Source: Maribacter caenipelagi
GTDB taxonomy: Bacteria > Bacteroidota > Bacteroidia > Flavobacteriales > Flavobacteriaceae
Assembly (NCBI RefSeq): GCF_004364175.1
Contig: NZ_SNZW01000017.1
Coordinates: 310,001-374,000, forward strand
Length of the DNA: 64,000 nucleotides
Direction: 5' to 3'
Below the pieces are notes generated by a model. It had not been told where the DNA came from. It was given only the letters and a program-made list of their open reading frames with translations, and searched no databases. Position numbers and translations under genes: made by a program. Below are positions 1 to 64,000 of this stretch, piece by piece (position 1 is the stretch's first letter; each line of letters begins with the position of its first letter).

Positions 1-288
1 CGAAGTTGCTTCACCACCATGCATAAACCATGTTGGGTTGTCTGCTTTACCGGTTAACCAATCATAACAAAGTTCATCATGATTACCGCGTAGGTATATA
101 CAATTATAGGTCTCTTGTAATTCTAAAAGATAATTTATGGTTTCAACGGCCTCGCTCCATCCATCTATATAATCACCTAAAAAAATTATCGTATCATCTT
201 CAGTAATCGATGCTTTCTCAAGTACTTGCTTTAATGCTTTTAATCCTGAGTGGATGTCGCCAACAACCAGTGTTCTTTTTAAACTCAT
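1..288 (-). CDS. Metallophosphatase (calcineurin-like), partial at window edge
   Basis: The first 96 codons of a calcineurin-type phosphoesterase; the C-terminal part lies outside the window. Visible metal-site motifs are GDIH (D11, H13), GDYIDG (D39) and RGNHD (N69, H70), the standard order for bacterial Ser/Thr protein phosphatases and Ap4A-hydrolase-like enzymes. The family hydrolyses phosphoesters with two divalent metal ions. The start ATG (286-288) overlaps the TGA of the upstream zinc-ribbon gene (ATGA), so the two are probably translationally coupled. The exact substrate cannot be read from this fragment. Confidence 0.85.
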   Translation of the reverse strand, partial: MSLKRTLVVGDIHSGLKALKQVLEKASITEDDTIIFLGDYIDGWSEAVETINYLLELQETYNCIYLRGNHDELCYDWLTGKADNPTWFMHGGEATS

Positions 289-1367
289 TTAGCAAAAATC
301 GCAATTATGGCTATTATGACAAGGATAAAAATCACTAAAAAGAAAATTTTCCAAAATGAATATGGTCTATTTCCACTTAGCACCCCTGTTTGCCCATTTA
401 TATAAAAATTGAATTCCTTACCATCATACCTATATGAACTTAAATAAATAGGAAGCAGAATATGTTTGAACTTTTCATTTGATAATTTTATATCGGCATT
501 TGCTATTCTTTGGGTATCACCACCAATATCTCGCCTTATCCAATTATAGGCAATATTCTTGGCTTCTTGAAACGATTTATGATGACCCTCTTTTAATGAA
601 ACCGTATATTTTTCGGTTACAAAGCCAGATAGATACTTCGAATTAAAAACCACTAAATCTTTCAAATTCCAAAAGGTGACTTTTGACGGAATCTCTTTTC
701 GCTTCTTTTCTGATGCACTTATTAGAATATCATCAACAAAACCTTCCACTTTTCCAGAAGCATAGGTCCACCTTGTTTTTCTTACCTGTCTGGTTCTCTT
801 TCCTTTATTACTATTGTAGGTTTGATTTTCATAATAATAGTCTCCTCGTTGCCCTTGGTACGATGCGAAAAGATTGGCATCGAAAGTCCAATACGGAAGA
901 TATAACCCATGCAAGCCTTCTGGATCCAATGCTGCCTTTTTTAAATTGTCTGGTGCAAACCAAATTTTATCTACCCAATTTTTAAATATGGCTTGTGCCT
1001 TTCTAGCATCTAACTGAAAAGGAACTAAAGCCCCTGGTAAGATCCACCCTTCTTTTTCAATATCTTCTCGAATTAAAGGCTCGCTACAATACACACAATT
1101 AAGCGATTTGTAGTTTTCTTCTACATGTTGGTTAGCTCCGCAATTTTTACAATGCAACAGCTCTATAGTCTCGGTATAGGCATTTTCACCAACAATTTTT
1201 AAGTAATGCTCTAATTCTAACTCTTCAAAGCTAGTTTTAGATTGCTCAATAAATTCTTCATAGCCACAGTACTCGCATATTAATTGATGTGAACCTGGCT
1301 TAAATTTTAGCTCGGCACCACAATTTGCACATGCTTTTTTATACTCCGATTGTTGAATATCGTCCAT
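285..1367 (-). CDS. Double zinc-ribbon membrane protein (TFIIB-type zinc ribbon, YdjG-like)
   Basis: A 360-residue protein with two N-terminal CxxC...CxxC zinc ribbons (C13/C16/C31/C34 and C73/C76/C91/C94), a long mixed middle region with a basic patch near residues 180-200, and one C-terminal transmembrane helix (about 340-358). It probably sits in the membrane with the ribbons in the cytoplasm. It lies 52 bp downstream of the SPFH gene. A similar pairing of a zinc-ribbon protein with an SPFH protein occurs in the Bacillus subtilis ydjG-ydjI locus, where the SPFH protein recruits PspA; that comparison is from memory and suggests a membrane-stress role. No enzymatic motif is visible. Confidence 0.7.
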   Translation of the reverse strand: MDDIQQSEYKKACANCGAELKFKPGSHQLICEYCGYEEFIEQSKTSFEELELEHYLKIVGENAYTETIELLHCKNCGANQHVEENYKSLNCVYCSEPLIREDIEKEGWILPGALVPFQLDARKAQAIFKNWVDKIWFAPDNLKKAALDPEGLHGLYLPYWTFDANLFASYQGQRGDYYYENQTYNSNKGKRTRQVRKTRWTYASGKVEGFVDDILISASEKKRKEIPSKVTFWNLKDLVVFNSKYLSGFVTEKYTVSLKEGHHKSFQEAKNIAYNWIRRDIGGDTQRIANADIKLSNEKFKHILLPIYLSSYRYDGKEFNFYINGQTGVLSGNRPYSFWKIFFLVIFILVIIAIIAIFAK

Positions 1368-1419
1368 AGAAAGTATCCCTTATCTTAGAAAGGTATGTTA
1401 GTATACGTATTGCTTAAGA

Positions 1420-2562
1420 TTATGCCGTTGGTAATGGTGGTGGTGTATTACCGCCCAAGAACGATTTTAATTCTTCTACCTCTTTCAATGCCGTCCAACT
1501 TGCCATTCCTTGTTTCCAAATCAATGAATCCCTATTAATGGTTCTGCTTGCGAATAATTCTTTTAGTTTATCAAACGCTACAGGTCCTAACTGATGCCCA
1601 TTTACGGCATAGAAATAAGTTACCTGCGTTGGCATTGGTGGTGGTCCTTGTGGCTGCTGTGCAGGTTGACCACCAAATGGCTGTGTTCCCGGTTGTCCCA
1701 TTAAGCCGCCCATTTGTTGTGCTAACACAAAGCCCATACCCATACCCATGCCGGCACCAGCGGTACCGCCTTCATTTTTAGCGGCCAACTCCATTGCTTT
1801 AGCTGCTTTGAATTGTGCCAATTTGCCCATATCCAATTTGTCTAAACGGCTGTATTCAAAAATTTCTTTTTTAAGCTCTTCTGGCATCGATACATTTTCG
1901 ATGTAGAACTTCTCTAGCTCAATACCTACCCTATTGAACTCTGGCTGCATTACCTCTTGGCAAGTTTCAGAAAGTTCGCTAGTATTTGCGGCATATAATT
2001 CTATTGGTAAATTAGCTTCACCTACTGTATCTGTAAAACGGGTTACTATTAAGCTTTTTAAATGTTCGTTAATTTCATAATTGGTAAAATTACCATCGGT
2101 ACCCACTACATCTACTATAAATTTACCTGGGTCATTAATTCTAAAACTATAGGTACCAAAAGCGCGTATCTCCACCAAACCAAAACGGTCATCGCTTAAC
2201 ATGAACGGATTTTTAGTTCCCCACTTTTCATCTGTAAATAAACGAGTGTTTACAAAATAGACCTCAGCCTTAAATGGACTGTCAAATCCATATTTCCAAC
2301 CTTTTAAAGTTGTTAGTATAGGTAAGTTCTGCGTGTTTAAAGTATATGTTCCTGGCTTGAAAACATCGGCTAATTGACCTTCATTTATAAAAACTGCAGT
2401 TTGCCCCTCACGCACAATTAGCTGGGCATTGTTTTTTATTTCATTTTGGTAACGCTCAAAACGATGAACAATAGTATCGTTGGTAGTATCTAGCCATTCA
2501 ACTATATCTATAAACTCATGGCTCAGCTTTTTCTTTATTTCATCAAATATACTCATGGTCAA
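1420..2562 (-). CDS. SPFH/Band-7 'virion core' type protein with C-terminal GYF_2 domain
   Basis: A 380-residue protein. Residues about 45-240 form an SPFH (stomatin/prohibitin) domain of the YdjI type. A Gly/Met/Pro/Gln-rich linker (about 262-312, with GMGMGMG) follows, then a GYF_2 domain (about 315-372, WKQGMASW motif). There is no N-terminal transmembrane helix, unlike prohibitin or HflK. SPFH proteins of this class form cytoplasmic or peripheral membrane scaffolds, and GYF_2 is a proline-motif binding module, so a scaffold role is inferred. It is the first gene of a minus-strand operon with the zinc-ribbon protein. A second in-frame ATG two codons in (2556) is an equally possible start. 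Confidence 0.75.
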   Translation of the reverse strand: MTMSIFDEIKKKLSHEFIDIVEWLDTTNDTIVHRFERYQNEIKNNAQLIVREGQTAVFINEGQLADVFKPGTYTLNTQNLPILTTLKGWKYGFDSPFKAEVYFVNTRLFTDEKWGTKNPFMLSDDRFGLVEIRAFGTYSFRINDPGKFIVDVVGTDGNFTNYEINEHLKSLIVTRFTDTVGEANLPIELYAANTSELSETCQEVMQPEFNRVGIELEKFYIENVSMPEELKKEIFEYSRLDKLDMGKLAQFKAAKAMELAAKNEGGTAGAGMGMGMGFVLAQQMGGLMGQPGTQPFGGQPAQQPQGPPPMPTQVTYFYAVNGHQLGPVAFDKLKELFASRTINRDSLIWKQGMASWTALKEVEELKSFLGGNTPPPLPTA

Positions 2563-2739
2563 TATGTGTTTTTAAATATGTAATTCAAGATATGCAATTC
2601 ATTAACAGACCCAAAATCAGAAACATATTAATTCAAAAAAATAATCTATAAACTGCTATAATTTGACATTTAATTAAGATTATTTAGGAAGTAGCTACTT
2701 TTTCTAATTAACTTAGACTCACTAATTTTCTTAAAATTT

Positions 2740-3684
2740 ATGAAAAAGGTATTCTGTATTGGAGAATTGTTGATTGATTTCGTTGCCGAAAATCAAGGTA
2801 AAGATTTAACGAAAGCTAAAGAGTTCTCTAAAAAAGCAGGTGGTGCACCTGCAAATGTCGCTTGTGCAATTAGTAAACTTGGCGGCGACAGCTTTTTTGT
2901 TGGTGCAGTTGGCAATGACCCTTTTGGTACTTTTTTACTGCGCATTCTTGAAAATGAAAAAGTAAATATCTCTTTAGCACAAAAATGTGAAACATTTACC
3001 ACCCTAGCTTTTGTTTCTATAGACGAAGATGGGGAGCGAGATTTCGTTTTTAACCGTGGTGCAGATAAAGAATTAACCTATGATTCATCGCTAAAATCTA
3101 GTTTTGAAAATAATATTTTACACTTTGGTGCTGCTACTGCACTTTTAGGTGGTTCATTAGAAGAAACCTATAGCAGGTATTTATTTGACGGACTCACAAA
3201 AAATGCATTTATCAGTTTTGACCCAAATTTTAGAATTGATCTTTGGAAAAATAAAGAGGATGTTTTTATACGCAAATGTCATGCTTTTATTGAGAAATCT
3301 CATCTGTGTAAGTTTAGTTTAGAAGAGGCTAAGTTACTTTCTGGTAAGGATGATTTAGAGGATGCATGCAAGGTGTTTCACGAAATGGGAACCCAAATAA
3401 TAGTTATTACCCTAGGAAGCGAAGGCACCCTATTAAGCACTTCTAATTTCAGCAAAACTATACCTAGTATAAAAGTAACACCTAAAGATACTACTGGTGC
3501 CGGTGATGCTTTTATAGGTTGTCTTTTACAGCAAATTGCAGAACATTCTAAGTTTGAAAACTTATTAGCCGACGAATATCTTCTTAGCAATATGGTTTCT
3601 AGAGCTAATAAAGCTGGCGCGATAACCACCGAAAATTTTGGTGCCATTGTATCACTACCTACATTACAGCAATTAGACTCTTAA
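2740..3684 (+). CDS. Fructokinase (PfkB family)
   Basis: A 314-residue PfkB-family sugar kinase of normal length. The N-terminal substrate loop (KAGGAPANVA, about residues 32-41) and the anion-hole motif DTTGAGDAF with catalytic D256 are present. The pattern GELLID...GAPANVA fits fructokinases best; they phosphorylate fructose to fructose 6-phosphate with ATP in the cytoplasm. The gene ends one base before the amylosucrase start, so the two form an operon in which fructose released from sucrose by the second enzyme would feed this kinase. Other PfkB substrates such as 2-keto-3-deoxygluconate are less likely given that neighbour. Confidence 0.85.
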   Translation: MKKVFCIGELLIDFVAENQGKDLTKAKEFSKKAGGAPANVACAISKLGGDSFFVGAVGNDPFGTFLLRILENEKVNISLAQKCETFTTLAFVSIDEDGERDFVFNRGADKELTYDSSLKSSFENNILHFGAATALLGGSLEETYSRYLFDGLTKNAFISFDPNFRIDLWKNKEDVFIRKCHAFIEKSHLCKFSLEEAKLLSGKDDLEDACKVFHEMGTQIIVITLGSEGTLLSTSNFSKTIPSIKVTPKDTTGAGDAFIGCLLQQIAEHSKFENLLADEYLLSNMVSRANKAGAITTENFGAIVSLPTLQQLDS

Positions 3685-3685
3685 A

Positions 3686-5626
3686 ATGAACCAAGCTGAA
3701 TTACATAGGTTAATGACCGTAAAAGGTCAAAAGAAAAAAGATGCTACATCTTTATCATCTTTATTCGACCAAAGATTAGCGACCAATCTTTCGCTTATTA
3801 AAAATCAGTTTTTTTCATTATATCAAGAAACAGAACATAAAGCACATTTCTACACTCTTTTAGATACTTTAGAAAGGCTTTTCAACGACCGCCCAGCAGA
3901 ACTTCAAAAACAAGACATTGTACGCTTAAATTCGGGAAACTGGTACCAAAGCGAACAAATGGTCGGTATGCAATTGTATGTTGACCGTTTCAATCAAAAC
4001 ATCAACGGACTCAAAGAGAAATTACCTTATTTTGAAGATTTAGGCATTAATTTTCTTCACCTAATGCCCATAACTACAAGACCTGTCGGTGAAAACGATG
4101 GTGGTTATGCCGTAAATAGCTATCATGAAATTGATCCTAAATACGGAACAAAGGCAGATTTTACCACGTTTACCAAAAAAGCACGAGAGAATAATATATT
4201 CATAATGTTAGATTTCGTTGTCAACCATACCTCAGATGAGTTTATATGGGCGAAAAAAGCGAAAGAAGGCAGCCTAAACCATCAAAATTATTATTATACC
4301 TATTCTGACCGCCATATACCAGATGAGTTTGAAAAGGCGCTACCAGAAATATTTCCGCAATCGGCGCCCGGAAATTTCACCTATAACAACGAAATGGAGA
4401 AGTGGGTTATGACTTGCTTCAACAACTACCAATGGGACCTAAACTATAGAAACCCCGAAGTATTTATTGAAATGCTCGGTAATTTAATGTCTTTAGCGAA
4501 TTTAGGTGTAGATGTTATACGTTTTGATGCCCTTGCATTTTTATGGAAAAAATTAGGAACATCATCACAAAATTTACCTGAGGCGCATACGCTTATTTCA
4601 CTTTTTAGAATGTGCCTGCAAGTAATTGCACCAGGTGTTATTCTTTTGGCAGAAGCTATTGTTGCCCCTAGAAATATTATAAAATATTTTGGTGAAGACA
4701 TAAACGAAGGTAACGAGTGCGAAGTTGCATACAATGCCTCTTTAATGGCTTTGCTATGGAACTCTATTGCCACTAAAAAAGCCAATTTAATGGTCAAGAG
4801 TGTTACCGAGATTCCGAATAAACCCAGCGACGCTACTTGGATCAATTACATTCGTTGCCACGATGATATCGGACTTGGTTATGACGATGATTTTGTTCGT
4901 GCCATGGGCTTTGATCCAACAGCTCACAAACAATTTATATTAAATTATTACTGTGGCAAATTAGAATGGTCACCCGCAAAAGGGTTAATGTTTATGTACA
5001 ACCCTAAAAATGGTGATGGTAGAATTACTGGTAGTGCAGCTTCTTTACTCGGACTCGAAACTGCATTAGAGCAGAACAACAAAAATATTATCGACTATGC
5101 TATCACTAAAATATTAATGATGCATGGTATTATTCTAACCTTTGGTGGTATACCCATGATTTATGCCGGCGATGAAATTGGCACATTAAACGACTACTCT
5201 TACGAGCAAAATGAAGATCATGCCAATGATAATCGTTGGGTGAATAGACCTATGCAAAATTGGGATGTTATTGCTAAATTGAACACTGAAAAAGAGAGTC
5301 CTTCCACAATTATTTATAACGGATTAAAAAACATGATTCGTTTACGAAAAGAGCACAATGTATTTGCAGATAACAACGATATAAAAATTCATGGTTGTCC
5401 AAATGAACACGTATTTGCTTATGAGCGTACTCATGAAGGCAATAGCGTTTGGGTACTATCCAACTTTAATGAGGTTACCGAAAAGTTAAACATAGCTTGG
5501 TTACTATACATAGGAATTCGTACTGGCAAAAATTCTATTAATTTACTTACAGGCAAGACTTTTGAACTTATTAATAACGAATTACCACTAAAGCCCTACG
5601 AGCAACTTTGGATTAAGAATATTTAA
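3686..5626 (+). CDS. Amylosucrase-like GH13 enzyme
   Basis: A 646-residue glycoside hydrolase family 13 protein with the all-alpha N-terminal extension of amylosucrases (about residues 1-85) before the (beta/alpha)8 barrel. Catalytic residues are visible: nucleophile D281 (RFDALAF), acid/base E323 (LLAEAIV) and the transition-state pair H392-D393 (CHDDIG). Amylosucrase transfers glucose from sucrose to an alpha-1,4-glucan and releases fructose. There is no signal peptide, so it acts in the cytoplasm. It is coupled to the fructokinase gene. Its 3' end overlaps the convergent AlbA_2 gene by 14 bp. A sucrose hydrolase or phosphorylase with the same fold is the alternative, but length and motifs favour amylosucrase. 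Confidence 0.82.
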   Translation: MNQAELHRLMTVKGQKKKDATSLSSLFDQRLATNLSLIKNQFFSLYQETEHKAHFYTLLDTLERLFNDRPAELQKQDIVRLNSGNWYQSEQMVGMQLYVDRFNQNINGLKEKLPYFEDLGINFLHLMPITTRPVGENDGGYAVNSYHEIDPKYGTKADFTTFTKKARENNIFIMLDFVVNHTSDEFIWAKKAKEGSLNHQNYYYTYSDRHIPDEFEKALPEIFPQSAPGNFTYNNEMEKWVMTCFNNYQWDLNYRNPEVFIEMLGNLMSLANLGVDVIRFDALAFLWKKLGTSSQNLPEAHTLISLFRMCLQVIAPGVILLAEAIVAPRNIIKYFGEDINEGNECEVAYNASLMALLWNSIATKKANLMVKSVTEIPNKPSDATWINYIRCHDDIGLGYDDDFVRAMGFDPTAHKQFILNYYCGKLEWSPAKGLMFMYNPKNGDGRITGSAASLLGLETALEQNNKNIIDYAITKILMMHGIILTFGGIPMIYAGDEIGTLNDYSYEQNEDHANDNRWVNRPMQNWDVIAKLNTEKESPSTIIYNGLKNMIRLRKEHNVFADNNDIKIHGCPNEHVFAYERTHEGNSVWVLSNFNEVTEKLNIAWLLYIGIRTGKNSINLLTGKTFELINNELPLKPYEQLWIKNI

Positions 5627-6749
5627 CTTTTCTAAGAACACGAAGCGCTTCTTTAAGCGAAGCATTTATTCCTGGGTATTTTGGCTTTAAAATCTGCCTA
5701 GCATTTTCCATTTGTTCTTTGGCTTCTTCAAATCCGTTGAGAAAGCATATTAAATATGAATCTGCTAAATATTTCAATTGCCTAACTTCAGCAATACTCA
5801 ATCCGATATTTTTATTTGCCTTTGCCACCAAAATATTATTGCTTTTATATATCTTTTTTAGCTCGTCTTCATCATGTATTGGTGGATCAAAAAGTAAATC
5901 GCTCGTAATTTGGTAGGTGCCGTTTTCACTGAAATTTATAACCACCTTTTCTAAAGGATAGTACTTTTGCTTAGCTGCCAAACCTAGCTGCACATACTCA
6001 ATCGTGGTAAATGAATCATTGTTATACGTAATGGTAACCTCATCTAAATTAGAGTAGAATAGTTTTACCTGTTCGTTTATTAATTCAATATCGACCCGGT
6101 AGAAATATGTTTCTCCATTTACTACTTTTTTATTGCCTGCCCAGCAGACTACAAATTGTTCTTTAAAAACCTTGTAGTCACTTTCTAAATCTTTATGTCG
6201 ATGATTTAAAAAATCTATAACACCATCTAAAGTAAGCTCAATATTGTTTTTCGCATGCTGTTCGATAGTGGCGACAGCCTCAGAATTGCTATCTTTTAAT
6301 TCTATATCAAAAACTTTAGGCAAGCTTATACTACCTTCTCTAAAAAATACAGAACCTCCGTAATATTTCCATATGTTTTTTCTGAGCGAACAAATTTTAC
6401 CAATAGATTTTATAGTCACCAACCCCACAACTTTACCTTCTGGCAAATGTGGAAATGGAATGTTCTCGTAAGATATTAACGGGGGATTATCTAAATAGGC
6501 ATTCACCAAATTTTGAATCTTACTATCATCAAAAAAATCTACCCCTACAATTTTATTATCTTCATCTTCAACCCCTATAACTATAAAAGAATTATTTGAA
6601 GGATTACTGTTTGCCAAAGCACAAACATGCTTTAAAAACTTACCCTTGCCTTCTTTTTCTCCGATTGAAATAAATCGCTTTTTATCGTAAAAACTATTCT
6701 CGTCGTTATGAGCGAGTAAGTTTTTTACCAAAAGGCGTTTATTGATCAT
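5613..6749 (-). CDS. AlbA_2/Schlafen-type ATP-binding domain protein
   Basis: A 378-residue protein whose N-terminal 130 residues carry the AlbA_2 (Schlafen AAA_4-like) pattern: an E-GKGKFLKH segment, ALANS, and the hydrophobic IVIGVEDEDNKIVGVD strand-turn-strand. In this superfamily the domain binds nucleic acid or nucleotide and is often attached to a winged helix; here the C-terminal 240 residues are not recognisable as a helix-turn-helix and look like a Bacteroidota-specific extension. The role is unknown; regulator-like or defence-related functions are known for relatives, but nothing here proves either. The gene converges on, and overlaps by 14 bp, the amylosucrase gene. Confidence 0.65.
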   Translation of the reverse strand: MINKRLLVKNLLAHNDENSFYDKKRFISIGEKEGKGKFLKHVCALANSNPSNNSFIVIGVEDEDNKIVGVDFFDDSKIQNLVNAYLDNPPLISYENIPFPHLPEGKVVGLVTIKSIGKICSLRKNIWKYYGGSVFFREGSISLPKVFDIELKDSNSEAVATIEQHAKNNIELTLDGVIDFLNHRHKDLESDYKVFKEQFVVCWAGNKKVVNGETYFYRVDIELINEQVKLFYSNLDEVTITYNNDSFTTIEYVQLGLAAKQKYYPLEKVVINFSENGTYQITSDLLFDPPIHDEDELKKIYKSNNILVAKANKNIGLSIAEVRQLKYLADSYLICFLNGFEEAKEQMENARQILKPKYPGINASLKEALRVLRKVKYS

Positions 6750-6793
6750 GATTAGCTATTTATCTACGAACGATTCTTCAATTACTGCCTAAT

Positions 6794-7546
6794 TTATGAT
6801 TTATCTACAATGGTAGAAGAAGCTTGCGCCGTTGGCATTACTATCAAATCAGCGATATTTACATGATATGGTCTAGTGACAACGAAATGAATAATATCTG
6901 CGATATCTTCTGGTTTTAAGGGTTGAAATCCTTTATACACATTCTCGGCTCTATCATCATCTCCTTTAAAACGAACATTGCTGAACTCGGTTTCTACCAA
7001 CCCAGGGTTTACCGCCCCAACACGAACTCCCGTGCCGTTAAGATCTATTCGCATTCCTTGATTAATGGCATCGACAGCATGCTTACTTGCGCAATATACA
7101 TTGCCTTTTGGGTAAACTTCTTTACCTGCAGTAGAACCAATGTTAATGATATGACCAGATTCACGAGCGACCATTTGAGGGATTATGGCTTTTGAAACAT
7201 ACAATAAGCCTTTTACATTGATATCCAACATGGCATCCCAATCATCAATATTGCCATCTTGAATGGTATCCATTCCATGAGCGTTACCTGCATTATTGAT
7301 CAAAATATCTATTTGAGAAAATTCTTTTGGTAGCGAATCAACCGCTTCTTGAACAGATTCTTTATTACGGATATCAAAATTTAAAGTGTGTACCTGAACT
7401 TCTTTACCAAGTTCTTCTTTTAGCGCATCTAGCCGATCTTGACGTCGACCACACAACACCAAATTAATTCCGTTTAAGGCAAATAGAATCGCTGTAGATT
7501 TTCCAATACCACTTGTAGCGCCAGTAATAAATGCTGTTTTTCTCAT
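6794..7546 (-). CDS. Short-chain dehydrogenase/reductase (YdfG-like, NADP-dependent)
   Basis: A 250-residue classical SDR. Visible motifs are the Rossmann glycine motif TGATSGIG (residues 8-15), NNAG (about 86-89), the catalytic Ser in INIGSTAG and YCASK (Tyr and Lys of the triad), followed by NPGLVETEFSNVRFKGD. That last segment resembles E. coli YdfG and yeast YMR226c, which oxidise 3-hydroxy acids such as L-allo-threonine or serine or reduce malonic semialdehyde. An arginine after the second beta strand (CGRRQDR) suggests NADP(H). It lies 12 bp downstream of the aldo/keto reductase gene, so the two oxidoreductases are probably co-transcribed. Confidence 0.85.
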   Translation of the reverse strand: MRKTAFITGATSGIGKSTAILFALNGINLVLCGRRQDRLDALKEELGKEVQVHTLNFDIRNKESVQEAVDSLPKEFSQIDILINNAGNAHGMDTIQDGNIDDWDAMLDINVKGLLYVSKAIIPQMVARESGHIINIGSTAGKEVYPKGNVYCASKHAVDAINQGMRIDLNGTGVRVGAVNPGLVETEFSNVRFKGDDDRAENVYKGFQPLKPEDIADIIHFVVTRPYHVNIADLIVMPTAQASSTIVDKS

Positions 7547-7558
7547 TATTTTTTATAA

Positions 7559-8422
7559 TTATGCAACCTCGTGTCCTTCGTTAGCTTCCAGCAAGATAAA
7601 CCAATCTTGTACATCCATATCAATTGAAACGGCATCCATAGCCATTTTTAACCGCTTTGGTGTCGCCGTGCCTACAACAGGGTGAATATTAGAGGGGTGT
7701 TTTAAAATCCAAGCCAACAAAAGTTGATCTTCTGTTGCATCATATTTTTTAGTAAAATCAGCCAATACTTTTTTAATTCTTGCATTTGCCTTAGACTCTT
7801 CTCTAAAATAATTACCCAGTGGACTCCAGCTCATTGCTAGTCTGTCATACGTTATACAATCGTCTAAAGTACCATCGTTCATTACTGCGTTACATGACAA
7901 TGAAAACTCTACCTGATTCGCCTCAACTTGTATTTCTTTTTCTATAAGTTGAATTTGAGATGGTGTAAAATTTGACACTCCGAATTGCCTGATTTTTCCA
8001 TCATTCTTTAATTTATCTATTGCCTCAGCGATTTCTGAGGGATTCATTAAAGGGCTAGGCCTATGCAGCAACAGCATATCTAAATGATCTGTCTGTAACA
8101 TTTTCAAAGAACGCTCTACCGATGATACGATATAGTCTTTATTATAATCGTAATGCTTGACCCTGTTCGTACGCTCTGTTACATCGAACTGAATACCACA
8201 TTTACTAATGAGTTGAATATCTTCCCTTTTTATTTCACTTTTTTTAAATGCTTTGCCAAAATCTTCTTCATTGGTATAATCACCATAAATATCGGCATGA
8301 TCAAAAGTGGTAATGTTATTATCTAAGCAATGATTCATTAATGAGATCATCTCGGTGGTAGAATGCTTTTTCCCCCATTTACCCCAAGTCATTGTACCTG
8401 CAATTATTCTAGAATATTTCAA
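7559..8422 (-). CDS. Aldo/keto reductase (YdhF-like)
   Basis: A 287-residue aldo/keto reductase. Visible catalytic residues are Asp and Tyr in FDHADIYGDY (about residues 40-49), Lys in LISKCG and His in LLLHRPSPL; the C-terminal KRLKMA motif binds NADPH phosphate. It reduces carbonyls with NADPH in the cytoplasm; the substrate cannot be inferred. The only start that preserves the family N-terminus (KYSRIIAGTMTWG) is a TTG at 8420-8422. The frame has no ATG between that codon and an upstream stop at about 8447. It is the first gene of a two-gene unit with the SDR. Confidence 0.87.
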   Translation of the reverse strand: MKYSRIIAGTMTWGKWGKKHSTTEMISLMNHCLDNNITTFDHADIYGDYTNEEDFGKAFKKSEIKREDIQLISKCGIQFDVTERTNRVKHYDYNKDYIVSSVERSLKMLQTDHLDMLLLHRPSPLMNPSEIAEAIDKLKNDGKIRQFGVSNFTPSQIQLIEKEIQVEANQVEFSLSCNAVMNDGTLDDCITYDRLAMSWSPLGNYFREESKANARIKKVLADFTKKYDATEDQLLLAWILKHPSNIHPVVGTATPKRLKMAMDAVSIDMDVQDWFILLEANEGHEVA

Positions 8423-8593
8423 TATATTGTTATTTGATTGATGAAATTAAAAAGAAATCCCTTAAAACCTTCATAAAAATCAGGGGTTTTCCAATTTTTT
8501 AACCTATCATTAACAGCGACTGAGTGAATAAATTTTCAATTTGCGTAACTGTTAAAATTAGAAGCCTTAACAATCAATAATATATAGTTTTAA

Positions 8594-9595
8594 ATGGAAG
8601 AAAATACTTCAATTGACATTAGTGCTGTTAATGAGAAAATAGCAAAAGAAAGCGCTTTTATCGATTTACTGATGCTTGAAATGAATAAGGTAATCGTAGG
8701 CCAGAAATATATGGTTGAGCGTTTATTAATCGGACTTTTAGGACAAGGTCATATTTTGCTGGAAGGTGTACCCGGTTTAGCAAAAACCTTGGCCATTAAC
8801 ACACTTTCAAAAGCTGTTAAAGGGAGTTTTAGTAGAATACAGTTTACGCCAGATTTACTTCCGGCAGATGTTGTAGGTACTTTAATCTATAATATGAAAC
8901 TGAATGACTTCTCGATTAAGAAAGGTCCTATTTTCGCAAATTTCGTTCTTGCTGATGAGATTAACCGTGCTCCTGCCAAAGTACAATCTGCTTTATTAGA
9001 AGCCATGCAAGAGAAGCAAGTGACCATTGGTGACGAAACTTTTATTCTTGACAAGCCCTTCTTAGTAATGGCAACTCAGAACCCGGTTGAACAAGAGGGA
9101 ACATACCCGTTACCTGAAGCTCAAGTGGACCGTTTTATGTTGAAGACTGTTATCGATTATCCAAAAATAAATGAAGAGCAGTTGATTATGCGCCAGAATT
9201 TATTAGGTAATTATGAGACCGTAAACGCTGTTGTATCCATAGAACAAATACTAAGCGCACAGAAAGCGGTACGTGAAGTATATATGGACGAAAAGATCGA
9301 GAAATATATTCTTGATATTGTTTTCGCCACCAGATATCCTGAAAAATATAATTTAGAAAGTTTAAAACCTTTAATTAGTTTTGGTGCTTCGCCAAGGGGA
9401 AGTATCAACTTAGGTGTCGCTGCAAAATGTTATGCCTTTATAAAAAGAAGAGGCTATGTAGTTCCTGAAGATGTGCGAGCTATTGTACACGATGTTTTAA
9501 GACATAGAATAGGGATTACTTACGAGGCAGAAGCCGAGAATATTACCTCTGTTGACATCATCAACAAAATTGTAAACGAGATAGAAGTACCTTAA
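8594..9595 (+). CDS. moxR: MoxR-family AAA+ ATPase, first gene of Bat operon
   Basis: A 333-residue MoxR ATPase: Walker A GVPGLAKT (58-65), Walker B VLADEINRA, sensor 1 in MATQNPVEQ, and the AAA lid domain at the C-terminus (ASPRGS...RGYVVPEDV). MoxR proteins act as chaperones for von Willebrand factor A proteins. It opens the aerotolerance operon, followed by DUF58 and VWA proteins, its usual partners. The spacing of 85 bp to the DUF58 gene is the largest internal gap in the operon. Confidence 0.93.
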   Translation: MEENTSIDISAVNEKIAKESAFIDLLMLEMNKVIVGQKYMVERLLIGLLGQGHILLEGVPGLAKTLAINTLSKAVKGSFSRIQFTPDLLPADVVGTLIYNMKLNDFSIKKGPIFANFVLADEINRAPAKVQSALLEAMQEKQVTIGDETFILDKPFLVMATQNPVEQEGTYPLPEAQVDRFMLKTVIDYPKINEEQLIMRQNLLGNYETVNAVVSIEQILSAQKAVREVYMDEKIEKYILDIVFATRYPEKYNLESLKPLISFGASPRGSINLGVAAKCYAFIKRRGYVVPEDVRAIVHDVLRHRIGITYEAEAENITSVDIINKIVNEIEVP

Positions 9596-9680
9596 ACTAG
9601 TTGTGATATTCGGTAAATACTATAATTTATGCCGAATATGTTAAACTGCTAACGGAGACTGTAAACTGTTTACTAAAAAA

Positions 9681-10547
9681 ATGGATACCAAAGAGCTACT
9701 CAAAAAAGTACGAAAAATTGAAATAAAGACGAGACGTCTTTCTGACCATATGTTTGGTGGGGAATACCACTCTACATTTAAGGGTCGTGGTATGACCTTT
9801 AGTGAAGTACGACAGTATCAATTTGGTGATGATGTAAGAAATATTGATTGGAATGTTACCGCACGATATAATGAACCTTACATTAAGGTTTTTGAAGAGG
9901 AGCGAGAATTGACCATGATGCTCATGGTAGATATTAGTGGATCTGAATTATTCGGTACTACCAATCAATTTAAAAATGAAATCGTTACCGAAATATCGGC
10001 AACATTAGCTTTTAGTGCACTACAAAACAATGATAAGGTCGGTGTCATTTTGTTCTCTGATCAAATTGAACTTTTTATACCGCCTAAAAAAGGAAAAACA
10101 CACGTTTTACGAATCATTAGAGAGTTGTTAGAGTTTAAGCCAAAAAGTAATAAGACAGATATTGCACAGGCATTAAAATTCTTAAGCAGTATCATGAAAA
10201 AGAAAGCGATTGTTTTTGTTCTTTCTGATTTTATTGATGAAGGATATGAAAAAACTCTTAAAATTACTGGTAGCAAGCACGATTTAACAGGTATTCGTAT
10301 TTACGATGAGCGAGAAGAAACCATTCCTAATATAGGTATGGTGCAAATTGAAGATGCAGAGACCGGCAAATTACAATTGATCAACACAAAATCTAAAAAA
10401 GTACGTAATGCTTACGCTGCATATAACTTAGAACGTGTTGCCTACTTTAAAGATTCTTTTACCAAAGCTGGTTGCGGAGTTTTAGATTGTAGGGTCGATG
10501 AAAGTTATGTAAAAAAATTATTGGGCTATTTTAAAAGAAGAGGTTGA
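9681..10547 (+). CDS. DUF58 domain protein (VWA-like, MoxR partner)
   Basis: A 288-residue DUF58 protein. The family signature is clear: RGMTFSEVRQYQFGDDVRNIDW followed by TAR (about residues 36-62), then a VWA-like fold with a MIDAS-type strand MLMVDISGSELF (DxSGS). It is soluble and cytoplasmic. DUF58 proteins nearly always travel with MoxR ATPases and are thought to be complex subunits assembled or remodelled by them. The stop TGA lies 5 bp before the preferred ATG of the next gene. Confidence 0.92.
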   Translation: MDTKELLKKVRKIEIKTRRLSDHMFGGEYHSTFKGRGMTFSEVRQYQFGDDVRNIDWNVTARYNEPYIKVFEEERELTMMLMVDISGSELFGTTNQFKNEIVTEISATLAFSALQNNDKVGVILFSDQIELFIPPKKGKTHVLRIIRELLEFKPKSNKTDIAQALKFLSSIMKKKAIVFVLSDFIDEGYEKTLKITGSKHDLTGIRIYDEREETIPNIGMVQIEDAETGKLQLINTKSKKVRNAYAAYNLERVAYFKDSFTKAGCGVLDCRVDESYVKKLLGYFKRRG

Positions 10548-10552
10548 TACGA

Positions 10553-12214
10553 ATGATTTATACTAATAGAATAATTAAAAGCGGTGTTTCGTTCATAAAA
10601 CGAATTTCACCTTTATTGGTATTTCTACTGTTCTTCGTTGAACTATCTGCTCAAGAACGACCAACGATTTCAACAAAAGTCAACACCACTTATATAAAAA
10701 TTGGCGAACAGGTTCAATGGACAATTACAGTCGATATAGATTCTACCGATTTTGTTATTTTCCCTGAGGGGCAAACATTTTCACCATTAGAGACCGTAGA
10801 GGCATTTGCGACTGATACCACAAGAAAAAAAGACAGACTAACACTTCAAAAAATATACGCCCTTACCCAATTTGATTCTGGTGCATACAAATTACCATCG
10901 CAACGAATTGATATTAATGGAACTGGTTACATGACCGATTCTACACTGATCAATGTAGCTACCATACCAGTAGATACCTTGAATCAGAAAATGTACGACA
11001 TTAAACCATTGATAAATGTTGAGAAAAGCAAGCTAGCTTTTTGGAAGTATTTGCTGATAGGTTTGTTGATATTGCTGATTTTAGGCGGACTGCTTTACTG
11101 GTTCGTTTTCCGTAAAAAACCACTTACAGAAGAAGAGAAAGTAGCACTTTTACCACCATACGACAGAGCTTTATTAGAACTTAAACGTTTAGAGAATTCT
11201 AAATACTTAATACAAGACGAGTACAAACAATACTATTCTGAACTAACTAGCATTGTACGTTCTTATTTAGAAGAAGATGCACATGTTACCGCACTAGAAA
11301 GTACCACGGGTCAATTAATCGAAAAATTAGAGCTATTAAAAGATGCTGGAGAATTAAAGTTGGACAATGATACCATCAAACAATTCTCACAAATATTACA
11401 AACGGCAGATTTAGTAAAATTTGCTAAGAATAAGCCTTCTACTTCGGTAGCAGAACAAGACAGAAAGTTAGTTGAACACATTGTCGAAAAAACCCATGAA
11501 GCTTTACCAGAACCTACAGAAGAAGAACTACTGGAACAGGCCGAATATCAAGAAGAATTAGAGCGTAAAGCTAAAAAGAAGAAAATTAAAATTGCAATAA
11601 TTTCTACCATTGCTGTAGTATTGATTGGTATTACCATTGCCGGCGTAAAATTTGGTTTTGGTTATTTAAAAGATACCGTTTTAGGACATCCTACAAAAGA
11701 GCTTTTAGAAGGCGAATGGGTACGTAGTAACTATGGCTTTCCTCCTGTTCAAATAGAGACTCCGCAAGTTCTCGTACGTCAAAACATAAAATTACCGCCC
11801 GAAGCCAAGGCTGCCATTGAAGATATACAAGCATTTCAATATTCTAGTCCTATTGGTCTTTTTAATGTAGCCACGACATCTGTAACGCTGGCACAAAAAG
11901 ATGTGGAGCCAGAGTTCGATAAAACCATTGAACAGATTTTATCGAATTTTGAAAGTCAGGGTGCAAAGAATATCATTACCAAACAAGAAGAGTTTAGTAC
12001 AATAAGTGGTGTTAAAGGGGCGAAAGTTTTTGGTAGCGGTAAATTTTTAGCTCCAGGATCAAAAGAATTAATGGAAGGTGAATATACCGTACTACTTTTT
12101 GGTGGCAAAGGTTTTCAGCAATACATTATTCTAACTTGGTTAGAAGACGATAACTACGCTCAAGAAATAGTAGACCGAATTTTAGCATCGGTAGAAGTTA
12201 AAACAGAATTATAA
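10553..12214 (+). CDS. Bat-operon membrane protein with two TM helices and protease-free C-domain
   Basis: About 553 residues from the ATG at 10553; a TTG at 10544 would add three residues and overlap the DUF58 stop. Order: signal peptide (about 12-35, ending ELSAQ), an extracytoplasmic beta-rich BatD-like N-domain, TM helix (about 162-185), a charged cytoplasmic segment that resembles DUF4381 (PPYDRALLELKRL), a Glu/Lys-rich stretch, a second TM helix (about 350-370), and a C-terminal domain of about 180 residues. It sits between DUF58 and BatA and is standard in Flavobacteriaceae Bat operons, but has no bat letter. Its function is inferred only from context. Confidence 0.75.
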   Translation: MIYTNRIIKSGVSFIKRISPLLVFLLFFVELSAQERPTISTKVNTTYIKIGEQVQWTITVDIDSTDFVIFPEGQTFSPLETVEAFATDTTRKKDRLTLQKIYALTQFDSGAYKLPSQRIDINGTGYMTDSTLINVATIPVDTLNQKMYDIKPLINVEKSKLAFWKYLLIGLLILLILGGLLYWFVFRKKPLTEEEKVALLPPYDRALLELKRLENSKYLIQDEYKQYYSELTSIVRSYLEEDAHVTALESTTGQLIEKLELLKDAGELKLDNDTIKQFSQILQTADLVKFAKNKPSTSVAEQDRKLVEHIVEKTHEALPEPTEEELLEQAEYQEELERKAKKKKIKIAIISTIAVVLIGITIAGVKFGFGYLKDTVLGHPTKELLEGEWVRSNYGFPPVQIETPQVLVRQNIKLPPEAKAAIEDIQAFQYSSPIGLFNVATTSVTLAQKDVEPEFDKTIEQILSNFESQGAKNIITKQEEFSTISGVKGAKVFGSGKFLAPGSKELMEGEYTVLLFGGKGFQQYIILTWLEDDNYAQEIVDRILASVEVKTEL

Positions 12215-13213
12215 ATGTTCGATAATATATCATTTGCAAATCCTGATTTCTTTTGGCTGTTTCTATTACTGCCATTAGCAATCGTGTGGTATATATTTAA
12301 GCAAACAGAGCAAACTGCATCATTACGCATTTCTAGTGTAAAAGGTTTTACCTATAGCAGTATTTTACCGAAACTAAAACCAGGCTTGTTCATTCTACGC
12401 TTATTGGCATTAGGTGCTATGATTGTAGCACTGGCTAGACCACAGACAGAAGATATATCTACGCGCACCAAAACCACAAAAGGTATTGATATTGTAATGG
12501 CCATTGATGTTTCTTCTAGTATGTTGGCAAGAGATTTAAAGCCAAACAGGCTATCTGCATTAAAAGATGTTGCTGCAGATTTTATAAAGAAAAGACCTAA
12601 CGACCGTATTGGTATTGTTGCCTATGCCGGTGAAGGATATACCAAAACACCGATTACTACAGATAAGTCTATTGTACTGAACGCACTTTCAGAAGTTACA
12701 TACGGTCAATTAGAAGACGGTACCGCAATAGGTATGGGACTCGCAACATCGGTAAACCGGTTGAAAGATAGTAAGGCCAAAAGTAAAATCATTATTCTAT
12801 TGACAGATGGCGTTAACAACACTGGTTTTATTGAACCCCAAACAGCATCAGACCTAGCTATAGAATTTGGTATTAAAACGTATACTATAGGTTTGGGCAC
12901 CAACGGAAATGCCCTTTCACCTATTGCTTATAATGCCGACGGTTCTTTTAGATATGGAATGCGCCAAGTAGAGATAGACGAAGAGTTATTGAAAGATATT
13001 GCAAGTGCTACAGGAGGTCGATATTTTAGAGCGACGGACAACGAATCTCTAGAGGAAATCTATGATGAGATCAATAAGCTTGAAAAAACAGAGGTAGAGG
13101 AATTTAAATATTACCGCTACGAAGAGAAATTTAGACTTTGGGTTTTATTGGCCGGAGGTTTGCTTTTGTTAGAATGGATTTTAAGAAACACGCTTTTTAG
13201 AAGCTTTGTATAA
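12215..13213 (+). CDS. batA: BatA, von Willebrand factor A membrane protein
   Basis: A 332-residue VWA protein with two N-terminal hydrophobic segments (about 10-28 and 56-75), the VWA domain with MIDAS residues D98, S100 and S102 (AIDVSSSM), a conserved LTDGVNN strand, and a C-terminal TM helix. The VWA domain probably faces the periplasm. In Bacteroides fragilis the bat operon was linked to aerotolerance; the molecular role is still unclear. The start ATG directly follows the previous stop codon and the stop is one base before the BatB ATG, so the genes are tightly coupled. Confidence 0.92.
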   Translation: MFDNISFANPDFFWLFLLLPLAIVWYIFKQTEQTASLRISSVKGFTYSSILPKLKPGLFILRLLALGAMIVALARPQTEDISTRTKTTKGIDIVMAIDVSSSMLARDLKPNRLSALKDVAADFIKKRPNDRIGIVAYAGEGYTKTPITTDKSIVLNALSEVTYGQLEDGTAIGMGLATSVNRLKDSKAKSKIIILLTDGVNNTGFIEPQTASDLAIEFGIKTYTIGLGTNGNALSPIAYNADGSFRYGMRQVEIDEELLKDIASATGGRYFRATDNESLEEIYDEINKLEKTEVEEFKYYRYEEKFRLWVLLAGGLLLLEWILRNTLFRSFV

Positions 13214-13214
13214 T

Positions 13215-14261
13215 ATGGTACAGTACGACGAAAAAATATATTTCTATTTACTTATTATCATTCCGGTGATAGTGGTGTTGTTCCTATTATTATTGGTATG
13301 GAAAAAGAGAACACAAAAGAAATTTGCAGACTCAGAACTTTTAAAAAGACTAACACCAAATCGTTCTTATAACAAAGGAGGTTTAAAATTAGTCGTTTTT
13401 ATTCTTGCCTTAGCCTTAATGATTATAGGTCTGGTGAATCCTAAAATCGGTACAAAACTAGAGACCGTTAAAAGGGAAGGCGTAGATATTGTTTTTGCTG
13501 TCGATGTCAGTAAAAGTATGCTTGCTGAAGATATTGCCCCAAACAGGTTGGAGAAGGCAAAACGATTGGTTTCTGAAATCATAAACCAATTGGCAAGTGA
13601 TAGAATAGGAATAATTGCTTACGCAGGTCAAGCGTACCCGCAACTACCGATTACAACCGACTATGGCGCTGCTAAAATGTTCTTACAGGGCATGAATACA
13701 GATATGCTAACGTCTCAAGGTACAGCTATAGATCAAGCAATAGAATTAGCTACAACTTATTACGATGATGCAGAACAGACCAACCGTGTATTGTTCATTA
13801 TCTCTGATGGTGAAGATCATTCAGAAGGTTCTACATTAGATGCTGTAGAAGATGCCGTTGATGAAGGCATTATTATTTACACCATTGGTGTTGGTAAAGA
13901 AAAAGGTGCTCCAATACCTATCAAAAGAAACGGAATTTTAGAAAGCTTGAAAAAAGACAGTCAAGGAGAAACCGTAATTACTCGATTAAACGAGAGTGTT
14001 TTAGTAGATATCGCAAATGAAGGTGATGGGCAATATATAGATGGCTCTAACACCGATGCAGCCGTAGAATTTATTAAAGATGAATTGTTAAAAATGGATA
14101 AAAAGGAATTTGAAGCCAAACAATTCGCAGAATATAAAGATCAGTTTCAATGGTTTATTGGTGGGGCACTATTGCTTCTCTTTTTAGATATATTTATCTT
14201 GGACCGCAAGACAAGCTGGTTAAAGAAACTCAATTTGTTCAATGAGAAAAGAAATGAATAA
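13215..14261 (+). CDS. batB: BatB, von Willebrand factor A membrane protein
   Basis: A 348-residue paralogue of BatA starting at the ATG at 13215; a TTG at 13206 could add three residues but would overlap BatA. N-terminal TM helices (about 8-27 and 53-70), a VWA domain with MIDAS residues D97, S99 and S101 (AVDVSKSM), LISDGEDH, and a C-terminal TM helix just before a basic tail. It probably pairs with BatA in a membrane VWA complex serviced by the MoxR ATPase. The last 20 bases overlap the BatC gene. Confidence 0.92.
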   Translation: MVQYDEKIYFYLLIIIPVIVVLFLLLLVWKKRTQKKFADSELLKRLTPNRSYNKGGLKLVVFILALALMIIGLVNPKIGTKLETVKREGVDIVFAVDVSKSMLAEDIAPNRLEKAKRLVSEIINQLASDRIGIIAYAGQAYPQLPITTDYGAAKMFLQGMNTDMLTSQGTAIDQAIELATTYYDDAEQTNRVLFIISDGEDHSEGSTLDAVEDAVDEGIIIYTIGVGKEKGAPIPIKRNGILESLKKDSQGETVITRLNESVLVDIANEGDGQYIDGSNTDAAVEFIKDELLKMDKKEFEAKQFAEYKDQFQWFIGGALLLLFLDIFILDRKTSWLKKLNLFNEKRNE

Positions 14262-15114
14262 AATAAGCACAGTTTTAGTACTACTTTTTGTTTGCTTTTC
14301 ATCTCTTGCTCAAGAGGTTGATGAAAAAGTAAAAGAAAAATCTTTACAGTCGTCTACCAATCTTACTTGGGATGCAAACAAAGCGCTATCTGAAGATAAC
14401 TTTATTGCTGCAGAAGTAGCGTACAGAAAGGCTATTGCAAAAAGTACAGAGAATAGTGCTGCCCCTTATAATTTAGGTAACGCCTATTACGAAAATGAAA
14501 CGTATAATGAAGCCTTTGGTAGATTTAAAGAAGCAGGCGAGGCATCTACCTCTAAAGTAGATAAACATAAAGCTTACCACAATATGGGAAATGTTTTTAT
14601 GAAGCGTAAAGATTATGCAAAAGCAGTAGAAGCTTATAAAGAAGCCTTACGTAATGACCCTACCGATGAAGAAACCCGTTATAATTTAGCCTTGGCAAAA
14701 GAGCTTTTGAAAAAAGAACAAGACGAAAACAAGCAGGATCAAGACGACAAGGATAAGGACAAAGACGATAAAGACGAGAATAAAGATCAAGATAAAAAAG
14801 ACGAAGGAGAAAACGAGGATAAAAAAGATCAAGGCGAAGACGGCGATAAGGGTGACGAGGGGGATCAGGACGAAGAGAAGAAAGACGATAATAAAGAAGG
14901 TGAAGGAGACAATAAATCTGATCAAAAAAAGAAGCCCGAACAAGGCGAAGGCGATAACGAACAAGAGCAACAGCAACCTAGACCGAATCAACTTTCTAAG
15001 CAGCAGGTTGAGAATTTATTGAGAGCCATGCAAAATGCAGAAAAAAAGGTGCAAGATAAAATCGATGCTAAAAAAGTAAAAGGTGCTAAAATTAAAACCG
15101 AAAAAGATTGGTAG
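14242..15114 (+). CDS. batC: BatC, TPR protein with acidic/lysine-rich low-complexity tail
   Basis: A 290-residue protein: signal peptide (ending SLAQ, about residue 23), TPR repeats at about 45-145, then a stretch of about 90 residues made mostly of Asp, Glu, Lys, Gln and Gly, and a conserved C-terminal segment (QLSKQQVENLLRAMQNAE). TPRs suggest a periplasmic protein-binding role. The low-complexity tail is usual for Bacteroidota BatC and probably varies in length between strains. The start overlaps the end of BatB by 20 bp; a second ATG four codons in (14254) is an alternative. Confidence 0.9.
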   Translation: MRKEMNKISTVLVLLFVCFSSLAQEVDEKVKEKSLQSSTNLTWDANKALSEDNFIAAEVAYRKAIAKSTENSAAPYNLGNAYYENETYNEAFGRFKEAGEASTSKVDKHKAYHNMGNVFMKRKDYAKAVEAYKEALRNDPTDEETRYNLALAKELLKKEQDENKQDQDDKDKDKDDKDENKDQDKKDEGENEDKKDQGEDGDKGDEGDQDEEKKDDNKEGEGDNKSDQKKKPEQGEGDNEQEQQQPRPNQLSKQQVENLLRAMQNAEKKVQDKIDAKKVKGAKIKTEKDW

Positions 15115-16898
15115 ACTTTAAGTCCATAGCTAAACTTGGGTTAGTATTAACCGTTTTTCTATCATCCGTATTGATGATGGGGCAAGATAACAATGACGTT
15201 ACTTTTGAGATGAAACTAAGCAAACCTAAGCTTGGTCTAAACGAAAGACTACGTGTAGATTTTATTATGAACCGCGATGGCGATAATTTTAATCCACCAG
15301 ATTTTACCGGTTTTAAGGTTATTATGGGACCATCACAATCTATTAGTTCTTCATGGATCAATGGTGTAAGAAGTTATTCTAAATCATATTCATACACATT
15401 ATCGCCTACTGCTAGAGGTAAATTCACTATTAAACAAGCCTCTATCGTAATTGGTGGTGAAACATACAAGTCATTGGCACAAAATGTGGAAGTCACTGCG
15501 GCAGTAGACAAGCCTAGTGATCAAATGACAGCTGATGATATAGCAGATGAAAATTTACATTTGGTTGCCGAAATTTCAAAAACGAATCCGTATTTGAACG
15601 AAGCTATCACCGTAATTTACAAGTTGTATGTAAGTCCAGATATCAGGGTTTCGAACTATCAACCTTTAGATAACCCAACTTATAATAATTTTTGGAGTCA
15701 AGATATTAAAGTAAATGCTCTTAGTGCTCAAAATGGTACCTACAAGGGCAAGCCATATCGTTATGTAATCTTAAAACGTGTGGTTCTTTACCCGCAAAAA
15801 TCTGGAAAATTAGATATTGAACCGTTATCGCTTGATGTAAGCGTAGATGTACCTACCCAAAGACGAGATTTCTTTGGTCAGAGAATGTATGCCCAAACAA
15901 ACAAAACCGTATCTGCAGGAAACAGAACTATTAATGTAAAAGCGTTGCCATTAGACAATCAACCTGCTGATTTTAATGGTGCAGTAGGTGATTTTGATTT
16001 TTCGGTTACAACAAGTAAAAAAAGCTTAAACGCTTCAGAATCTTTACAAGCAACTATAGAAGTAAGTGGTAGGGGAAATTTAAAATTATTCAAACTTCCA
16101 GAACTAGAATTACCTAGTGCTTTAGAGGTTTATGAACCTGAGTTTACAGAAGGCGTTAGAACAACCTTAGCCGGTATGCAGGGCAAAGTGAGCAACCAAT
16201 ATACTATTGTACCATCCTTTAGAGGTAAATATCCAATATCACCTTTAAGCTTTAGTTATTTTAATCCTTCCACCGAAAAATATAAAACACTTACATCAGA
16301 TGAAATTGTTATCAATGTTTTAGAGGGTCCGTTAAGCGCTTCTTCCAATTCTGATGCAACTACCAATAGCAACAAGCAATCTGTTGTTAGCAGCGGAAAT
16401 GAATTCAATTTTTTAAAGCTGACACCAAACCTAACAAGTAAATCAGCTTCGTACTTTTTCGGTTCTACCTCTTTTTACTTGTGGTTATTGGGTCCGTTAT
16501 TACTAATTCCATTAGCTATTTTCTTTAGAAAGAAAAGAGATGCTATTGCTGGTGATATAGTTGGAAATAAAATTAGAAAAGCTAATAAACTTGCCCGTAA
16601 ATATTTATCTGCAGCAAGAAAACAACTAGGTAATAAAGAATCTTTTTACGTTGCCCTTGAACGAGCGCTACATAATTACCTAAAAGCAAAATTGAAAATA
16701 GAAACCTCAGAGTTCAGTAAAGATAAAATAACCGAGCTGCTTACAGAGAAGCAAATTGACGACACTACGGTAAACAGTTTTATAGCGCTTCTTAAAAATT
16801 GTGAAGCGGCAAGATACAGCCCATTCTCAAACGTACAAATGCAAGCCGATTATGATAAGGCAAGCGAGGTAATCTCTTTAATGGATAAACAATTATAA
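15108..16898 (+). CDS. batD: BatD, oxygen-tolerance protein
   Basis: A 596-residue BatD: signal peptide (about 1-25, ending MMGQ), several extracytoplasmic immunoglobulin-like beta domains, one TM helix (about 450-470, LWLLGPLLLIPLAIFF), and a C-terminal cytoplasmic alpha-helical domain. The start must be the TTG at 15108: the next upstream in-frame stop is at 15093, and later ATG codons would remove the signal peptide. The TTG overlaps the BatC stop by 7 bp, a set-up for translational coupling. BatD proteins are thought to bridge the BatA/B complex and the periplasm. Confidence 0.9.
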   Translation: MVDFKSIAKLGLVLTVFLSSVLMMGQDNNDVTFEMKLSKPKLGLNERLRVDFIMNRDGDNFNPPDFTGFKVIMGPSQSISSSWINGVRSYSKSYSYTLSPTARGKFTIKQASIVIGGETYKSLAQNVEVTAAVDKPSDQMTADDIADENLHLVAEISKTNPYLNEAITVIYKLYVSPDIRVSNYQPLDNPTYNNFWSQDIKVNALSAQNGTYKGKPYRYVILKRVVLYPQKSGKLDIEPLSLDVSVDVPTQRRDFFGQRMYAQTNKTVSAGNRTINVKALPLDNQPADFNGAVGDFDFSVTTSKKSLNASESLQATIEVSGRGNLKLFKLPELELPSALEVYEPEFTEGVRTTLAGMQGKVSNQYTIVPSFRGKYPISPLSFSYFNPSTEKYKTLTSDEIVINVLEGPLSASSNSDATTNSNKQSVVSSGNEFNFLKLTPNLTSKSASYFFGSTSFYLWLLGPLLLIPLAIFFRKKRDAIAGDIVGNKIRKANKLARKYLSAARKQLGNKESFYVALERALHNYLKAKLKIETSEFSKDKITELLTEKQIDDTTVNSFIALLKNCEAARYSPFSNVQMQADYDKASEVISLMDKQL

Positions 16899-16900
16899 GT

Positions 16901-17662
16901 ATGTTCAAAAAGCTAGCTACTCTTATTAGCCTTTTCACGGTTCTCTTTTGTGCCGCTCAGAACAATAAATTGTTTGAGCAGGCCACAGCGGCTTATAATA
17001 CCGGTGATTATGATAAGGCCGTATCTTATTATGAAGATATTTTAAACAATGACGAGCATTCTAGCGCCGTTTACTATAACCTTGGTAATTCGTATTACAA
17101 GCTCAATATGATTGCCGAGAGTATCTATTACTATGAGAAGGCTTTGCTACTATCGCCAAACGATAATGAAATAAAAACGAACCTAAGCTATGCTCAGAAT
17201 ATGACCATAGATGCTATTGATACAATGCCTGAAACAGGGTTGAGTAAATTGTATAAAAATATAACCGGCAAATTAACTTTTGATCAGTGGGCGTATACAG
17301 CGATTGTCTTTATGCTACTTTTTGTGCTTTTATATATTTTATTTTATAACTCTAATTACAGCACAAGAAAACGATGGACATTTATAGGTAGTTTACTTGC
17401 ACTGTTCTTTTGTTTAATCTCGGTTCTATTTGCTTTTATTCAACGAAATGATTTCGATGAAAATCAACCTGCAATAATATTTTCGGAAGAAAGTATTGTA
17501 AAATCTGAGCCTAACGACGCTAGTGCAGAAGTATTTTTGATTCATGCAGGAACCAAAGTGAATGTTTTAGAGAAGCTAAATGACTGGAATAAAATTAGAT
17601 TAGCAGATGGTAAAACAGGATGGATTCAAAACAATGAACTTAAATTGTTAAAGGATTTTTAG
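16901..17662 (+). CDS. batE: BatE, TPR and SH3-like domain protein
   Basis: A 253-residue protein closing the Bat operon, two bases after BatD. Signal peptide (about 1-19), two to three TPR repeats (about 23-100), two TM helices (about 131-150 and 160-180), and a C-terminal bacterial SH3-like domain (about 195-250) ending in the typical WNKIRLADGKTGWI pattern. This architecture is the usual BatE. It probably binds peptidoglycan or partner proteins in the periplasm. Confidence 0.9.
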   Translation: MFKKLATLISLFTVLFCAAQNNKLFEQATAAYNTGDYDKAVSYYEDILNNDEHSSAVYYNLGNSYYKLNMIAESIYYYEKALLLSPNDNEIKTNLSYAQNMTIDAIDTMPETGLSKLYKNITGKLTFDQWAYTAIVFMLLFVLLYILFYNSNYSTRKRWTFIGSLLALFFCLISVLFAFIQRNDFDENQPAIIFSEESIVKSEPNDASAEVFLIHAGTKVNVLEKLNDWNKIRLADGKTGWIQNNELKLLKDF

Positions 17663-17720
17663 ATTATAGTTAACAGTTTTTAACCATTTCAGTACTATCT
17701 TTATACCTTATTTTTAGTAC

Positions 17721-18014
17721 ATGACTTTTTTTGCTCGCATTACTTTACTGTTATTATGGCTTTTTGCAGTTACTGCACCAAGCATCATAACCCTATGCGA
17801 TGTTGAAAACCCTATTTTAATAACCAATCTTAACGAAGAAGAGCAAGAGACTGGTAAAAAATCTATGGGCGAAGAAAAGTTTGTTAAGGAAAGTTTGTTA
17901 GATTTTTCAATAGCAGCCATTTTTGAAAATTCTATAATCAGCAACTTCAGCATGATAGGCTATATAGACCTGTCATTAGAAGTTCCATCTCCTCCTCCCG
18001 ACTACATTAGTTAA
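17721..18014 (+). CDS. Small exported protein upstream of SulP transporter
   Basis: A 97-residue protein with an N-terminal signal peptide (hydrophobic residues 3-23) and a short tail ending PSPPPDYIS. The middle is acidic. No domain is recognised. It lies 72 bp before the first SulP gene on the same strand and could be part of that transcription unit. Small exported proteins with a proline-rich C-terminus are common beside transporters in flavobacteria, so it may be a real accessory protein, but no function is known. Confidence 0.55.
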   Translation: MTFFARITLLLLWLFAVTAPSIITLCDVENPILITNLNEEEQETGKKSMGEEKFVKESLLDFSIAAIFENSIISNFSMIGYIDLSLEVPSPPPDYIS

Positions 18015-18086
18015 TTTCTTCATTTTTATTTTACATCAGTTAACTAATCTGTTCCAAAATAACTTTGGGACATAAACTTTTTATAC

Positions 18087-19679
18087 ATGTTTAAACATAT
18101 TAAGAGCGATATTCCTGCGAGTATCGTTGTATTCTTTGTAGCCCTACCATTATGTCTTGGTATAGCATTAGCTAGTGGCGCACCTTTATTTTCAGGATTA
18201 ATTGCTGGTATTGTTGGTGGTATTTTTGTTGGCGCACTTAGTGGTTCCAAAATTGGAGTAAGTGGTCCTGCAGCTGGTTTAGCCGCAATTGTATTAACCG
18301 CAATAGGTGCTTTAGGTGGTTATGAAAATTTCTTGGTAGCCGTTGTATTAGGTGGTATTATTCAAATTATTTTCGGAATTTTAAAAGCAGGTGTCATAGG
18401 ATATTATTTTCCTTCTTCTGTAATTAAAGGTATGCTTACCGGTATTGGTATCATCATAATTCTTAAGCAAATACCTCATTTCTTCGGTTATGATCCTGAT
18501 CCAGAAGGCGATTGGGCTTTCTTTCAAGTTGATGGGGAAAATACCTTTTCAGAAATTTTCAATACCATAAATAATATTAGTCCTGGTGCAACTCTTGTTG
18601 CCGTTATAGGTATGGCCATTCTTTTATTATGGGATAAAGTTCTTTCTAAAAAAGGAAAAATATTTCAACTTGTACAAGGTCCTTTAGTAGCTGTTGCAGT
18701 TGGTATCATATTCTTTATTGTTACACAAAACAGTGAAATATTTGCTATTTCATCTGAGCATTTGGTTAGTGTACCTGTTCCTAAAGATGCAGCCTCTTTT
18801 ATAGGTCAGTTTAGCTTTCCTAATTTTAGTGCCATCACAAATCCGCAAGTTTGGGTAACAGCTTTTACCATTGCTTTGGTAGCTAGTTTAGAAACTTTAC
18901 TTTGTGTTGAAGCAACAGATAAATTAGATCCACATAAAAATGTTACGCCAACTAACAGAGAATTGCTTGCGCAAGGTGCTGGTAATATCGTATCTGGTTT
19001 AATAGGTGGTCTGCCTATTACACAAGTTATTGTTCGTAGTTCTGCTAACATACAATCTAATGGTAGAACTAAGCTTTCAGCAATAATTCATGGTTTTCTA
19101 TTACTGATTTCTGTTATTTTAATTCCTACACTATTAAATATGATTCCGCTATCAGTTTTAGCAGCCATATTATTTATTGTAGGTTATAAATTAGCTAAGC
19201 CAGCGTTATTTGTAAAAATGTACCAATTAGGTTGGAAACAATCCGTGCCTTTTTTCGTAACGGTATTCGGTATCGTTTTTACAGATTTATTAATCGGTAT
19301 TAGTTTAGGTCTTGCCGTAGGTATTGTAGTAATTCTTTTAAAAAGCTACCAAAACTCGCATTTTCTGCATATTGAAGATAATAGTAACGGTAAGCATAAG
19401 ATAAAAATGTCTTTGGCAGAAGAAGTAACCTTTTTCAATAAAGGTGCTATTCTTAAAGAACTAGACAATCTTCCAAGAGATACGTATTTAGAATTAGACA
19501 TTTTAAAGACCAGGTATTTGGATTATGATATTGTTGAGATTTTAGAAGATTTCAGGCTTAAGGCATCAGAGAGAAACATAGATATTAAGTTAATTTCAAA
19601 GAGAGGTGTTGTTGAAAATCCGCCAAGTTTTATAGGATTCTTTGAGGAACGCCCAAAATCTAAATTGAGCTTAAGCTAA
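18087..19679 (+). CDS. SulP family anion transporter
   Basis: A 530-residue SulP-family permease with the N-terminal signature LPLCLGIALASGAPLFSGL (about residues 20-38), GSKIGVSGPAAGL, about 10-12 TM helices, and a C-terminal STAS-like domain (about 440-525) from NNLPRDTYLELD onward. SulP proteins carry sulfate, bicarbonate or other anions. Because a carbonic anhydrase and a second SulP are next door, bicarbonate (a BicA-like role, normally Na+-driven) is the best guess; sulfate is the alternative. It is followed by the USP-like gene after 39 bp. Confidence 0.88.
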   Translation: MFKHIKSDIPASIVVFFVALPLCLGIALASGAPLFSGLIAGIVGGIFVGALSGSKIGVSGPAAGLAAIVLTAIGALGGYENFLVAVVLGGIIQIIFGILKAGVIGYYFPSSVIKGMLTGIGIIIILKQIPHFFGYDPDPEGDWAFFQVDGENTFSEIFNTINNISPGATLVAVIGMAILLLWDKVLSKKGKIFQLVQGPLVAVAVGIIFFIVTQNSEIFAISSEHLVSVPVPKDAASFIGQFSFPNFSAITNPQVWVTAFTIALVASLETLLCVEATDKLDPHKNVTPTNRELLAQGAGNIVSGLIGGLPITQVIVRSSANIQSNGRTKLSAIIHGFLLLISVILIPTLLNMIPLSVLAAILFIVGYKLAKPALFVKMYQLGWKQSVPFFVTVFGIVFTDLLIGISLGLAVGIVVILLKSYQNSHFLHIEDNSNGKHKIKMSLAEEVTFFNKGAILKELDNLPRDTYLELDILKTRYLDYDIVEILEDFRLKASERNIDIKLISKRGVVENPPSFIGFFEERPKSKLSLS

Positions 19680-19718
19680 CAGATTGGGATTATATTCAAT
19701 CAACTAAAAAAAACAAAA

Positions 19719-20546
19719 ATGAGTAAAAAATATAAAATCGTTGTTTTCTCAGATTTGAAAAAATCTTTGGGAAACACACTTAAAAGTACGCTTAGCCTAG
19801 CTAAGATGCTCAATGGAGAAATAACCATTTTCCATGTTAAGAAAGCGACAGAAGTAGTTACTGAAGACAGCCATCTTTCAGCAATACGTTCTTTGAATAG
19901 TGAATATAGAGATATGGATAACGATATAAATTCTATCGTCACAACATATTCCAAAGATTTTGGTGTACCATTAACCTATTCTTGTACTATTGGAAATCTT
20001 AAAAATGAAATAGCCAATTACATTGAAAAGGAAAAGCCAGATTTTATAGTATTAGGAAAAAGAAAATCTAAGGTATTTAACATCCTTGGAGACAATCTTA
20101 TTCCGTTTGTACTTAAAAAGCATAATGGACCTGTTTTTTTGTCTGATGAAAATCAAGTTCTTAACATCGACAAAGATTTATCTTTAGGTGTATTAAGTGG
20201 TGACGAAGAGACATCTATTGCTTCACTGACAGAAAATTTACTTTTACATTCGCAAAAGCCTTTAAAATCATTTAGAATATTGAAGAATGCCGACACTTCA
20301 GATAAAACAAAAGTGTCAAAAGAAAGAAAGGAGATTGAATTTGTATTTGATAGTAACGATAATTCTATAAAGAATATATCAAACTATGTAGCTATCAATA
20401 ATATTAATCTACTTTGCATCAATAGATCACAAAACAAGGGAGATTCTAAAAACAAATCTCTTTCTATGCCCACTAATATTAACGACATCATCAATAATCT
20501 TAATGTTCCTCTAATACTAATGGGCCAAACAAATTATACATTGTAA
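19719..20546 (+). CDS. Universal stress protein-like (two-domain, divergent)
   Basis: A 275-residue protein with a USP-like N-terminal domain (KIVVFSDLKKS...EITIFHVKKA) and the ending GKRKSKVFNILGDN, which resembles the ATP-binding loop GxRG..(9)..G(S/N) in degraded form. The second half is a diverged repeat of the fold. It lies between a SulP gene and the carbonic anhydrase, 16 bp before the latter. USP domains often regulate transporters by nucleotide binding, so control of the SulP proteins is plausible but not proven. Confidence 0.7.
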   Translation: MSKKYKIVVFSDLKKSLGNTLKSTLSLAKMLNGEITIFHVKKATEVVTEDSHLSAIRSLNSEYRDMDNDINSIVTTYSKDFGVPLTYSCTIGNLKNEIANYIEKEKPDFIVLGKRKSKVFNILGDNLIPFVLKKHNGPVFLSDENQVLNIDKDLSLGVLSGDEETSIASLTENLLLHSQKPLKSFRILKNADTSDKTKVSKERKEIEFVFDSNDNSIKNISNYVAINNINLLCINRSQNKGDSKNKSLSMPTNINDIINNLNVPLILMGQTNYTL

Positions 20547-20562
20547 ATAATTATAAAAAAAT

Positions 20563-21192
20563 ATGAAAGCACATACTAAAGAAACACAATCAACGATGAC
20601 TCCTAAGAAATCATTAGATTTCTTAAAAGAAGGAAATCAAAGATTTCAGAATAACCTAAAAGCAAATCGTAACCTTTTAGAGCAAGTAAATGACACTAGC
20701 GAAGGTCAATTTCCTTTCGCCACAATATTAAGCTGTATAGATTCAAGAGTTTCTGCAGAACTAGTTTTTGACCAAGGATTAGGAGATATCTTTAGTGTTA
20801 GAATAGCTGGTAATTTTGTAAACGAAGACATACTTGGAAGTATGGAATTTGGTTGCAAATTAGCTGGTACCAACTTAATTGTTGTTTTAGGCCATACAAG
20901 TTGTGGTGCTATAAAAGGTGCTTGTGACCATGCTAGGTTAGGTAATTTAACTGCGCTTATCAAAAAAATAGAGCCAGCTGTAGATGCTGTTAAAGAACCG
21001 ACCGATGAAAGCTTACGAAATTCAAAAAACTTAGATTTCGTAGATAGTGTTTCAGCAAAAAATGTTGAATTAACTATTGATAATATCAGAAAACAAAGTC
21101 CGGTATTAGCAGAAATGGAAGAAAATGGTGAAGTCATGATAGTGGGAGCTATGTATGATATCGCTACTGGTGCCGTTGATTTTTACAACTAG
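20563..21192 (+). CDS. Beta-class carbonic anhydrase
   Basis: A 209-residue beta-carbonic anhydrase, normal length. Zinc ligands and the catalytic dyad are visible: C58 and D60-R62 (SCIDSRV), H111 and C114 (GHTSCGA). It interconverts CO2 and bicarbonate. The N-terminus lacks a convincing signal peptide, so it is probably cytoplasmic. Its position between two SulP transporters suggests that it converts imported bicarbonate for carboxylases or buffers internal pH. A perfect hairpin follows the stop codon. Confidence 0.93.
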   Translation: MKAHTKETQSTMTPKKSLDFLKEGNQRFQNNLKANRNLLEQVNDTSEGQFPFATILSCIDSRVSAELVFDQGLGDIFSVRIAGNFVNEDILGSMEFGCKLAGTNLIVVLGHTSCGAIKGACDHARLGNLTALIKKIEPAVDAVKEPTDESLRNSKNLDFVDSVSAKNVELTIDNIRKQSPVLAEMEENGEVMIVGAMYDIATGAVDFYN

Positions 21193-21213
21193 AATCAACT
21201 GTACATAACACAA

Positions 21214-21243
21214 ATAGAGCCGATGTTAAACCATCGGCTCTAT
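21214..21243 (+). terminator. Hairpin after carbonic anhydrase gene
   Basis: Perfect 12-bp inverted repeat, ATAGAGCCGATG (21214-21225) and CATCGGCTCTAT (21232-21243), with a 6-base loop. There is no long T-run after it, so it could be a transcript-stabilising 3' hairpin or a weak terminator. Confidence 0.6.
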
Positions 21244-21358
21244 ACTTAAGGGAAATCAATCAATTATTCGCAGCCAACGAAAATTTATTAATTAAACACG
21301 AGTAGAATCACTTCTAATTATTGTGACTCTATCTCATTAAAATTCATTATTTTAAATT

Positions 21359-23233
21359 ATGAAGAATTTATTTTCAAATTTCAGAGGAGATTTATTTGGC
21401 GGTATTACAGCGGGTATTGTTGCTTTACCTTTAGCACTTGCGTTTGGGGTTAGCTCAGGTCTAGGACCTAGTGCCGGACTTTATGGTGCTATTTTTATAA
21501 GTTTTTTTGCAGCACTTTTTGGCGGAACCAGTACACAAATATCTGGACCTACAGCACCAATGACTGCTGTGAGTATGGTGGTAATAGCCGGTATTGTTGC
21601 CATGAACGATGGTAGTCTTGAAAAAGCCCTACCTGCAATTTTAATAGTTTTTCTTTTAGCGGGATTAATGCAAATTGGCTTAGGCCTTTTGGGTATTGGA
21701 AAATACATTAGATATATTCCTTACCCTGTAGTATCTGGTTTTATGACAGCTATTGGTGTTATAATTCTAGTTACACAAATTTTACCGGCTATTGGGTATT
21801 ACCCAAAAGAAGATGCTGAGTTTGTAAACCTATACAAACCTATGGCCGAAGAGATTATTCTAGATAATATCTTAAAAGAAGAAGCTGGTGAAGGTATATT
21901 GGTTTTAGAGGATTTTAAAGAGACTATCTCTCGTGCTGAAGGAATAACGGAAGCCGATATGATGAAAGAGGCTCAAACATTAGCTAAATCTGAAGCATCT
22001 GGGGTAATAGGTGCAATTAAAGTATTACCAAGAGCACTTAACAACATTAATTGGCTCGAATTAATTCTTGCACTTTCTACCATTGCCATCATTTATGGTT
22101 TCAAAAAAATAACCACTACAATTCCAAGTGCTTTGGTTGCACTAATTGTGGTGTCTGGTGTGGCTTATGGATTTGGCTTAGACTATAGGCCAATAGAACA
22201 AATACCAAGCGGTTTTCCTATGCCTAACCTTGGCATATTCACCGAATTTCAATTAAGCTCAGTAACTCCATATGTATTTACCGCTCTTACCTTAGCATTA
22301 CTTGGTGCCATAGATTCACTTTTAACTTCTGTAGTTGCAGATAACATGACCAAAACCAAACACAAGCCTAACAAAGAATTAGTTGGCCAAGGTATTGGTA
22401 ACAGTATTGCCGCAATATTTGGTGGAATACCAGGGGCAGGAGCTACTATACGTACTGTTGTAAATATTAATGCAGGTGGTAAAACAAAATTATCTGGTAT
22501 GGTTGCCGGTGTTCTACTATTGATTGTACTTCTAGCTCTTGGCCCTATTGCTTCTCAAATTCCTGCTGCGGTATTAGCCGGTATTTTAGTTACGGTAGGT
22601 ATTGGTGTTATGGATTATAAAGGTTTAAAGGCAATTCCAAGTTTACCAAAAGATATGAGCTTAGGACCTATTAAATTCAGCTCTGAGGTAGTTATAATGC
22701 TTGTAGTTCTGGTACTTTCTTCTGTTTGGAACTTGGTTTACGCCGTTGGTGTAGGTCTAGTAATTGCTTCTTTAATGTTTATGAAGAAAATGGGCGATTT
22801 AACAGCAGAACGATCAGATGTAAAATCTTTAGAAAAAGAAGTAAACTGGCCAGATGAAGCTGCGTTTCCTAAAAGTCTACAAGAAGAAGTTTTTATTAAA
22901 CATTTGAAAGGACCGTTATTTTTTGGATCTACTAGTGAGTTTCAACAAATGGCAGATCAAATACCTGAAACGGCATCTACCGTAATTATAAGAATGGGCA
23001 GAATGCAATACATGGACCAATCTGGTTTATACACTCTTGAAGATGTTCTTATAAGCCTTCGAAAATCAGGCATAAATATTCTCTTTGTCGATGTTTTAAA
23101 TCAGCCTCGTTATATGATGGAGCGTGTTGGCGTTATACCAGAACTAATACCAGAAGAACATATTTTTGATGAGTTCGATGAGTGTTTAATTTGGGTAAAG
23201 GCTAATGTAAAAGATGAATTTACCTCTAGCTGA
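21359..23233 (+). CDS. SulP family anion transporter with STAS domain
   Basis: A 624-residue SulP permease. The signature GITAGIVALPLALAFGVSSG (about residues 12-31) and SGPTAPMTAV are present, a long extra hydrophilic insertion lies at about residues 145-215, and a C-terminal STAS domain (about 530-615) carries the MGRMQYMDQSGLYTLED motif. It is probably a proton- or sodium-coupled anion (bicarbonate or sulfate) importer. It is separated from the carbonic anhydrase gene by 166 bp with a hairpin, so it may have its own promoter. Confidence 0.9.
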   Translation: MKNLFSNFRGDLFGGITAGIVALPLALAFGVSSGLGPSAGLYGAIFISFFAALFGGTSTQISGPTAPMTAVSMVVIAGIVAMNDGSLEKALPAILIVFLLAGLMQIGLGLLGIGKYIRYIPYPVVSGFMTAIGVIILVTQILPAIGYYPKEDAEFVNLYKPMAEEIILDNILKEEAGEGILVLEDFKETISRAEGITEADMMKEAQTLAKSEASGVIGAIKVLPRALNNINWLELILALSTIAIIYGFKKITTTIPSALVALIVVSGVAYGFGLDYRPIEQIPSGFPMPNLGIFTEFQLSSVTPYVFTALTLALLGAIDSLLTSVVADNMTKTKHKPNKELVGQGIGNSIAAIFGGIPGAGATIRTVVNINAGGKTKLSGMVAGVLLLIVLLALGPIASQIPAAVLAGILVTVGIGVMDYKGLKAIPSLPKDMSLGPIKFSSEVVIMLVVLVLSSVWNLVYAVGVGLVIASLMFMKKMGDLTAERSDVKSLEKEVNWPDEAAFPKSLQEEVFIKHLKGPLFFGSTSEFQQMADQIPETASTVIIRMGRMQYMDQSGLYTLEDVLISLRKSGINILFVDVLNQPRYMMERVGVIPELIPEEHIFDEFDECLIWVKANVKDEFTSS

Positions 23234-23304
23234 TTCATCTTAAGCAACAAAAACATATCATACCTGTTTTAAAAGTTTTAAATTTGCGGCTTTAATCAAC
23301 ATTC

Positions 23305-24324
23305 ATGATTGATAAGATAAAAGAACAAATCTCTGAAGTAGCATCGTTCACAGCTGACAATATGGAAGCTGTTGAAACGTTTCGTATTAAATATTTAGGT
23401 AAAAAAGGTATACTTAACGACTTCTTTGCAGAGTTTAAGAATGTACCTAAGGACCAGAAAAAAGAGTTCGGCCAAACTATCAACGAACTTAAACAAGCTG
23501 CTACAGAAAAGGTAGAATCTTTAAAAGAAGTTTTAGAAAATAACCAAACTGATGAACAGGTGTATGGCGATTTAACCAGACCTGGAAATCCTATTGAATT
23601 AGGTTCACGTCATCCTATCTCTATAGTAAAGAACAAAATCATTGATATTTTCTCTAGAATTGGTTTCAATGTTTCTGAAGGTCCAGAGATTGAAGATGAC
23701 TGGCATAATTTCACAGCGTTGAATTTACCAGAATATCATCCTGCGAGAGACATGCAAGATACCTTCTTTGTTCAAACAGATCCAGATATACTTTTACGTA
23801 CACACACCTCATCGGTTCAAGTGCGTTATATGGAAAACAATCAACCTCCTATTCGTACCATATCTCCGGGTAGAGTATATAGAAACGAAGCTATTTCGGC
23901 AAGATCTCACTGTTTCTTTCACCAAATAGAAGGCTTATATATTGATAAGGACGTTTCTTTTGCCGATCTAAAACAAACGCTTCAATACTTTACTGCCGAA
24001 CTTTTTGGTAAATCTAAAATTAGATTAAGACCTTCTTATTTTCCGTTTACCGAACCAAGTGCAGAGGTTGATGTATACTGGGGATTAGAAACAGAATCGG
24101 ATTACAAAATTACAAAAGGTACTGGTTGGTTAGAAATTGGTGGCTGTGGTATGGTAGACCCAAATGTGCTTACAAATTGCGGACTAGATCCTGAAATTTA
24201 TTCTGGATTTGCTTTTGGTGTCGGTATTGATCGTATTGCTATGCTATTACATCAAATAACCGATATTCGTTTGTTAAGTGAAAATGATCTACGCTTTTTA
24301 GAGCAATTTAAAAGCGCCCTATAA
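23305..24324 (+). CDS. pheS: Phenylalanyl-tRNA synthetase alpha subunit
   Basis: A 339-residue PheS, normal length. An N-terminal coiled-coil (about 1-85) is followed by the class II catalytic core: motif 2 (FHQIEGLYIDKDVSF), the phenylalanine-binding FTEPSAEVDV segment, and motif 3 (GFAFGVGIDRIAMLL). Together with PheT it charges tRNA-Phe; pheT is not adjacent. A -7-like TAAATTTG lies at 23279-23286, about 18 bp before the ATG. Confidence 0.97.
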   Translation: MIDKIKEQISEVASFTADNMEAVETFRIKYLGKKGILNDFFAEFKNVPKDQKKEFGQTINELKQAATEKVESLKEVLENNQTDEQVYGDLTRPGNPIELGSRHPISIVKNKIIDIFSRIGFNVSEGPEIEDDWHNFTALNLPEYHPARDMQDTFFVQTDPDILLRTHTSSVQVRYMENNQPPIRTISPGRVYRNEAISARSHCFFHQIEGLYIDKDVSFADLKQTLQYFTAELFGKSKIRLRPSYFPFTEPSAEVDVYWGLETESDYKITKGTGWLEIGGCGMVDPNVLTNCGLDPEIYSGFAFGVGIDRIAMLLHQITDIRLLSENDLRFLEQFKSAL

Positions 24325-24333
24325 AATCACTTC

Positions 24334-24729
24334 GTGAAAAAAGATATTGAAATACCTGTTGTTAAAGATGTACATGTTGCTATCATTCGCGAATGGAACG
24401 AAGAATTTTTGGACAAAGATTGGAATGCCTATATCTTAAATGACCGTAAAACTGCTATTGAAATGACCATGGTGGTCTCTAAGGGGTATGATCAAGATCG
24501 CAAATCGTCTACGATGAGGCACGGTATCGGCGACATGGAACCAAAGTCCTTTAGAAAAATAGAAGTAGTTCAAGAAGATGTTTTGGGATTGAACAATGAG
24601 TTTTTTGTCACATTCTATGCGGATAATAAGTTGTACGAAAAACGCTTTGTGTTCGAGAAGAATACCGTGACAGAAAATAATTTGGTTAACATTCAATTGA
24701 TCGATAAAGAGGGCATCTTTGCTAAATAA
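24334..24729 (+). CDS. Conserved hypothetical protein downstream of pheS
   Basis: A 131-residue cytoplasmic protein beginning at a GTG (24334), 9 bp after the pheS stop, so probably co-transcribed. It contains alternating beta strands and no recognisable catalytic motif or membrane segment. A protein of this kind follows pheS in several flavobacterial genomes as I recall; its function is unknown. Confidence 0.6.
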   Translation: MKKDIEIPVVKDVHVAIIREWNEEFLDKDWNAYILNDRKTAIEMTMVVSKGYDQDRKSSTMRHGIGDMEPKSFRKIEVVQEDVLGLNNEFFVTFYADNKLYEKRFVFEKNTVTENNLVNIQLIDKEGIFAK

Positions 24730-24778
24730 GGTTTTTAAAAGCATCCTATGCGTCATGCGGCTATCTAATAATTAAAAC

Positions 24779-25240
24779 ATGAAGCTTAAAATTGCCATCT
24801 TATTATTCATCATTATTTTAAACAATGCCTGTGACGTTTCTCAGGAAGGAACAGATTGTTCTTTAGTTGATTGTGCAATTGGACAATTATTTTCTGTTGA
24901 GTTGATCGATAATGACGGTAATAATTTAATAACCAACGGCACCTATGCCATTTCAGAAATATCAATAACTAATAATGAATCAGAAATAGATTTAATACCC
25001 TTTAACTCTAACGATTTTCTAAATTTTATAGTTGAAAATAAAAGTGGAGAAAGTATTTATACCATTCGATTTTCAGAATCTGAAATTGATACGTTAAATC
25101 TAAATCTGGTTGAATTGGACCAAGCCTCTGTTTGCTGCGGTCCCTATTATGCAGTTCAAAGTGCTACTTATAATGGTGCCAATTATGAAATTCTGACTAA
25201 CAATAATGATGATTTTTTTAAAATTACTGTAGTCAAGTGA
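24779..25240 (+). CDS. Putative lipoprotein
   Basis: A 153-residue protein with a lipoprotein signal: hydrophobic residues 4-15 and lipobox NNAC with Cys at about residue 18. The mature part is rich in Asn, Ser, Glu and beta strands and has a CC pair near residue 118. No family is recognised. It stands alone between pheS and the efflux regulator and is probably exported to the outer membrane. Confidence 0.6.
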   Translation: MKLKIAILLFIIILNNACDVSQEGTDCSLVDCAIGQLFSVELIDNDGNNLITNGTYAISEISITNNESEIDLIPFNSNDFLNFIVENKSGESIYTIRFSESEIDTLNLNLVELDQASVCCGPYYAVQSATYNGANYEILTNNNDDFFKITVVK

Positions 25241-25363
25241 CTAAACTATTCCATTTGTTCTACTAAAAATAGAAGTGGTTTATGGCTAAACAACTGTTAA
25301 ACGAGATTAAACAACTTCTTCGATTCTTTTAAATTTCAATACTTTAACATTTTTTAAGTTCTT

Positions 25364-25387
25364 TTAGTTTGTTTGTTACCGAACTAA
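25364..25387 (+). promoter_or_regulatory. Operator-like inverted repeat over the regulator promoter
   Basis: The sequence reads TTAGTTTG, seven bases, then ACCGAACTAA: an imperfect palindrome with arms TTAGTT and AACTAA. Sixteen of 19 core bases are identical to the site at 25914-25932 before the adaptor gene. It overlaps the -33 element and spacer of the promoter at 25368-25398, the usual place for autorepression. Confidence 0.55.
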
Positions 25388-25398
25388 CAATACCTTTG
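25368..25398 (+). promoter_or_regulatory. Bacteroidota-type promoter of the efflux regulator
   Basis: A -33 element TTTG (25368-25371), a 19-base spacer, and a -7 element TACCTTTG (25391-25398) fit the TTTG/TAnnTTTG consensus exactly. The start codon at 25418 lies 20 bp downstream of the -7 element. Confidence 0.65.
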
Positions 25399-25417
25399 TA
25401 GCTTCAAATTTCGAATT

Positions 25418-25897
25418 ATGGAAAAAGAAGAACGTAAACAAAAGTTAATAGAAGAGCTAGGTGTTCATTTTGAGGCTGAATATAGTTTACCTCCTTTAGC
25501 TGCAAGAATATTCGGGAATCTTGTAGTTACTGAAGAAATCGGATTAACATTCGATGATTGCCAAATGAAAAGAGGGGCTAGTAAAAGCTCTATTTCTACC
25601 TCACTGAATTTATTGTTACAGTTAGGTATGATTACCTATTTCACTAAATCTGGAGATAGAAGAAGATATTTTCAAATATCTGACAAGAGCACATTTTTCA
25701 TTAAAAAGCTAGAACAAGCACTTAAAAAAGCAGCTAACGAATCTAAAATGATACAGAAAGTTGCTGAATACGATAAAGAATATAACATTGAAAAATATAT
25801 TTCTAATAAAGCAAAAATAGAAGCATATATGCACTGTTTAGACCAAAATGAAAGTACTTATAAAGAAACGATAGAAGCTTTAAAAAAGCTGATATAA
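25418..25897 (+). CDS. GbsR/MarR family transcriptional regulator of efflux operon
   Basis: A 159-residue winged-helix protein. The GbsR-type N-terminus (SLPPLAARIFGNLV), a DNA-recognition helix region (GASKSSISTSLNLLLQLGMI, about residues 52-71) and the wing (KSGDRRRYF) are visible; the C-terminal half is helical and probably dimerises. It lies 101 bp upstream of the RND adaptor. Shared palindromes before both genes suggest autorepression and repression of the pump; this is inference from sequence similarity. Confidence 0.85.
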   Translation: MEKEERKQKLIEELGVHFEAEYSLPPLAARIFGNLVVTEEIGLTFDDCQMKRGASKSSISTSLNLLLQLGMITYFTKSGDRRRYFQISDKSTFFIKKLEQALKKAANESKMIQKVAEYDKEYNIEKYISNKAKIEAYMHCLDQNESTYKETIEALKKLI

Positions 25898-25908
25898 AAA
25901 AATTTAAT

Positions 25909-25938
25909 CAGTAGGTTCGTTTTTTACCGAACATACTG
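25909..25938 (+). promoter_or_regulatory. Operator-like inverted repeat before RND adaptor
   Basis: An inverted repeat with arms CAGTAGGTTCG (25909-25919) and CGAACATACTG (25928-25938), matching at 10 of 11 positions, with an 8-base spacer. The core 25914-25932 matches the site before the GbsR gene at 16 of 19 bases. It lies 60 bp upstream of the adaptor start and is the probable operator of the pump operon. Confidence 0.6.
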
Positions 25939-25998
25939 AATTAACAAAACCTTAACAAGCAAACAACGACTATTTAAACAAGTAAACATCCGATTAAA

Positions 25999-27084
25999 AT
26001 GAAAAAATTATCAATTATAGGAATATTATGTGCAGCTCTTCTTTTGAGCTCCTGCTTTGGTTCATCAGAAAAACCAGCAGAAGGTCCTACAGCTCCCCCA
26101 CCACCAAGCTTGAAAGTTGCTAAACTAGTAAAACAAGACTTAACAATTTATAATGAATTCTCTACTACTCTTGAAGGTAAGCAAAACGTAGAGATATGGC
26201 CAAAAGTATCTGGTTTTGTTCAAGAGGTATATGTTGAAGAAGGTCAGAAAATAAAAAAAGGTCAACTACTTTTTAAATTGGAAACTCAGACTTTAAATCA
26301 AGACGCCAACGCTGCAAAAGCTTCTGTAAATGTAGCCCAAGTTGAGGTAGATAAGCTGAAGCCCTTAGTAGATAAAAATATTATTAGCCCTGTGCAATTA
26401 GAAACTGCAAAAGCACAACTTGCACAAGCACAGGCTAATTATCATAGTGTTACGTCTAACATTGGTTATTCTCGCATTACTAGCCCTGTAGATGGTTATA
26501 TTGGTGAAATTCCTTTTAAAATTGGTGCGCTTGTAAGCTCAGCAATGGCTAAACCATTAACTACAGTTTCTGATATTAGCGAAGTACGTGCTTATTTTTC
26601 AATGAACGAAAAAGAGCTTTTAAAACTAAAGGAGTCTTTGCCTAAAAACGATAATAACGTTTTAGACTTAGAGAAAGCCCCTGAGGTAACCTTAATAATG
26701 ATCAACGGTGAAGATTATGCTGAACCTGGTAAAATCGCTATGATCAATACTATTATTAATAGCACTACTGGTAGTGTAACGGCCAGAGCCGATTTTGACA
26801 ATAAAAACAATTTACTAAATAGCGGTAGTACCGGTAAAATTAAAATTCCAACTATTTATAGTGGTGCATATGAAATACCACAAACTGCAACCATTGATCT
26901 TCAAGGTAAAAAATTGGTTTACGTTTTAAAAAATGATAATACGGTTACTACAATGCCATTAGACATAATTACGACCACCCAAAAAGGTTTTGTAGTTGAA
27001 AATGGAATTGAAGATGGAACTACCATTGTTGTCGAGGGAGTATCTAAATTAAAAGACGGAATGACTATTAACCCAGCCAAGTAA
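25999..27084 (+). CDS. RND efflux periplasmic adaptor (membrane fusion lipoprotein)
   Basis: A 361-residue HlyD-type adaptor. The lipoprotein signal ends in LLLSSC (Cys at about residue 19). Then come a proline-rich linker, a lipoyl domain split by a short helical hairpin (VSGFVQEVYVEEGQKIKKGQLLFKL ... ITSPVDGYIGEIPFKIGALV), a beta-barrel, and a membrane-proximal domain. It links the inner-membrane pump to the outer-membrane channel and is fatty-acylated in the inner or outer membrane. It is the first gene of the three-gene pump operon, 37 bp before the permease. Confidence 0.93.
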   Translation: MKKLSIIGILCAALLLSSCFGSSEKPAEGPTAPPPPSLKVAKLVKQDLTIYNEFSTTLEGKQNVEIWPKVSGFVQEVYVEEGQKIKKGQLLFKLETQTLNQDANAAKASVNVAQVEVDKLKPLVDKNIISPVQLETAKAQLAQAQANYHSVTSNIGYSRITSPVDGYIGEIPFKIGALVSSAMAKPLTTVSDISEVRAYFSMNEKELLKLKESLPKNDNNVLDLEKAPEVTLIMINGEDYAEPGKIAMINTIINSTTGSVTARADFDNKNNLLNSGSTGKIKIPTIYSGAYEIPQTATIDLQGKKLVYVLKNDNTVTTMPLDIITTTQKGFVVENGIEDGTTIVVEGVSKLKDGMTINPAK

Positions 27085-27121
27085 GCATCCGGTATTCATT
27101 AAAACTTATAAATAAAGAACA

Positions 27122-30100
27122 ATGTTTCAAAGATTTATAGATCGTCCCGTACTTTCTACGGTTATTTCGATTATTATAGTTATTCTAGGTGTTTTAGGTT
27201 TAACAACCTTGCCTATAGAACAATACCCTGAAATTGCACCACCAACGGTACAGGTTACAAGTACCTATACAGGTGCAAATGCAGAAACCGTACTTAATAG
27301 TGTTGTAATTCCATTAGAAGAGCAAATTAATGGTGTTGAAGACATGTTGTACATGACCTCTAACGCAAGTAATGATGGTGCCTCAACCATAAATGTATTT
27401 TTTAAGTTAGGTACAGACCCTGATATTGCTACCGTAAACGTGCAGAACAGAGTTGCAAGAGCAAACAGTGTATTACCTCAAAGTGTTGTTCAAACAGGAG
27501 TTATTACTCAAAAATCTCAAACCAGTGCATTATTATTCTTCTCCTTATTTTCTGATAATGATGAGTACGATGCAACGTTTGTAGAAAACTATGCTAAAAT
27601 TAATATCGTACCAAAATTACAACGTATCGAAGGTGTAGGTAACGTTACAGTTTTTGGAGCTAAAGATTATTCTATGCGTATCTGGATTAATCCAGAAAAA
27701 ATGGCTGCTTACAAGCTAATGCCATCTGATATTCAAGCAGCTCTTGCAGAACAAAATCTCGAAGCAGCAACGGGTAAAATTGGTGAAAATGCCGATGGTG
27801 TTTATGAGTATGTATTAAAATATAAAGGTCGCCTTTCTAATGAAGCCGAATATGAAGACATCATTATTAAAGCTGAAGAAAACGGACAGTTTTTAAGACT
27901 TAAAGATGTCGCCGAAATTGAATTGGGAGCTTTTAATTATGGAACTAAAAATGAAGGCATGGGTAAGCCCGGTGCTGCCGTTGGTGTTTTTCAAACTTCT
28001 GGATCAAATGCGAATGCAATTATCGAAGAAATTCAAATTATCTTAGAAGAGAGCAAGGTAGATTTCCCTAAAGGATTAGACTATGTTATTCCTTATAACA
28101 CAAAAGATTTCTTGAGTGCATCTATAGATCACGTAATACAAACTTTGATTGAGGCCTTTTTATTGGTATTCTTAGTAGTATTCCTATTTTTACAAGACTT
28201 TAGATCGACATTAATACCCGCCATTGCTGTACCGGTAGCAATTATTGGTACATTTTTCTTCCTCTCATTATTTGGGTATTCTATTAACATGTTAACGCTA
28301 TTTGCGATGATACTCGCCATTGGTATTGTAGTGGATGATGCTATTGTAGTGGTAGAAGCCGTGCATGCCAAAATGGAAGAAGGCGCTACAAATGCTAAAA
28401 CGGCTACGAAATCTGCTATGTCAGAAATATCTGGTGCTATTATTTCTATTACTTTGGTAATGTCGGCAGTATTTATTCCTGTATCATTTATCAGCGGATC
28501 TTCGGGTGTATTCTATCAACAATTCGGAATTACACTAGCAATTGCAATTCTTATTTCTGCAGTAAATGCATTGACACTAAGTCCGGCTTTGGCTGCTCTT
28601 TTATTAAAGCCTCATCATACATCCGAAGAAAAAAAGAAAGGTGTTGTAAAACGTTTCTTCTCAGCTTTCAACACTGGTTTTGATGCCGTAACCAATAAAT
28701 ATATTGGATCAGTTAAATATATAGCAAAAAGAAATTGGCTTACCGGGGTGTCCCTTGTAATATTCGCTATTATAGCAATTTTATTATTTCAATCTACGCC
28801 TACAGGCTTTATACCGAATGAGGATCAAGGGCTATTATTTGCCGATGTTACCATGCCTCCCGGTACTACTTTAGAGCAAACACAAAAGACTGTAAAGAAG
28901 CTCGACTCTATTTATGCTTCTATGGATATCATAAAAGATAGAATGAATATTACCGGTTTCAGTATTCTGAACAGTGTTAACGGTGGTTCATATGGTTTCT
29001 CTGTACTTCGTCTTAAAGATTGGGGCGAAAGAGAAGGAGAAGGAGAATCAGTACAAGAAGTAATAGGAAGTCTTTTCGCAAAAACAGCGGGATTAAAAGA
29101 TGCTAAAATATTCTTCTTCACACCACCAAGTGTTCGTGGTTTTGGTAACTCTACCGGTTTTGAAATGAACTTGCAGAGTAAAGATGCCGATGATTGGCAA
29201 ACCGTAAACAAAGTTACCAATGAGTTCTTAGGTGCTATCAACGCACGACCAGAGGTACAATACGCAATTACAAACTTTAATGCCAACTTCCCTCAATATG
29301 AATTAGATGTTGATGTTGAGAAAACCAAAATGGCAGGTTTAACTGTAACTGATATTTTTAGTGCAATGCAAGGATATTATGGTGGTCTTTATACTACCGA
29401 TTTCAATAAATTCGGTAAGCAATACCGTGTAATGATCCAAGCTAAACCAGAAGATAGAGCCGACGAAAATTCATTAAACCATATTTTTGTAACCAATGCC
29501 AATGGAGAGTCGGTTGCTGTATCTCAATTTGTATCGTTGAAGAAAATTTACGGTCCTGAGCTGGTAAGTAGATTTAACCTTTTAAGTTCAGTGAAAATTA
29601 ACGGAGCTATGAACCCTGGGTATTCAACCGGCGATGCGATAAAAGCAATTGAAGAGGTAGCTGCAGAAGTATTGCCTAATAACTATACCTATGAATATTC
29701 TGGTCTAACTAAAGAAGAAAATAGCGCAGGTAGCCAAACTATCATCATATTTATATTGAGTTTGGTATTTGTATACTTCTTATTAAGCGCTCAGTACGAA
29801 TCGTATATTTTACCATTATCAATTATACTTTCACTACCCGTAGGTATTGCAGGTGCCATTGGTTTTGTAAGTATAGCCGGACTTGAAAACAATATCTATT
29901 TTCAGATTGCATTGATTATGCTTATTGGTCTACTTTCTAAAAACGCTATTCTTATTGTAGAGTTCGCATTGCAACGTAGAAAACACGGTATGTCGATTAT
30001 TGATTCTGCTATTGATGGTGCAAAAGCAAGACTTAGACCAATTTTAATGACATCATTCGCCTTTATTCTTGGTTTAATGCCATTGGCACTTTCATCGGGT

Positions 30101-30259
30101 ATTGGTGCTGTAGGTAATAGATCTATTGGTATGAGTGCTGTTGGTGGTATGTTAATCGGTACCATATTCGGTGTATTCGTAATACCAGCTTTGTACGTTA
30201 TTTTCCAGACTATTCAAGAGCGTTTTACTGGTGCTCCACAACCAACTATTGAAGAATAA
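27122..30259 (+). CDS. RND multidrug efflux permease (HAE1/AcrB family)
   Basis: A 1045-residue AcrB-like proton-driven pump of normal length: 12 TM helices, two large periplasmic loops, and the intramembrane proton-relay aspartates D405 and D406 in TM4 (GIVVDDAIVVVE). The N-terminus MFQRFIDRPVLSTVISIIIVILG is typical of the hydrophobe/amphiphile exporter group rather than metal exporters: the proton relay is a DD pair, unlike CusA-type pumps. It exports drugs, bile-salt-like or other amphiphiles from the periplasm. The operon continues with the outer-membrane factor 16 bp after the stop. Confidence 0.95.
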   Translation: MFQRFIDRPVLSTVISIIIVILGVLGLTTLPIEQYPEIAPPTVQVTSTYTGANAETVLNSVVIPLEEQINGVEDMLYMTSNASNDGASTINVFFKLGTDPDIATVNVQNRVARANSVLPQSVVQTGVITQKSQTSALLFFSLFSDNDEYDATFVENYAKINIVPKLQRIEGVGNVTVFGAKDYSMRIWINPEKMAAYKLMPSDIQAALAEQNLEAATGKIGENADGVYEYVLKYKGRLSNEAEYEDIIIKAEENGQFLRLKDVAEIELGAFNYGTKNEGMGKPGAAVGVFQTSGSNANAIIEEIQIILEESKVDFPKGLDYVIPYNTKDFLSASIDHVIQTLIEAFLLVFLVVFLFLQDFRSTLIPAIAVPVAIIGTFFFLSLFGYSINMLTLFAMILAIGIVVDDAIVVVEAVHAKMEEGATNAKTATKSAMSEISGAIISITLVMSAVFIPVSFISGSSGVFYQQFGITLAIAILISAVNALTLSPALAALLLKPHHTSEEKKKGVVKRFFSAFNTGFDAVTNKYIGSVKYIAKRNWLTGVSLVIFAIIAILLFQSTPTGFIPNEDQGLLFADVTMPPGTTLEQTQKTVKKLDSIYASMDIIKDRMNITGFSILNSVNGGSYGFSVLRLKDWGEREGEGESVQEVIGSLFAKTAGLKDAKIFFFTPPSVRGFGNSTGFEMNLQSKDADDWQTVNKVTNEFLGAINARPEVQYAITNFNANFPQYELDVDVEKTKMAGLTVTDIFSAMQGYYGGLYTTDFNKFGKQYRVMIQAKPEDRADENSLNHIFVTNANGESVAVSQFVSLKKIYGPELVSRFNLLSSVKINGAMNPGYSTGDAIKAIEEVAAEVLPNNYTYEYSGLTKEENSAGSQTIIIFILSLVFVYFLLSAQYESYILPLSIILSLPVGIAGAIGFVSIAGLENNIYFQIALIMLIGLLSKNAILIVEFALQRRKHGMSIIDSAIDGAKARLRPILMTSFAFILGLMPLALSSGIGAVGNRSIGMSAVGGMLIGTIFGVFVIPALYVIFQTIQERFTGAPQPTIEE

Positions 30260-30275
30260 AAGAACTAAAGAAATC

Positions 30276-31679
30276 ATGAATAAAATAATATCAAATAAAC
30301 TTTTACTGGTTGCCTTTCTGCCGCTGTTGTTGCAGTCTTGCTTTACGGCAAAAACATACGAGCGACCAGAAATTGAAACAGAAAACTTGTATAGAACAGA
30401 CAATTTGCCACAAGATAGTGTGTCGTTTGCGTCGGTTTCTTACCAAGACTTATTTACAGATTCTTATTTGAATACCTATATTCAAAAAGGTCTAGAAAAC
30501 AACCTTGACATTCGCATTGCGCTGCAGAGCATTGCGGCTGCAGAGGCTTATGTGAAGCAAGGTAAGGCTGGTTACTTACCAACAGTTAACGCTGCGGCAA
30601 GTGCGACTAGAACGGCGAAAAACAGTGAAAATGGACAATTTGGAAGCTTATTCACCCAACCTTATAACCAGTTTGAAACTTCTGGTACTATTTCTTGGGA
30701 GGCAGACATTTGGGGCAAAATCAGAAGTACAAAACGTGCTAGTGATGCCAGCTACTTACAAACCGTAGCTGCACACAAGGCTGTAAAAACTAGTTTAGTT
30801 GCACAAATTGCTACTACTTACTATCAAATTTTAGCCTTAGATAAACAAATTTCTGTTACCGAAGAAACCATAGAAAACCGTTCTAAAAGTTTAGAAACCA
30901 TAACGGCTTTAAAAGAAGCAGGGCAAGCTAATCAGGTTGGTGTTGACCAAACTGCAGCACAACTATATAGTGCTCAAAGTCAATTGTTAGACCTTAAAAA
31001 TCTACTTTATCAAGCGGAAAATACCTTGAGCATTTTATTAAGTGAAGAACCACAAACTTACGAGCGCAGTTCACTAGACGAGCAGTCTTTAGCTAACGAA
31101 ATGCAATTAGGTGTACCTGCTCTTTTACTTCGAAACAGACCTGATATTATGCAGGCGGAATATAGCTTAGTAAATAGTTTTGAATTAACGAACGTTGCTA
31201 GAAGTAACTTTTACCCATCTATAACGTTATCTGCACAAGGCGGATTTCAAAGTTTAGATCTTGATAATTGGATAGATTCTAGTTCAATATTCGCTAATTT
31301 GGTTGGTGGTTTAACACAGCCCATTTTTAACGGTAGAAAAATTAGAACTGCTTACGAAGTTGCGCAGGCTCAACAAGAACAGGCAGTGTATATGTTTAAG
31401 AAAACACTATTAAATGCTGGTCAAGAAGTATCTAATGCTTTGTATGATTACAATATCTCTTTAGAAAAAGAAGAGTTCATTACAAAACAAGTATTGGCTT
31501 TAAAGAGAGCAGAAAGTAATTCAGAAGAATTATTGAACAGTGGCTATTTAACCTATTTAGACCTTTTGACTGCTAGAGAAAATGCCTTAAATGCTGAACT
31601 TAGCTTGGTTGACAACAAACTTTCTCAATTATCTGCAACGGTAGAATTATATCGTTCTCTTGGTGGTGGATGGCAATAG
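30276..31679 (+). CDS. Outer-membrane efflux lipoprotein (NodT/TolC family)
   Basis: A 467-residue outer-membrane factor from the ATG at 30276. The start is preferred over an earlier in-frame non-ATG codon because it gives a clean lipoprotein signal with lipobox LLQSC (about residue 21). Two OEP repeats follow, with the usual AxxYF/helical coiled-coil pattern (SIAAAEAYVKQGKAGYLPTV; LLRNRPDIMQAEYSLV). It forms the trimeric channel for the RND pump. The stop TAG lies 17 bp before the first remaining codon of the degraded TetR gene. Confidence 0.93.
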   Translation: MNKIISNKLLLVAFLPLLLQSCFTAKTYERPEIETENLYRTDNLPQDSVSFASVSYQDLFTDSYLNTYIQKGLENNLDIRIALQSIAAAEAYVKQGKAGYLPTVNAAASATRTAKNSENGQFGSLFTQPYNQFETSGTISWEADIWGKIRSTKRASDASYLQTVAAHKAVKTSLVAQIATTYYQILALDKQISVTEETIENRSKSLETITALKEAGQANQVGVDQTAAQLYSAQSQLLDLKNLLYQAENTLSILLSEEPQTYERSSLDEQSLANEMQLGVPALLLRNRPDIMQAEYSLVNSFELTNVARSNFYPSITLSAQGGFQSLDLDNWIDSSSIFANLVGGLTQPIFNGRKIRTAYEVAQAQQEQAVYMFKKTLLNAGQEVSNALYDYNISLEKEEFITKQVLALKRAESNSEELLNSGYLTYLDLLTARENALNAELSLVDNKLSQLSATVELYRSLGGGWQ

Positions 31680-31695
31680 GTCGATGCTTTAAAAA

Positions 31696-32235
31696 ATGCA
31701 AAAAAACTAAATATATTGAACAGGCATTAGTGCTTTTCTCTAAATATGGATGCAAAAGGGTCGGAATGGATGATGTTGCTGAGACCCTTGGCATCTCTAT
31801 AAAACATTTTATGAAGTTTTTGAAAACAAGAGTAATAATATACAGGAAAGTGTTTCACTTTTACTAAGTCGAACGCATGATAAAAAAAATCAGGTTTTTT
31901 AAAACTTCTGATCAAACGCCAAACCCATTTATTTATATTATTCATATTTATAGCGTAGGACTTAAGGAGCTAAAAACCCTAAGTCCTACTTTTTTATATA
32001 GCCTGAAGAAATATTAGCCTCAATCCTATAGGCTTTATGACAATTTTACCCAAGCCGTCGTTTGGACCTACGTTTTGGATTTACTGCAGGAAGCAAAGAC
32101 TAAAGGACTTTTAAGAGACAATATAAACAATAAGTACAAATACGAGCTATTTCACCTTAGAATCAATGAGGTTATAGTACAGATGAACTTTTGGAACATT
32201 TAATCAAAGTGCCGATGCATGGCATTAAAAAATAG
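31696..32235 (+). pseudogene. Degraded TetR/AcrR family regulator
   Basis: Fragments of a TetR regulator appear in order across three frames. They are an N-terminal helix-turn-helix (YIEQALVLFSKYGCKRVGMD and DVAETLGIS), a segment KTFYEVFENKSNN with VSLLLSRTHD, a segment with SDQTPNPF and SVGLKELKTLSPTFLYSLKKY, then PQSYRLYDNFTQAVVWTYV, LLRDNINNK and RINEVIVQMN, and a last EHLIKVPMHGIKK before TAG (32233-32235). Lesions: a frameshift in the A-run 31700-31706, one missing A near 31801-31804, one extra T near 31895-31900, an in-frame TAG at 32015-32017, and a short deletion near 32188. It sits directly behind the RND operon, where such repressors often occur. A 65-codon open frame at its start is only a fragment. 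Confidence 0.85.
31955..31995 (+). terminator. Terminator-like hairpin inside the degraded TetR gene
   Basis: Perfect 10-bp arms GTAGGACTTA (31955-31964) and TAAGTCCTAC (31980-31989), a 15-base loop, then a T-run (31990-31995). It could stop transcripts from the upstream efflux operon. It overlaps former coding sequence. Confidence 0.55.
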
Positions 32236-32241
32236 AAAGTT

Positions 32242-32739
32242 TTATCTCAGCACAAAACCTTTTGCCGCCCACCATGGATGAATTTCTATTTGTAACCTAC
32301 CTGCCTTTACCATAGGGTCTGCATTTGCCAAACTATCTGCAATTTCAATATTTGGCGTATTGTAAATTGTTATTCCCCTTATATCTCCATCATCTCCAAA
32401 AGGTCCGGAAATATCGGCATATCCTAATTCATACATTGTACCCAAATGTGCCATATGCAGACTTTGTAAACTATCTGCTTCTGCTTTAGGTTGATCACGG
32501 TTTGGTCCACTTTTTAAAAAAGCAATATAATACTCTTGCATAAGTACGGTGTCCTTGGTTTTTTCATCTACATAATCAAAAATTTGAAAACCTTTCTTGG
32601 TAAGCTCTGTCTTCAACTGCGTCGCCGATTTCTTTTGTTCTTTGGGTTCAACGGTTGCAATTTCCGTTGTCTTTTCTTTACAAGCCTGTATGAACATCAA
32701 CGCTATTAATACCAAACAAATGTTTCTACTCCTTACCAT
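32242..32739 (-). CDS. YCII-domain lipoprotein
   Basis: A 165-residue protein: lipoprotein signal with lipobox MFIQAC (Cys at about residue 20), a Lys/Glu-rich linker, and a C-terminal YCII-related domain (about 65-160) with the family pattern HMAHLGTMYELGYADISGPFGDDGDIRGITIY and a DPMVKAG helix start. YCII domains resemble ferredoxin-like barrels and some act as dehalogenase- or isomerase-like enzymes; the substrate is unknown. The gene start overlaps the CYTH gene end by 7 bp, so the two are co-translated. Confidence 0.75.
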   Translation of the reverse strand: MVRSRNICLVLIALMFIQACKEKTTEIATVEPKEQKKSATQLKTELTKKGFQIFDYVDEKTKDTVLMQEYYIAFLKSGPNRDQPKAEADSLQSLHMAHLGTMYELGYADISGPFGDDGDIRGITIYNTPNIEIADSLANADPMVKAGRLQIEIHPWWAAKGFVLR

Positions 32740-33200
32740 AAATTAAAAGGTGTTTTGCTTAATTGAGAATTATAATATTTTACTTCTCCTGTTACCTCGG
32801 CTCCAAGCCAAGCAGGTTTATCAAAATATTCATTTTCATCGTTCAATTCGATTTCAGCCACTGTTAATCCTTCATTTTCATCATGAAATTCATCTACTTC
32901 ATAAACATGGTTTCCTACCGGTACTTCATATCTATATTTATCTAGAATTCCTTTTTCACACAACTTCAAAAGATTTTCTGCATCTTCTACAGTAATTTCC
33001 TTTTCCCATTCAAATCTAGAAGTGCCTGAAGTATTCGATTTCCCTTTTACGGTAATAAAGCCCAAATCTCCTTTGATTCTGACCCTAACCGTTCTATCGG
33101 GATGTGTATTTAAAAAACCTTGAACAATTCTGGTTTTAGAACTTGCTTCAGACTTATAATCGTCTGATTTGACCAAAAATTTACGTTCTATTTCTATCAT
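32733..33200 (-). CDS. CYTH domain protein (triphosphate tunnel metalloenzyme)
   Basis: A 155-residue CYTH protein with the N-terminal ExExK signature (MIEIERKFLVK) and paired basic and acidic residues lining the tunnel (RVRIKGD, FEWEKEI, YEVDEFHDENEGL, AEIELNDEN). The family hydrolyses inorganic or nucleoside triphosphates, or cyclises ATP. Short bacterial members such as this are usually tripolyphosphatases. It is the first gene of a two-gene minus-strand unit and diverges from dinB. Confidence 0.88.
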   Translation of the reverse strand: MIEIERKFLVKSDDYKSEASSKTRIVQGFLNTHPDRTVRVRIKGDLGFITVKGKSNTSGTSRFEWEKEITVEDAENLLKLCEKGILDKYRYEVPVGNHVYEVDEFHDENEGLTVAEIELNDENEYFDKPAWLGAEVTGEVKYYNSQLSKTPFNLW

Positions 33201-33265
33201 ATGAATGGGTTAATCTACTATCCTTAAAACTAAGATAAGTCTTAAATTTGCTTATGCCCAATGAA

Positions 33266-34357
33266 ATGCCTTTGCGAAAAATTATTCATGTTGATATGGA
33301 TGCATTCTATGCTTCTGTAGAAGAATTGGACAACCCAGATTTAAAGGGAAAACCTTTGGCAGTAGGTGGAAGTGAAAAAAGAGGTGTTGTTTCTGCCGCC
33401 AATTACGAAGCTCGTAAATTTGGGGTGCGCAGTGCTATGAGTGGATTTCAAGCAAAAAAAAACTGTCCGCAGTTGACTTTTGTAAAACCGAGATTTGACC
33501 GATATAAAGAAATTTCGAAAATAATACGCTCTATATTTTTCGAATACACAGATCTGGTAGAACCGCTGTCTCTTGACGAAGCTTATCTTGATGTTACGGT
33601 TAATAAAAAAGGAAATCCTTCTGCGACCATGCTTGCCACTGAAATAAGGCAACGTATTCTTGAAAAAACAGGCTTAAATGCATCTGCAGGCATATCTATC
33701 AATAAATTTATTGCTAAAATTGCCAGCGATATCAATAAACCTAACGGACAAAAAACGGTTAACCCTGAAGAGGTGATTCCCTTTTTAGAAGAATTAGATA
33801 TTAGAAAATTCTACGGTGTTGGTAAAGTTACTGCTGAAAAAATGTACAAGCTTGGCATTTTCACCGGAAACGATTTAAAAAGCAAATCAATTGAATTTTT
33901 AGCCGAAAATTTTGGCAAAAGCGGACCTTACTATTATCATGTAGTACGTGGAATTCACAATAGTGAAGTTAAACCGCATCGTATACCTAAATCTGTCGGT
34001 GCAGAAAGAACCTTCAATGAAAATTTAAGTAGTGAGATTTTTATGCTTGAGCGTTTAGAGCATATTGCCCAAGAACTAGAAAGAAGATTGACAAAATCTA
34101 AGGTTGCCGGTAAAACCATTACCTTAAAAATAAAATACAGTGATTTTACCTTGAATACAAGAAGTAAAACAATGCCCTATTTTATCGCAGATAAAGACCT
34201 CATCTTAGAAACCGCAAAAGATCTTTTATATCAAGAGGAGTTGCAAAATTCGGTTAGACTATTAGGAATCTCACTTTCTAATTTAAATACTGAAGATAAG
34301 ACCACTAAAAAAAATGATGACAAATCAATTTTGGTACAATTAAAATTCGAATTTTAA
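33266..34357 (+). CDS. dinB: DNA polymerase IV (Y-family)
   Basis: A Y-family translesion polymerase of about 363 residues. Catalytic motifs: HVDMDAFYASVE (metal-binding Asp, steric gate region), SLDEAYLDV (second metal site), and the little-finger domain after residue 240. The C-terminus lacks an obvious beta-clamp peptide of the QLxLF type, although it ends LVQLKFEF. Two ATGs are possible, at 33254 and 33266. The latter is preferred because a -7 element TAAATTTG (33243-33250) would place the transcript start near 33256, and the protein then begins PLRKIIHVDMD like its relatives. Confidence 0.92.
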   Translation: MPLRKIIHVDMDAFYASVEELDNPDLKGKPLAVGGSEKRGVVSAANYEARKFGVRSAMSGFQAKKNCPQLTFVKPRFDRYKEISKIIRSIFFEYTDLVEPLSLDEAYLDVTVNKKGNPSATMLATEIRQRILEKTGLNASAGISINKFIAKIASDINKPNGQKTVNPEEVIPFLEELDIRKFYGVGKVTAEKMYKLGIFTGNDLKSKSIEFLAENFGKSGPYYYHVVRGIHNSEVKPHRIPKSVGAERTFNENLSSEIFMLERLEHIAQELERRLTKSKVAGKTITLKIKYSDFTLNTRSKTMPYFIADKDLILETAKDLLYQEELQNSVRLLGISLSNLNTEDKTTKKNDDKSILVQLKFEF

Positions 34358-34756
34358 TTGTTCTTGTACAAAGCGAACCATGTTACCTTAGCTTACTTCT
34401 TAAATTATTTTTTGCAATATATTAGATAAGTAAATTGTTTTTATTAATAGTTTACCTATTATAAAATGACTTGGCACCATAATGACCTCAACGCATATTT
34501 ACAACTTATTAATTACACATTTAGGGAATAAAAAAAGTTCTAATTACTAAGGTTTGTTGTAAATACTTCCATTTTCAAAGAAAAATAATCTCTTTTGTGT
34601 TCAACTTTTTTCATAACTTTTTAAAGTATACCCAACGAACACTTAAACATTTACACTAATCCTCCCTTAAAATTTTAACTGTCACCCGTAAATTTTTAGC
34701 TTTATAGCAAATTGCTATGAAAAAGAAATTTTAATTATTACTCTAAACTACACAGA
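34358..34756. other. Long intergenic region before PAS gene
   Basis: 399 bp between dinB and the PAS gene, very AT-rich. It holds an inverted repeat with arms ATAGCA (34704-34709) and TGCTAT (34713-34718) that could be an operator, and a five-codon open frame ATG-AAA-AAG-AAA-TTT-TAA at 34717-34734. No RNA gene, repeat or convincing longer reading frame was seen. Confidence 0.5.
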
Positions 34757-35281
34757 ATGATAGATTTAAAAGATTACGACAAAGCCGTAATCAAGTTTAG
34801 AAAGAGCTTAAACTTTACGATGTTACCTGTTCTCTCTTGGGATTTTTATGCTTCTAATTATGAAGAAATAAAACAAACCGAAGAAGATTCTGTTGCCTTG
34901 TTAAGTTTGGTTTCTGCCAATTCTTGGAATATTGATACCGAAATTCTCGATACCAGATTAAAAACCAATAAGAATGTTATAGTGGTAACAGATGCTAAAT
35001 TAAACATTGTTTTTGCTACCAAGAACATGTGGAATATGAGTCAATACTATCCTGAAGAAGTTATAGGTAAAAGTCCTAAAATGTTTCAAGGTAGTTTGAC
35101 ATCAAAATCTACCTTAAAAGTGGTTTCTGAAGCAGTAAAAGAAAAGAAACCTTTTGAAGTCACAGTAGTTAACTATAGAAAAGATGGAACTACGTATAAA
35201 TGTTGGATTCAAGGAGAACCTATTTTCGACAATAAAGGAGACATCGTTAATTTTATAGCCTTTGAAAAAGAAGTTGCTTAA
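34757..35281 (+). CDS. Stand-alone PAS domain protein
   Basis: A 174-residue protein with one PAS domain (about 75-172) and a short helical N-terminal part. The helix region GKSPKMFQGSLTS matches the consensus of LOV-type PAS domains, but the flavin-linked Cys position is Pro (P107), so a light-sensing photocycle of the LOV kind is unlikely. There is no kinase, GGDEF or DNA-binding output domain, so it probably signals by binding a partner. It has its own promoter region and a bidirectional terminator shared with pyk. Confidence 0.75.
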   Translation: MIDLKDYDKAVIKFRKSLNFTMLPVLSWDFYASNYEEIKQTEEDSVALLSLVSANSWNIDTEILDTRLKTNKNVIVVTDAKLNIVFATKNMWNMSQYYPEEVIGKSPKMFQGSLTSKSTLKVVSEAVKEKKPFEVTVVNYRKDGTTYKCWIQGEPIFDNKGDIVNFIAFEKEVA

Positions 35282-35300
35282 CTTTTGATAGTTAAAGCAT

Positions 35301-35334
35301 AAAAAAGGGTCGCTAAATAAGCGACCCTTTTTTT
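35301..35334. terminator. Bidirectional terminator between PAS gene and pyk
   Basis: A-run plus arms AAAGGGTCGC and GCGACCCTTT around a 7-base loop (35314-35320), with Ts on the 3' side and As on the 5' side. It works as an intrinsic terminator on both strands, ending the PAS gene (plus) and pyk (minus). Confidence 0.9.
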
Positions 35335-35357
35335 ATGAATTATAGTATTAAACCTGA

Positions 35358-36800
35358 CTAAATATCGCCTGATTCTATTTCACTAACTCTTAATGTATTT
35401 ACCATTCCTTTATCTTTAATAGGCATTGCCGCAAGGCTAATTATCATATCCCCTACTTGCAAATATCCTTTATTAAAAGCTATACGGTTTACATCATCGA
35501 CAGTATCATCTGTAGATACAAATTTATCATAGTAAAAAGCTTTTACACCCCATAATAGATTCAATTGCGTTAGTATTCTTTTATTCGATGTAAACACAAG
35601 AATATGTGAACTTGGTCTCCATGCAGAAATTTGAAAAGCGGTGTAACCACTATTGGTTAAAGTAGAAATTGCCTTCGCTTTAATATCATCTGCCATTGTA
35701 GCGGCATGATAACAAATAGATTTAGTAATGAATCTCTTTGTACGAATATGTGGTGGATCGTGCGGTACCTTAATTAAATCTGAACCTTCAACACTCTCTA
35801 AAATGCTTGACATTTTTTCAATTACCTGTACAGGATAATTACCAACAGAAGTTTCACCAGATAACATTACTGCATCTGCACCATCCATAACAGAGTTTGC
35901 AACATCATTTACTTCTGCTCTTGTTGGTGTAAGACTAGTAATCATTGTCTCCATCATTTGGGTAGCGATAATTACAGGTATTCTAGCTTTCTTAGCTTTT
36001 AAAACTAATTGCTTTTGAATTAACGGAACTTCATGGGCAGGAACCTCAACACCTAGATCTCCACGAGCAACCATTAGACCATCACAGTAAGCAACAATCT
36101 TATCTATATTTTCAACAGCCTCAGGTTTCTCAATTTTAGCAATAATCGGAATTTTATGTTCTGAGTGCTTATTGATTATGTTCTGAAGATCAATTAAATC
36201 TTGACTGAAACGAACAAATGAAAGTGCGATCCAATCTACCTCTAAAGAAATAGCGAATTCGGCATCTTTAATATCCTTTTTTGTAAGTGCAGGTAAAGAA
36301 ATATTAGTATTCGGTAAGTTAACACCTTTCTTTGATTTTAATGGTCCACCTTGTATTACCTTGGCTAAAACTTCATCATCACCATTGGTCGTTACGACTT
36401 CGAACATTAATTTACCATCATCTAAAAGAATACGCTCCCCAGCTTTTACATCTCTAGGAAATTCTTTGTAATTCATGTAAACACGTTCTGCAGAACCTTC
36501 AAAAGGCTCTCCAGTTACAAATGTTATTTCATCACCTGGGCTAACTACAACATCACCGGCCATTACGCCCACGCGTAATTTAGGTCCTTGTAAATCTGCT
36601 AAAATAGATGTGTAAGTATCCATTTCATCATTTAATTCACGTATCATTTTTACACGCTCTTTAACATCATCGTAATCGGCATGAGAAAAATTTATTCTGA
36701 ATACATCTACTCCTGCATCTATCATGCTCCTGAGTACCTCTTTCTTGCTAGTTGCAGGTCCTAAGGTGGCTACAATTTTCGTCTTTTTTACAGTTGGCAT
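35358..36800 (-). CDS. pyk: Pyruvate kinase
   Basis: A 480-residue pyruvate kinase, normal length. It begins with KTKIVATLGPAT. The catalytic Lys lies in IPIIAKIEKPEAVENI, the metal and substrate motif in VARGDLGVEVP, and an allosteric-site C-domain follows (about 355-475). It converts phosphoenolpyruvate and ADP to pyruvate and ATP in glycolysis. The gene starts 2 bp after the IPExxxVDY gene, as is usual in Flavobacteriaceae. Confidence 0.98.
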   Translation of the reverse strand: MPTVKKTKIVATLGPATSKKEVLRSMIDAGVDVFRINFSHADYDDVKERVKMIRELNDEMDTYTSILADLQGPKLRVGVMAGDVVVSPGDEITFVTGEPFEGSAERVYMNYKEFPRDVKAGERILLDDGKLMFEVVTTNGDDEVLAKVIQGGPLKSKKGVNLPNTNISLPALTKKDIKDAEFAISLEVDWIALSFVRFSQDLIDLQNIINKHSEHKIPIIAKIEKPEAVENIDKIVAYCDGLMVARGDLGVEVPAHEVPLIQKQLVLKAKKARIPVIIATQMMETMITSLTPTRAEVNDVANSVMDGADAVMLSGETSVGNYPVQVIEKMSSILESVEGSDLIKVPHDPPHIRTKRFITKSICYHAATMADDIKAKAISTLTNSGYTAFQISAWRPSSHILVFTSNKRILTQLNLLWGVKAFYYDKFVSTDDTVDDVNRIAFNKGYLQVGDMIISLAAMPIKDKGMVNTLRVSEIESGDI

Positions 36801-36802
36801 AT

Positions 36803-37267
36803 TTAAAAAATTAGATTGTTCTTTGATTTTAGTTTGTCTATACTTATTTCATAAGCTGCCATAACTTTAGGCAACATTAATATGTTCTTTATCAAGGAGT
36901 TTATATCAAATCCCTTCTCTGTTTCTATTTTTAACAGATAGTCGACATCCTTATACTCGGGTAAGAGCCTAGGTGTCTTATATGTTGATTCATTCTTAAA
37001 CAAATCATCTCTTACTATGAGTTCTTTTTCACTGCTATGATTGGCAATTAAAACCCAATACATATCATTATACTCATCTTCCCATTCAAAAATGGGAAAC
37101 GAATTATTTTCAGCAAGATTAAAATTCTTTTTTGCTCTTACAAATTTTGCCTTAATACTTTGGTTTAAACCGTAGGCTAATGCAAAATCTTCTAAGGTAG
37201 TGTGTAAAGCTATAAGGCTAAAAGATTCATCATAAAAATCATCATTTATTTTATAAGTCGCAGCCAT
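36803..37267 (-). CDS. IPExxxVDY family protein
   Basis: A 154-residue member of the IPExxxVDY family: the signature LPEYKDVDYLLKIE lies near residue 107. The start is placed at the ATG at 37265-37267 (MAATYKINDDF); an upstream extension of 23 codons with a hydrophobic stretch is unlikely to be translated. The family is restricted to Bacteroidota and of unknown function; its fixed position before pyk suggests a link to central metabolism or translation. It follows rnc on the same strand. Confidence 0.85.
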   Translation of the reverse strand: MAATYKINDDFYDESFSLIALHTTLEDFALAYGLNQSIKAKFVRAKKNFNLAENNSFPIFEWEDEYNDMYWVLIANHSSEKELIVRDDLFKNESTYKTPRLLPEYKDVDYLLKIETEKGFDINSLIKNILMLPKVMAAYEISIDKLKSKNNLIF

Positions 37268-37382
37268 ACTTGAACAAAACGGTAAATATAGAACTTCTAA
37301 GCTATAAAGCCTAGTTAGATAATTTGATAAAAACACATTAAAAGTTACTAAAATGTTAGCTTTTTATCATTTTGTGAAATGA

Positions 37383-38117
37383 TTAATTCTCCATTTTGTC
37401 CTGCAGCGCAAAAAAAGCTCTTTTTGAAGCTCTTTCTTCTGCTTTCTTCTTTGAAGTTGCTCTCGCTTTGGCAACAACATTACCCCCAATTGAAAGTTTA
37501 ACGGCAAAATGTTTTAGTGGATCGTTACCGGTATCATCATATACGTCAAAATCAAACGTTTTCTTCTTTTTCTGACACCATTCGATTACTAAACTTTTAT
37601 AACTAATAACCCTACCTTCTAATTGTTCAATGTCTACATAAGGGTCTACTACTCTCTTATAAATAAATTTTTCACAATATTTATAACCACGATCAAGATA
37701 TATGGCACCTACCAAAGCTTCAAATACATTACCATGAATGTTTTGACCAAAGTGCGATTTGGGTATTCTACTTTCAACATAGTTAATTAAACCTAAATCT
37801 CTACCCAATTCATTTAAATGCTCTCTACTAACAATTTTAGAGCGCATTTTGGTAAGGTAGCCTTCATCGCCTTCTGGCACCTCGCTATAAAGATGTTTAG
37901 AAATTATGGTTCCGAGCATAGAATCACCTAAGAATTCTAACCTTTCATAGTTCATAGCATTACCCTTATCATCTTTTATATTCATTGACCTATGAAGAAA
38001 GGCTTTTTTATAAAAGGATAATGTTTTGGGCTTAAAACCTAAAATTTTGGTTATTCCCAAAAAAAAATCCCCATCCTCTTTTGGATGGGAATTAAATAAG
38101 TTTGAGGGAAATGACAT
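37383..38117 (-). CDS. rnc: Ribonuclease III
   Basis: A 244-residue RNase III with the catalytic NYERLEFLGDSMLG motif (about residues 57-70), the second acidic cluster FEALVGAIYLDRGY, and a C-terminal double-stranded RNA-binding domain (about 170-240). It processes rRNA precursors and cleaves structured RNAs. It lies 9 bp downstream of fabF, in the order acpP-fabF-rnc that is conserved across many bacteria. Residues 1-25 form a small extra N-terminal part. Confidence 0.96.
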   Translation of the reverse strand: MSFPSNLFNSHPKEDGDFFLGITKILGFKPKTLSFYKKAFLHRSMNIKDDKGNAMNYERLEFLGDSMLGTIISKHLYSEVPEGDEGYLTKMRSKIVSREHLNELGRDLGLINYVESRIPKSHFGQNIHGNVFEALVGAIYLDRGYKYCEKFIYKRVVDPYVDIEQLEGRVISYKSLVIEWCQKKKKTFDFDVYDDTGNDPLKHFAVKLSIGGNVVAKARATSKKKAEERASKRAFFALQDKMEN

Positions 38118-38126
38118 AAATACTAA

Positions 38127-39377
38127 TTAATCAATTTTTTTAAAAACCACACATGCATTGTGCCCACCAAAACCGAATGTGTTACTCATAGCAACCTTTA
38201 CATCTCGTTTTTGAGCTTTGTTCAATGTAAGGTTTAAACTAGGATCTATATTCTCATCTACCGTAGTATGGTTAATAGTTGGAGGTACTATTCCATGCTC
38301 CATTGCCAAAATCGATGCAATTGCTTCAATAGCACCGGCTGCTCCTAATAAGTGCCCAGTCATAGATTTTGTGGAATTTATATTTATATCTTTTGCATGT
38401 TCACCAAATACTTTGGTAATTGCCTTAAGCTCTGCAACATCTCCTAAAGGCGTAGAGGTACCATGTGTGTTAATGGCATCTACATCTTCAATTGATAGAC
38501 CTGCATCTCTTAAACAGTTTTCCATTACTCTAACTACTCCTATCCCGTCAGGGTGTGGTGCAGTCATATGGTAAGCATCACTAGACATACCGCCACCTGC
38601 TACTTCTGCATATATTTTTGCTCCTCTAGCAACTGCATGCTCATATTCTTCAAGAACCAATGCCCCTGCTCCTTCTCCTAATACGAAACCATCTCTAGTT
38701 GCATCAAAAGGTCTTGAAGCTGTTTCTGGACTTTCATTTCTTGTTGATAATGCGTGCATTGCTCCGAAACCACCCATACCTGCAATAGTTACGGCTGCCT
38801 CACTACCACCGGTTACGATGACATCACAATGACCTAAACGTATATAGTTCAAGGCATCTATCATGGCATTGGCCGAAGAGGCACAAGCTGAAACAGTTGT
38901 ATAGTTAGGTCCCATAAAACCATGTTTTATAGAAATATTTCCTGGTGCTATATCTGCAATCATCTTTGGTATAAAGAATGGATTGAATCTTGGTGTACCA
39001 TCACCATTAGCAAAATTCATCACTTCGTTCTGGAAAGTTTCCAATCCTCCGATTCCTGCTCCCCAAATAACCCCAACACGAAATTTATCAACTTTTTCTA
39101 AATCCAATTTAGAATCAAGAATAGCCTCGTCAGAAGATACAAGTGCATACTGTGCAAATCTATCTAGCTTACGGCCTTCTTTTCTTTCAAAGTGATCTTC
39201 GGTGCGGTAGTTCTTTAGCTCACATGCGAATTTTACTTTGAATTTTTCTGTATCGTAATAAGTAATTGGTGCCGATCCACTCTTACCGTTGACCAAGGCA
39301 TTCCAATACTCCTCAATATTATTACCTATTGGGGTAAGTGCCCCCAAACCTGTAACTACAACTCGCTTTAACTGCAT
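38127..39377 (-). CDS. fabF: 3-oxoacyl-ACP synthase II
   Basis: A 416-residue KAS II. Catalytic Cys lies in TVSACASSANAM, the two His in NTHGTSTPLGD and STKSMTGHLLGAAGA, normal for the Cys-His-His triad. It elongates acyl-ACP with malonyl-ACP in fatty acid synthesis. It is located between acpP and rnc, 106 bp from acpP. The gap contains a terminator-like hairpin that could lower fabF expression relative to acpP. Confidence 0.97.
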   Translation of the reverse strand: MQLKRVVVTGLGALTPIGNNIEEYWNALVNGKSGSAPITYYDTEKFKVKFACELKNYRTEDHFERKEGRKLDRFAQYALVSSDEAILDSKLDLEKVDKFRVGVIWGAGIGGLETFQNEVMNFANGDGTPRFNPFFIPKMIADIAPGNISIKHGFMGPNYTTVSACASSANAMIDALNYIRLGHCDVIVTGGSEAAVTIAGMGGFGAMHALSTRNESPETASRPFDATRDGFVLGEGAGALVLEEYEHAVARGAKIYAEVAGGGMSSDAYHMTAPHPDGIGVVRVMENCLRDAGLSIEDVDAINTHGTSTPLGDVAELKAITKVFGEHAKDININSTKSMTGHLLGAAGAIEAIASILAMEHGIVPPTINHTTVDENIDPSLNLTLNKAQKRDVKVAMSNTFGFGGHNACVVFKKID

Positions 39378-39416
39378 TTAACTTTTATTTGTTTAAATCT
39401 AAACCAAGCGTAAATT

Positions 39417-39459
39417 AAAAAAAATTATCCATGCGGAGCATTTACCACATGGATAATTT
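39417..39459 (-). terminator. Attenuator-like hairpin between acpP and fabF
   Basis: Read on the minus strand, arms of 12 bp, AAATTATCCATG (from 39459) and CATGGATAATTT (to 39422), enclose a 14-base loop and run into eight Ts. This is an intrinsic terminator in form. Because fabF follows, it probably acts as a partial stop that makes acpP the major product. Confidence 0.65.
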
Positions 39460-39483
39460 GAATTCTATTTAAGAAAACATGTT

Positions 39484-39717
39484 TTACTTCGCTTCTTCTA
39501 TATAGCTGATGGCTTGACCAACAGTTGCGATATTCTCAGCTTGATCGTCTGGAATTTGAATATCAAATTCTTTTTCGAACTCCATTATCAACTCTACCGT
39601 GTCTAATGAATCTGCGCCTAAATCGTTAGTAAAGCTAGCTTCGGTTACCACTTCGTTTTCATCAACTCCTAATTTATCAACGATGATAGCTTTAACTCTT
39701 GATGCAATGTCTGACAT
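39484..39717 (-). CDS. acpP: Acyl carrier protein
   Basis: A 77-residue ACP with the phosphopantetheine attachment Ser at S37 in GADSLD. It is small, acidic and helical, as usual. It carries acyl chains for fatty acid synthesis and heads the operon acpP-fabF-rnc. A -7-like TATTTTTG on the minus strand (39758-39751) lies about 34 bp upstream of the start. Confidence 0.97.
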
Positions 39718-40008
39718 AATAATATTTGTTTTAAAAATTTAAATTGAAGGCAAAAATAAAAAACTTTGGTTTAATTACACTAATTGTCGTTAAAATGTAT
39801 GGTAATTTAATAAAATTAAAGACATGTGCTGTAATTTTACCATATTAATATTTTGTTTCGGTAACGTTGAAAAAAGGTATTGAAAAGTAGTGAGGTAATT
39901 AGAACCGTTAATGATAATCGTTTTTTTCTAAATTCTGACAAGCTTTAAATTTGCTTTATTTGCCGAACTTTAATTTTATTGTTCGCTCTCTTAAAAAGAC
40001 CACTTCTA

Positions 40009-40584
40009 TTGAAAACCCAAAAAATTATTCTTTTTGCCTCAGGTTCTGGATCTAATGTTGAAAACATTGCCAACTATTTTAAACTCCGCAAAGATGTTAC
40101 TATATGCTGTGTATTAACTAACAAAAGCGATGCCAAAGTCATCGAACGTTGCAATAGACTTGAAATAAATGCTTTGTATTTTAACCGCCAAGCCTTTTCT
40201 AAAAGTGACTTTATCTTAAATCTGTTAAAGTCTTTAGACCCAGATCTTATAGTATTAGCCGGCTTTTTATGGAAAATTCCTGAAGCTATTACAAATGCTT
40301 TTCCAAATAAAATTATAAACATACACCCAGCTCTTCTACCCAAATACGGTGGTAAGGGCATGTACGGTATGCACGTTCACAATGCAGTTAAGCAACATAA
40401 CGAAACAGAAACCGGTATTACTATACATTATGTAAATGCGCATTATGATGAAGGTGCAATTATACAACAGACAACAGCACCTATTACTGTAAATGATACT
40501 GCAGAAGATATTGCATCTAAAGTACACCAATTAGAATATGAGTACTTCCCTAAAGTTATCGATGAAATTCTATCTAAACAATAA
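40009..40584 (+). CDS. purN: Phosphoribosylglycinamide formyltransferase
   Basis: A 191-residue GART from a TTG start (40009), which gives MKTQKIILFASGSGSN, the family N-terminus. An earlier TTG (39979) would add 10 residues; there is no ATG in frame. Motifs: GSGSN for folate/substrate, NIHPALLPKYGGKGMYG with the catalytic His, and the Asp in YVNAHYDEGAI. It transfers formyl from 10-formyltetrahydrofolate to GAR in purine synthesis. Its TAA overlaps the next ATG by one base. A -7-like TAAATTTG is at 39946-39953. Confidence 0.93.
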   Translation: MKTQKIILFASGSGSNVENIANYFKLRKDVTICCVLTNKSDAKVIERCNRLEINALYFNRQAFSKSDFILNLLKSLDPDLIVLAGFLWKIPEAITNAFPNKIINIHPALLPKYGGKGMYGMHVHNAVKQHNETETGITIHYVNAHYDEGAIIQQTTAPITVNDTAEDIASKVHQLEYEYFPKVIDEILSKQ

Positions 40585-41219
40585 TGGCTAAAAAAGGAAA
40601 ATTCTATGTTGTCTGGAAAGGTAAAAAGCCAGGCATCTTTGATTCATGGAAGGAATGCAAAAAATCTATTGCAAATTATGCCGGTGCAGAATATAAATCT
40701 TTTGAATCTTTTGAGTTCGCCAAAAAAGCTTACAACGGTAATTATGCCGATTTTAAAGGACAGAAAAAAACAGCACCTTTATTATCAAAAGAAGAATTGG
40801 CACGAATTGGGACACCTAATTATCATTCTATTTCTGTTGATGCGGCTTCTAGCGGAAATCCCGGAGTTATGGAATACCAAGGTGTAGATACCAAAACGGG
40901 TAAAAAGTTATTTAAACAAGGCCCTTTTCCGCAAGGCACCAACAATATTGGAGAGTTTTTAGCTCTTGTTCACGGACTAGCATTTTTGAAAGAGCGCAAT
41001 AGTGACCGTATTATTTATACAGATTCTAGAACAGCCATGAGTTGGGTACGTAAAAAGAAATGCAACACAAAACTAACGGCATCTGCTAAGAACAAGAATC
41101 TTTTTGAACTTATTGACCGGGCAGAAGACTGGTTAAAGAAAAATAAATACACTACAGTTATCGTAAAATGGGAAACAAAGGCCTGGGGAGAAATTCCTGC
41201 AGATTTTGGTAGGAAATAA
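40584..41219 (+). CDS. Ribonuclease H with N-terminal viroplasmin domain
   Basis: A 211-residue two-domain protein. Residues 1-50 form a viroplasmin/RNase HI N-terminal hybrid-binding domain (KFYVVWKGKKPGIFDSWKEC). Residues 75-210 form the RNase H fold with Asp in SVDAASSGNPG, Glu in NNIGEF and Asp in YTDSRTAMSW. It cleaves the RNA strand of RNA-DNA hybrids. The start codon overlaps the purN stop (TAATG), so expression is coupled to purN. Confidence 0.9.
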   Translation: MAKKGKFYVVWKGKKPGIFDSWKECKKSIANYAGAEYKSFESFEFAKKAYNGNYADFKGQKKTAPLLSKEELARIGTPNYHSISVDAASSGNPGVMEYQGVDTKTGKKLFKQGPFPQGTNNIGEFLALVHGLAFLKERNSDRIIYTDSRTAMSWVRKKKCNTKLTASAKNKNLFELIDRAEDWLKKNKYTTVIVKWETKAWGEIPADFGRK

Positions 41220-41334
41220 TTGGCATTTTATATCAACAATTCACCTTTAACAACTATTACCATTTGTATTTAATAAACCATTTTAATTAGCCCCTCAAAA
41301 TCGTATATTTGCAGCTTAAATTTTTTACAATTTT

Positions 41335-42261
41335 ATGGGCAAGCTTTTAATAGTAGGTACTGTCGCTTTTGACGCCATTGAAACTCCTTTTGGAAAAACA
41401 GATAAAATATTGGGCGGCGCAGCTACCTATATTGGCTTAGCAGCATCTCAATTCGATGTTGATTCAGCTATTATATCTATCGTAGGTGATGATTTACCTC
41501 AAGAATATTTAGACCTATTAACTGATAGAGGTATTGATATCTCTGCCTTAGAAATCGTAAAAGGTGGTAAAACTTTCTTCTGGAAAGGTAAGTACCATAA
41601 TGACTTAAATTCAAGAGACACCTTAGTTACAGAATTGAACACATTAGAAGACTTCAACCCTGTAGTTCCTGAAAATTACAATGATGCCGATGTAGTTATG
41701 CTAGGCAACCTTCACCCAATTGTTCAATTAGGTGTAATTAATCAGATGAAAAAACGACCAAAATTAATCATATTGGACACCATGAATTTTTGGATGGACA
41801 ATGCTCTTAACGATTTAATGGAAGTCATTAAACATATAGATGTTCTAACTATTAACGATGAGGAAGCTAGACAACTAACTGGCGAATACTCTTTAGTTAA
41901 AGCAGCACAGAAGATTTTTACCATGGGCCCAAAATATGTGGTCATCAAAAAAGGAGAACACGGTGCTTTATTATTTAATGAAGACCAAATATTCTTTGCG
42001 CCGGCATTACCTTTAGAAGAGGTATTTGACCCAACAGGTGCTGGTGATACTTTTGCAGGCGGATTTTCAGGATATCTAGCAGCAAGCGACGATAGTTCTT
42101 TTGAGAACATGAAGAAAGCTATTATTCACGGATCTAATTTAGCATCTTTTAGTGTTGAGAAATTTGGAGCAGAAAGAATGATTGATCTAGAACGCAAAGA
42201 AATTAGAGAAAGACTGCATCAGTTTAAAAAACTGACTCAGTTTGACATAGAATTAAAATAA
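41335..42261 (+). CDS. PfkB-family carbohydrate/nucleoside kinase
   Basis: A 308-residue ribokinase-family kinase. The N-terminal GGAATYIGLAA motif and the C-terminal DPTGAGDTF with catalytic D238 are visible. Unlike the fructokinase at 2.7 kb, the short lid and the GNLHPI segment resemble a group often annotated as sugar or adenosine kinase. The substrate cannot be fixed; ribose or a nucleoside is likely given purine genes on both sides. A -7 element TATATTTG lies at 41304-41311. Confidence 0.85.
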   Translation: MGKLLIVGTVAFDAIETPFGKTDKILGGAATYIGLAASQFDVDSAIISIVGDDLPQEYLDLLTDRGIDISALEIVKGGKTFFWKGKYHNDLNSRDTLVTELNTLEDFNPVVPENYNDADVVMLGNLHPIVQLGVINQMKKRPKLIILDTMNFWMDNALNDLMEVIKHIDVLTINDEEARQLTGEYSLVKAAQKIFTMGPKYVVIKKGEHGALLFNEDQIFFAPALPLEEVFDPTGAGDTFAGGFSGYLAASDDSSFENMKKAIIHGSNLASFSVEKFGAERMIDLERKEIRERLHQFKKLTQFDIELK

Positions 42262-42270
42262 TCCCCCTAG

Positions 42271-42295
42271 CCTCAAAATATTTTGGGGTTTTTTT
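42271..42295 (+). terminator. Intrinsic terminator after PfkB kinase gene
   Basis: Arms CCTCAAAA and TTTTGGGG around TA (42271-42288), containing one G-T pair, followed by T7 (42289-42295). It lies 9 bp after the kinase stop and 13 bp before the amidotransferase start, so it may also attenuate read-through. Confidence 0.8.
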
Positions 42296-42308
42296 AATAC
42301 CAAAAACA

Positions 42309-44207
42309 ATGAGTGACGCAATTAAGCATGAGTGTGGTATTTCTGTAATACGATTGTTAAAACCTTTAGAGTATTACAAGGAAAAGTATGGAACAGCATT
42401 TTATGGTGTAAATAAAATGTATCTAATGATGGAAAAACAGCACAATCGCGGTCAAGATGGTGCAGGTTTTGCCAGTATTAAATTAGATGTAGAAGCCGGG
42501 GAACGTTATATGAGCCGTGTACGCTCGTGTCAGCAACAACCTATACAAGATATTTTTGCCCAAATCAACGACCGTATCAACTCTGAGCTAAAAGAGCATC
42601 CGGAGTATGAAGATGATGTGGCTTTACAAAAAAAGCACATACCGTATATAGGAGAATTACTTTTAGGACATGTACGTTATGGTACTTTTGGTAAAAACAG
42701 TATTGAAAGCGTTCACCCTTTCTTAAGACAGAACAATTGGATGCACCGTAACCTTATTGTTGCAGGTAACTTCAACATGACCAATGTTCACGAACTGTTC
42801 GATAACCTAATTCAACTAGGGCAACATCCAAAAGAAATGGCCGATACGGTTACCGTAATGGAAAAGATAGGTCATTTTCTAGATGATGCGGTTGCTAAAT
42901 TATACAAGCAGATTAAAAAAGAAGGATACACCAAACAAGAAGCTTCTCCACTTATTGCCAAACGTTTAAAGGTGTACAAGATATTAAGAAGGGCTGCCAA
43001 AAATTTTGATGGTGGTTATGCTATGGCCGGTTTATTAGGTCATGGCGATGCTTTTGTATTAAGAGATCCAAGTGGTATTAGACCTGCTTACTACTATAGA
43101 GATGATGAAGTTGTCGTAGTAGCATCAGAAAGACCGGCAATACAAACAGTATTCAATGTACCTTACGATGAAGTAAAAGAATTGGATCCGGGTGCAGCCA
43201 TCATTATTAAAAAGAATGGTTCAAGTGCCATTAAACAAATACTAGAACCTAAAGAGCGAAAGGCATGTTCTTTTGAACGTATCTATTTCTCTAGAGGTAG
43301 TGATAAAGAAATATATCAAGAGCGTAAAGCGTTAGGTAAGTTGGTGTTCCCTCAAATATTAGAATCAATTAACGAGGATATCAAGAACACCGTTTTCTCT
43401 TATATACCAAATACGGCAGAAACGTCATTCTACGGTATGGTAAAAGAAGCTCAAAACTACCTGAACAAGAAAAAAGAAGAACAAATACTAGCTTTAGGAA
43501 CAGGTATTACAGGCGAACAATTACATGAGATATTAGATGTACGCCCTAGAATCGAGAAAGTCGCTATTAAAGATGCAAAGCTTAGAACTTTCATTACCCA
43601 AGATAGTAGTAGAGATGATCTTGTAGCGCACGTATATGACATTTCTTATGGCTCTGTAAAAGAAGGTGACAATCTTGTTATTATAGACGACAGTATTGTT
43701 CGTGGTACAACACTCAAGAAAAGTATTCTAAGAATTCTGGACAGATTATCACCCAAGAAAATTATAGTGGTATCATCTGCACCGCAAATCAGATACCCAG
43801 ATTGTTACGGTATCGATATGGCAAAATTAGAAGACTTTATAGCTTTCAAAGCTGCCTTGGCTTTACATGAAGACAACAACTCTATGCATATCGTAGAAGA
43901 TATTTACAAAAAATGCTTAACACAGGTTGAGAGTCATGATAACGACGTAATTAATTACGTTAAAGAATTCTACGCTCCGTTTACCGCAAAAGAGATCTCC
44001 AAAAAAACCGGAGAACTACTTAGTCCTGATGGAATAAAAGCCGAAGTTTCTATTATCTACCAAACAATTGAAAGTCTACATGAGGCTTGCCCTAAAAACT
44101 TGGGGGATTGGTATTTTACCGGTAACTACCCAACACCAGGCGGAAACAGAGTGGTAAATAGGGCTTTCATAAACTTCTATGAAGGCAATAATGAACGCGC
44201 ATATTAG
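42309..44207 (+). CDS. PurF-like amidophosphoribosyltransferase, long form
   Basis: A 632-residue protein with an N-terminal class II glutamine amidotransferase domain and a C-terminal phosphoribosyltransferase domain with the PRPP loop VIIDDSIVRGTT. The nucleophile Cys is C9 (HECGIS), so eight residues must be removed for it to become the N-terminus; ordinary PurF often starts MCG. The protein is about 120 residues longer than classical PurF, with inserts in the glutaminase domain (about 60-105) and extra C-terminal sequence. It probably makes phosphoribosylamine for purines, but a second role is possible because flavobacteria usually have another, canonical PurF. Confidence 0.8.
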   Translation: MSDAIKHECGISVIRLLKPLEYYKEKYGTAFYGVNKMYLMMEKQHNRGQDGAGFASIKLDVEAGERYMSRVRSCQQQPIQDIFAQINDRINSELKEHPEYEDDVALQKKHIPYIGELLLGHVRYGTFGKNSIESVHPFLRQNNWMHRNLIVAGNFNMTNVHELFDNLIQLGQHPKEMADTVTVMEKIGHFLDDAVAKLYKQIKKEGYTKQEASPLIAKRLKVYKILRRAAKNFDGGYAMAGLLGHGDAFVLRDPSGIRPAYYYRDDEVVVVASERPAIQTVFNVPYDEVKELDPGAAIIIKKNGSSAIKQILEPKERKACSFERIYFSRGSDKEIYQERKALGKLVFPQILESINEDIKNTVFSYIPNTAETSFYGMVKEAQNYLNKKKEEQILALGTGITGEQLHEILDVRPRIEKVAIKDAKLRTFITQDSSRDDLVAHVYDISYGSVKEGDNLVIIDDSIVRGTTLKKSILRILDRLSPKKIIVVSSAPQIRYPDCYGIDMAKLEDFIAFKAALALHEDNNSMHIVEDIYKKCLTQVESHDNDVINYVKEFYAPFTAKEISKKTGELLSPDGIKAEVSIIYQTIESLHEACPKNLGDWYFTGNYPTPGGNRVVNRAFINFYEGNNERAY

Positions 44208-44210
44208 ATA

Positions 44211-44255
44211 ATTCATCGATGAAATACACTCATTTTATGTATTTCATCGATGAAT
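44211..44255. repeat. 18-bp perfect inverted repeat built from two TTCATCGATGAA palindromes
   Basis: Left arm ATTCATCGATGAAATACA (44211-44228) and right arm TGTATTTCATCGATGAAT (44238-44255) pair perfectly around a 9-base loop, directly after the stop of the amidotransferase gene. Each arm also contains the 12-bp palindrome TTCATCGATGAA (44212-44223 and 44243-44254), and their centres are 31 bp apart, about three helical turns. It may be a terminator hairpin, although no T-run follows, or a double protein-binding site. Confidence 0.75.
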
Positions 44256-44313
44256 ACAGTATTTTAACGACTGAATAGTCGATTTGACTTAACCAGCTTT
44301 ACATTTAAAGCTA

Positions 44314-44384
44314 CCATAGCATAAGTAGGTTAAGTTCATGGTAAGATTTGGGGCAAAAAAGGTGGAGTTTACTCCGCCTTTTTT
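44314..44384 (+). ncRNA. Tandem small RNA, copy 1 of 4
   Basis: A 40-base domain (44314-44353), beginning CCATAGCATAAGTAGGTTAA and ending TTTGGGG, is followed by A/C-rich linker and an intrinsic terminator, arms GGTGGAGT (44361-44368) and ACTCCGCC (44371-44378), then T6. The ends CCAT and ATGG of the first 28 bases can pair, leaving a 20-base loop. A -7-like TACATTTA lies at 44300-44307, so the transcript would start about at the conserved domain. No protein is encoded consistently across the copies. Confidence 0.75.
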
Positions 44385-44508
44385 ATTTGCCAATTTTACT
44401 CTCTGTAAAGTTGTAATCCGTTTCTTCACAAAGCTCCCTTTGACGTTATTACGAGACGTTCAACCAATACCTTTTCCTGTTGTTAATAAGCCGATTACAT
44501 TTACAGAA

Positions 44509-44577
44509 CCATAGCATAAGTAGGTTAAGTTCATGGTAAGATTTGGGGAAAAGGACGGAGCGATGCTCCGTCTTTTT
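44509..44577 (+). ncRNA. Tandem small RNA, copy 2 of 4
   Basis: The 40-base domain (44509-44548) is identical to that of copy 1. The terminator stem differs: GACGGAGC (44554-44561) and GCTCCGTC (44565-44572) around GAT, then T5. The -7-like TACATTTA is at 44496-44503, 13 bases before the domain, with CTTTTC (44471-44476) 19 bases further upstream as a weak -33 candidate. Expected length is about 69 nt. Confidence 0.75.
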
Positions 44578-44710
44578 ATTTTACAGCCATTTTTAACTTC
44601 ATCATCTCACAACAACTTTCGAAATTTTTAATTCTAGCAGTACAACCTAAGTTTGTGACGTACAACGAATAGCTTTTTATAATACCCTCTTTGCTTATAC
44701 ATTTACTGAA

Positions 44711-44778
44711 CCATAGCATAAGTAGGTTAAGTTCATGGTAAGATTTGGGGAAAAGACGGAGCAATGCTCCGTCTTTTT
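44711..44778 (+). ncRNA. Tandem small RNA, copy 3 of 4
   Basis: The 40-base domain (44711-44750) is identical to copies 1 and 2. Terminator arms GACGGAGC (44755-44762) and GCTCCGTC (44766-44773) around AAT, then T5. The -7-like TACATTTA is at 44698-44705, again 13 bases upstream, and CTTTTT (44673-44678) is 19 bases before it, matching the layout of copy 2. Confidence 0.75.
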
Positions 44779-44917
44779 ATTTTATACCAATTGGCTTATA
44801 AAACAACTAGTTACCCTTTGTAACCTACCCCTAGAAAAACATCTCTACCAAAATAAAAGTTTATTTTTTTCTTAAAAATCCTTTTTTTATTTACTCAATA
44901 CCAGTAATTTAGTATCG

Positions 44918-44988
44918 CCATAGCATAAGTAGGTTAAGTTTATGGTAAGATTTGGGACGAAAAGGGTGGAGACTTCTCCGCCCTTTTC
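44918..44988 (+). ncRNA. Tandem small RNA, copy 4 of 4 (diverged)
   Basis: The 40-base domain (44918-44957) has two changes: AAGTTTATGG instead of AAGTTCATGG, which turns an A-C mismatch at the base of the hairpin into an A-T pair, and a final A instead of G. The terminator is GGGTGGAGA (44964-44972) and TCTCCGCCC (44975-44983), then TTTT. The -7-like element is TAATTTAG (44905-44912), at the same 13-base distance. Confidence 0.7.
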
Positions 44989-45069
44989 TATTTTAAAACC
45001 AAAAAAACCACCTATGAATAATTCATAAGTGGTTTCCTACAATATAGTTAAGAATATTTCTGCTCTTTC

Positions 45070-45678
45070 TTATTTGTTACTTGCGTATCTTTTTGATACT
45101 TCATCCCAGTTAATGATATTGAAGAATGCCTCAATATAATCTGGTCTCTTGTTTTGGTAATTTAGGTAATATGCATGTTCCCAAACGTCTAAACCTAATA
45201 TTGGTTGACCTCCACATTCAACGCCTGGCATTAATGGATTATCTTGATTTGGTGTAGAACATACTTCTACTTTACCGCCTTCATGAACACATAACCATGC
45301 CCAACCAGATCCGAATCTTGTACCTGCCGCAGTTGAAAACTTATTTTTGAATTCTTCGAAAGAACCAAAAGCACTATCAATTGCAGAAGCTAATTCGCCA
45401 CTTGGCTTTCCACCACCGCTTGGTGATAAGATTGTCCAGAATAATGAGTGATTGTAAAATCCGCCACCGTTATTTCTAACAGCACCATTACTCATATCTA
45501 AACCAGTTAAAATATCTTCTATAGACTTCCCTTCTAAGTCAGTACCTTCTATAGCAGCATTTAATTTAGTTGTATATCCGTTATGATGTTTTGTATGATG
45601 TATTTCCATTGTCCTTGCATCGATATGAGGCTCAAGAGCATCATAGGCGTAAGGCAATTTTGGTAGTTCAAAAGCCAT
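45070..45678 (-). CDS. sodA: Superoxide dismutase [Mn/Fe]
   Basis: A 202-residue Fe/Mn superoxide dismutase. Metal ligands: His in TKHHNGY, His in NHSLFW, Asp and His in LDVWEHAYY. The outer-sphere Gln lies in NQDNPLM, in the C-terminal half, which is the Mn-type position. It dismutates superoxide in the cytoplasm. A perfect -7 element TAACTTTG is on the minus strand at 45722-45715, 37 bp upstream of the start. Confidence 0.96.
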
Positions 45679-45797
45679 AATTTATGTGTTTTTAGATTAA
45701 TATTAATTGTATTCCAAAGTTACGGATTTTAACATTTATATTCATGTAATAATTTGTTAAGAACTGTACAGGAATCCTTAATTTGCAGTAAAAATCA

Positions 45798-48700
45798 GTG
45801 TCTAGTAATTCTTTTACCATATACAATGCTTCTGCCGGATCTGGCAAAACCTATGCTCTTGCTAAGGTTTACCTGAAAATTATACTTGCTTCGCCGCAGA
45901 ATTTCAGAAAAATATTGGCTATCACATTTACCAATAAAGCGGTAAATGAGATGAAGCATAGAATATTGAACAGTTTGTTCGAATTTTCTAAAACTATATC
46001 TATAGAAGATGCCAATCCGTTATTTAATGATATCGTAAACGAAACCAATTACACCTTTGAAGAACTACCTGCATTAAGTAAACTTCGCTTAAAGCAAATT
46101 CTTCACAACTATGCCTTTTTTGACATTTCTACTATTGACAAGTTTACCCACAGACTTATAAGAACTTTCGCGAAAGATTTAAAGATCCCTCAGAATTTCG
46201 AGGTTGTTCTTGATGTAGATCTTCTTTTACAAGAAGCTGTTGAGCGTGTTATCAGTAAAGCCGGCGAAGATCCTGAGTTTACTAAAGTGCTTTTAGATTT
46301 TGCCATTGAAAAAATCGAAGATGACCGTAGTTGGGATATTGGGTTTGACCTTTTAAAAATCGGTAAACTGATATTCGATGAAAACAACGCCGAACATTTA
46401 AAACATTTACAAAAAATAGAATTAGGCGATTTTCTAAAGCTTCAAAGTCATCTTAAAAAAGAAACCAAAAATCTAGAAAAAAGAATTGTAGAACTTGCTA
46501 CTGCAGCTCTTGATGTTATTACTTCATCTGGATTGGACTTCAAAGATTTCCCTAGAGAAACCTTACCAAACCACTTCAAAAAAATAGTAGCTGGTAACTT
46601 TACACCTACTCAACTATATAATAACAAACTAGAGGATAATTTAATTGAGGGTAAAATAGTCAAAGCCACCGTTAAAAATGCACCAGCAGAATTAGCACCT
46701 CAATTACTTCATCATTATCAAGCTATAAAACAGCTCATTTATAAAAGGGGATTGTATGCTAACATCAATAGAAACATTATTCCCTTTGCGTTATTAAATG
46801 CAATACAAAAAGAACTGAAGATTATTCAAGAAGAAAAAGACCAATTGTCTATTTCTGAATTCAACACCTTAATTGCAAAAGAGGTTAAAGACCAACCTGC
46901 ACCTTTTATTTATGAGCGACTTGGAGAAAAGTATCGTCATTATTTTATCGACGAATTTCAAGATACTTCGCAAATGCAATGGGAAAATCTTATTCCATTA
47001 ATTGGTAGTGCCATGGAGGGTGAAGATGAATTGGGCAGTACCGGGTCTTTATTTTTGGTAGGTGACCCAAAACAAGCTATTTATAGATGGCGTGGTGGTA
47101 AAGCTGAACAATTTCTTGAGTTGGCAACACACGAAACACACCCATTTACAATTCAATCAGATCTGGTTACGCTGCCAAAGAACTACAGAAGTTATGCAGA
47201 AATCATCAACTTCAATAACAACTTTTTTCAAAGTATTAGTCCGTTTTTAGAGAATGACATTTATCAAGAATTCTTTAAAATTGGTAACACACAAGAAACC
47301 AATCAGAAAGAAGGTGGCTACGTAAACATTTCATTATTAGAAGAAGATACCGATGAGGAGTATGCGGCAAACACTTTGGCAACTATTCAACGATGTTTAA
47401 GCCAAGGGTATACCTATAGCGACATCTGTATTATTATAAGAAAGAAAAAGCATGGTCTTCTACTGGCAGATTTTTTAATGCAGCACGAAATTCCTGTAGT
47501 TTCTTCAGATTCTTTATTACTAAGTGAAAGTGCCAAAGCTATTTTCTTGGTACAACTGATAAGGCATATGGTTCAACCTACTGAACTAGAGATTCAATAT
47601 GAGATTTTAAATTTTTTATCGGAAGGCAAAAATGACAAGCATTCCTATATCTATGAGAATTTAGGAAAGCTTAATACACACTTGTTAGAAACATATGGTT
47701 TTGATGCCTCTAAACTAAGACAAGCTTCAGTTTTCGACGGATTGGCGTATGCTATAAAAACCTTTGATCTTATACCAACTTCAGATGCCCACCTATCTGC
47801 ATTTATGGATCTAGTTTTTGATGTAGAGCAAAAATATGGCTCAGACATGCAGTCCTTTGTAGACTATTGGGACAAGAAAGGAAATTCGGCGAGCATTAGC
47901 ACACCCGAAAATATGGAATCGGTACAGATCATGACCATTCATAAATCTAAAGGGTTGGAGTTTCCGGTTGTAATTTTCCCTTATGCCAATTCAAATGTGT
48001 TCGAAGAGATCGACCCAAAATTATGGCTTCCGGTAAACAAAAATGAATTTCTTGGCTTTTCCGAAGTACTTATTAATAAAAAGCAAGAAGTTCAAGAATA
48101 CGGTGAAATTGAATCGCTACTTTATGAAATTGACCACCAAAAATTACAGCTCGATGCTTTCAACCTATTATATGTAGTACTTACTAGAGCGGTGAATGCC
48201 CTGTTTATTATTAGCGCCAACAAACTCGATAAAAAAGGAGAACACAATACCAATAGTTATTCTGGACTATTCATTCATTTCTTAAAGAGCACCGGTGAAT
48301 ATCAACAAGATAAACTAACGTACGACTTTGGTAAATTAATACCACAAACGTCTAAAAAACAAACCAGTACAGACCAGCTTTCTATACCTTATATATATAC
48401 CAATATAAATAGGCCCGATTTTAAGATACTTGCATTAGCCGGAACGTTATGGGACGAAGGCTTAGATGTTGCCATTAATCAAGGTAATGTTATACATTAT
48501 ATATTAGGTGCGATTTTTACAACAGCCGATTTAGATAGAGCCGTACAAATGGCGCTGCAAAAAGGATTGATAAAAGAGCAAGATGTAAACGGGATAAAGG
48601 AAATTGTAAAAAAGGTCATCTTTCATAAAGATTTGACGCAATTTTACCAAAATGATATCGAAGTACTAAATGAACGCGACCTATTGATGGCAGATGGCAC

Positions 48701-48893
48701 GGTACAAAGACCAGATAGGGTGGTTATAAAAAACAATCACGCTACCATTATAGATTATAAGACTGGTGAACAAAACCCAAAATACCATCATCAAATAAAT
48801 ACATATGCCCAGAGTTTTTCAAATATGGGCTATACCATAGACCATAAGATCATTGTCTATATTAATACTGAAATAGAACTAGATTATATATAA
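45798..48893 (+). CDS. addA: AddA-type helicase-nuclease (UvrD/RecB family)
   Basis: A 1031-residue superfamily 1 helicase with Walker A ASAGSGKT (11-18), motif II YFIDEFQDTS, motif III VGDPKQAIYRWRGG, motif VI LLYVVLTRAVN, and a C-terminal PD-(D/E)xK nuclease block (IIDYKTGEQ near residue 995). With AddB it resects double-strand breaks for RecA. The start is a GTG at 45798. A weak promoter TTAATTTG is at 45778-45785. The partner AddB lies 2.7 kb downstream, not adjacent. Confidence 0.93.
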   Translation: MSSNSFTIYNASAGSGKTYALAKVYLKIILASPQNFRKILAITFTNKAVNEMKHRILNSLFEFSKTISIEDANPLFNDIVNETNYTFEELPALSKLRLKQILHNYAFFDISTIDKFTHRLIRTFAKDLKIPQNFEVVLDVDLLLQEAVERVISKAGEDPEFTKVLLDFAIEKIEDDRSWDIGFDLLKIGKLIFDENNAEHLKHLQKIELGDFLKLQSHLKKETKNLEKRIVELATAALDVITSSGLDFKDFPRETLPNHFKKIVAGNFTPTQLYNNKLEDNLIEGKIVKATVKNAPAELAPQLLHHYQAIKQLIYKRGLYANINRNIIPFALLNAIQKELKIIQEEKDQLSISEFNTLIAKEVKDQPAPFIYERLGEKYRHYFIDEFQDTSQMQWENLIPLIGSAMEGEDELGSTGSLFLVGDPKQAIYRWRGGKAEQFLELATHETHPFTIQSDLVTLPKNYRSYAEIINFNNNFFQSISPFLENDIYQEFFKIGNTQETNQKEGGYVNISLLEEDTDEEYAANTLATIQRCLSQGYTYSDICIIIRKKKHGLLLADFLMQHEIPVVSSDSLLLSESAKAIFLVQLIRHMVQPTELEIQYEILNFLSEGKNDKHSYIYENLGKLNTHLLETYGFDASKLRQASVFDGLAYAIKTFDLIPTSDAHLSAFMDLVFDVEQKYGSDMQSFVDYWDKKGNSASISTPENMESVQIMTIHKSKGLEFPVVIFPYANSNVFEEIDPKLWLPVNKNEFLGFSEVLINKKQEVQEYGEIESLLYEIDHQKLQLDAFNLLYVVLTRAVNALFIISANKLDKKGEHNTNSYSGLFIHFLKSTGEYQQDKLTYDFGKLIPQTSKKQTSTDQLSIPYIYTNINRPDFKILALAGTLWDEGLDVAINQGNVIHYILGAIFTTADLDRAVQMALQKGLIKEQDVNGIKEIVKKVIFHKDLTQFYQNDIEVLNERDLLMADGTVQRPDRVVIKNNHATIIDYKTGEQNPKYHHQINTYAQSFSNMGYTIDHKIIVYINTEIELDYI

Positions 48894-48899
48894 AGGAAT

Positions 48900-50093
48900 A
48901 TGTACGGAAAAATTAAAGAACATTTACAGCAAGAAATTGAAAACATCAAAAATGACGGACTCTTTAAGGAGGAAAGGATCATTGTTTCTCCGCAAGATGC
49001 TGTCATTAAAATCAACACCGGGCAAGAGGTGATCAATTTTTGTGCGAATAATTATTTAGGGCTTTCATCTCACCCAGATGTTATACAGGCGGCAAAAGAT
49101 ACTATGGATTCGCATGGTTTCGGTATGTCTTCTGTTCGGTTCATTTGTGGCACCCAAGATATACATAAGACATTAGAAGAAAAGATCGCTCACTTCTACG
49201 GTACAGAAGACACCATACTATATGCCGCTGCCTTTGATGCCAATGGCGGAGTGTTCGAACCTTTGCTAAATGCAGAGGATGCCATTATTTCTGATTCTTT
49301 AAACCATGCTTCAATAATTGACGGTGTGCGTTTGTGTAAAGCAAAGCGCTACCGTTACGCCAATAGCGACATGCAAGATTTAGAGGCTCAGCTAATTAAA
49401 GCGAATGAAGACGGCGCTCGATTTAAGATTATTGTTACCGACGGAGTGTTCTCTATGGATGGAATTGTAGCTCCTCTAGATAAAATTTGTGATTTAGCCG
49501 ATAAGTATGATGCTTTGGTTATGATAGATGAATGCCATGCCACCGGATTTATAGGTGAAAAAGGAAAAGGCACCTTAGAAGAAAAAGGTGTTATGGGCAG
49601 AATAGATATTATTACCGGTACACTTGGTAAAGCATTAGGTGGCGCCATGGGCGGTTACACAACTGGCAAAAAAGAAATTATCACATTACTGAGACAACGC
49701 TCTAGACCTTATTTGTTCTCTAACTCTTTAGCACCTGCTATAGTAGGTGCGTCTATTAAAGTGTTCGATATGTTAGAAAACGATACTTCGTTACGAGATA
49801 AATTGCAGGAAAATACTGCATACTTCAAAAAAGGCATTAAAAATGCAGGTTTCGACATTGTTGACGGAGATTCAGCTATTGTGCCCGTAATGCTATATGA
49901 TGCCAAACTTTCACAAGATATGGCCAATATGTTATTGGAAAGAGGAATTTATGTCATTGGTTTTTTCTACCCAGTAGTTCCAAAAAATAAGGCTCGCATT
50001 AGGGTACAACTATCTGCAGCACACACGAAAGAGCATTTAGATGCTGCTATAAAAGCTTTTACAGAGGTCGGAAAAGAATTAAAAATCGTTTAA
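48900..50093 (+). CDS. kbl: Glycine C-acetyltransferase (2-amino-3-ketobutyrate CoA ligase)
   Basis: A 397-residue alpha-oxoamine synthase. It has the PLP-binding Lys in [13 protein letters not shown] and the conserved DECHATGF. Length and the start [17 protein letters not shown] match Kbl. It converts 2-amino-3-ketobutyrate and CoA to glycine and acetyl-CoA in threonine degradation. It starts 6 bp after addA; the operon partner threonine dehydrogenase is not next to it. 8-Amino-7-oxononanoate synthase is the nearest alternative fold. Confidence 0.94.
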
Positions 50094-50140
50094 ATGCAGT
50101 ATTTAATCTATTAAATGCGCTAAAAAAAATAGGAAATTGA

Positions 50141-50172
50141 TTTTGTTAATAATATTTAACAAGTTACATTTG
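50141..50172 (+). promoter_or_regulatory. Bacteroidota-type promoter of ompA-like gene
   Basis: A -33 element TTTTG (50141-50145), 19-base spacer, then -7 element TACATTTG (50165-50172), both consensus. It lies 34 bp before the start codon of the OmpA-like gene, as expected for a strongly expressed outer-membrane protein. Confidence 0.75.
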
Positions 50173-50206
50173 CAGCTAATAAACACTTAAACTTAAAATT
50201 TAATAC

Positions 50207-51550
50207 ATGAAACATCTTAGCAAATTATTGGCAGTTGCCCTACTTGTAGTAGGTATCAACAGCATACAAGCGCAAGACGAGAATAACCCTTGGCAAGTGC
50301 AATTTGGGGTTAATGCCATTGACGTATATCCAACTTCGGATGTAAGTTCTTTCGGTAACGAATTCTTTAATGTGAACGATCACTGGAACATTTTACCTTC
50401 TATCTCTTACGTAGGAGTATCTAAGTCAATAGGAGATGGTTTCTCTGTTGGTGCTAGAGGTTCTCTTAACAAGATTAGCAAATTAGGTGATACTAGCGTT
50501 GACGATCTTTCTCACTACGCTATAGATGGTACAATAAAATACGATCTTATCAAAAGACAAACTGTTCTTGATCCTTTCGTAGAAATCGGTGGTGGTTATA
50601 CTTGGGTTGATGAAATCGGTGCTGGTACTGCAAATGGTGGTATTGGTCTTAATATCTGGTTTTCTGAAAACTTAGGTCTTACTTTACAATCTTCTTACAA
50701 GCATGCTTTCGAAGATTACGGAGTTACACATTTCCAACACTTAGCTGGTATCTCAGTTAAATTTGGTGGTACTGATACTGACGGTGATGGTATCTATGAT
50801 AAAGACGATGCTTGTCCAGAAGTTGCTGGTCTTGAAGCATTCAACGGTTGTCCTGATTCTGACGGCGATGGTATCGAAGACAGCAAAGATGCTTGTCCTA
50901 ACGAAGCTGGCTCTAAAGAAATGAACGGTTGCCCAGATGCTGACGGTGACGGTGTTGCTGATAAAGATGATGCTTGTCCTAACGAAGCTGGTCTTCCTGC
51001 TTTAGCTGGTTGTCCTGATGCTGATGGCGATGGTGTTGCTGATAAAGATGACGCTTGTCCTTCTGAAGCTGGTCCTGCTGAAAACAAAGGTTGTCCTTGG
51101 GCTGATAAAGACGGTGACGGTGTACTTGATAAAGATGATCAATGTCCGGATGTTGCTGGTACAGTAGCTAACGCTGGTTGTCCTGAAGTAACTGAAGAAG
51201 TTCAAAAACAATTGAACGATTACGCTAGAACTATCTTATTTGATACTGGTAAATCTTCTATCAAAGCTGAGTCTACTTCTGTAATGGTTGACATTATCAC
51301 AATCCTTAAAGAATATCCTAACGCTAAGTTTACTGTTGAAGGTCATACTGACAGCGTAGGTAGCGAAAAATTAAACCAAAGCCTTTCTGAGTCAAGAGCT
51401 CTTTCTGTAAAAGAATTCTTAGTAGACAAAGGAATCGAAGAGTTTAGATTATCTGCTGTAGGTTACGGTGAGTCTAAGCCAATGGCTACAAACAATACAA
51501 GAGCTGGTAGAGCTCAAAACAGAAGGGTAGAAATCAACTTAGTAAAATAA
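50207..51550 (+). CDS. OmpA family outer-membrane protein with thrombospondin type 3 repeats
   Basis: A 447-residue protein: signal peptide (about 1-22, ending IQAQ), an N-terminal beta-barrel (about 25-190), five calcium-binding TSP3-like repeats (DxDGDGxxDxxDxCP, about 191-325), and a C-terminal OmpA peptidoglycan-binding domain (about 340-447) with [23 protein letters not shown]. It anchors the outer membrane to peptidoglycan. Codon use is strongly biased (many GCT, GGT, CCT), typical of highly expressed genes. It has its own promoter and terminator. Confidence 0.95.
50773..51190 (+). repeat. Array of five TSP3-type coding repeats
   Basis: Five related units of about 75-90 bp encode DxDGDGxxDxxDxCP motifs within the OmpA-like gene. 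Units 3 and 4 are closely similar at the DNA level (both encode [17 protein letters not shown]), so unit number could change by recombination. Confidence 0.85.
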
Positions 51551-51581
51551 GTTTATAAAAACCTAAGTGTTTTAATAACTA

Positions 51582-51610
51582 AAAGTCCCGCAATATTGCG
51601 GGGCTTTTTT
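51582..51610 (+). terminator. Intrinsic terminator after ompA-like gene
   Basis: Arms AAAGTCCCGCAAT (51582-51594) and ATTGCGGGGCTTT (51595-51607), with one G-T pair, continue into Ts to 51610. It separates the highly expressed ompA-like gene from addB, whose start lies 14 bp further. Confidence 0.9.
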
Positions 51611-51623
51611 ATTTTTACACTAT

Positions 51624-54368
51624 ATGCAGAGCTTTATACAAGATGTAGTACTAGACGTTTTAAAAAATAACCCAGATACCGGTAAAGTAGTTTTTATTCT
51701 ACCTAGTAAACGTGCGGGTGTATTTCTTAAAAAAATACTATCACAATCACTTACCCAAACCGTACTTGCCCCTGAAATCTATAGTATAGAAGATTTCATT
51801 GAAAAGGTTTCTAACCTTGTCACCGCAAATACGACCACACAATTATTTGAACTCTATAATGCCTATTTAAAAGTGGGCGATTATGATAAGGAATCTTTTG
51901 ATTCTTTTTTAAAATGGGGACAAATACTATTACAAGATTTTAACGAAGTAGACCGTTACTTAGTTGACGCATCAACCCTATACCAAAATGTTGCCGCTAT
52001 TCAAGAGGTCAACCACTGGTCATTGAATCCTGATAATTCTGAAATGATTGAAAACTACCTTCACTTCTGGAGGTATTTAGAAGACATCTACAATCAATTT
52101 AATAACCGATTATTAGAACAAGGACTTGGTCACCAAGGACTCATCTATAAAACCTCGGTAACAGAATTACCAAACTATCTTGAAAAAACGAATAAAAAAC
52201 ATATTTTTCTTGGCTTTAATGCCTTAAACACTGCAGAGAGTATACTTATACAGACTATTCTTGAGAAAACAGATGCTAAAATCTATTGGGATATCGACCC
52301 TTACTTTTTGCAAGATAATATTCATGATGCCGGTTTCTTTATAAGAAACTATCAAAGCACATGGAATGTGCTGAAGGGAAAACCTCTTGCAGGACTTACC
52401 AATTATTACAACACCGAAAAGCATATTGAAATTATTGGGGTGCCTAAAAATATCTCTCAAGTTAATTATGTGGGCGATTTACTGTACAAGATACAGAATG
52501 ACTCTCCAGATGCATTACGTAATGCCGCCATTGTACTTGGTAATGAAGAATTACTAAATCCGTTATTAAATTCAATTCCCGATAATATACCCGCTACCAA
52601 TATTACCATGGGTCAAAAGTTGGCATCAACTACATTGGCCAGTTTTTTTACCAACCTTATTGAGTTTCACGAACAAAAGACTGAAAAAGGATGGTTCTAC
52701 AAGCACTTATTGAATCTTTTGACACATTCATACGCCGTGCTGTTATTTGACGCAAATGAAGTCTCTACAGACAGTTTAATATCTAAGATCAAAACAAATA
52801 ACTGGTCATATATTACCAATGCACAAATTCGTCAACTTTTACCAGAAAATGCAGCGATCAACTTACTGTTCGAAGATGTAAAGAATAAGCCGAATCGACT
52901 TATAGATAATTTTTTGGCTCTTATTGAAGCCATAAGAGTTATTGACGTAGTAAAAGAAAATTCTCTTTTGTTAGAGCAGCTTTATAAATTCTTTACACTC
53001 TTCAATCAGCTAAAGGATCTTTGTAACAGCTTTGCATACATTAACAATCTTAAAAGTTTAAAACATCTATTTTCACAGCTATTAAGCTCAGAAACTTTAG
53101 ATTTTCAAGGAAATCCCATAGAAGGCATCCAGATTATGGGAATGCTAGAAAGTCGGTTGTTAGATTTTGAAACTATTATTATCACCTCTGTCAACGAAGG
53201 GGTTTTGCCTTCTGGTAAATCTAATAATTCGTTTATTCCCTACGACCTAAAAATCAAAAACGGTTTACCGACATACAAAGAGAAAGATGCTGTTTATACG
53301 TATCACTTCTATCGTTTATTACAACGTGCCAAAAATGTATATATATTATACAATACTGAGCCAGATGCATTGGAAGGCGGCGAGCGAAGTCGATTGATTA
53401 CTCAGTTGTTGACCGATGACAATAGAAGTGATATTAAATTAATTATAGCAACACCTACTATACAACCTATTACCAAAGAAATTGAACAGGTTGAAAAAAC
53501 AAGATCGCTTATTACCCTTATTCGAGACAAAGCCAGAAAAGGTTTTTCACCTAGTTCGTTAAGTAATTATATTAGAAACCCTATTGATTTCTATAAACAG
53601 AACTTATTAAATATTAACGAGGTATTACAGGTAGAAGAAACCTTGGCACCGAATACATTTGGTACCATTGTTCATGATAGTTTAGAGGAATTGTACACCC
53701 CTTTAATTGGCAAACCTCTTACGGCAGAACTACTAAATGGAATCCGAAAAGGAATACCTACCATTGTAGCTCAGAATTTTGAGAAGACCTACAAAGAAGG
53801 AAATATTAGTTCTGGTAAAAACTATATTTCTTTTCATGTTATCTTAAAGTATATACAGACCTTCATTGATGCCGAAGTAACCGCTTTAAAAGACCATACG
53901 ATTAAAATTATTGCACTAGAACAAAATTTGTCTGTACCTCTAGTGATTGCCGGATTAGATTTTCCTATAATCCTTAAAGGAAAATTAGACAGGGTAGACG
54001 AATTTGATGGCATTACCCGCATCATCGATTACAAAACAGGAAAAGTGGAACGCCGTAATGTAGAAATTGTAGATTGGGATATCTTGACCGACGAATATCA
54101 ATACAGCAAGGCATTTCAATTACTGTGTTATGCATTGATGTTCTTCAAAACCCATCCCGCACAAAACCTATCTATACAAGCCGGTATTATATCATTGAAG
54201 AACTTTGCAGAAGGCACTTTGCTTTTCGCACAAAAAGAATCTGCCCGAGCAACCAGTAAAAATCACATCATAAATAATGAAGTCATTTCTGATTTCGAGC
54301 AGATACTTGGTCAACTAATTACAGAAATCTGTAATGCTGATATTCCGTTTACCGAAAAAGAAGTGTAA
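51624..54368 (+). CDS. addB: AddB-type PD-(D/E)xK nuclease
   Basis: A 914-residue protein with an inactivated helicase-like N-terminal half (KVVFILPSKRAGVFLKK) and a C-terminal PD-(D/E)xK nuclease with IIDYKTGKVE (about residue 805). Partner of AddA in double-strand break resection. I see no clear four-cysteine iron-sulfur cluster of the kind in Bacillus AddB. It begins directly after the ompA terminator, so it needs its own promoter or read-through. Confidence 0.88.
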   Translation: MQSFIQDVVLDVLKNNPDTGKVVFILPSKRAGVFLKKILSQSLTQTVLAPEIYSIEDFIEKVSNLVTANTTTQLFELYNAYLKVGDYDKESFDSFLKWGQILLQDFNEVDRYLVDASTLYQNVAAIQEVNHWSLNPDNSEMIENYLHFWRYLEDIYNQFNNRLLEQGLGHQGLIYKTSVTELPNYLEKTNKKHIFLGFNALNTAESILIQTILEKTDAKIYWDIDPYFLQDNIHDAGFFIRNYQSTWNVLKGKPLAGLTNYYNTEKHIEIIGVPKNISQVNYVGDLLYKIQNDSPDALRNAAIVLGNEELLNPLLNSIPDNIPATNITMGQKLASTTLASFFTNLIEFHEQKTEKGWFYKHLLNLLTHSYAVLLFDANEVSTDSLISKIKTNNWSYITNAQIRQLLPENAAINLLFEDVKNKPNRLIDNFLALIEAIRVIDVVKENSLLLEQLYKFFTLFNQLKDLCNSFAYINNLKSLKHLFSQLLSSETLDFQGNPIEGIQIMGMLESRLLDFETIIITSVNEGVLPSGKSNNSFIPYDLKIKNGLPTYKEKDAVYTYHFYRLLQRAKNVYILYNTEPDALEGGERSRLITQLLTDDNRSDIKLIIATPTIQPITKEIEQVEKTRSLITLIRDKARKGFSPSSLSNYIRNPIDFYKQNLLNINEVLQVEETLAPNTFGTIVHDSLEELYTPLIGKPLTAELLNGIRKGIPTIVAQNFEKTYKEGNISSGKNYISFHVILKYIQTFIDAEVTALKDHTIKIIALEQNLSVPLVIAGLDFPIILKGKLDRVDEFDGITRIIDYKTGKVERRNVEIVDWDILTDEYQYSKAFQLLCYALMFFKTHPAQNLSIQAGIISLKNFAEGTLLFAQKESARATSKNHIINNEVISDFEQILGQLITEICNADIPFTEKEV

Positions 54369-54370
54369 TA

Positions 54371-55081
54371 CTACTTCTTATCTGGTCTTGTTGGCCTTAC
54401 CTCAATTTTGCTAGGTAAGGTTCTTTCGTTCATTTGTAATAAGTCTAATACCAATTCACCAATATCTTCCGGTTGAATTTTCCATGCATCTTTTTCATCT
54501 GGCTCGTTGTTATTAAAATGTGTTGAAACAGAACCTGGCATTATGGTAGATACTTTAATACCATACTGTCTTAAATCTAACATTGCAGCCTGAGTAAAAC
54601 CAACCACTCCGAATTTAGAAGCATTATACCCTGCGCCTTTTGCAAAGAAATTTGTACCCGCTAAACTCGCTAATGTTATATAATACCCTTCTGACTTCTT
54701 TAAAGCCTCTACAGATGCTTTTAAGGTATGAAAAGCCCCATTTAGGTTAGTATCGATCATTTGATGCCAATCTTCATCTGTCATTTCATCGATAGGTGCA
54801 AAATTACCAACTCCGGCATTTGCCAAAACTACATCTACTTGCCCCCATTTTTCCATTATTTTAGAAACGGCATTCTTCTCGTCAGCCATTTTAGCCACAT
54901 CAGACACAATTCCTAAAACCGCATCGTTGTTAAAATCTTTTAAGGCCTTATCTACACTTTCTTGAGATCTACCACTAACGGCAACTCTCATTCCCTGATT
55001 CAATAATGTTTGTGCTACTGCAAACCCAATACCCTTAGTGCCTCCTGTAATGTAGGCTACTTTATTTTTCAAATCTTTCAT
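54371..55081 (-). CDS. Short-chain dehydrogenase/reductase
   Basis: A 236-residue classical SDR: TGGTKGIG (12-19), NAGVGN, catalytic Ser in TLASLAG, YNASK and MPGSVSTHFNN. It resembles 3-oxoacyl-ACP reductase-like or sugar-type SDRs; the substrate is not determined. It is convergent with addB, with a 2-bp gap, and divergent from the MFS transporter gene 116 bp away. Confidence 0.85.
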   Translation of the reverse strand: MKDLKNKVAYITGGTKGIGFAVAQTLLNQGMRVAVSGRSQESVDKALKDFNNDAVLGIVSDVAKMADEKNAVSKIMEKWGQVDVVLANAGVGNFAPIDEMTDEDWHQMIDTNLNGAFHTLKASVEALKKSEGYYITLASLAGTNFFAKGAGYNASKFGVVGFTQAAMLDLRQYGIKVSTIMPGSVSTHFNNNEPDEKDAWKIQPEDIGELVLDLLQMNERTLPSKIEVRPTRPDKK

Positions 55082-55197
55082 CGTTCAATTTTTATAATTA
55101 TCACAAGTTACCAATTCTTTGATTTTTTTGTTGTCCATTAAGATTAAGATTTAACGGTTTTCATTCATTATATTTAACATCAACTTAATACTCAATA

Positions 55198-56538
55198 ATG
55201 AATAGAATTATCGTTTGGTCGATCACCGTAGCGCTTGCAGGTTTTTTATTTGGATTTGATACCGTAGTTATCTCAGGAGCAAATGAACCCATTAAACAAT
55301 TATGGAATACATCTCCTCTATTTCACGGTACTTTTATAATGAGTATGGCACTTTGGGGTACTGTATTCGGTTCTCTGTTTGGTGGTATACCCACCAAAAA
55401 CCTAGGGCGTAAAAAGACCTTACTTTGGGTCGGTATTCTATTTTTGGTTTCTGCCGTAGGTTCTGCATTGGCGCAAGATCCGTACTCATTCTCGGCATTT
55501 CGTTTTATTGGTGGTGTAGGCGTAGGTATTTCAACCGTTGCCGCCCCAATTTATATTTCTGAGATTACCTCGAAAGAAAATCGTGGTAAAATGGTAGGGC
55601 TTTATCAATTTTGGTTGGTATTCGGTATTTTAATCGCCTTTGTATCTAACTGGTTGTTAAAAGGTTTTGACGGAATAAATGATTGGCGTTGGATGTTGGG
55701 CGTAGAAGCTATACCTGCATTTATATATACTATAATGGTTTTTACCGTACCAGAAAGCCCAAGATGGTTGGCTCTTCATAAGAAAGACGACGCTGCCGCG
55801 TTGAAAATATTGGAGATCATACACTCAAAAGAAAAAGCGGCACAGCAACTGACAGAGATAAAAACGGACCTTAAACATACTACCAAAAGTGAAAGTCTTT
55901 TTCAAAAGAAATATTCTAAAGTACTTTATCTAGCTTTCTTTATAGCTTTCTTTAACCAACTATCTGGTATCAACTTTGTACTCTATTATGCTCCTGAAAT
56001 ACTAGAACAAGCGGGACTTGGAGGTAAAGAATCTTTATTTAATTCCATCGCCATTGGTATTGTAAATCTTGTATTTACATTTATAGGAATACGCCTCTTG
56101 GATAAGCTAGGAAGACGACAACTGATCATTATTGGATCTATTGGCTACATCATAAGTTTGATTATGGTGGGTCTCTGTTTTCAGATGGATTTAGGGTCTA
56201 CCCTTACATTAACCTTCATCTGTACTTTTGTTGGTTCTCATGCCATTGGGCAAGGTGCCGTAATCTGGGTATTTATCTCAGAAATATTCCCGAACAGTGT
56301 TCGTGCATACGGACAATCTTGGGGAGTTAGCGTACACTGGATATTTGCAGCGATCATTACATTGATCACTCCGTTTTTCTTGGATGCAACTGAGGGAGTT
56401 TTAAAAGACCAAGTGTGGTATATCTACTACTTCTTCTGCGCTATGATGGTATTGCAGCTTATTTGGGCACTTACCAAAATGCCGGAAACCAAAGGGGTTT
56501 CTTTAGAGAAATTAAGTATGGAGTTGGTGAAGGAGTGA
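55198..56538 (+). CDS. Sugar porter MFS transporter
   Basis: A 446-residue major facilitator of the sugar porter family with 12 TM helices. It has both family signatures: the GRKKTL loop and RFIGGVGVGISTVAAPIYISEI region, PESPRWL after TM6, and the C-terminal PETKGVSLE. The N-terminus FGFDTVVISGA fits hexose/pentose-proton symporters such as XylE and GLUT relatives. It imports a monosaccharide; the kind cannot be told. It could supply the fructokinase at 2.7 kb, though the two loci are distant. Confidence 0.92.
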   Translation: MNRIIVWSITVALAGFLFGFDTVVISGANEPIKQLWNTSPLFHGTFIMSMALWGTVFGSLFGGIPTKNLGRKKTLLWVGILFLVSAVGSALAQDPYSFSAFRFIGGVGVGISTVAAPIYISEITSKENRGKMVGLYQFWLVFGILIAFVSNWLLKGFDGINDWRWMLGVEAIPAFIYTIMVFTVPESPRWLALHKKDDAAALKILEIIHSKEKAAQQLTEIKTDLKHTTKSESLFQKKYSKVLYLAFFIAFFNQLSGINFVLYYAPEILEQAGLGGKESLFNSIAIGIVNLVFTFIGIRLLDKLGRRQLIIIGSIGYIISLIMVGLCFQMDLGSTLTLTFICTFVGSHAIGQGAVIWVFISEIFPNSVRAYGQSWGVSVHWIFAAIITLITPFFLDATEGVLKDQVWYIYYFFCAMMVLQLIWALTKMPETKGVSLEKLSMELVKE

Positions 56539-56542
56539 TAAT

Positions 56543-56974
56543 TTAAACCGACAAAAAACTTTTGCCCAATATTATATCTTCTATCAGGTCTTTAATTTTG
56601 GTTTCTTCGAACTTTTTTAGGCAATCATCTTTAGAATCACTAACTAAATTATGCAAGGGACAGGGATGGCTTGCGTCACATTTATGTAATGTAAGTATGC
56701 ATTTTTTTATTCTCTGCTCACCATCTATTGCAGTTACAATATCTATTATAAATTGATTTTTCTCATCATCAGTAAGATAAAACCCGCCCTTAGGTCCGCG
56801 AACAGATGAGATTAAATTTTTCTTTGTTAATTCTTGCATTAATTTAGATAGATATGCCTTTGGCACACCTGTATTATCGCTTAAGTCCTTAGCCAATATT
56901 TTATGCTCTTCAGAAGAATTTGCCCCAAGAAATAGAACCGCTATAAGCGCATATTTAGCAGAATTAGAAATCAT
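56543..56974 (-). CDS. Rrf2 family regulator with three-cysteine cluster, next to nos cluster
   Basis: A 143-residue Rrf2 regulator: winged helix (about 1-65, with the RGPKGGFYL wing) and a C-terminal iron-sulfur cysteine set C92-x6-C-x5-C (KKCILTLHKC and HPCPLH). This spacing resembles NsrR/IscR-type [Fe-S] sensors of nitric oxide or iron-sulfur status. It is transcribed away from the nos genes, which start 149 bp upstream of it. A role in sensing nitric oxide for nos expression is plausible inference. Confidence 0.88.
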   Translation of the reverse strand: MISNSAKYALIAVLFLGANSSEEHKILAKDLSDNTGVPKAYLSKLMQELTKKNLISSVRGPKGGFYLTDDEKNQFIIDIVTAIDGEQRIKKCILTLHKCDASHPCPLHNLVSDSKDDCLKKFEETKIKDLIEDIILGKSFLSV

Positions 56975-57030
56975 AAATATCGTTTTCTCAAAGTTAAAAA
57001 TCTTTCTTTCAAATATTCATTAAAGATTAA

Positions 57031-57046
57031 AAGACTTTTTTGTCTT
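57031..57046. promoter_or_regulatory. Small inverted repeat in the Rrf2-nos intergenic region
   Basis: Arms AAGAC (57031-57035) and GTCTT (57042-57046) with a T6 spacer. It could be the binding site for the Rrf2 regulator or a weak hairpin; five-base arms are short, so this is tentative. Confidence 0.35.
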
Positions 57047-57048
57047 CA

Positions 57049-57066
57049 ATATGATATTTGTCATAT
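57049..57066 (+). promoter_or_regulatory. CRP/FNR-family-like activator palindrome before nos cluster
   Basis: A perfect palindrome, ATATGA (57049-57054) and TCATAT (57061-57066), with a 6-base spacer, containing the TGA-N6-TCA core of CRP/FNR proteins. Its centre (57057.5) is about 42 bp upstream of the predicted transcript start near 57100, the class II activator position. Confidence 0.55.
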
Positions 57067-57086
57067 ATAATCATGTTCATGACATC

Positions 57087-57094
57087 TACATTTG
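57087..57094 (+). promoter_or_regulatory. -7 promoter element of nos cluster
   Basis: TACATTTG matches the Bacteroidota -7 consensus. No TTTG lies 19 bp upstream; the nearest (57057-57060) is 26 bp away. The promoter therefore probably depends on an activator, fitting the palindrome at 57049-57066. Confidence 0.6.
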
Positions 57095-57122
57095 TGGTAT
57101 TAATTAGATAAATATCTATACC

Positions 57123-57635
57123 ATGAAAAACATTCTAAAAAGTATAACAGTAATTTTTGCCCTAATACTAATTGGTTGCGGAGGTAAAGAGGAAAAGAAG
57201 AAAGAAGGGTTTAGTGTAACCCGAGAAAAATCTAAAACAGAAAAGCCAGCTGAAACTGTTACAACAACCAATTCCGTAATGGCTTCTGAACGTGTAGATT
57301 TAGAAAATAAGGGCGTAGGTCCTATTACATCAGTTACGCTAGCTCCAGATATTGACGCGGCTTTGGCTAAGAAAGGTGAAGAGGTATATGCCCAATTGTG
57401 TTTGGCATGTCACCGTACCGAAAAAAAATTTATTGGTCCTGCCCCAACAGGTATTTTAAATAGACGTAGCCCAGAATGGGTAATGAACATGATTCTAAAT
57501 CCAGAGGTTATGGTCAAAGAAGACCCTTTAGCAAAAGATCTAATGGCAGAGTTTAATGGTGCACCAATGTCTAACCAAGGGTTAACCGAAGAACAAGCTA
57601 GAAGTATACTTGAATTTTTCAGAACACTGAACTAA
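57123..57635 (+). CDS. Lipoprotein cytochrome c of nos cluster
   Basis: A 170-residue monohaem cytochrome c. Lipoprotein signal with lipobox LIGC (Cys at about residue 19), a charged linker, then the haem motif CLACH (C93, C96, H97) and a distal Met in GAPMSNQ. It is anchored to the membrane and faces the periplasm. As the first gene of the nos cluster it is the probable electron donor to NosZ, replacing the NosR-dependent route that is not present here. Confidence 0.9.
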   Translation: MKNILKSITVIFALILIGCGGKEEKKKEGFSVTREKSKTEKPAETVTTTNSVMASERVDLENKGVGPITSVTLAPDIDAALAKKGEEVYAQLCLACHRTEKKFIGPAPTGILNRRSPEWVMNMILNPEVMVKEDPLAKDLMAEFNGAPMSNQGLTEEQARSILEFFRTLN

Positions 57636-57699
57636 CACTATATAAAACTTTAATTCAATTGCAGTAAATAATAAAATAGATAACCATAAAACAATTCCA

Positions 57700-59661
57700 A
57701 TGAAAAAATATTCAACTTATCTAGCTACAATGCTAGGATCGTTTTTAATACTATCGGGTTGTGGAAACCCAGACGGTAAAGCAAATTCAAATGGAGCACT
57801 TGCCTCTAGTAATGCTGAAAAAGTTTATGTAGCCCCTGGAGAACAAGACGAATTTTATGCCTTTATGTCCGGTGGGTATAGCGGTAACTTAACGGTATAC
57901 GGACTTCCTTCTGGACGTATGTTCAAAGAAATTCCTGTTTTTTCCCAATTTCCAACATCTGGTTATGGCTATTCTGAAGAAACTAAACCAATGTTAGAAA
58001 CATCTTTCGGTTTTGTGCCATGGGACGACTCACACCACCCAGATATTTCTCAAACCAAAGGTGAATTAGATGGGCGTTGGATTTTTATAAATGGAAACAA
58101 CACGCCAAGAATAGCCCGTATCAGTTTAAGTACTTTCGAAACCGAAGAAATTATCGAATTGCCAAACAGTGCAGGTAACCATAGTTCTTCTTTTGTAACC
58201 GAGAATACTGAATATGTTGTGGCCGGTACTAGATTCTCTGTTCCTATTCCTCAACGAGATATGCCTATTAATGAGTATAAAGGTAACTTTAAAGGTTCAC
58301 TCTCATTTATAAGTGTTGATCCTAATAATGGACATATGGATCTAAAATTTCAAATTTTGATGCCAGGTTTCAATTATGACCTTTCTCACCCAGGAAGAGA
58401 TAAATCTCATGGTTGGTTTTTCTTTACCACTTATAATACAGAGGAGGCAAACTCTCTTTTAGAAGTAAATGCATCACAAAACGATAAAGATTTTATTGCG
58501 GCTATTAACTGGAAAAAAATAGAAGAATACGTCAATAATGGTGGCGGTACAAAAATGCCGGCAAATTATGCTCATAATGTGTACAATGAATCTACACACA
58601 TGGCTACATCTACCATGAAAAAAGAAGTATTGACCGTTGACCCTTTAAAAGTGCCCGGCGCCGTTTACTTTTTGCCAACTCCTAAATCTCCACATGGTGT
58701 AGATATTGACCCTACTGGTGAATTTATTATCGGAAACGGAAAACTTTCTGCAGACCTTACTGTTCATTCTTTCGATAGAATGATCGCTGCAATAGAAGCC
58801 AAAAAATTCGATGGAGAAGCGTACGGAATTCCTATTCTTAAATTTGACGATGTTTTGGCAGGTACTGTTAAAAGTGGTGGTTTAGGTCCGTTGCATACAG
58901 AATTTGATGGGAAAGGTAATGCATATACTACTTTTTTCATTTCCTCTGAAGTTGTAAAATGGAATTTAGAAACATGGGAAGTAATTGACCGTAAGCCTAC
59001 ATTCTACTCTGTTGGGCACTTAATGATCCCCGGCGGAAATTCTAGAAAGCCTTTTGGTAAGTATGTGGTTGCAATGAATAAAATTACAAAAGATCGATAT
59101 TTGCCTACAGGTCCTGAATTAGAGCACTCTGCTCAATTATATGATATTACTGGTGATAAAATGGAATTATTATATGATTTTCCAACTCATGGAGAACCGC
59201 ACTATGCTGCAGGTATACCCGCTGATCTTTTAGCTCCTAAATCTAAGAAAATTTATCGCTTAGATGAAAATGAGCATCCGTATGCAGTAACCTCACCGGC
59301 GGAAGCAAAGGTTGTTCGCGATGGTAATGAAGTTCATGTGTATATGTCTATGATTCGTAGTCACTTTACACCAGATAATATTGAAGGTATCAAGGTTGGT
59401 GACAAAGTCTACTTTCATATCACCAATCACGAGCAAGATTTCGATGTGCCTCATGGTTTTGCTATGATCGGTCAAAATACCTCAGAACTTTTGGTCATGC
59501 CAGGGCAAACTAAATCGTCTGTATGGGAACCTAAAGAACCAGGTGTTTGGCCATTTTATTGTACAGATTTCTGTTCTGCGCTACATCAAGAAATGCAAGG
59601 TTATGTTCGTGTTTCACCAGCTAACTCTGATGTGCCCCTTAAATTTAGTTTAGGCGAATAG
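57700..59661 (+). CDS. nosZ: Nitrous oxide reductase, Sec-type clade II
   Basis: A 653-residue NosZ. The N-terminus is a lipoprotein signal (LSGC, Cys at about residue 21) with no twin-arginine motif, so the enzyme is Sec-exported and lipid-anchored, as in clade II. The beta-propeller part contains the His-rich Cu-Z ligand segments (DDSHHPD, AGNHSS, DLSHPGRD, SPHGVD). The cupredoxin domain at the C-terminus holds the Cu-A ligands H585, C621, C625, H629 and M632 (CTDFCSALHQEM). It reduces N2O to N2 in the periplasm. It is followed by accessory genes nosL, nosD and nosF. Confidence 0.97.
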   Translation: MKKYSTYLATMLGSFLILSGCGNPDGKANSNGALASSNAEKVYVAPGEQDEFYAFMSGGYSGNLTVYGLPSGRMFKEIPVFSQFPTSGYGYSEETKPMLETSFGFVPWDDSHHPDISQTKGELDGRWIFINGNNTPRIARISLSTFETEEIIELPNSAGNHSSSFVTENTEYVVAGTRFSVPIPQRDMPINEYKGNFKGSLSFISVDPNNGHMDLKFQILMPGFNYDLSHPGRDKSHGWFFFTTYNTEEANSLLEVNASQNDKDFIAAINWKKIEEYVNNGGGTKMPANYAHNVYNESTHMATSTMKKEVLTVDPLKVPGAVYFLPTPKSPHGVDIDPTGEFIIGNGKLSADLTVHSFDRMIAAIEAKKFDGEAYGIPILKFDDVLAGTVKSGGLGPLHTEFDGKGNAYTTFFISSEVVKWNLETWEVIDRKPTFYSVGHLMIPGGNSRKPFGKYVVAMNKITKDRYLPTGPELEHSAQLYDITGDKMELLYDFPTHGEPHYAAGIPADLLAPKSKKIYRLDENEHPYAVTSPAEAKVVRDGNEVHVYMSMIRSHFTPDNIEGIKVGDKVYFHITNHEQDFDVPHGFAMIGQNTSELLVMPGQTKSSVWEPKEPGVWPFYCTDFCSALHQEMQGYVRVSPANSDVPLKFSLGE

Positions 59662-59691
59662 TCCGTATTTACTTGATCTAGAATTTTAAAT

Positions 59692-59723
59692 AGCGGGTTG
59701 ATCTAAAAACCGACCCGCTCTTT
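59692..59723 (+). terminator. Hairpin after nosZ
   Basis: Arms AGCGGGTTG (59692-59700) and CGACCCGCT (59711-59719), with one G-T pair, a 10-base loop, then CTTT. It lies 31 bp after nosZ; the short T-run suggests partial termination or protection of the nosZ transcript. Confidence 0.65.
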
Positions 59724-59787
59724 ATTATATCTCTAATAATGATCTGTTAATAGTCGATTTTGACGCAACACTTTTAAAAAAAAAGAA

Positions 59788-60405
59788 ATGAAAAAAGCTA
59801 GCACTATAATGATTATAGGTTCATTGTTTTTGTTGGGTCTATTTTACTTTCCTTTATGGAATATTATGTTGGGAGCACCACAATACCCAGAACCATTAGG
59901 TATGGATATTTATATTTCTGGAATTAAAGGTTTATCTGAATTCGATTTACAGAATATTGATGGTCTAAATCATTATATAGGTATGAAGACCATACCAAAA
60001 GATGGTGAAATGTGGGAATTTGAAGTTTTCCCATCGGTTATCTTAACCATGGTTGTTTTAGGTATATTCATAGGATTATTCGGTTTTTTAGGCAAACTTT
60101 CCTATAAATGGTTTATCGGTTGGTTTCTAATTATGTCCATTTTAGGCATAATGGGCATGTATGATTTTAATGAATGGTTGACCGATTATGGCTCAAACCT
60201 AAGTCCTAATGCAATTATTAAAGTAGTAAATGCCGATGGTACACCAATGACTTATAAACCACCACTTTTAGGATATCAAAAAATGCTAAATTTTGATGTG
60301 ACCTCATTACCGGAAAAAGGTGCGTGGATGATGTTTATAGGCATGACACTCACCCTTGTAGCCTTTTATTTAGGATGGAGAAGTCATAAAAATGGAATCA
60401 CATAA
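59788..60405 (+). CDS. Nos-cluster four-TM membrane protein of unknown function
   Basis: A 205-residue integral membrane protein with TM helices at about residues 7-25, 86-108, 112-130 and 178-198. A soluble loop (about 28-82) after TM1, containing a PxYPEPLGMDIYI motif, probably faces the periplasm. No cofactor motif is visible; the few Met and His residues are not arranged as a copper site I can name. It lies between nosZ and nosL, the place of nosB in some clade II clusters, but I do not claim identity. Confidence 0.65.
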   Translation: MKKASTIMIIGSLFLLGLFYFPLWNIMLGAPQYPEPLGMDIYISGIKGLSEFDLQNIDGLNHYIGMKTIPKDGEMWEFEVFPSVILTMVVLGIFIGLFGFLGKLSYKWFIGWFLIMSILGIMGMYDFNEWLTDYGSNLSPNAIIKVVNADGTPMTYKPPLLGYQKMLNFDVTSLPEKGAWMMFIGMTLTLVAFYLGWRSHKNGIT

Positions 60406-60427
60406 ATTTAACTAAACAACCTGTACC

Positions 60428-60871
60428 ATGAAAAATTATTCCATTCTCTTTGCTTTGCTTTGCTTTATGTTAATTGGATGTAACTCTAGCCCTAAAGCTA
60501 TTGCTTATGGATCAGACGGATGTCACTTCTGTAGCATGACAATTGTAGACAAGCAACACGCTGCACAATTCATGACCAAAAAGGGTAGAACCTATTCGTT
60601 TGATGCGACAGAGTGTATGCTTAACCATTTAAAGGATATTGATATGGCTACCATTGCGCAATACTCGGTAAACGATTATGATGAACCAGGTGCGTTAATA
60701 GATGCTACCAAAGCCACTTATTTGATCAGTAAAAACATACCAAGCCCTATGGGCGAATATCTTAGCGCATTTGGCAATCTAGAAGCTGCCAATAAAACTA
60801 AAGAAGAAAACGGTGGCGAATTATTTACTTGGGATCAACTACAAACAAAATTCAATGTAGCCCAACATTAA
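60428..60871 (+). CDS. nosL: NosL copper chaperone lipoprotein
   Basis: A 147-residue NosL. Lipobox LIGC (C18), then the copper-binding motif C32-x2-C35-x-M37 (CHFCSM) and a second conserved region SFDATECM. It delivers Cu(I) to NosZ in the periplasm. It lies 22 bp after the four-TM gene. The mature protein is of usual size. The next gene carries a second NosL domain. Confidence 0.95.
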   Translation: MKNYSILFALLCFMLIGCNSSPKAIAYGSDGCHFCSMTIVDKQHAAQFMTKKGRTYSFDATECMLNHLKDIDMATIAQYSVNDYDEPGALIDATKATYLISKNIPSPMGEYLSAFGNLEAANKTKEENGGELFTWDQLQTKFNVAQH

Positions 60872-61037
60872 ATATTACGGCAAGAGTGTGCCTAACCAAC
60901 TCTTATAGACCTGCAGTAACTTTTGTAGAATCTTAAGTTCTGTCTAATCACATCATAAAAAAAATATTAATTCTCTTAACAAGGATATAGTTAAGGGTGT
61001 AATAGCTATTGGTTCACTCTAACCTAAAAAATTAAAA

Positions 61038-62426
61038 ATGAGAAGTAAACATATTAACATTATAACCCTTGTACTGCTACTATGCAGCCAAATAACACTT
61101 TCTCAAACAAACTCCTGTGCTCATTGTAATATGATTATTAAAGATGATGCTTTCAAGGCTAAAATAGAAACTGAATCAGGGAACACCTTACATTTTGGTG
61201 CTATAGAATGTTTGGTAAATTACATTACCCCCAAAGATAAAAATACCTTTAGGTCGCTATATGTTACAGATTATGACCAGCAACAATATATCAATGCCAA
61301 ATCTGCTTTTTATTTAAAGAGCGATGCCATAAAAAGTCCCATGGGTGCTAACCTTTCTGCATATAGCACTTTAGAAGCAGCTACGCTAAAACAAAAAGAA
61401 AAAGATGGTGAGGTATTTACTTGGTTACAATTAAGAGAACGCTTTGTTTCATCTGGTATGGGTGCCACGAACCATACCCATCATCATAGCGCCAATTCTT
61501 ATGCACCTGTAGGTGTTATGGGAGATCATTTGCACCCTAAAGGAGGGCTAATGATATCATTACGCTATATGAACATGTATATGGAAGGTAATCGAGAAGG
61601 AAGCGATAAAATCTCTGACGATGCTATCTACGAAAACTATATGGTAGCTCCGCAAGAAATGACTATGCAAATGTTTATGCTAGGTGTTATGTACGCGCCG
61701 TCAGAAAAGCTAACTTTAATATTAATGCAAAATTATTTATCAAAAGATATGGATCTTACCATGCAAATGACCATGGATAACGGCATGCCTATGCGTACAG
61801 ATTTTTCTACAGCTTCTTCTAGTATGGGCGACTTAAAAACTGGGTTTTTATACGGTCTCATTTCTCATGAAAAATTTTCATTACATTCCAATTTCACATT
61901 AAACATTCCGGTTGGCGACATTGAAAATAGAGACACCACTCCTATGATGGTAGATGCAAAATTACCTTACGCCATGCAATTAGGTTCAGGTACTTTTGAC
62001 GTTACTTTAGGTGGTACCCTAAAAGGTAATATAAATGATTTTACATGGGGCGTTCAACCTCTTGCTACTATTAGAACTGGCGAAAACAGTGAAGATTACC
62101 GCTTTGGAAATCTTTACGAACTAAACAGTTGGTTAGGGTATGGATTCTCTAAAACCATCAGCACCTCTTTACGTATTAGCGGTAGCACAGAAGATGAAAT
62201 ACATAATGCAGATCCAGAACTGAATCCTATGATGGTTACTACGGCAGACACCAACAATTATGGTGGTGAAATTATAAGGGGTGCCTTAGGCGTAAATGTA
62301 CTTTTACTAAAAAATAAGCTCGTTTTAAGTGCCGAAATAGTATCACCAATGTACCAAAATTATAACGGTATATTCATGAACGAAAAAACCACCATGAACG
62401 CGGCTATTAAATACACCATTCTGTAA
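61038..62426 (+). CDS. NosL-domain protein fused to an outer-membrane barrel-like domain
   Basis: A 462-residue protein in one continuous frame. Signal peptide (about 1-23, ending LSQ), NosL domain (about 25-140) with C27-x2-C30-x-M32 (CAHCNM) and GAIECL, a His-rich linker (THHHS, about 147-151), and a C-terminal domain of about 300 residues with amphipathic beta strands, Met- and Tyr-rich (MNMYME, TMQMFMLG, MDLTMQMTMDNGMPM), resembling an outer-membrane barrel. It may bind copper and pass it across the outer membrane or hold it for NosZ. It begins 167 bp after nosL. The NosL half is clear; barrel and transport are inference. Confidence 0.8.
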   Translation: MRSKHINIITLVLLLCSQITLSQTNSCAHCNMIIKDDAFKAKIETESGNTLHFGAIECLVNYITPKDKNTFRSLYVTDYDQQQYINAKSAFYLKSDAIKSPMGANLSAYSTLEAATLKQKEKDGEVFTWLQLRERFVSSGMGATNHTHHHSANSYAPVGVMGDHLHPKGGLMISLRYMNMYMEGNREGSDKISDDAIYENYMVAPQEMTMQMFMLGVMYAPSEKLTLILMQNYLSKDMDLTMQMTMDNGMPMRTDFSTASSSMGDLKTGFLYGLISHEKFSLHSNFTLNIPVGDIENRDTTPMMVDAKLPYAMQLGSGTFDVTLGGTLKGNINDFTWGVQPLATIRTGENSEDYRFGNLYELNSWLGYGFSKTISTSLRISGSTEDEIHNADPELNPMMVTTADTNNYGGEIIRGALGVNVLLLKNKLVLSAEIVSPMYQNYNGIFMNEKTTMNAAIKYTIL

Positions 62427-62435
62427 ATCTTTACC

Positions 62436-63677
62436 ATGATGAAATTAGTGTCTTTATTCATTTTAATTCTATCCCTTTTTCAAGGGGTCTCACAAGAACC
62501 CAAAAGGGTTACCGTATGTGAAACCTGTGAATTAAAATCTATTTCAGAAGCTATTGAAATAGCTGCCGATCACGACACTATTGTGGTAAAAAAAGGAACA
62601 TACAAAGAATTTAATATTCTAGTGGATAAACCCTTAACGATAATTGGAGAAAACTACCCAGTGATAGATGGGGAAGACAAAGGAGAAATTATTCGTATAG
62701 TGTCTGATAATGTAACTATAGACGGACTCTTCATTATCAATGTAGGTACAAGTTACACATCAGACTATGCCGCCATACGTGTTGTTAAAAGCGAACATTT
62801 TGTCATACAGAACGTGGTACTTGAAAAGTTGTTTTTTGGTATTTACCTAGAAAAATCTAATTACGGCAAAGTATACCATAACAAGATCATTGGTGATGCC
62901 GTTGACGAATACAATTCTGGTAACGGTATACAATTGTGGTATTCCAAACATGTAGAAGTAGAGAAGAATATTGTGCAACACGTACGCGACGGCATCTATC
63001 TAGAATTTTCAGATGATATTACCATTAAAGAAAATACCAGCACAGACAATCTTAGGTATGGGCTACACTTTATGTTCTCTAATAATGATGTATACCTAAA
63101 TAACGTCTTTGAGAATAATGGTGCAGGTGTTGCCGTCATGTTTTCCAAACGCATAAAAATGATCGGTAATACCTTTAGAAAAAATTGGGGCACGGCCGCC
63201 TTCGGAATGCTATTAAAGGAAATTAACGATGCTGAAATTAGTGGTAATACCTTTGAAGAAAATACGATAGGTATTAATATTGAAGGATCTAATCGTATTG
63301 CATATAAAAACAATAATTTCATTAAAAATGGGTGGGCCATTAAAGTGCTAGGCGCTTGTTATACCAATACATTTAGTCAAAATAACTTTTTATACAATTC
63401 TTTTGATATATCCTACAACAGTAAATTAAACGATAACGTTTTTGACCAAAATTATTGGAGTGATTACACCGGTTATGATTTAGATAAAAACGGAATTGGA
63501 GACGTTCCTTACAGACCGGTAAAATTGTTTTCATATATCGTTAATAAAACGCCGGAGACCATTGTACTACTGCGTAGTTTGTTTATGGATATTATAGATT
63601 TCTCAGAGAAAGTATCGCCGGTATTTACACCAGATGATCTTTTAGATGCCAACCCATTAATGAAAAAAGTGCTATGA
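62436..63677 (+). CDS. nosD: NosD, periplasmic copper-insertion protein
   Basis: A 413-residue NosD: signal peptide (about 1-19), then a right-handed beta-helix of parallel repeats (about 50-330; for example NVTIDGLFI, NGIQLWYS, RDGIYLEFSDDITIKEN, RYGLHFMFSNN). It works with the ABC proteins NosF and NosY in maturation of the Cu-Z site of NosZ. It lies 9 bp after the NosL-barrel gene. Its TGA overlaps the nosF start (ATGA). Confidence 0.95.
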   Translation: MMKLVSLFILILSLFQGVSQEPKRVTVCETCELKSISEAIEIAADHDTIVVKKGTYKEFNILVDKPLTIIGENYPVIDGEDKGEIIRIVSDNVTIDGLFIINVGTSYTSDYAAIRVVKSEHFVIQNVVLEKLFFGIYLEKSNYGKVYHNKIIGDAVDEYNSGNGIQLWYSKHVEVEKNIVQHVRDGIYLEFSDDITIKENTSTDNLRYGLHFMFSNNDVYLNNVFENNGAGVAVMFSKRIKMIGNTFRKNWGTAAFGMLLKEINDAEISGNTFEENTIGINIEGSNRIAYKNNNFIKNGWAIKVLGACYTNTFSQNNFLYNSFDISYNSKLNDNVFDQNYWSDYTGYDLDKNGIGDVPYRPVKLFSYIVNKTPETIVLLRSLFMDIIDFSEKVSPVFTPDDLLDANPLMKKVL

Positions 63678-64000
63678 TCAAAATAGAGAACCTTCATAAA
63701 AAATTTGGTAAGAACGTTGTTCTTTCCGGACTTGACCTTGAGATTAAAAATGGTGGAATATTTGCCATTCTAGGTCCCAATGGATCGGGTAAAACAACAT
63801 TGATCAAAAGTATTTTAGGTATGGTAGTGCCCAATAGCGGTCAAATATACCTTAACGGCGCTACCATTAAAAACGGTTGGAAATACCGAAAACAAATAGA
63901 TTACTTACCGCAGATCGCCAATTTTCCCGGTAATTTAAAAGTGAAAGAACTTATACGTATGATCAAAGATCTGCGACAAATGCCAAGCAATGAAGAGGAA
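63674..64000 (+). CDS. nosF: NosF, ABC transporter ATP-binding protein, partial
   Basis: The first 109 codons of an ABC ATPase, cut by the window edge. Walker A is GPNGSGKTT (34-42) and the Q-loop appears in YLPQIANFP. The start overlaps the nosD stop by 4 bp. In nos clusters NosF energises the NosDFY complex; the membrane partner NosY would follow outside the window. Confidence 0.92.
   Translation, partial: MIKIENLHKKFGKNVVLSGLDLEIKNGGIFAILGPNGSGKTTLIKSILGMVVPNSGQIYLNGATIKNGWKYRKQIDYLPQIANFPGNLKVKELIRMIKDLRQMPSNEEE

Follow-up and report, generated by a model that had tools for sequence, protein, structure and literature searches.

Four tandem copies of a 40-base domain, placed between purF and the superoxide dismutase gene sod of Maribacter caenipelagi, raise the question of what they encode and on what their product might act. 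We addressed this in the window, that is, the whole stretch of 64,000 nucleotides analysed here (positions 310,001 to 374,000 of contig NZ_SNZW01000017.1), in the genome to which it belongs, and in related genomes. A sequence-only reading had proposed four copies of an uncharacterised small RNA (sRNA) gene, and we report below how this proposal fared.

The array and its RNA family

A repeat search, together with reading of the sequence, placed the domains at 44314, 44509, 44711, and 44918, with the spacings of 195, 202, and 207 bp given by the sequence-only reading. As it had also stated, the 40 bases are the same in copies 1 to 3 and copy 4 differs at two of them, while a -7-like box (TACATTTA for copies 1 to 3, TAATTTAG for copy 4) stands 13 to 14 bases 5' of each domain and a terminator follows it. 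Outside these parts the four copies show little alignment, and the spacers, said to lack similarity, indeed could not be aligned. The 12-base core AAGTAGGTTAAG was found exactly four times in the 4.28-Mb genome, every time in the array. The features of the locus are the following.

42309..44207, + strand: purF, conserved upstream neighbour
44211..44255, no strand: 18-bp perfect inverted repeat after the purF stop (arms 44211-44228 and 44238-44255)
44242..44270, + strand: tandem operator TTTCATCGAT / TTTTAACGA, 20 bp start to start, upstream of copy 1
44300..44307, + strand: -7 box TACATTTA of copy 1; predicted start 44312-44313
44314..44384, + strand: sRNA copy 1; 40-nt domain 44314-44353, terminator to 44384
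44459..44469, + strand: upstream element of copy 2, TTCAACCAATA, one mismatch to TTnRnCyAAAA
44496..44503, + strand: -7 box TACATTTA of copy 2
44509..44577, + strand: sRNA copy 2
44698..44705, + strand: -7 box TACATTTA of copy 3
44711..44778, + strand: sRNA copy 3
44886..44912, + strand: promoter region specific to the last-copy subfamily (window form ...TTTACTCAATACCAGTAATTTAG), with -7 box TAATTTAG at 44905-44912
44918..44987, + strand: sRNA copy 4, last-copy subtype, tail GGGACGAAAA
45070..45678, - strand: superoxide dismutase gene (sod), conserved convergent downstream neighbour

In the predicted fold of every copy, the 5' hairpin is weak and the terminator strong (z of -3.6 to -4.5), with the tail (GUAAGAUUUGGGG) single-stranded between them; according to the structure ensemble, both this tail and the loop of the hairpin should be accessible. 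In Flavobacterium psychrophilum, the -7 box is described at -12 to -5 relative to the start (PMC9723704). The same distance makes the purine just 5' of CCAU the predicted start, and 291 of 297 copies have A or G there. We infer that the sRNA genes of the window, each of ~70 nt, are transcribed; since the next gene, sod, is convergent, the array is not a leader.

Two structural arguments of the sequence-only reading turned out to be weaker. Terminator stems that vary and yet keep pairing had been taken as a sign of selection on RNA structure, but such stems are expected of any intrinsic terminator. As for the C-to-U change thought to repair the 5' hairpin of copy 4, family members vary at this site, with C in 213, T in 81, and A in 3 of 297 copies, and the base behaves as a bulge in the fold.

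A homology search in other flavobacterial genomes, which had been suggested, detected the core in 161 of 199 sampled Flavobacteriaceae genomes when three mismatches were allowed, and the reversed control pattern in 2. A covariance model of 47 positions matched 40 of 50 Flavobacteriaceae genomes and none of ~246 other Flavobacteriales sampled, in a search whose filters lose weak matches; a sample of 295 drawn from the whole class gave just four scores outside the family, all of them weak (E of 3e-4 to 9e-3). We fetched 152 loci, some of which overlap or share a genome. Of these, 135 are preceded by purF on the strand of the array and 125 are followed by sod on the other strand, and neither gene was found in any other orientation around the array. 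Arrays hold 1 to 6 copies per locus. The purF gene is 94 to 98% identical in four loci (L040, L064, L107, and L118), the nearest named relatives being Maribacter. Five loci (L022, L037, L046, L072, and L099) carry sRNA copies with neither purF nor sod in the fetched stretch and may be ectopic or rearranged. Eighteen RNA-lacking genomes were searched for remnants near purF; one gave no purF, and the other 17 held no significant model match (best E 0.16). By eye, one of these 17, L228, keeps a decayed domain copy at the usual locus (~1340-1400, reverse strand), and L071 has a changed copy there (6674-6720, reverse strand).

The loop and the tail are nearly invariant in 297 unique copies, partly by construction because most loci came from an exact-core scan; the three-mismatch core scan and the covariance model search are less biased. 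In a wider set of 90 matches that includes divergent Flavobacterium-like copies, the loop AGUAGG and AUUUGGGG are kept with few exceptions, surrounded by small indels. Pairing holds in 96% of the cells of the 5' stem, and just three cells changed on both sides. Support for the 5' hairpin thus lies mainly in near-invariance, and structural covariation does not carry the case. The real loop is probably larger than in the minimum-energy fold, since an inner pair fails to form in 13 of 66 rows. A one-base difference between GUAAGAUUUGGGG and GUAGAUUUGGGG (135 versus 113 copies) rules out a conserved reading frame, and the RNA is therefore non-coding.

The proposed comparison with Rfam gave no match. 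At the gathering cut-off, Rfam 15, Flavo-1 and 6S-flavo included, had 0 matches in the window and 0 in five related loci, and a permissive scan of 44200-45050 reached at best 28.5 bits against a cut-off of 45. The proposal of an uncharacterised sRNA family with its own promoters and terminators is therefore supported by the family-wide conservation, the convergent downstream gene, the non-coding nature of the RNA, and the lack of an Rfam match, and the family would be a trans-acting one.

A small ORF as predicted conserved target

The loop had been suggested as a seed for targets. This idea gained support, with the addition that the 3' tail GAUUUGGGG is also antisense to translation starts and that, in many targets, most of the 40-nt domain is. 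In the seed search itself the loop 11-mer was not enriched in genomes, the control being higher, and it was the tail 11-mer TAGATTTGGGG that led to a target. It gave 147 matches in 50 family genomes versus 39 for the reversed pattern, an excess part of which codon usage could explain. Sorting by hand left 96 of the 147 outside arrays, and 71 stretches around such matches, covering part of the 96, were fetched. Twelve of the 71 represent one and the same place, the gap downstream of a gene that we take from its sequence to be scoB (3-oxoacid CoA-transferase B). The sites there are antisense to most of the sRNA and sometimes recur every 40 bases. At 11 of the 12 loci, a small ORF of 41 to 42 aa with the consensus MNxAxNLPxPT...LTKKxFML has its start codon flanked by these sites; in L246 this ORF is frameshifted. 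Matches in three further loci were rejected as target sites, as they belong to a different repeated palindrome: an element starting with CCCCAAATCTACCATAACTTACC (L298 ~1511, L300 ~1485, and L301 ~1510) occurs more than once in one genome and resembles a separate family of repeats.

Four of the small proteins were compared with Pfam and NCBIfam, and none had an accepted match; a Tsi6 score stayed below the cut-off (E 0.16). A profile of the protein found it in 100 of 199 family genomes at E <= 0.05, where about ten matches are expected by chance. The profile is blind to the leader, which thus provides an independent test of the target. We took the best 30 profile loci, 29 of which could be parsed; L343, where the end of the ORF was off pattern, was left out (its leader site is weak, at -17.6, and its early codons strong, at -31.6). 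In the 29 targets, the 60 bases 5' of the AUG paired with the sRNA at an average of -32.0 kcal/mol (range, -38.5 to -23.3). Nine of these targets are discovery loci; without them, the average over the remaining 20 is -31.9 and the range is unchanged. As controls, 315 gene starts of the window's own genome averaged -12.1 with a best of -20.5 (-21.8 with that genome's own sRNA subtype), 35 other genes in the target loci reached -20.1, 580 shuffled leaders reached -27.1, and the best of 100 shuffled sRNAs averaged -19.6. Pairing extends into the AUG in 27 of the 29 targets. Furthermore, all 29 messages have at least two separate sites between -150 and +60 (20 have two, 5 three, 3 four, and 1 five), while 3 of 145 shuffles have any site in that region. 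In 20 further small-gene stretches the start could be set by eye in 18, all of them diverged small genes; with the better of two sRNA subtypes, 14 of these 18 paired below every gene-start control, and the 4 others fell inside the control range.

The small ORF looks coding and under purifying selection, with pS of 0.69, pN of 0.22, and a median dN/dS of 0.22 over the last 28 codons, as calculated from the 222 of 406 pairs with usable dS, synonymous sites being near saturation. At E <= 1e-4 it was detected in 76 of 161 RNA-bearing genomes versus 1 of 38 RNA-lacking ones (p 2e-8), the sole RNA-lacking genome with the ORF being 84% complete; it was not detected at this threshold in 85 of the 161, the window's own genome included. 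This co-occurrence is an association whose counts are not independent, because the genera are related. Taken at the level of sequence, the new finding shown by these data is that a conserved ORF of ~42 aa has, in many relatives, a translation start to which the RNA is antisense.

Beside an ABC transporter gene in two loci, both on the reverse strand (L254 ~1470-1540 and L309 ~1490-1560), we observed a unit of ~85 nt with its own -7 box and terminator. Its CTACTTATGTT and CCCCAAATCTA segments are antisense to the sRNA and match loop and tail in opposite order, so that the unit could bind two sRNAs. It is a candidate sponge RNA.

Own-genome leaders and a shared promoter element

In the window's own genome, the target gene was not found on contig C6, and scoB was then located on C1. 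The small ORF's pairing site is mostly lost here: the ortholog downstream of scoB (MNSQINQTANEHKIQVYRNDFFSGFLRLTKKLFML) pairs at just -18.6, inside the control range. The gene after this ORF encodes a lipoprotein and has the leader CCCAAATC...AAACTTAACCTGAAATG (-27.9), and its relative in another genus (L365) has CCCAAATC...AAACTTAACCTACAATG (-34.9). Pairing was also found at the start of a C5 lipoprotein gene (ACCTACTTATG, -26.5), a C5 gene for a 148-aa protein (CCCCAAA...ACTTAACCTATTAATG, -30.2), and a C6 gene for a protein resembling the tail of type IX secretion system (T9SS) substrates (-32.5). The best windows of C6 outside the array reached -34.2 among 16,430 windows with a mean of -17.0.

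A scan for CCCAAATC...AACCTACTTATG-type leaders covered 1.21 Mb of this one genome. Two versions of the bipartite motif were tried, and each preceded 4 of the 1022 gene starts, as opposed to 0 for the reversed or complemented forms. Ranked against their permutations, CCCAAATC came first (tied) of 280, AACCTAC 32nd of 140, and ACTTAACC 20th of 560. Pairing below -30 was seen at 4 of the 1022 starts, versus a mean of 0.6 and a maximum of 3 for 40 decoys; below -28, -26, and -24 the counts were 4, 11, and 28, versus decoy maxima of 5, 14, and 28. Because some decoy matches or exceeds the counts at these last three thresholds, and because two of the four best starts (L407 and L406) lack the leader design, the own-genome targets are suggestive only; they would be secreted or lipoprotein genes preceded by similar leaders (CCCAAATC...AACCT[ACTT]ATG). 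Another small protein, of 78 aa in the own genome (L410 ~10983) and with copies 47 to 50% identical in L297 (~1460), has CCCCAAATCTA or CCCAAATC...AACCTAC just 5' of its start in both loci and might be a further conserved target.

Upstream of the -7 box, at a fixed distance across copies, lies the element TTnRnCyAAAA. In first copies, two TGCATTTCATCGA-like units are directly repeated 20 to 21 bp apart and this element is the proximal one; the same pair is present in the promoters of the small-protein genes. A strict form of this tandem pattern matched 21 of 140 first copies (shuffles, 1 of 2800) and 6 of 29 targets (shuffles, 0 of 580), and 39 of 296 copies overall (shuffles, 2 of 5920); most copies do not fit the strict form. 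The window has its pair at 44242/44262, 5' of copy 1, and this operator is the same module as in the target-gene promoters of other genera. The inverted repeat that precedes copy 1 contains TTCATCGATGAA twice, the second being the distal half of the operator. Two further tandem pairs lie on contig C6 (411,860 bases, overlaps counted), one of them before two T9SS-tail-like genes, and the C1 and C5 stretches contain three, one of which precedes the C5 lipoprotein gene. In L384 (7930-8852; ~126.8-127.7 kb of the own contig C6), tandem TGCATTTCATCGATC repeats stand before two secreted proteins of ~107 to 112 aa that, by eye, look like little more than a T9SS C-terminal domain; the start of the second gene offers a site for pairing with the sRNA.

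The tandem element probably serves as binding site for one regulator common to the sRNA genes and the target, possibly of the LytTR type. A search of the own genome for the upstream element plus the -7 box gave 48 matches versus 38 for the control and revealed no regulon. The promoter region of the last copy is of another, strongly conserved kind, with CACAATACCAGTAATTTAG in the consensus of 42 copies, and this copy may thus answer to another signal.

Mode of action, alternatives, and known systems

We consider it likely that the array encodes a multicopy, trans-acting, base-pairing sRNA of ~70 nt that blocks translation initiation of the small-protein message. Upon transcription, the loop (GUAGG) and the tail GAUUUGGGG would nucleate pairing, the weak 5' hairpin would open, and the duplex would cover the AUG, so that translation would be stopped and/or the mRNA exposed to decay. 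One or more sRNAs could lie side by side across the leader and the first codons, and the several copies would supply dose, the last one from its own promoter. Repression by the sRNA is the assumed direction of regulation. Since a shared regulator is inferred for both, the sRNA might trim or delay a co-induced target in a feed-forward manner.

Hfq (PF17209) was absent from 41 of 41 family genomes tested, with 5 of 14 control genomes positive, and RRM_1 (PF00076) from 37 of 41, including the window's own; two of the four genomes with RRM_1 are among the 23 RNA-bearing ones. The sRNA would hence act without those two chaperones, for which long complementarity and gene dose may compensate. More tentatively, the parts could form one family-wide module, Hfq-free and mostly RRM-free, in which an almost invariant multicopy sRNA, messages with two to five sites arranged head-to-tail over the start codon of the micro-protein, a common tandem operator, and, in some genera, dedicated sponge RNAs act together.

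A small ORF with an antisense RNA over its start also recalls a type I toxin-antitoxin pair, in which the array would be the trans-encoded antitoxin of a harmful amphipathic peptide of ~42 aa. The ORF is almost absent where the RNA is absent, and the C-terminal half of the peptide is amphipathic (hydrophobic moment of 0.45 to 0.60 in 8 sequences). Nevertheless, we regard this as unlikely: the chromosomal positions beside scoB and purF/sod are fixed in many genera, the own genome retains the RNA where the peptide's site is lost, other predicted targets exist, and the promoter element is common to the RNA and peptide genes. Trans-encoded type I antitoxins such as OrzO (PMC3919570) are likewise antisense to a small-protein mRNA; unlike them, our RNA forms a family-wide fixed array with further predicted targets.

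Just as improbable, in our view, is that the tandem antisense leaders serve mainly as sponges controlling the sRNA and that the small ORF is secondary. Two to five sites per message, and the separate ~85-nt units with their own -7 box and terminator in two genera (L254 and L309), would suit such a role, which however does not account for sites that fall on the AUG and early codons or for purifying selection on the ORF. A protein-titrating RNA of the CsrB/6S kind, whose invariant loop and tail would bind a protein and whose copies would add sites, is very improbable. It would explain why the sequence itself, beyond pairing, is nearly invariant, why there is little covariation, and why there are several copies, but it leaves the extended antisense in the target leaders unexplained, and the two RNA-binding proteins considered, Hfq and RRM_1, are missing from all and from most of the genomes, respectively. 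Inert repeats or cis elements (attenuators, mobile repeats) can practically be dismissed despite the tandem repetition, given the convergent downstream gene, the same locus throughout the family, and promoters and terminators retained while the spacers drift.

The preferred reading, a base-pairing sRNA acting on translation starts, places the RNA near known multicopy sRNAs. For the class of Hfq-dependent sRNAs, which presupposes an encoded Hfq, the relevant domain was found in 0 of 41 genomes. What defines the LhrC/Qrr kind is present by sequence: several near-identical copies, each with its own promoter and terminator, and, in other genera, beyond-chance complementarity to conserved mRNA starts, that of the own genome being suggestive only. 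LhrC1-5 of Listeria are near-identical multicopy sRNAs, each with its own promoter, that pair with a translation start and whose conserved upstream nucleotides are required for induction by the regulator (PMC4132741). Our RNA shares with them the copies, the promoter per copy, the conserved upstream element, and the (here predicted) pairing with a translation start; it differs in its unrelated sequence, its target, and the lack of the Hfq with which LhrC was found. Leaders with several antisense units, as present here, are not mentioned for LhrC in the parts of that source consulted.

FopS/GibS of Bacteroides (RF04319) is a paralogous sRNA family from the same phylum that represses translation of surface proteins (PMC11697453). 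Unlike the present paralogs, its members are described as lying at many loci, with a single-stranded 5' seed and RbpB as partner (PMC11697453). Membership was rejected: the FopS model scored our RNA at chance level (19.0 bits versus a cut-off of 56, E 3.2), and an RRM_1 protein is absent from the window's genome. The Rfp sRNAs of F. psychrophilum are, like ours, flavobacterial sRNAs with predicted mRNA pairing, and deletion of Rfp18 lowers two protease mRNAs (PMC9723704). Rfp18 has at least three stem-loops, as opposed to two here, and other predicted targets; this distinction follows the published description, and our RNA may still correspond to one of the Rfp sRNAs. In the literature passages searched, we found no description of the present sRNA or module, and one experimentally tested sRNA in Flavobacteriaceae, Rfp18.

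The Flavobacteriaceae are important marine and freshwater bacteria. Here a conserved RNA and its predicted, likewise conserved target have a promoter element in common, and Hfq is missing; the system makes sRNA control without Hfq directly testable in this family, and it points to a family of ~42-aa proteins missing from Pfam and NCBIfam. If the proposed module is true, multi-site, dose-sensitive sRNA control of such a layout would be a new architecture in bacteria.
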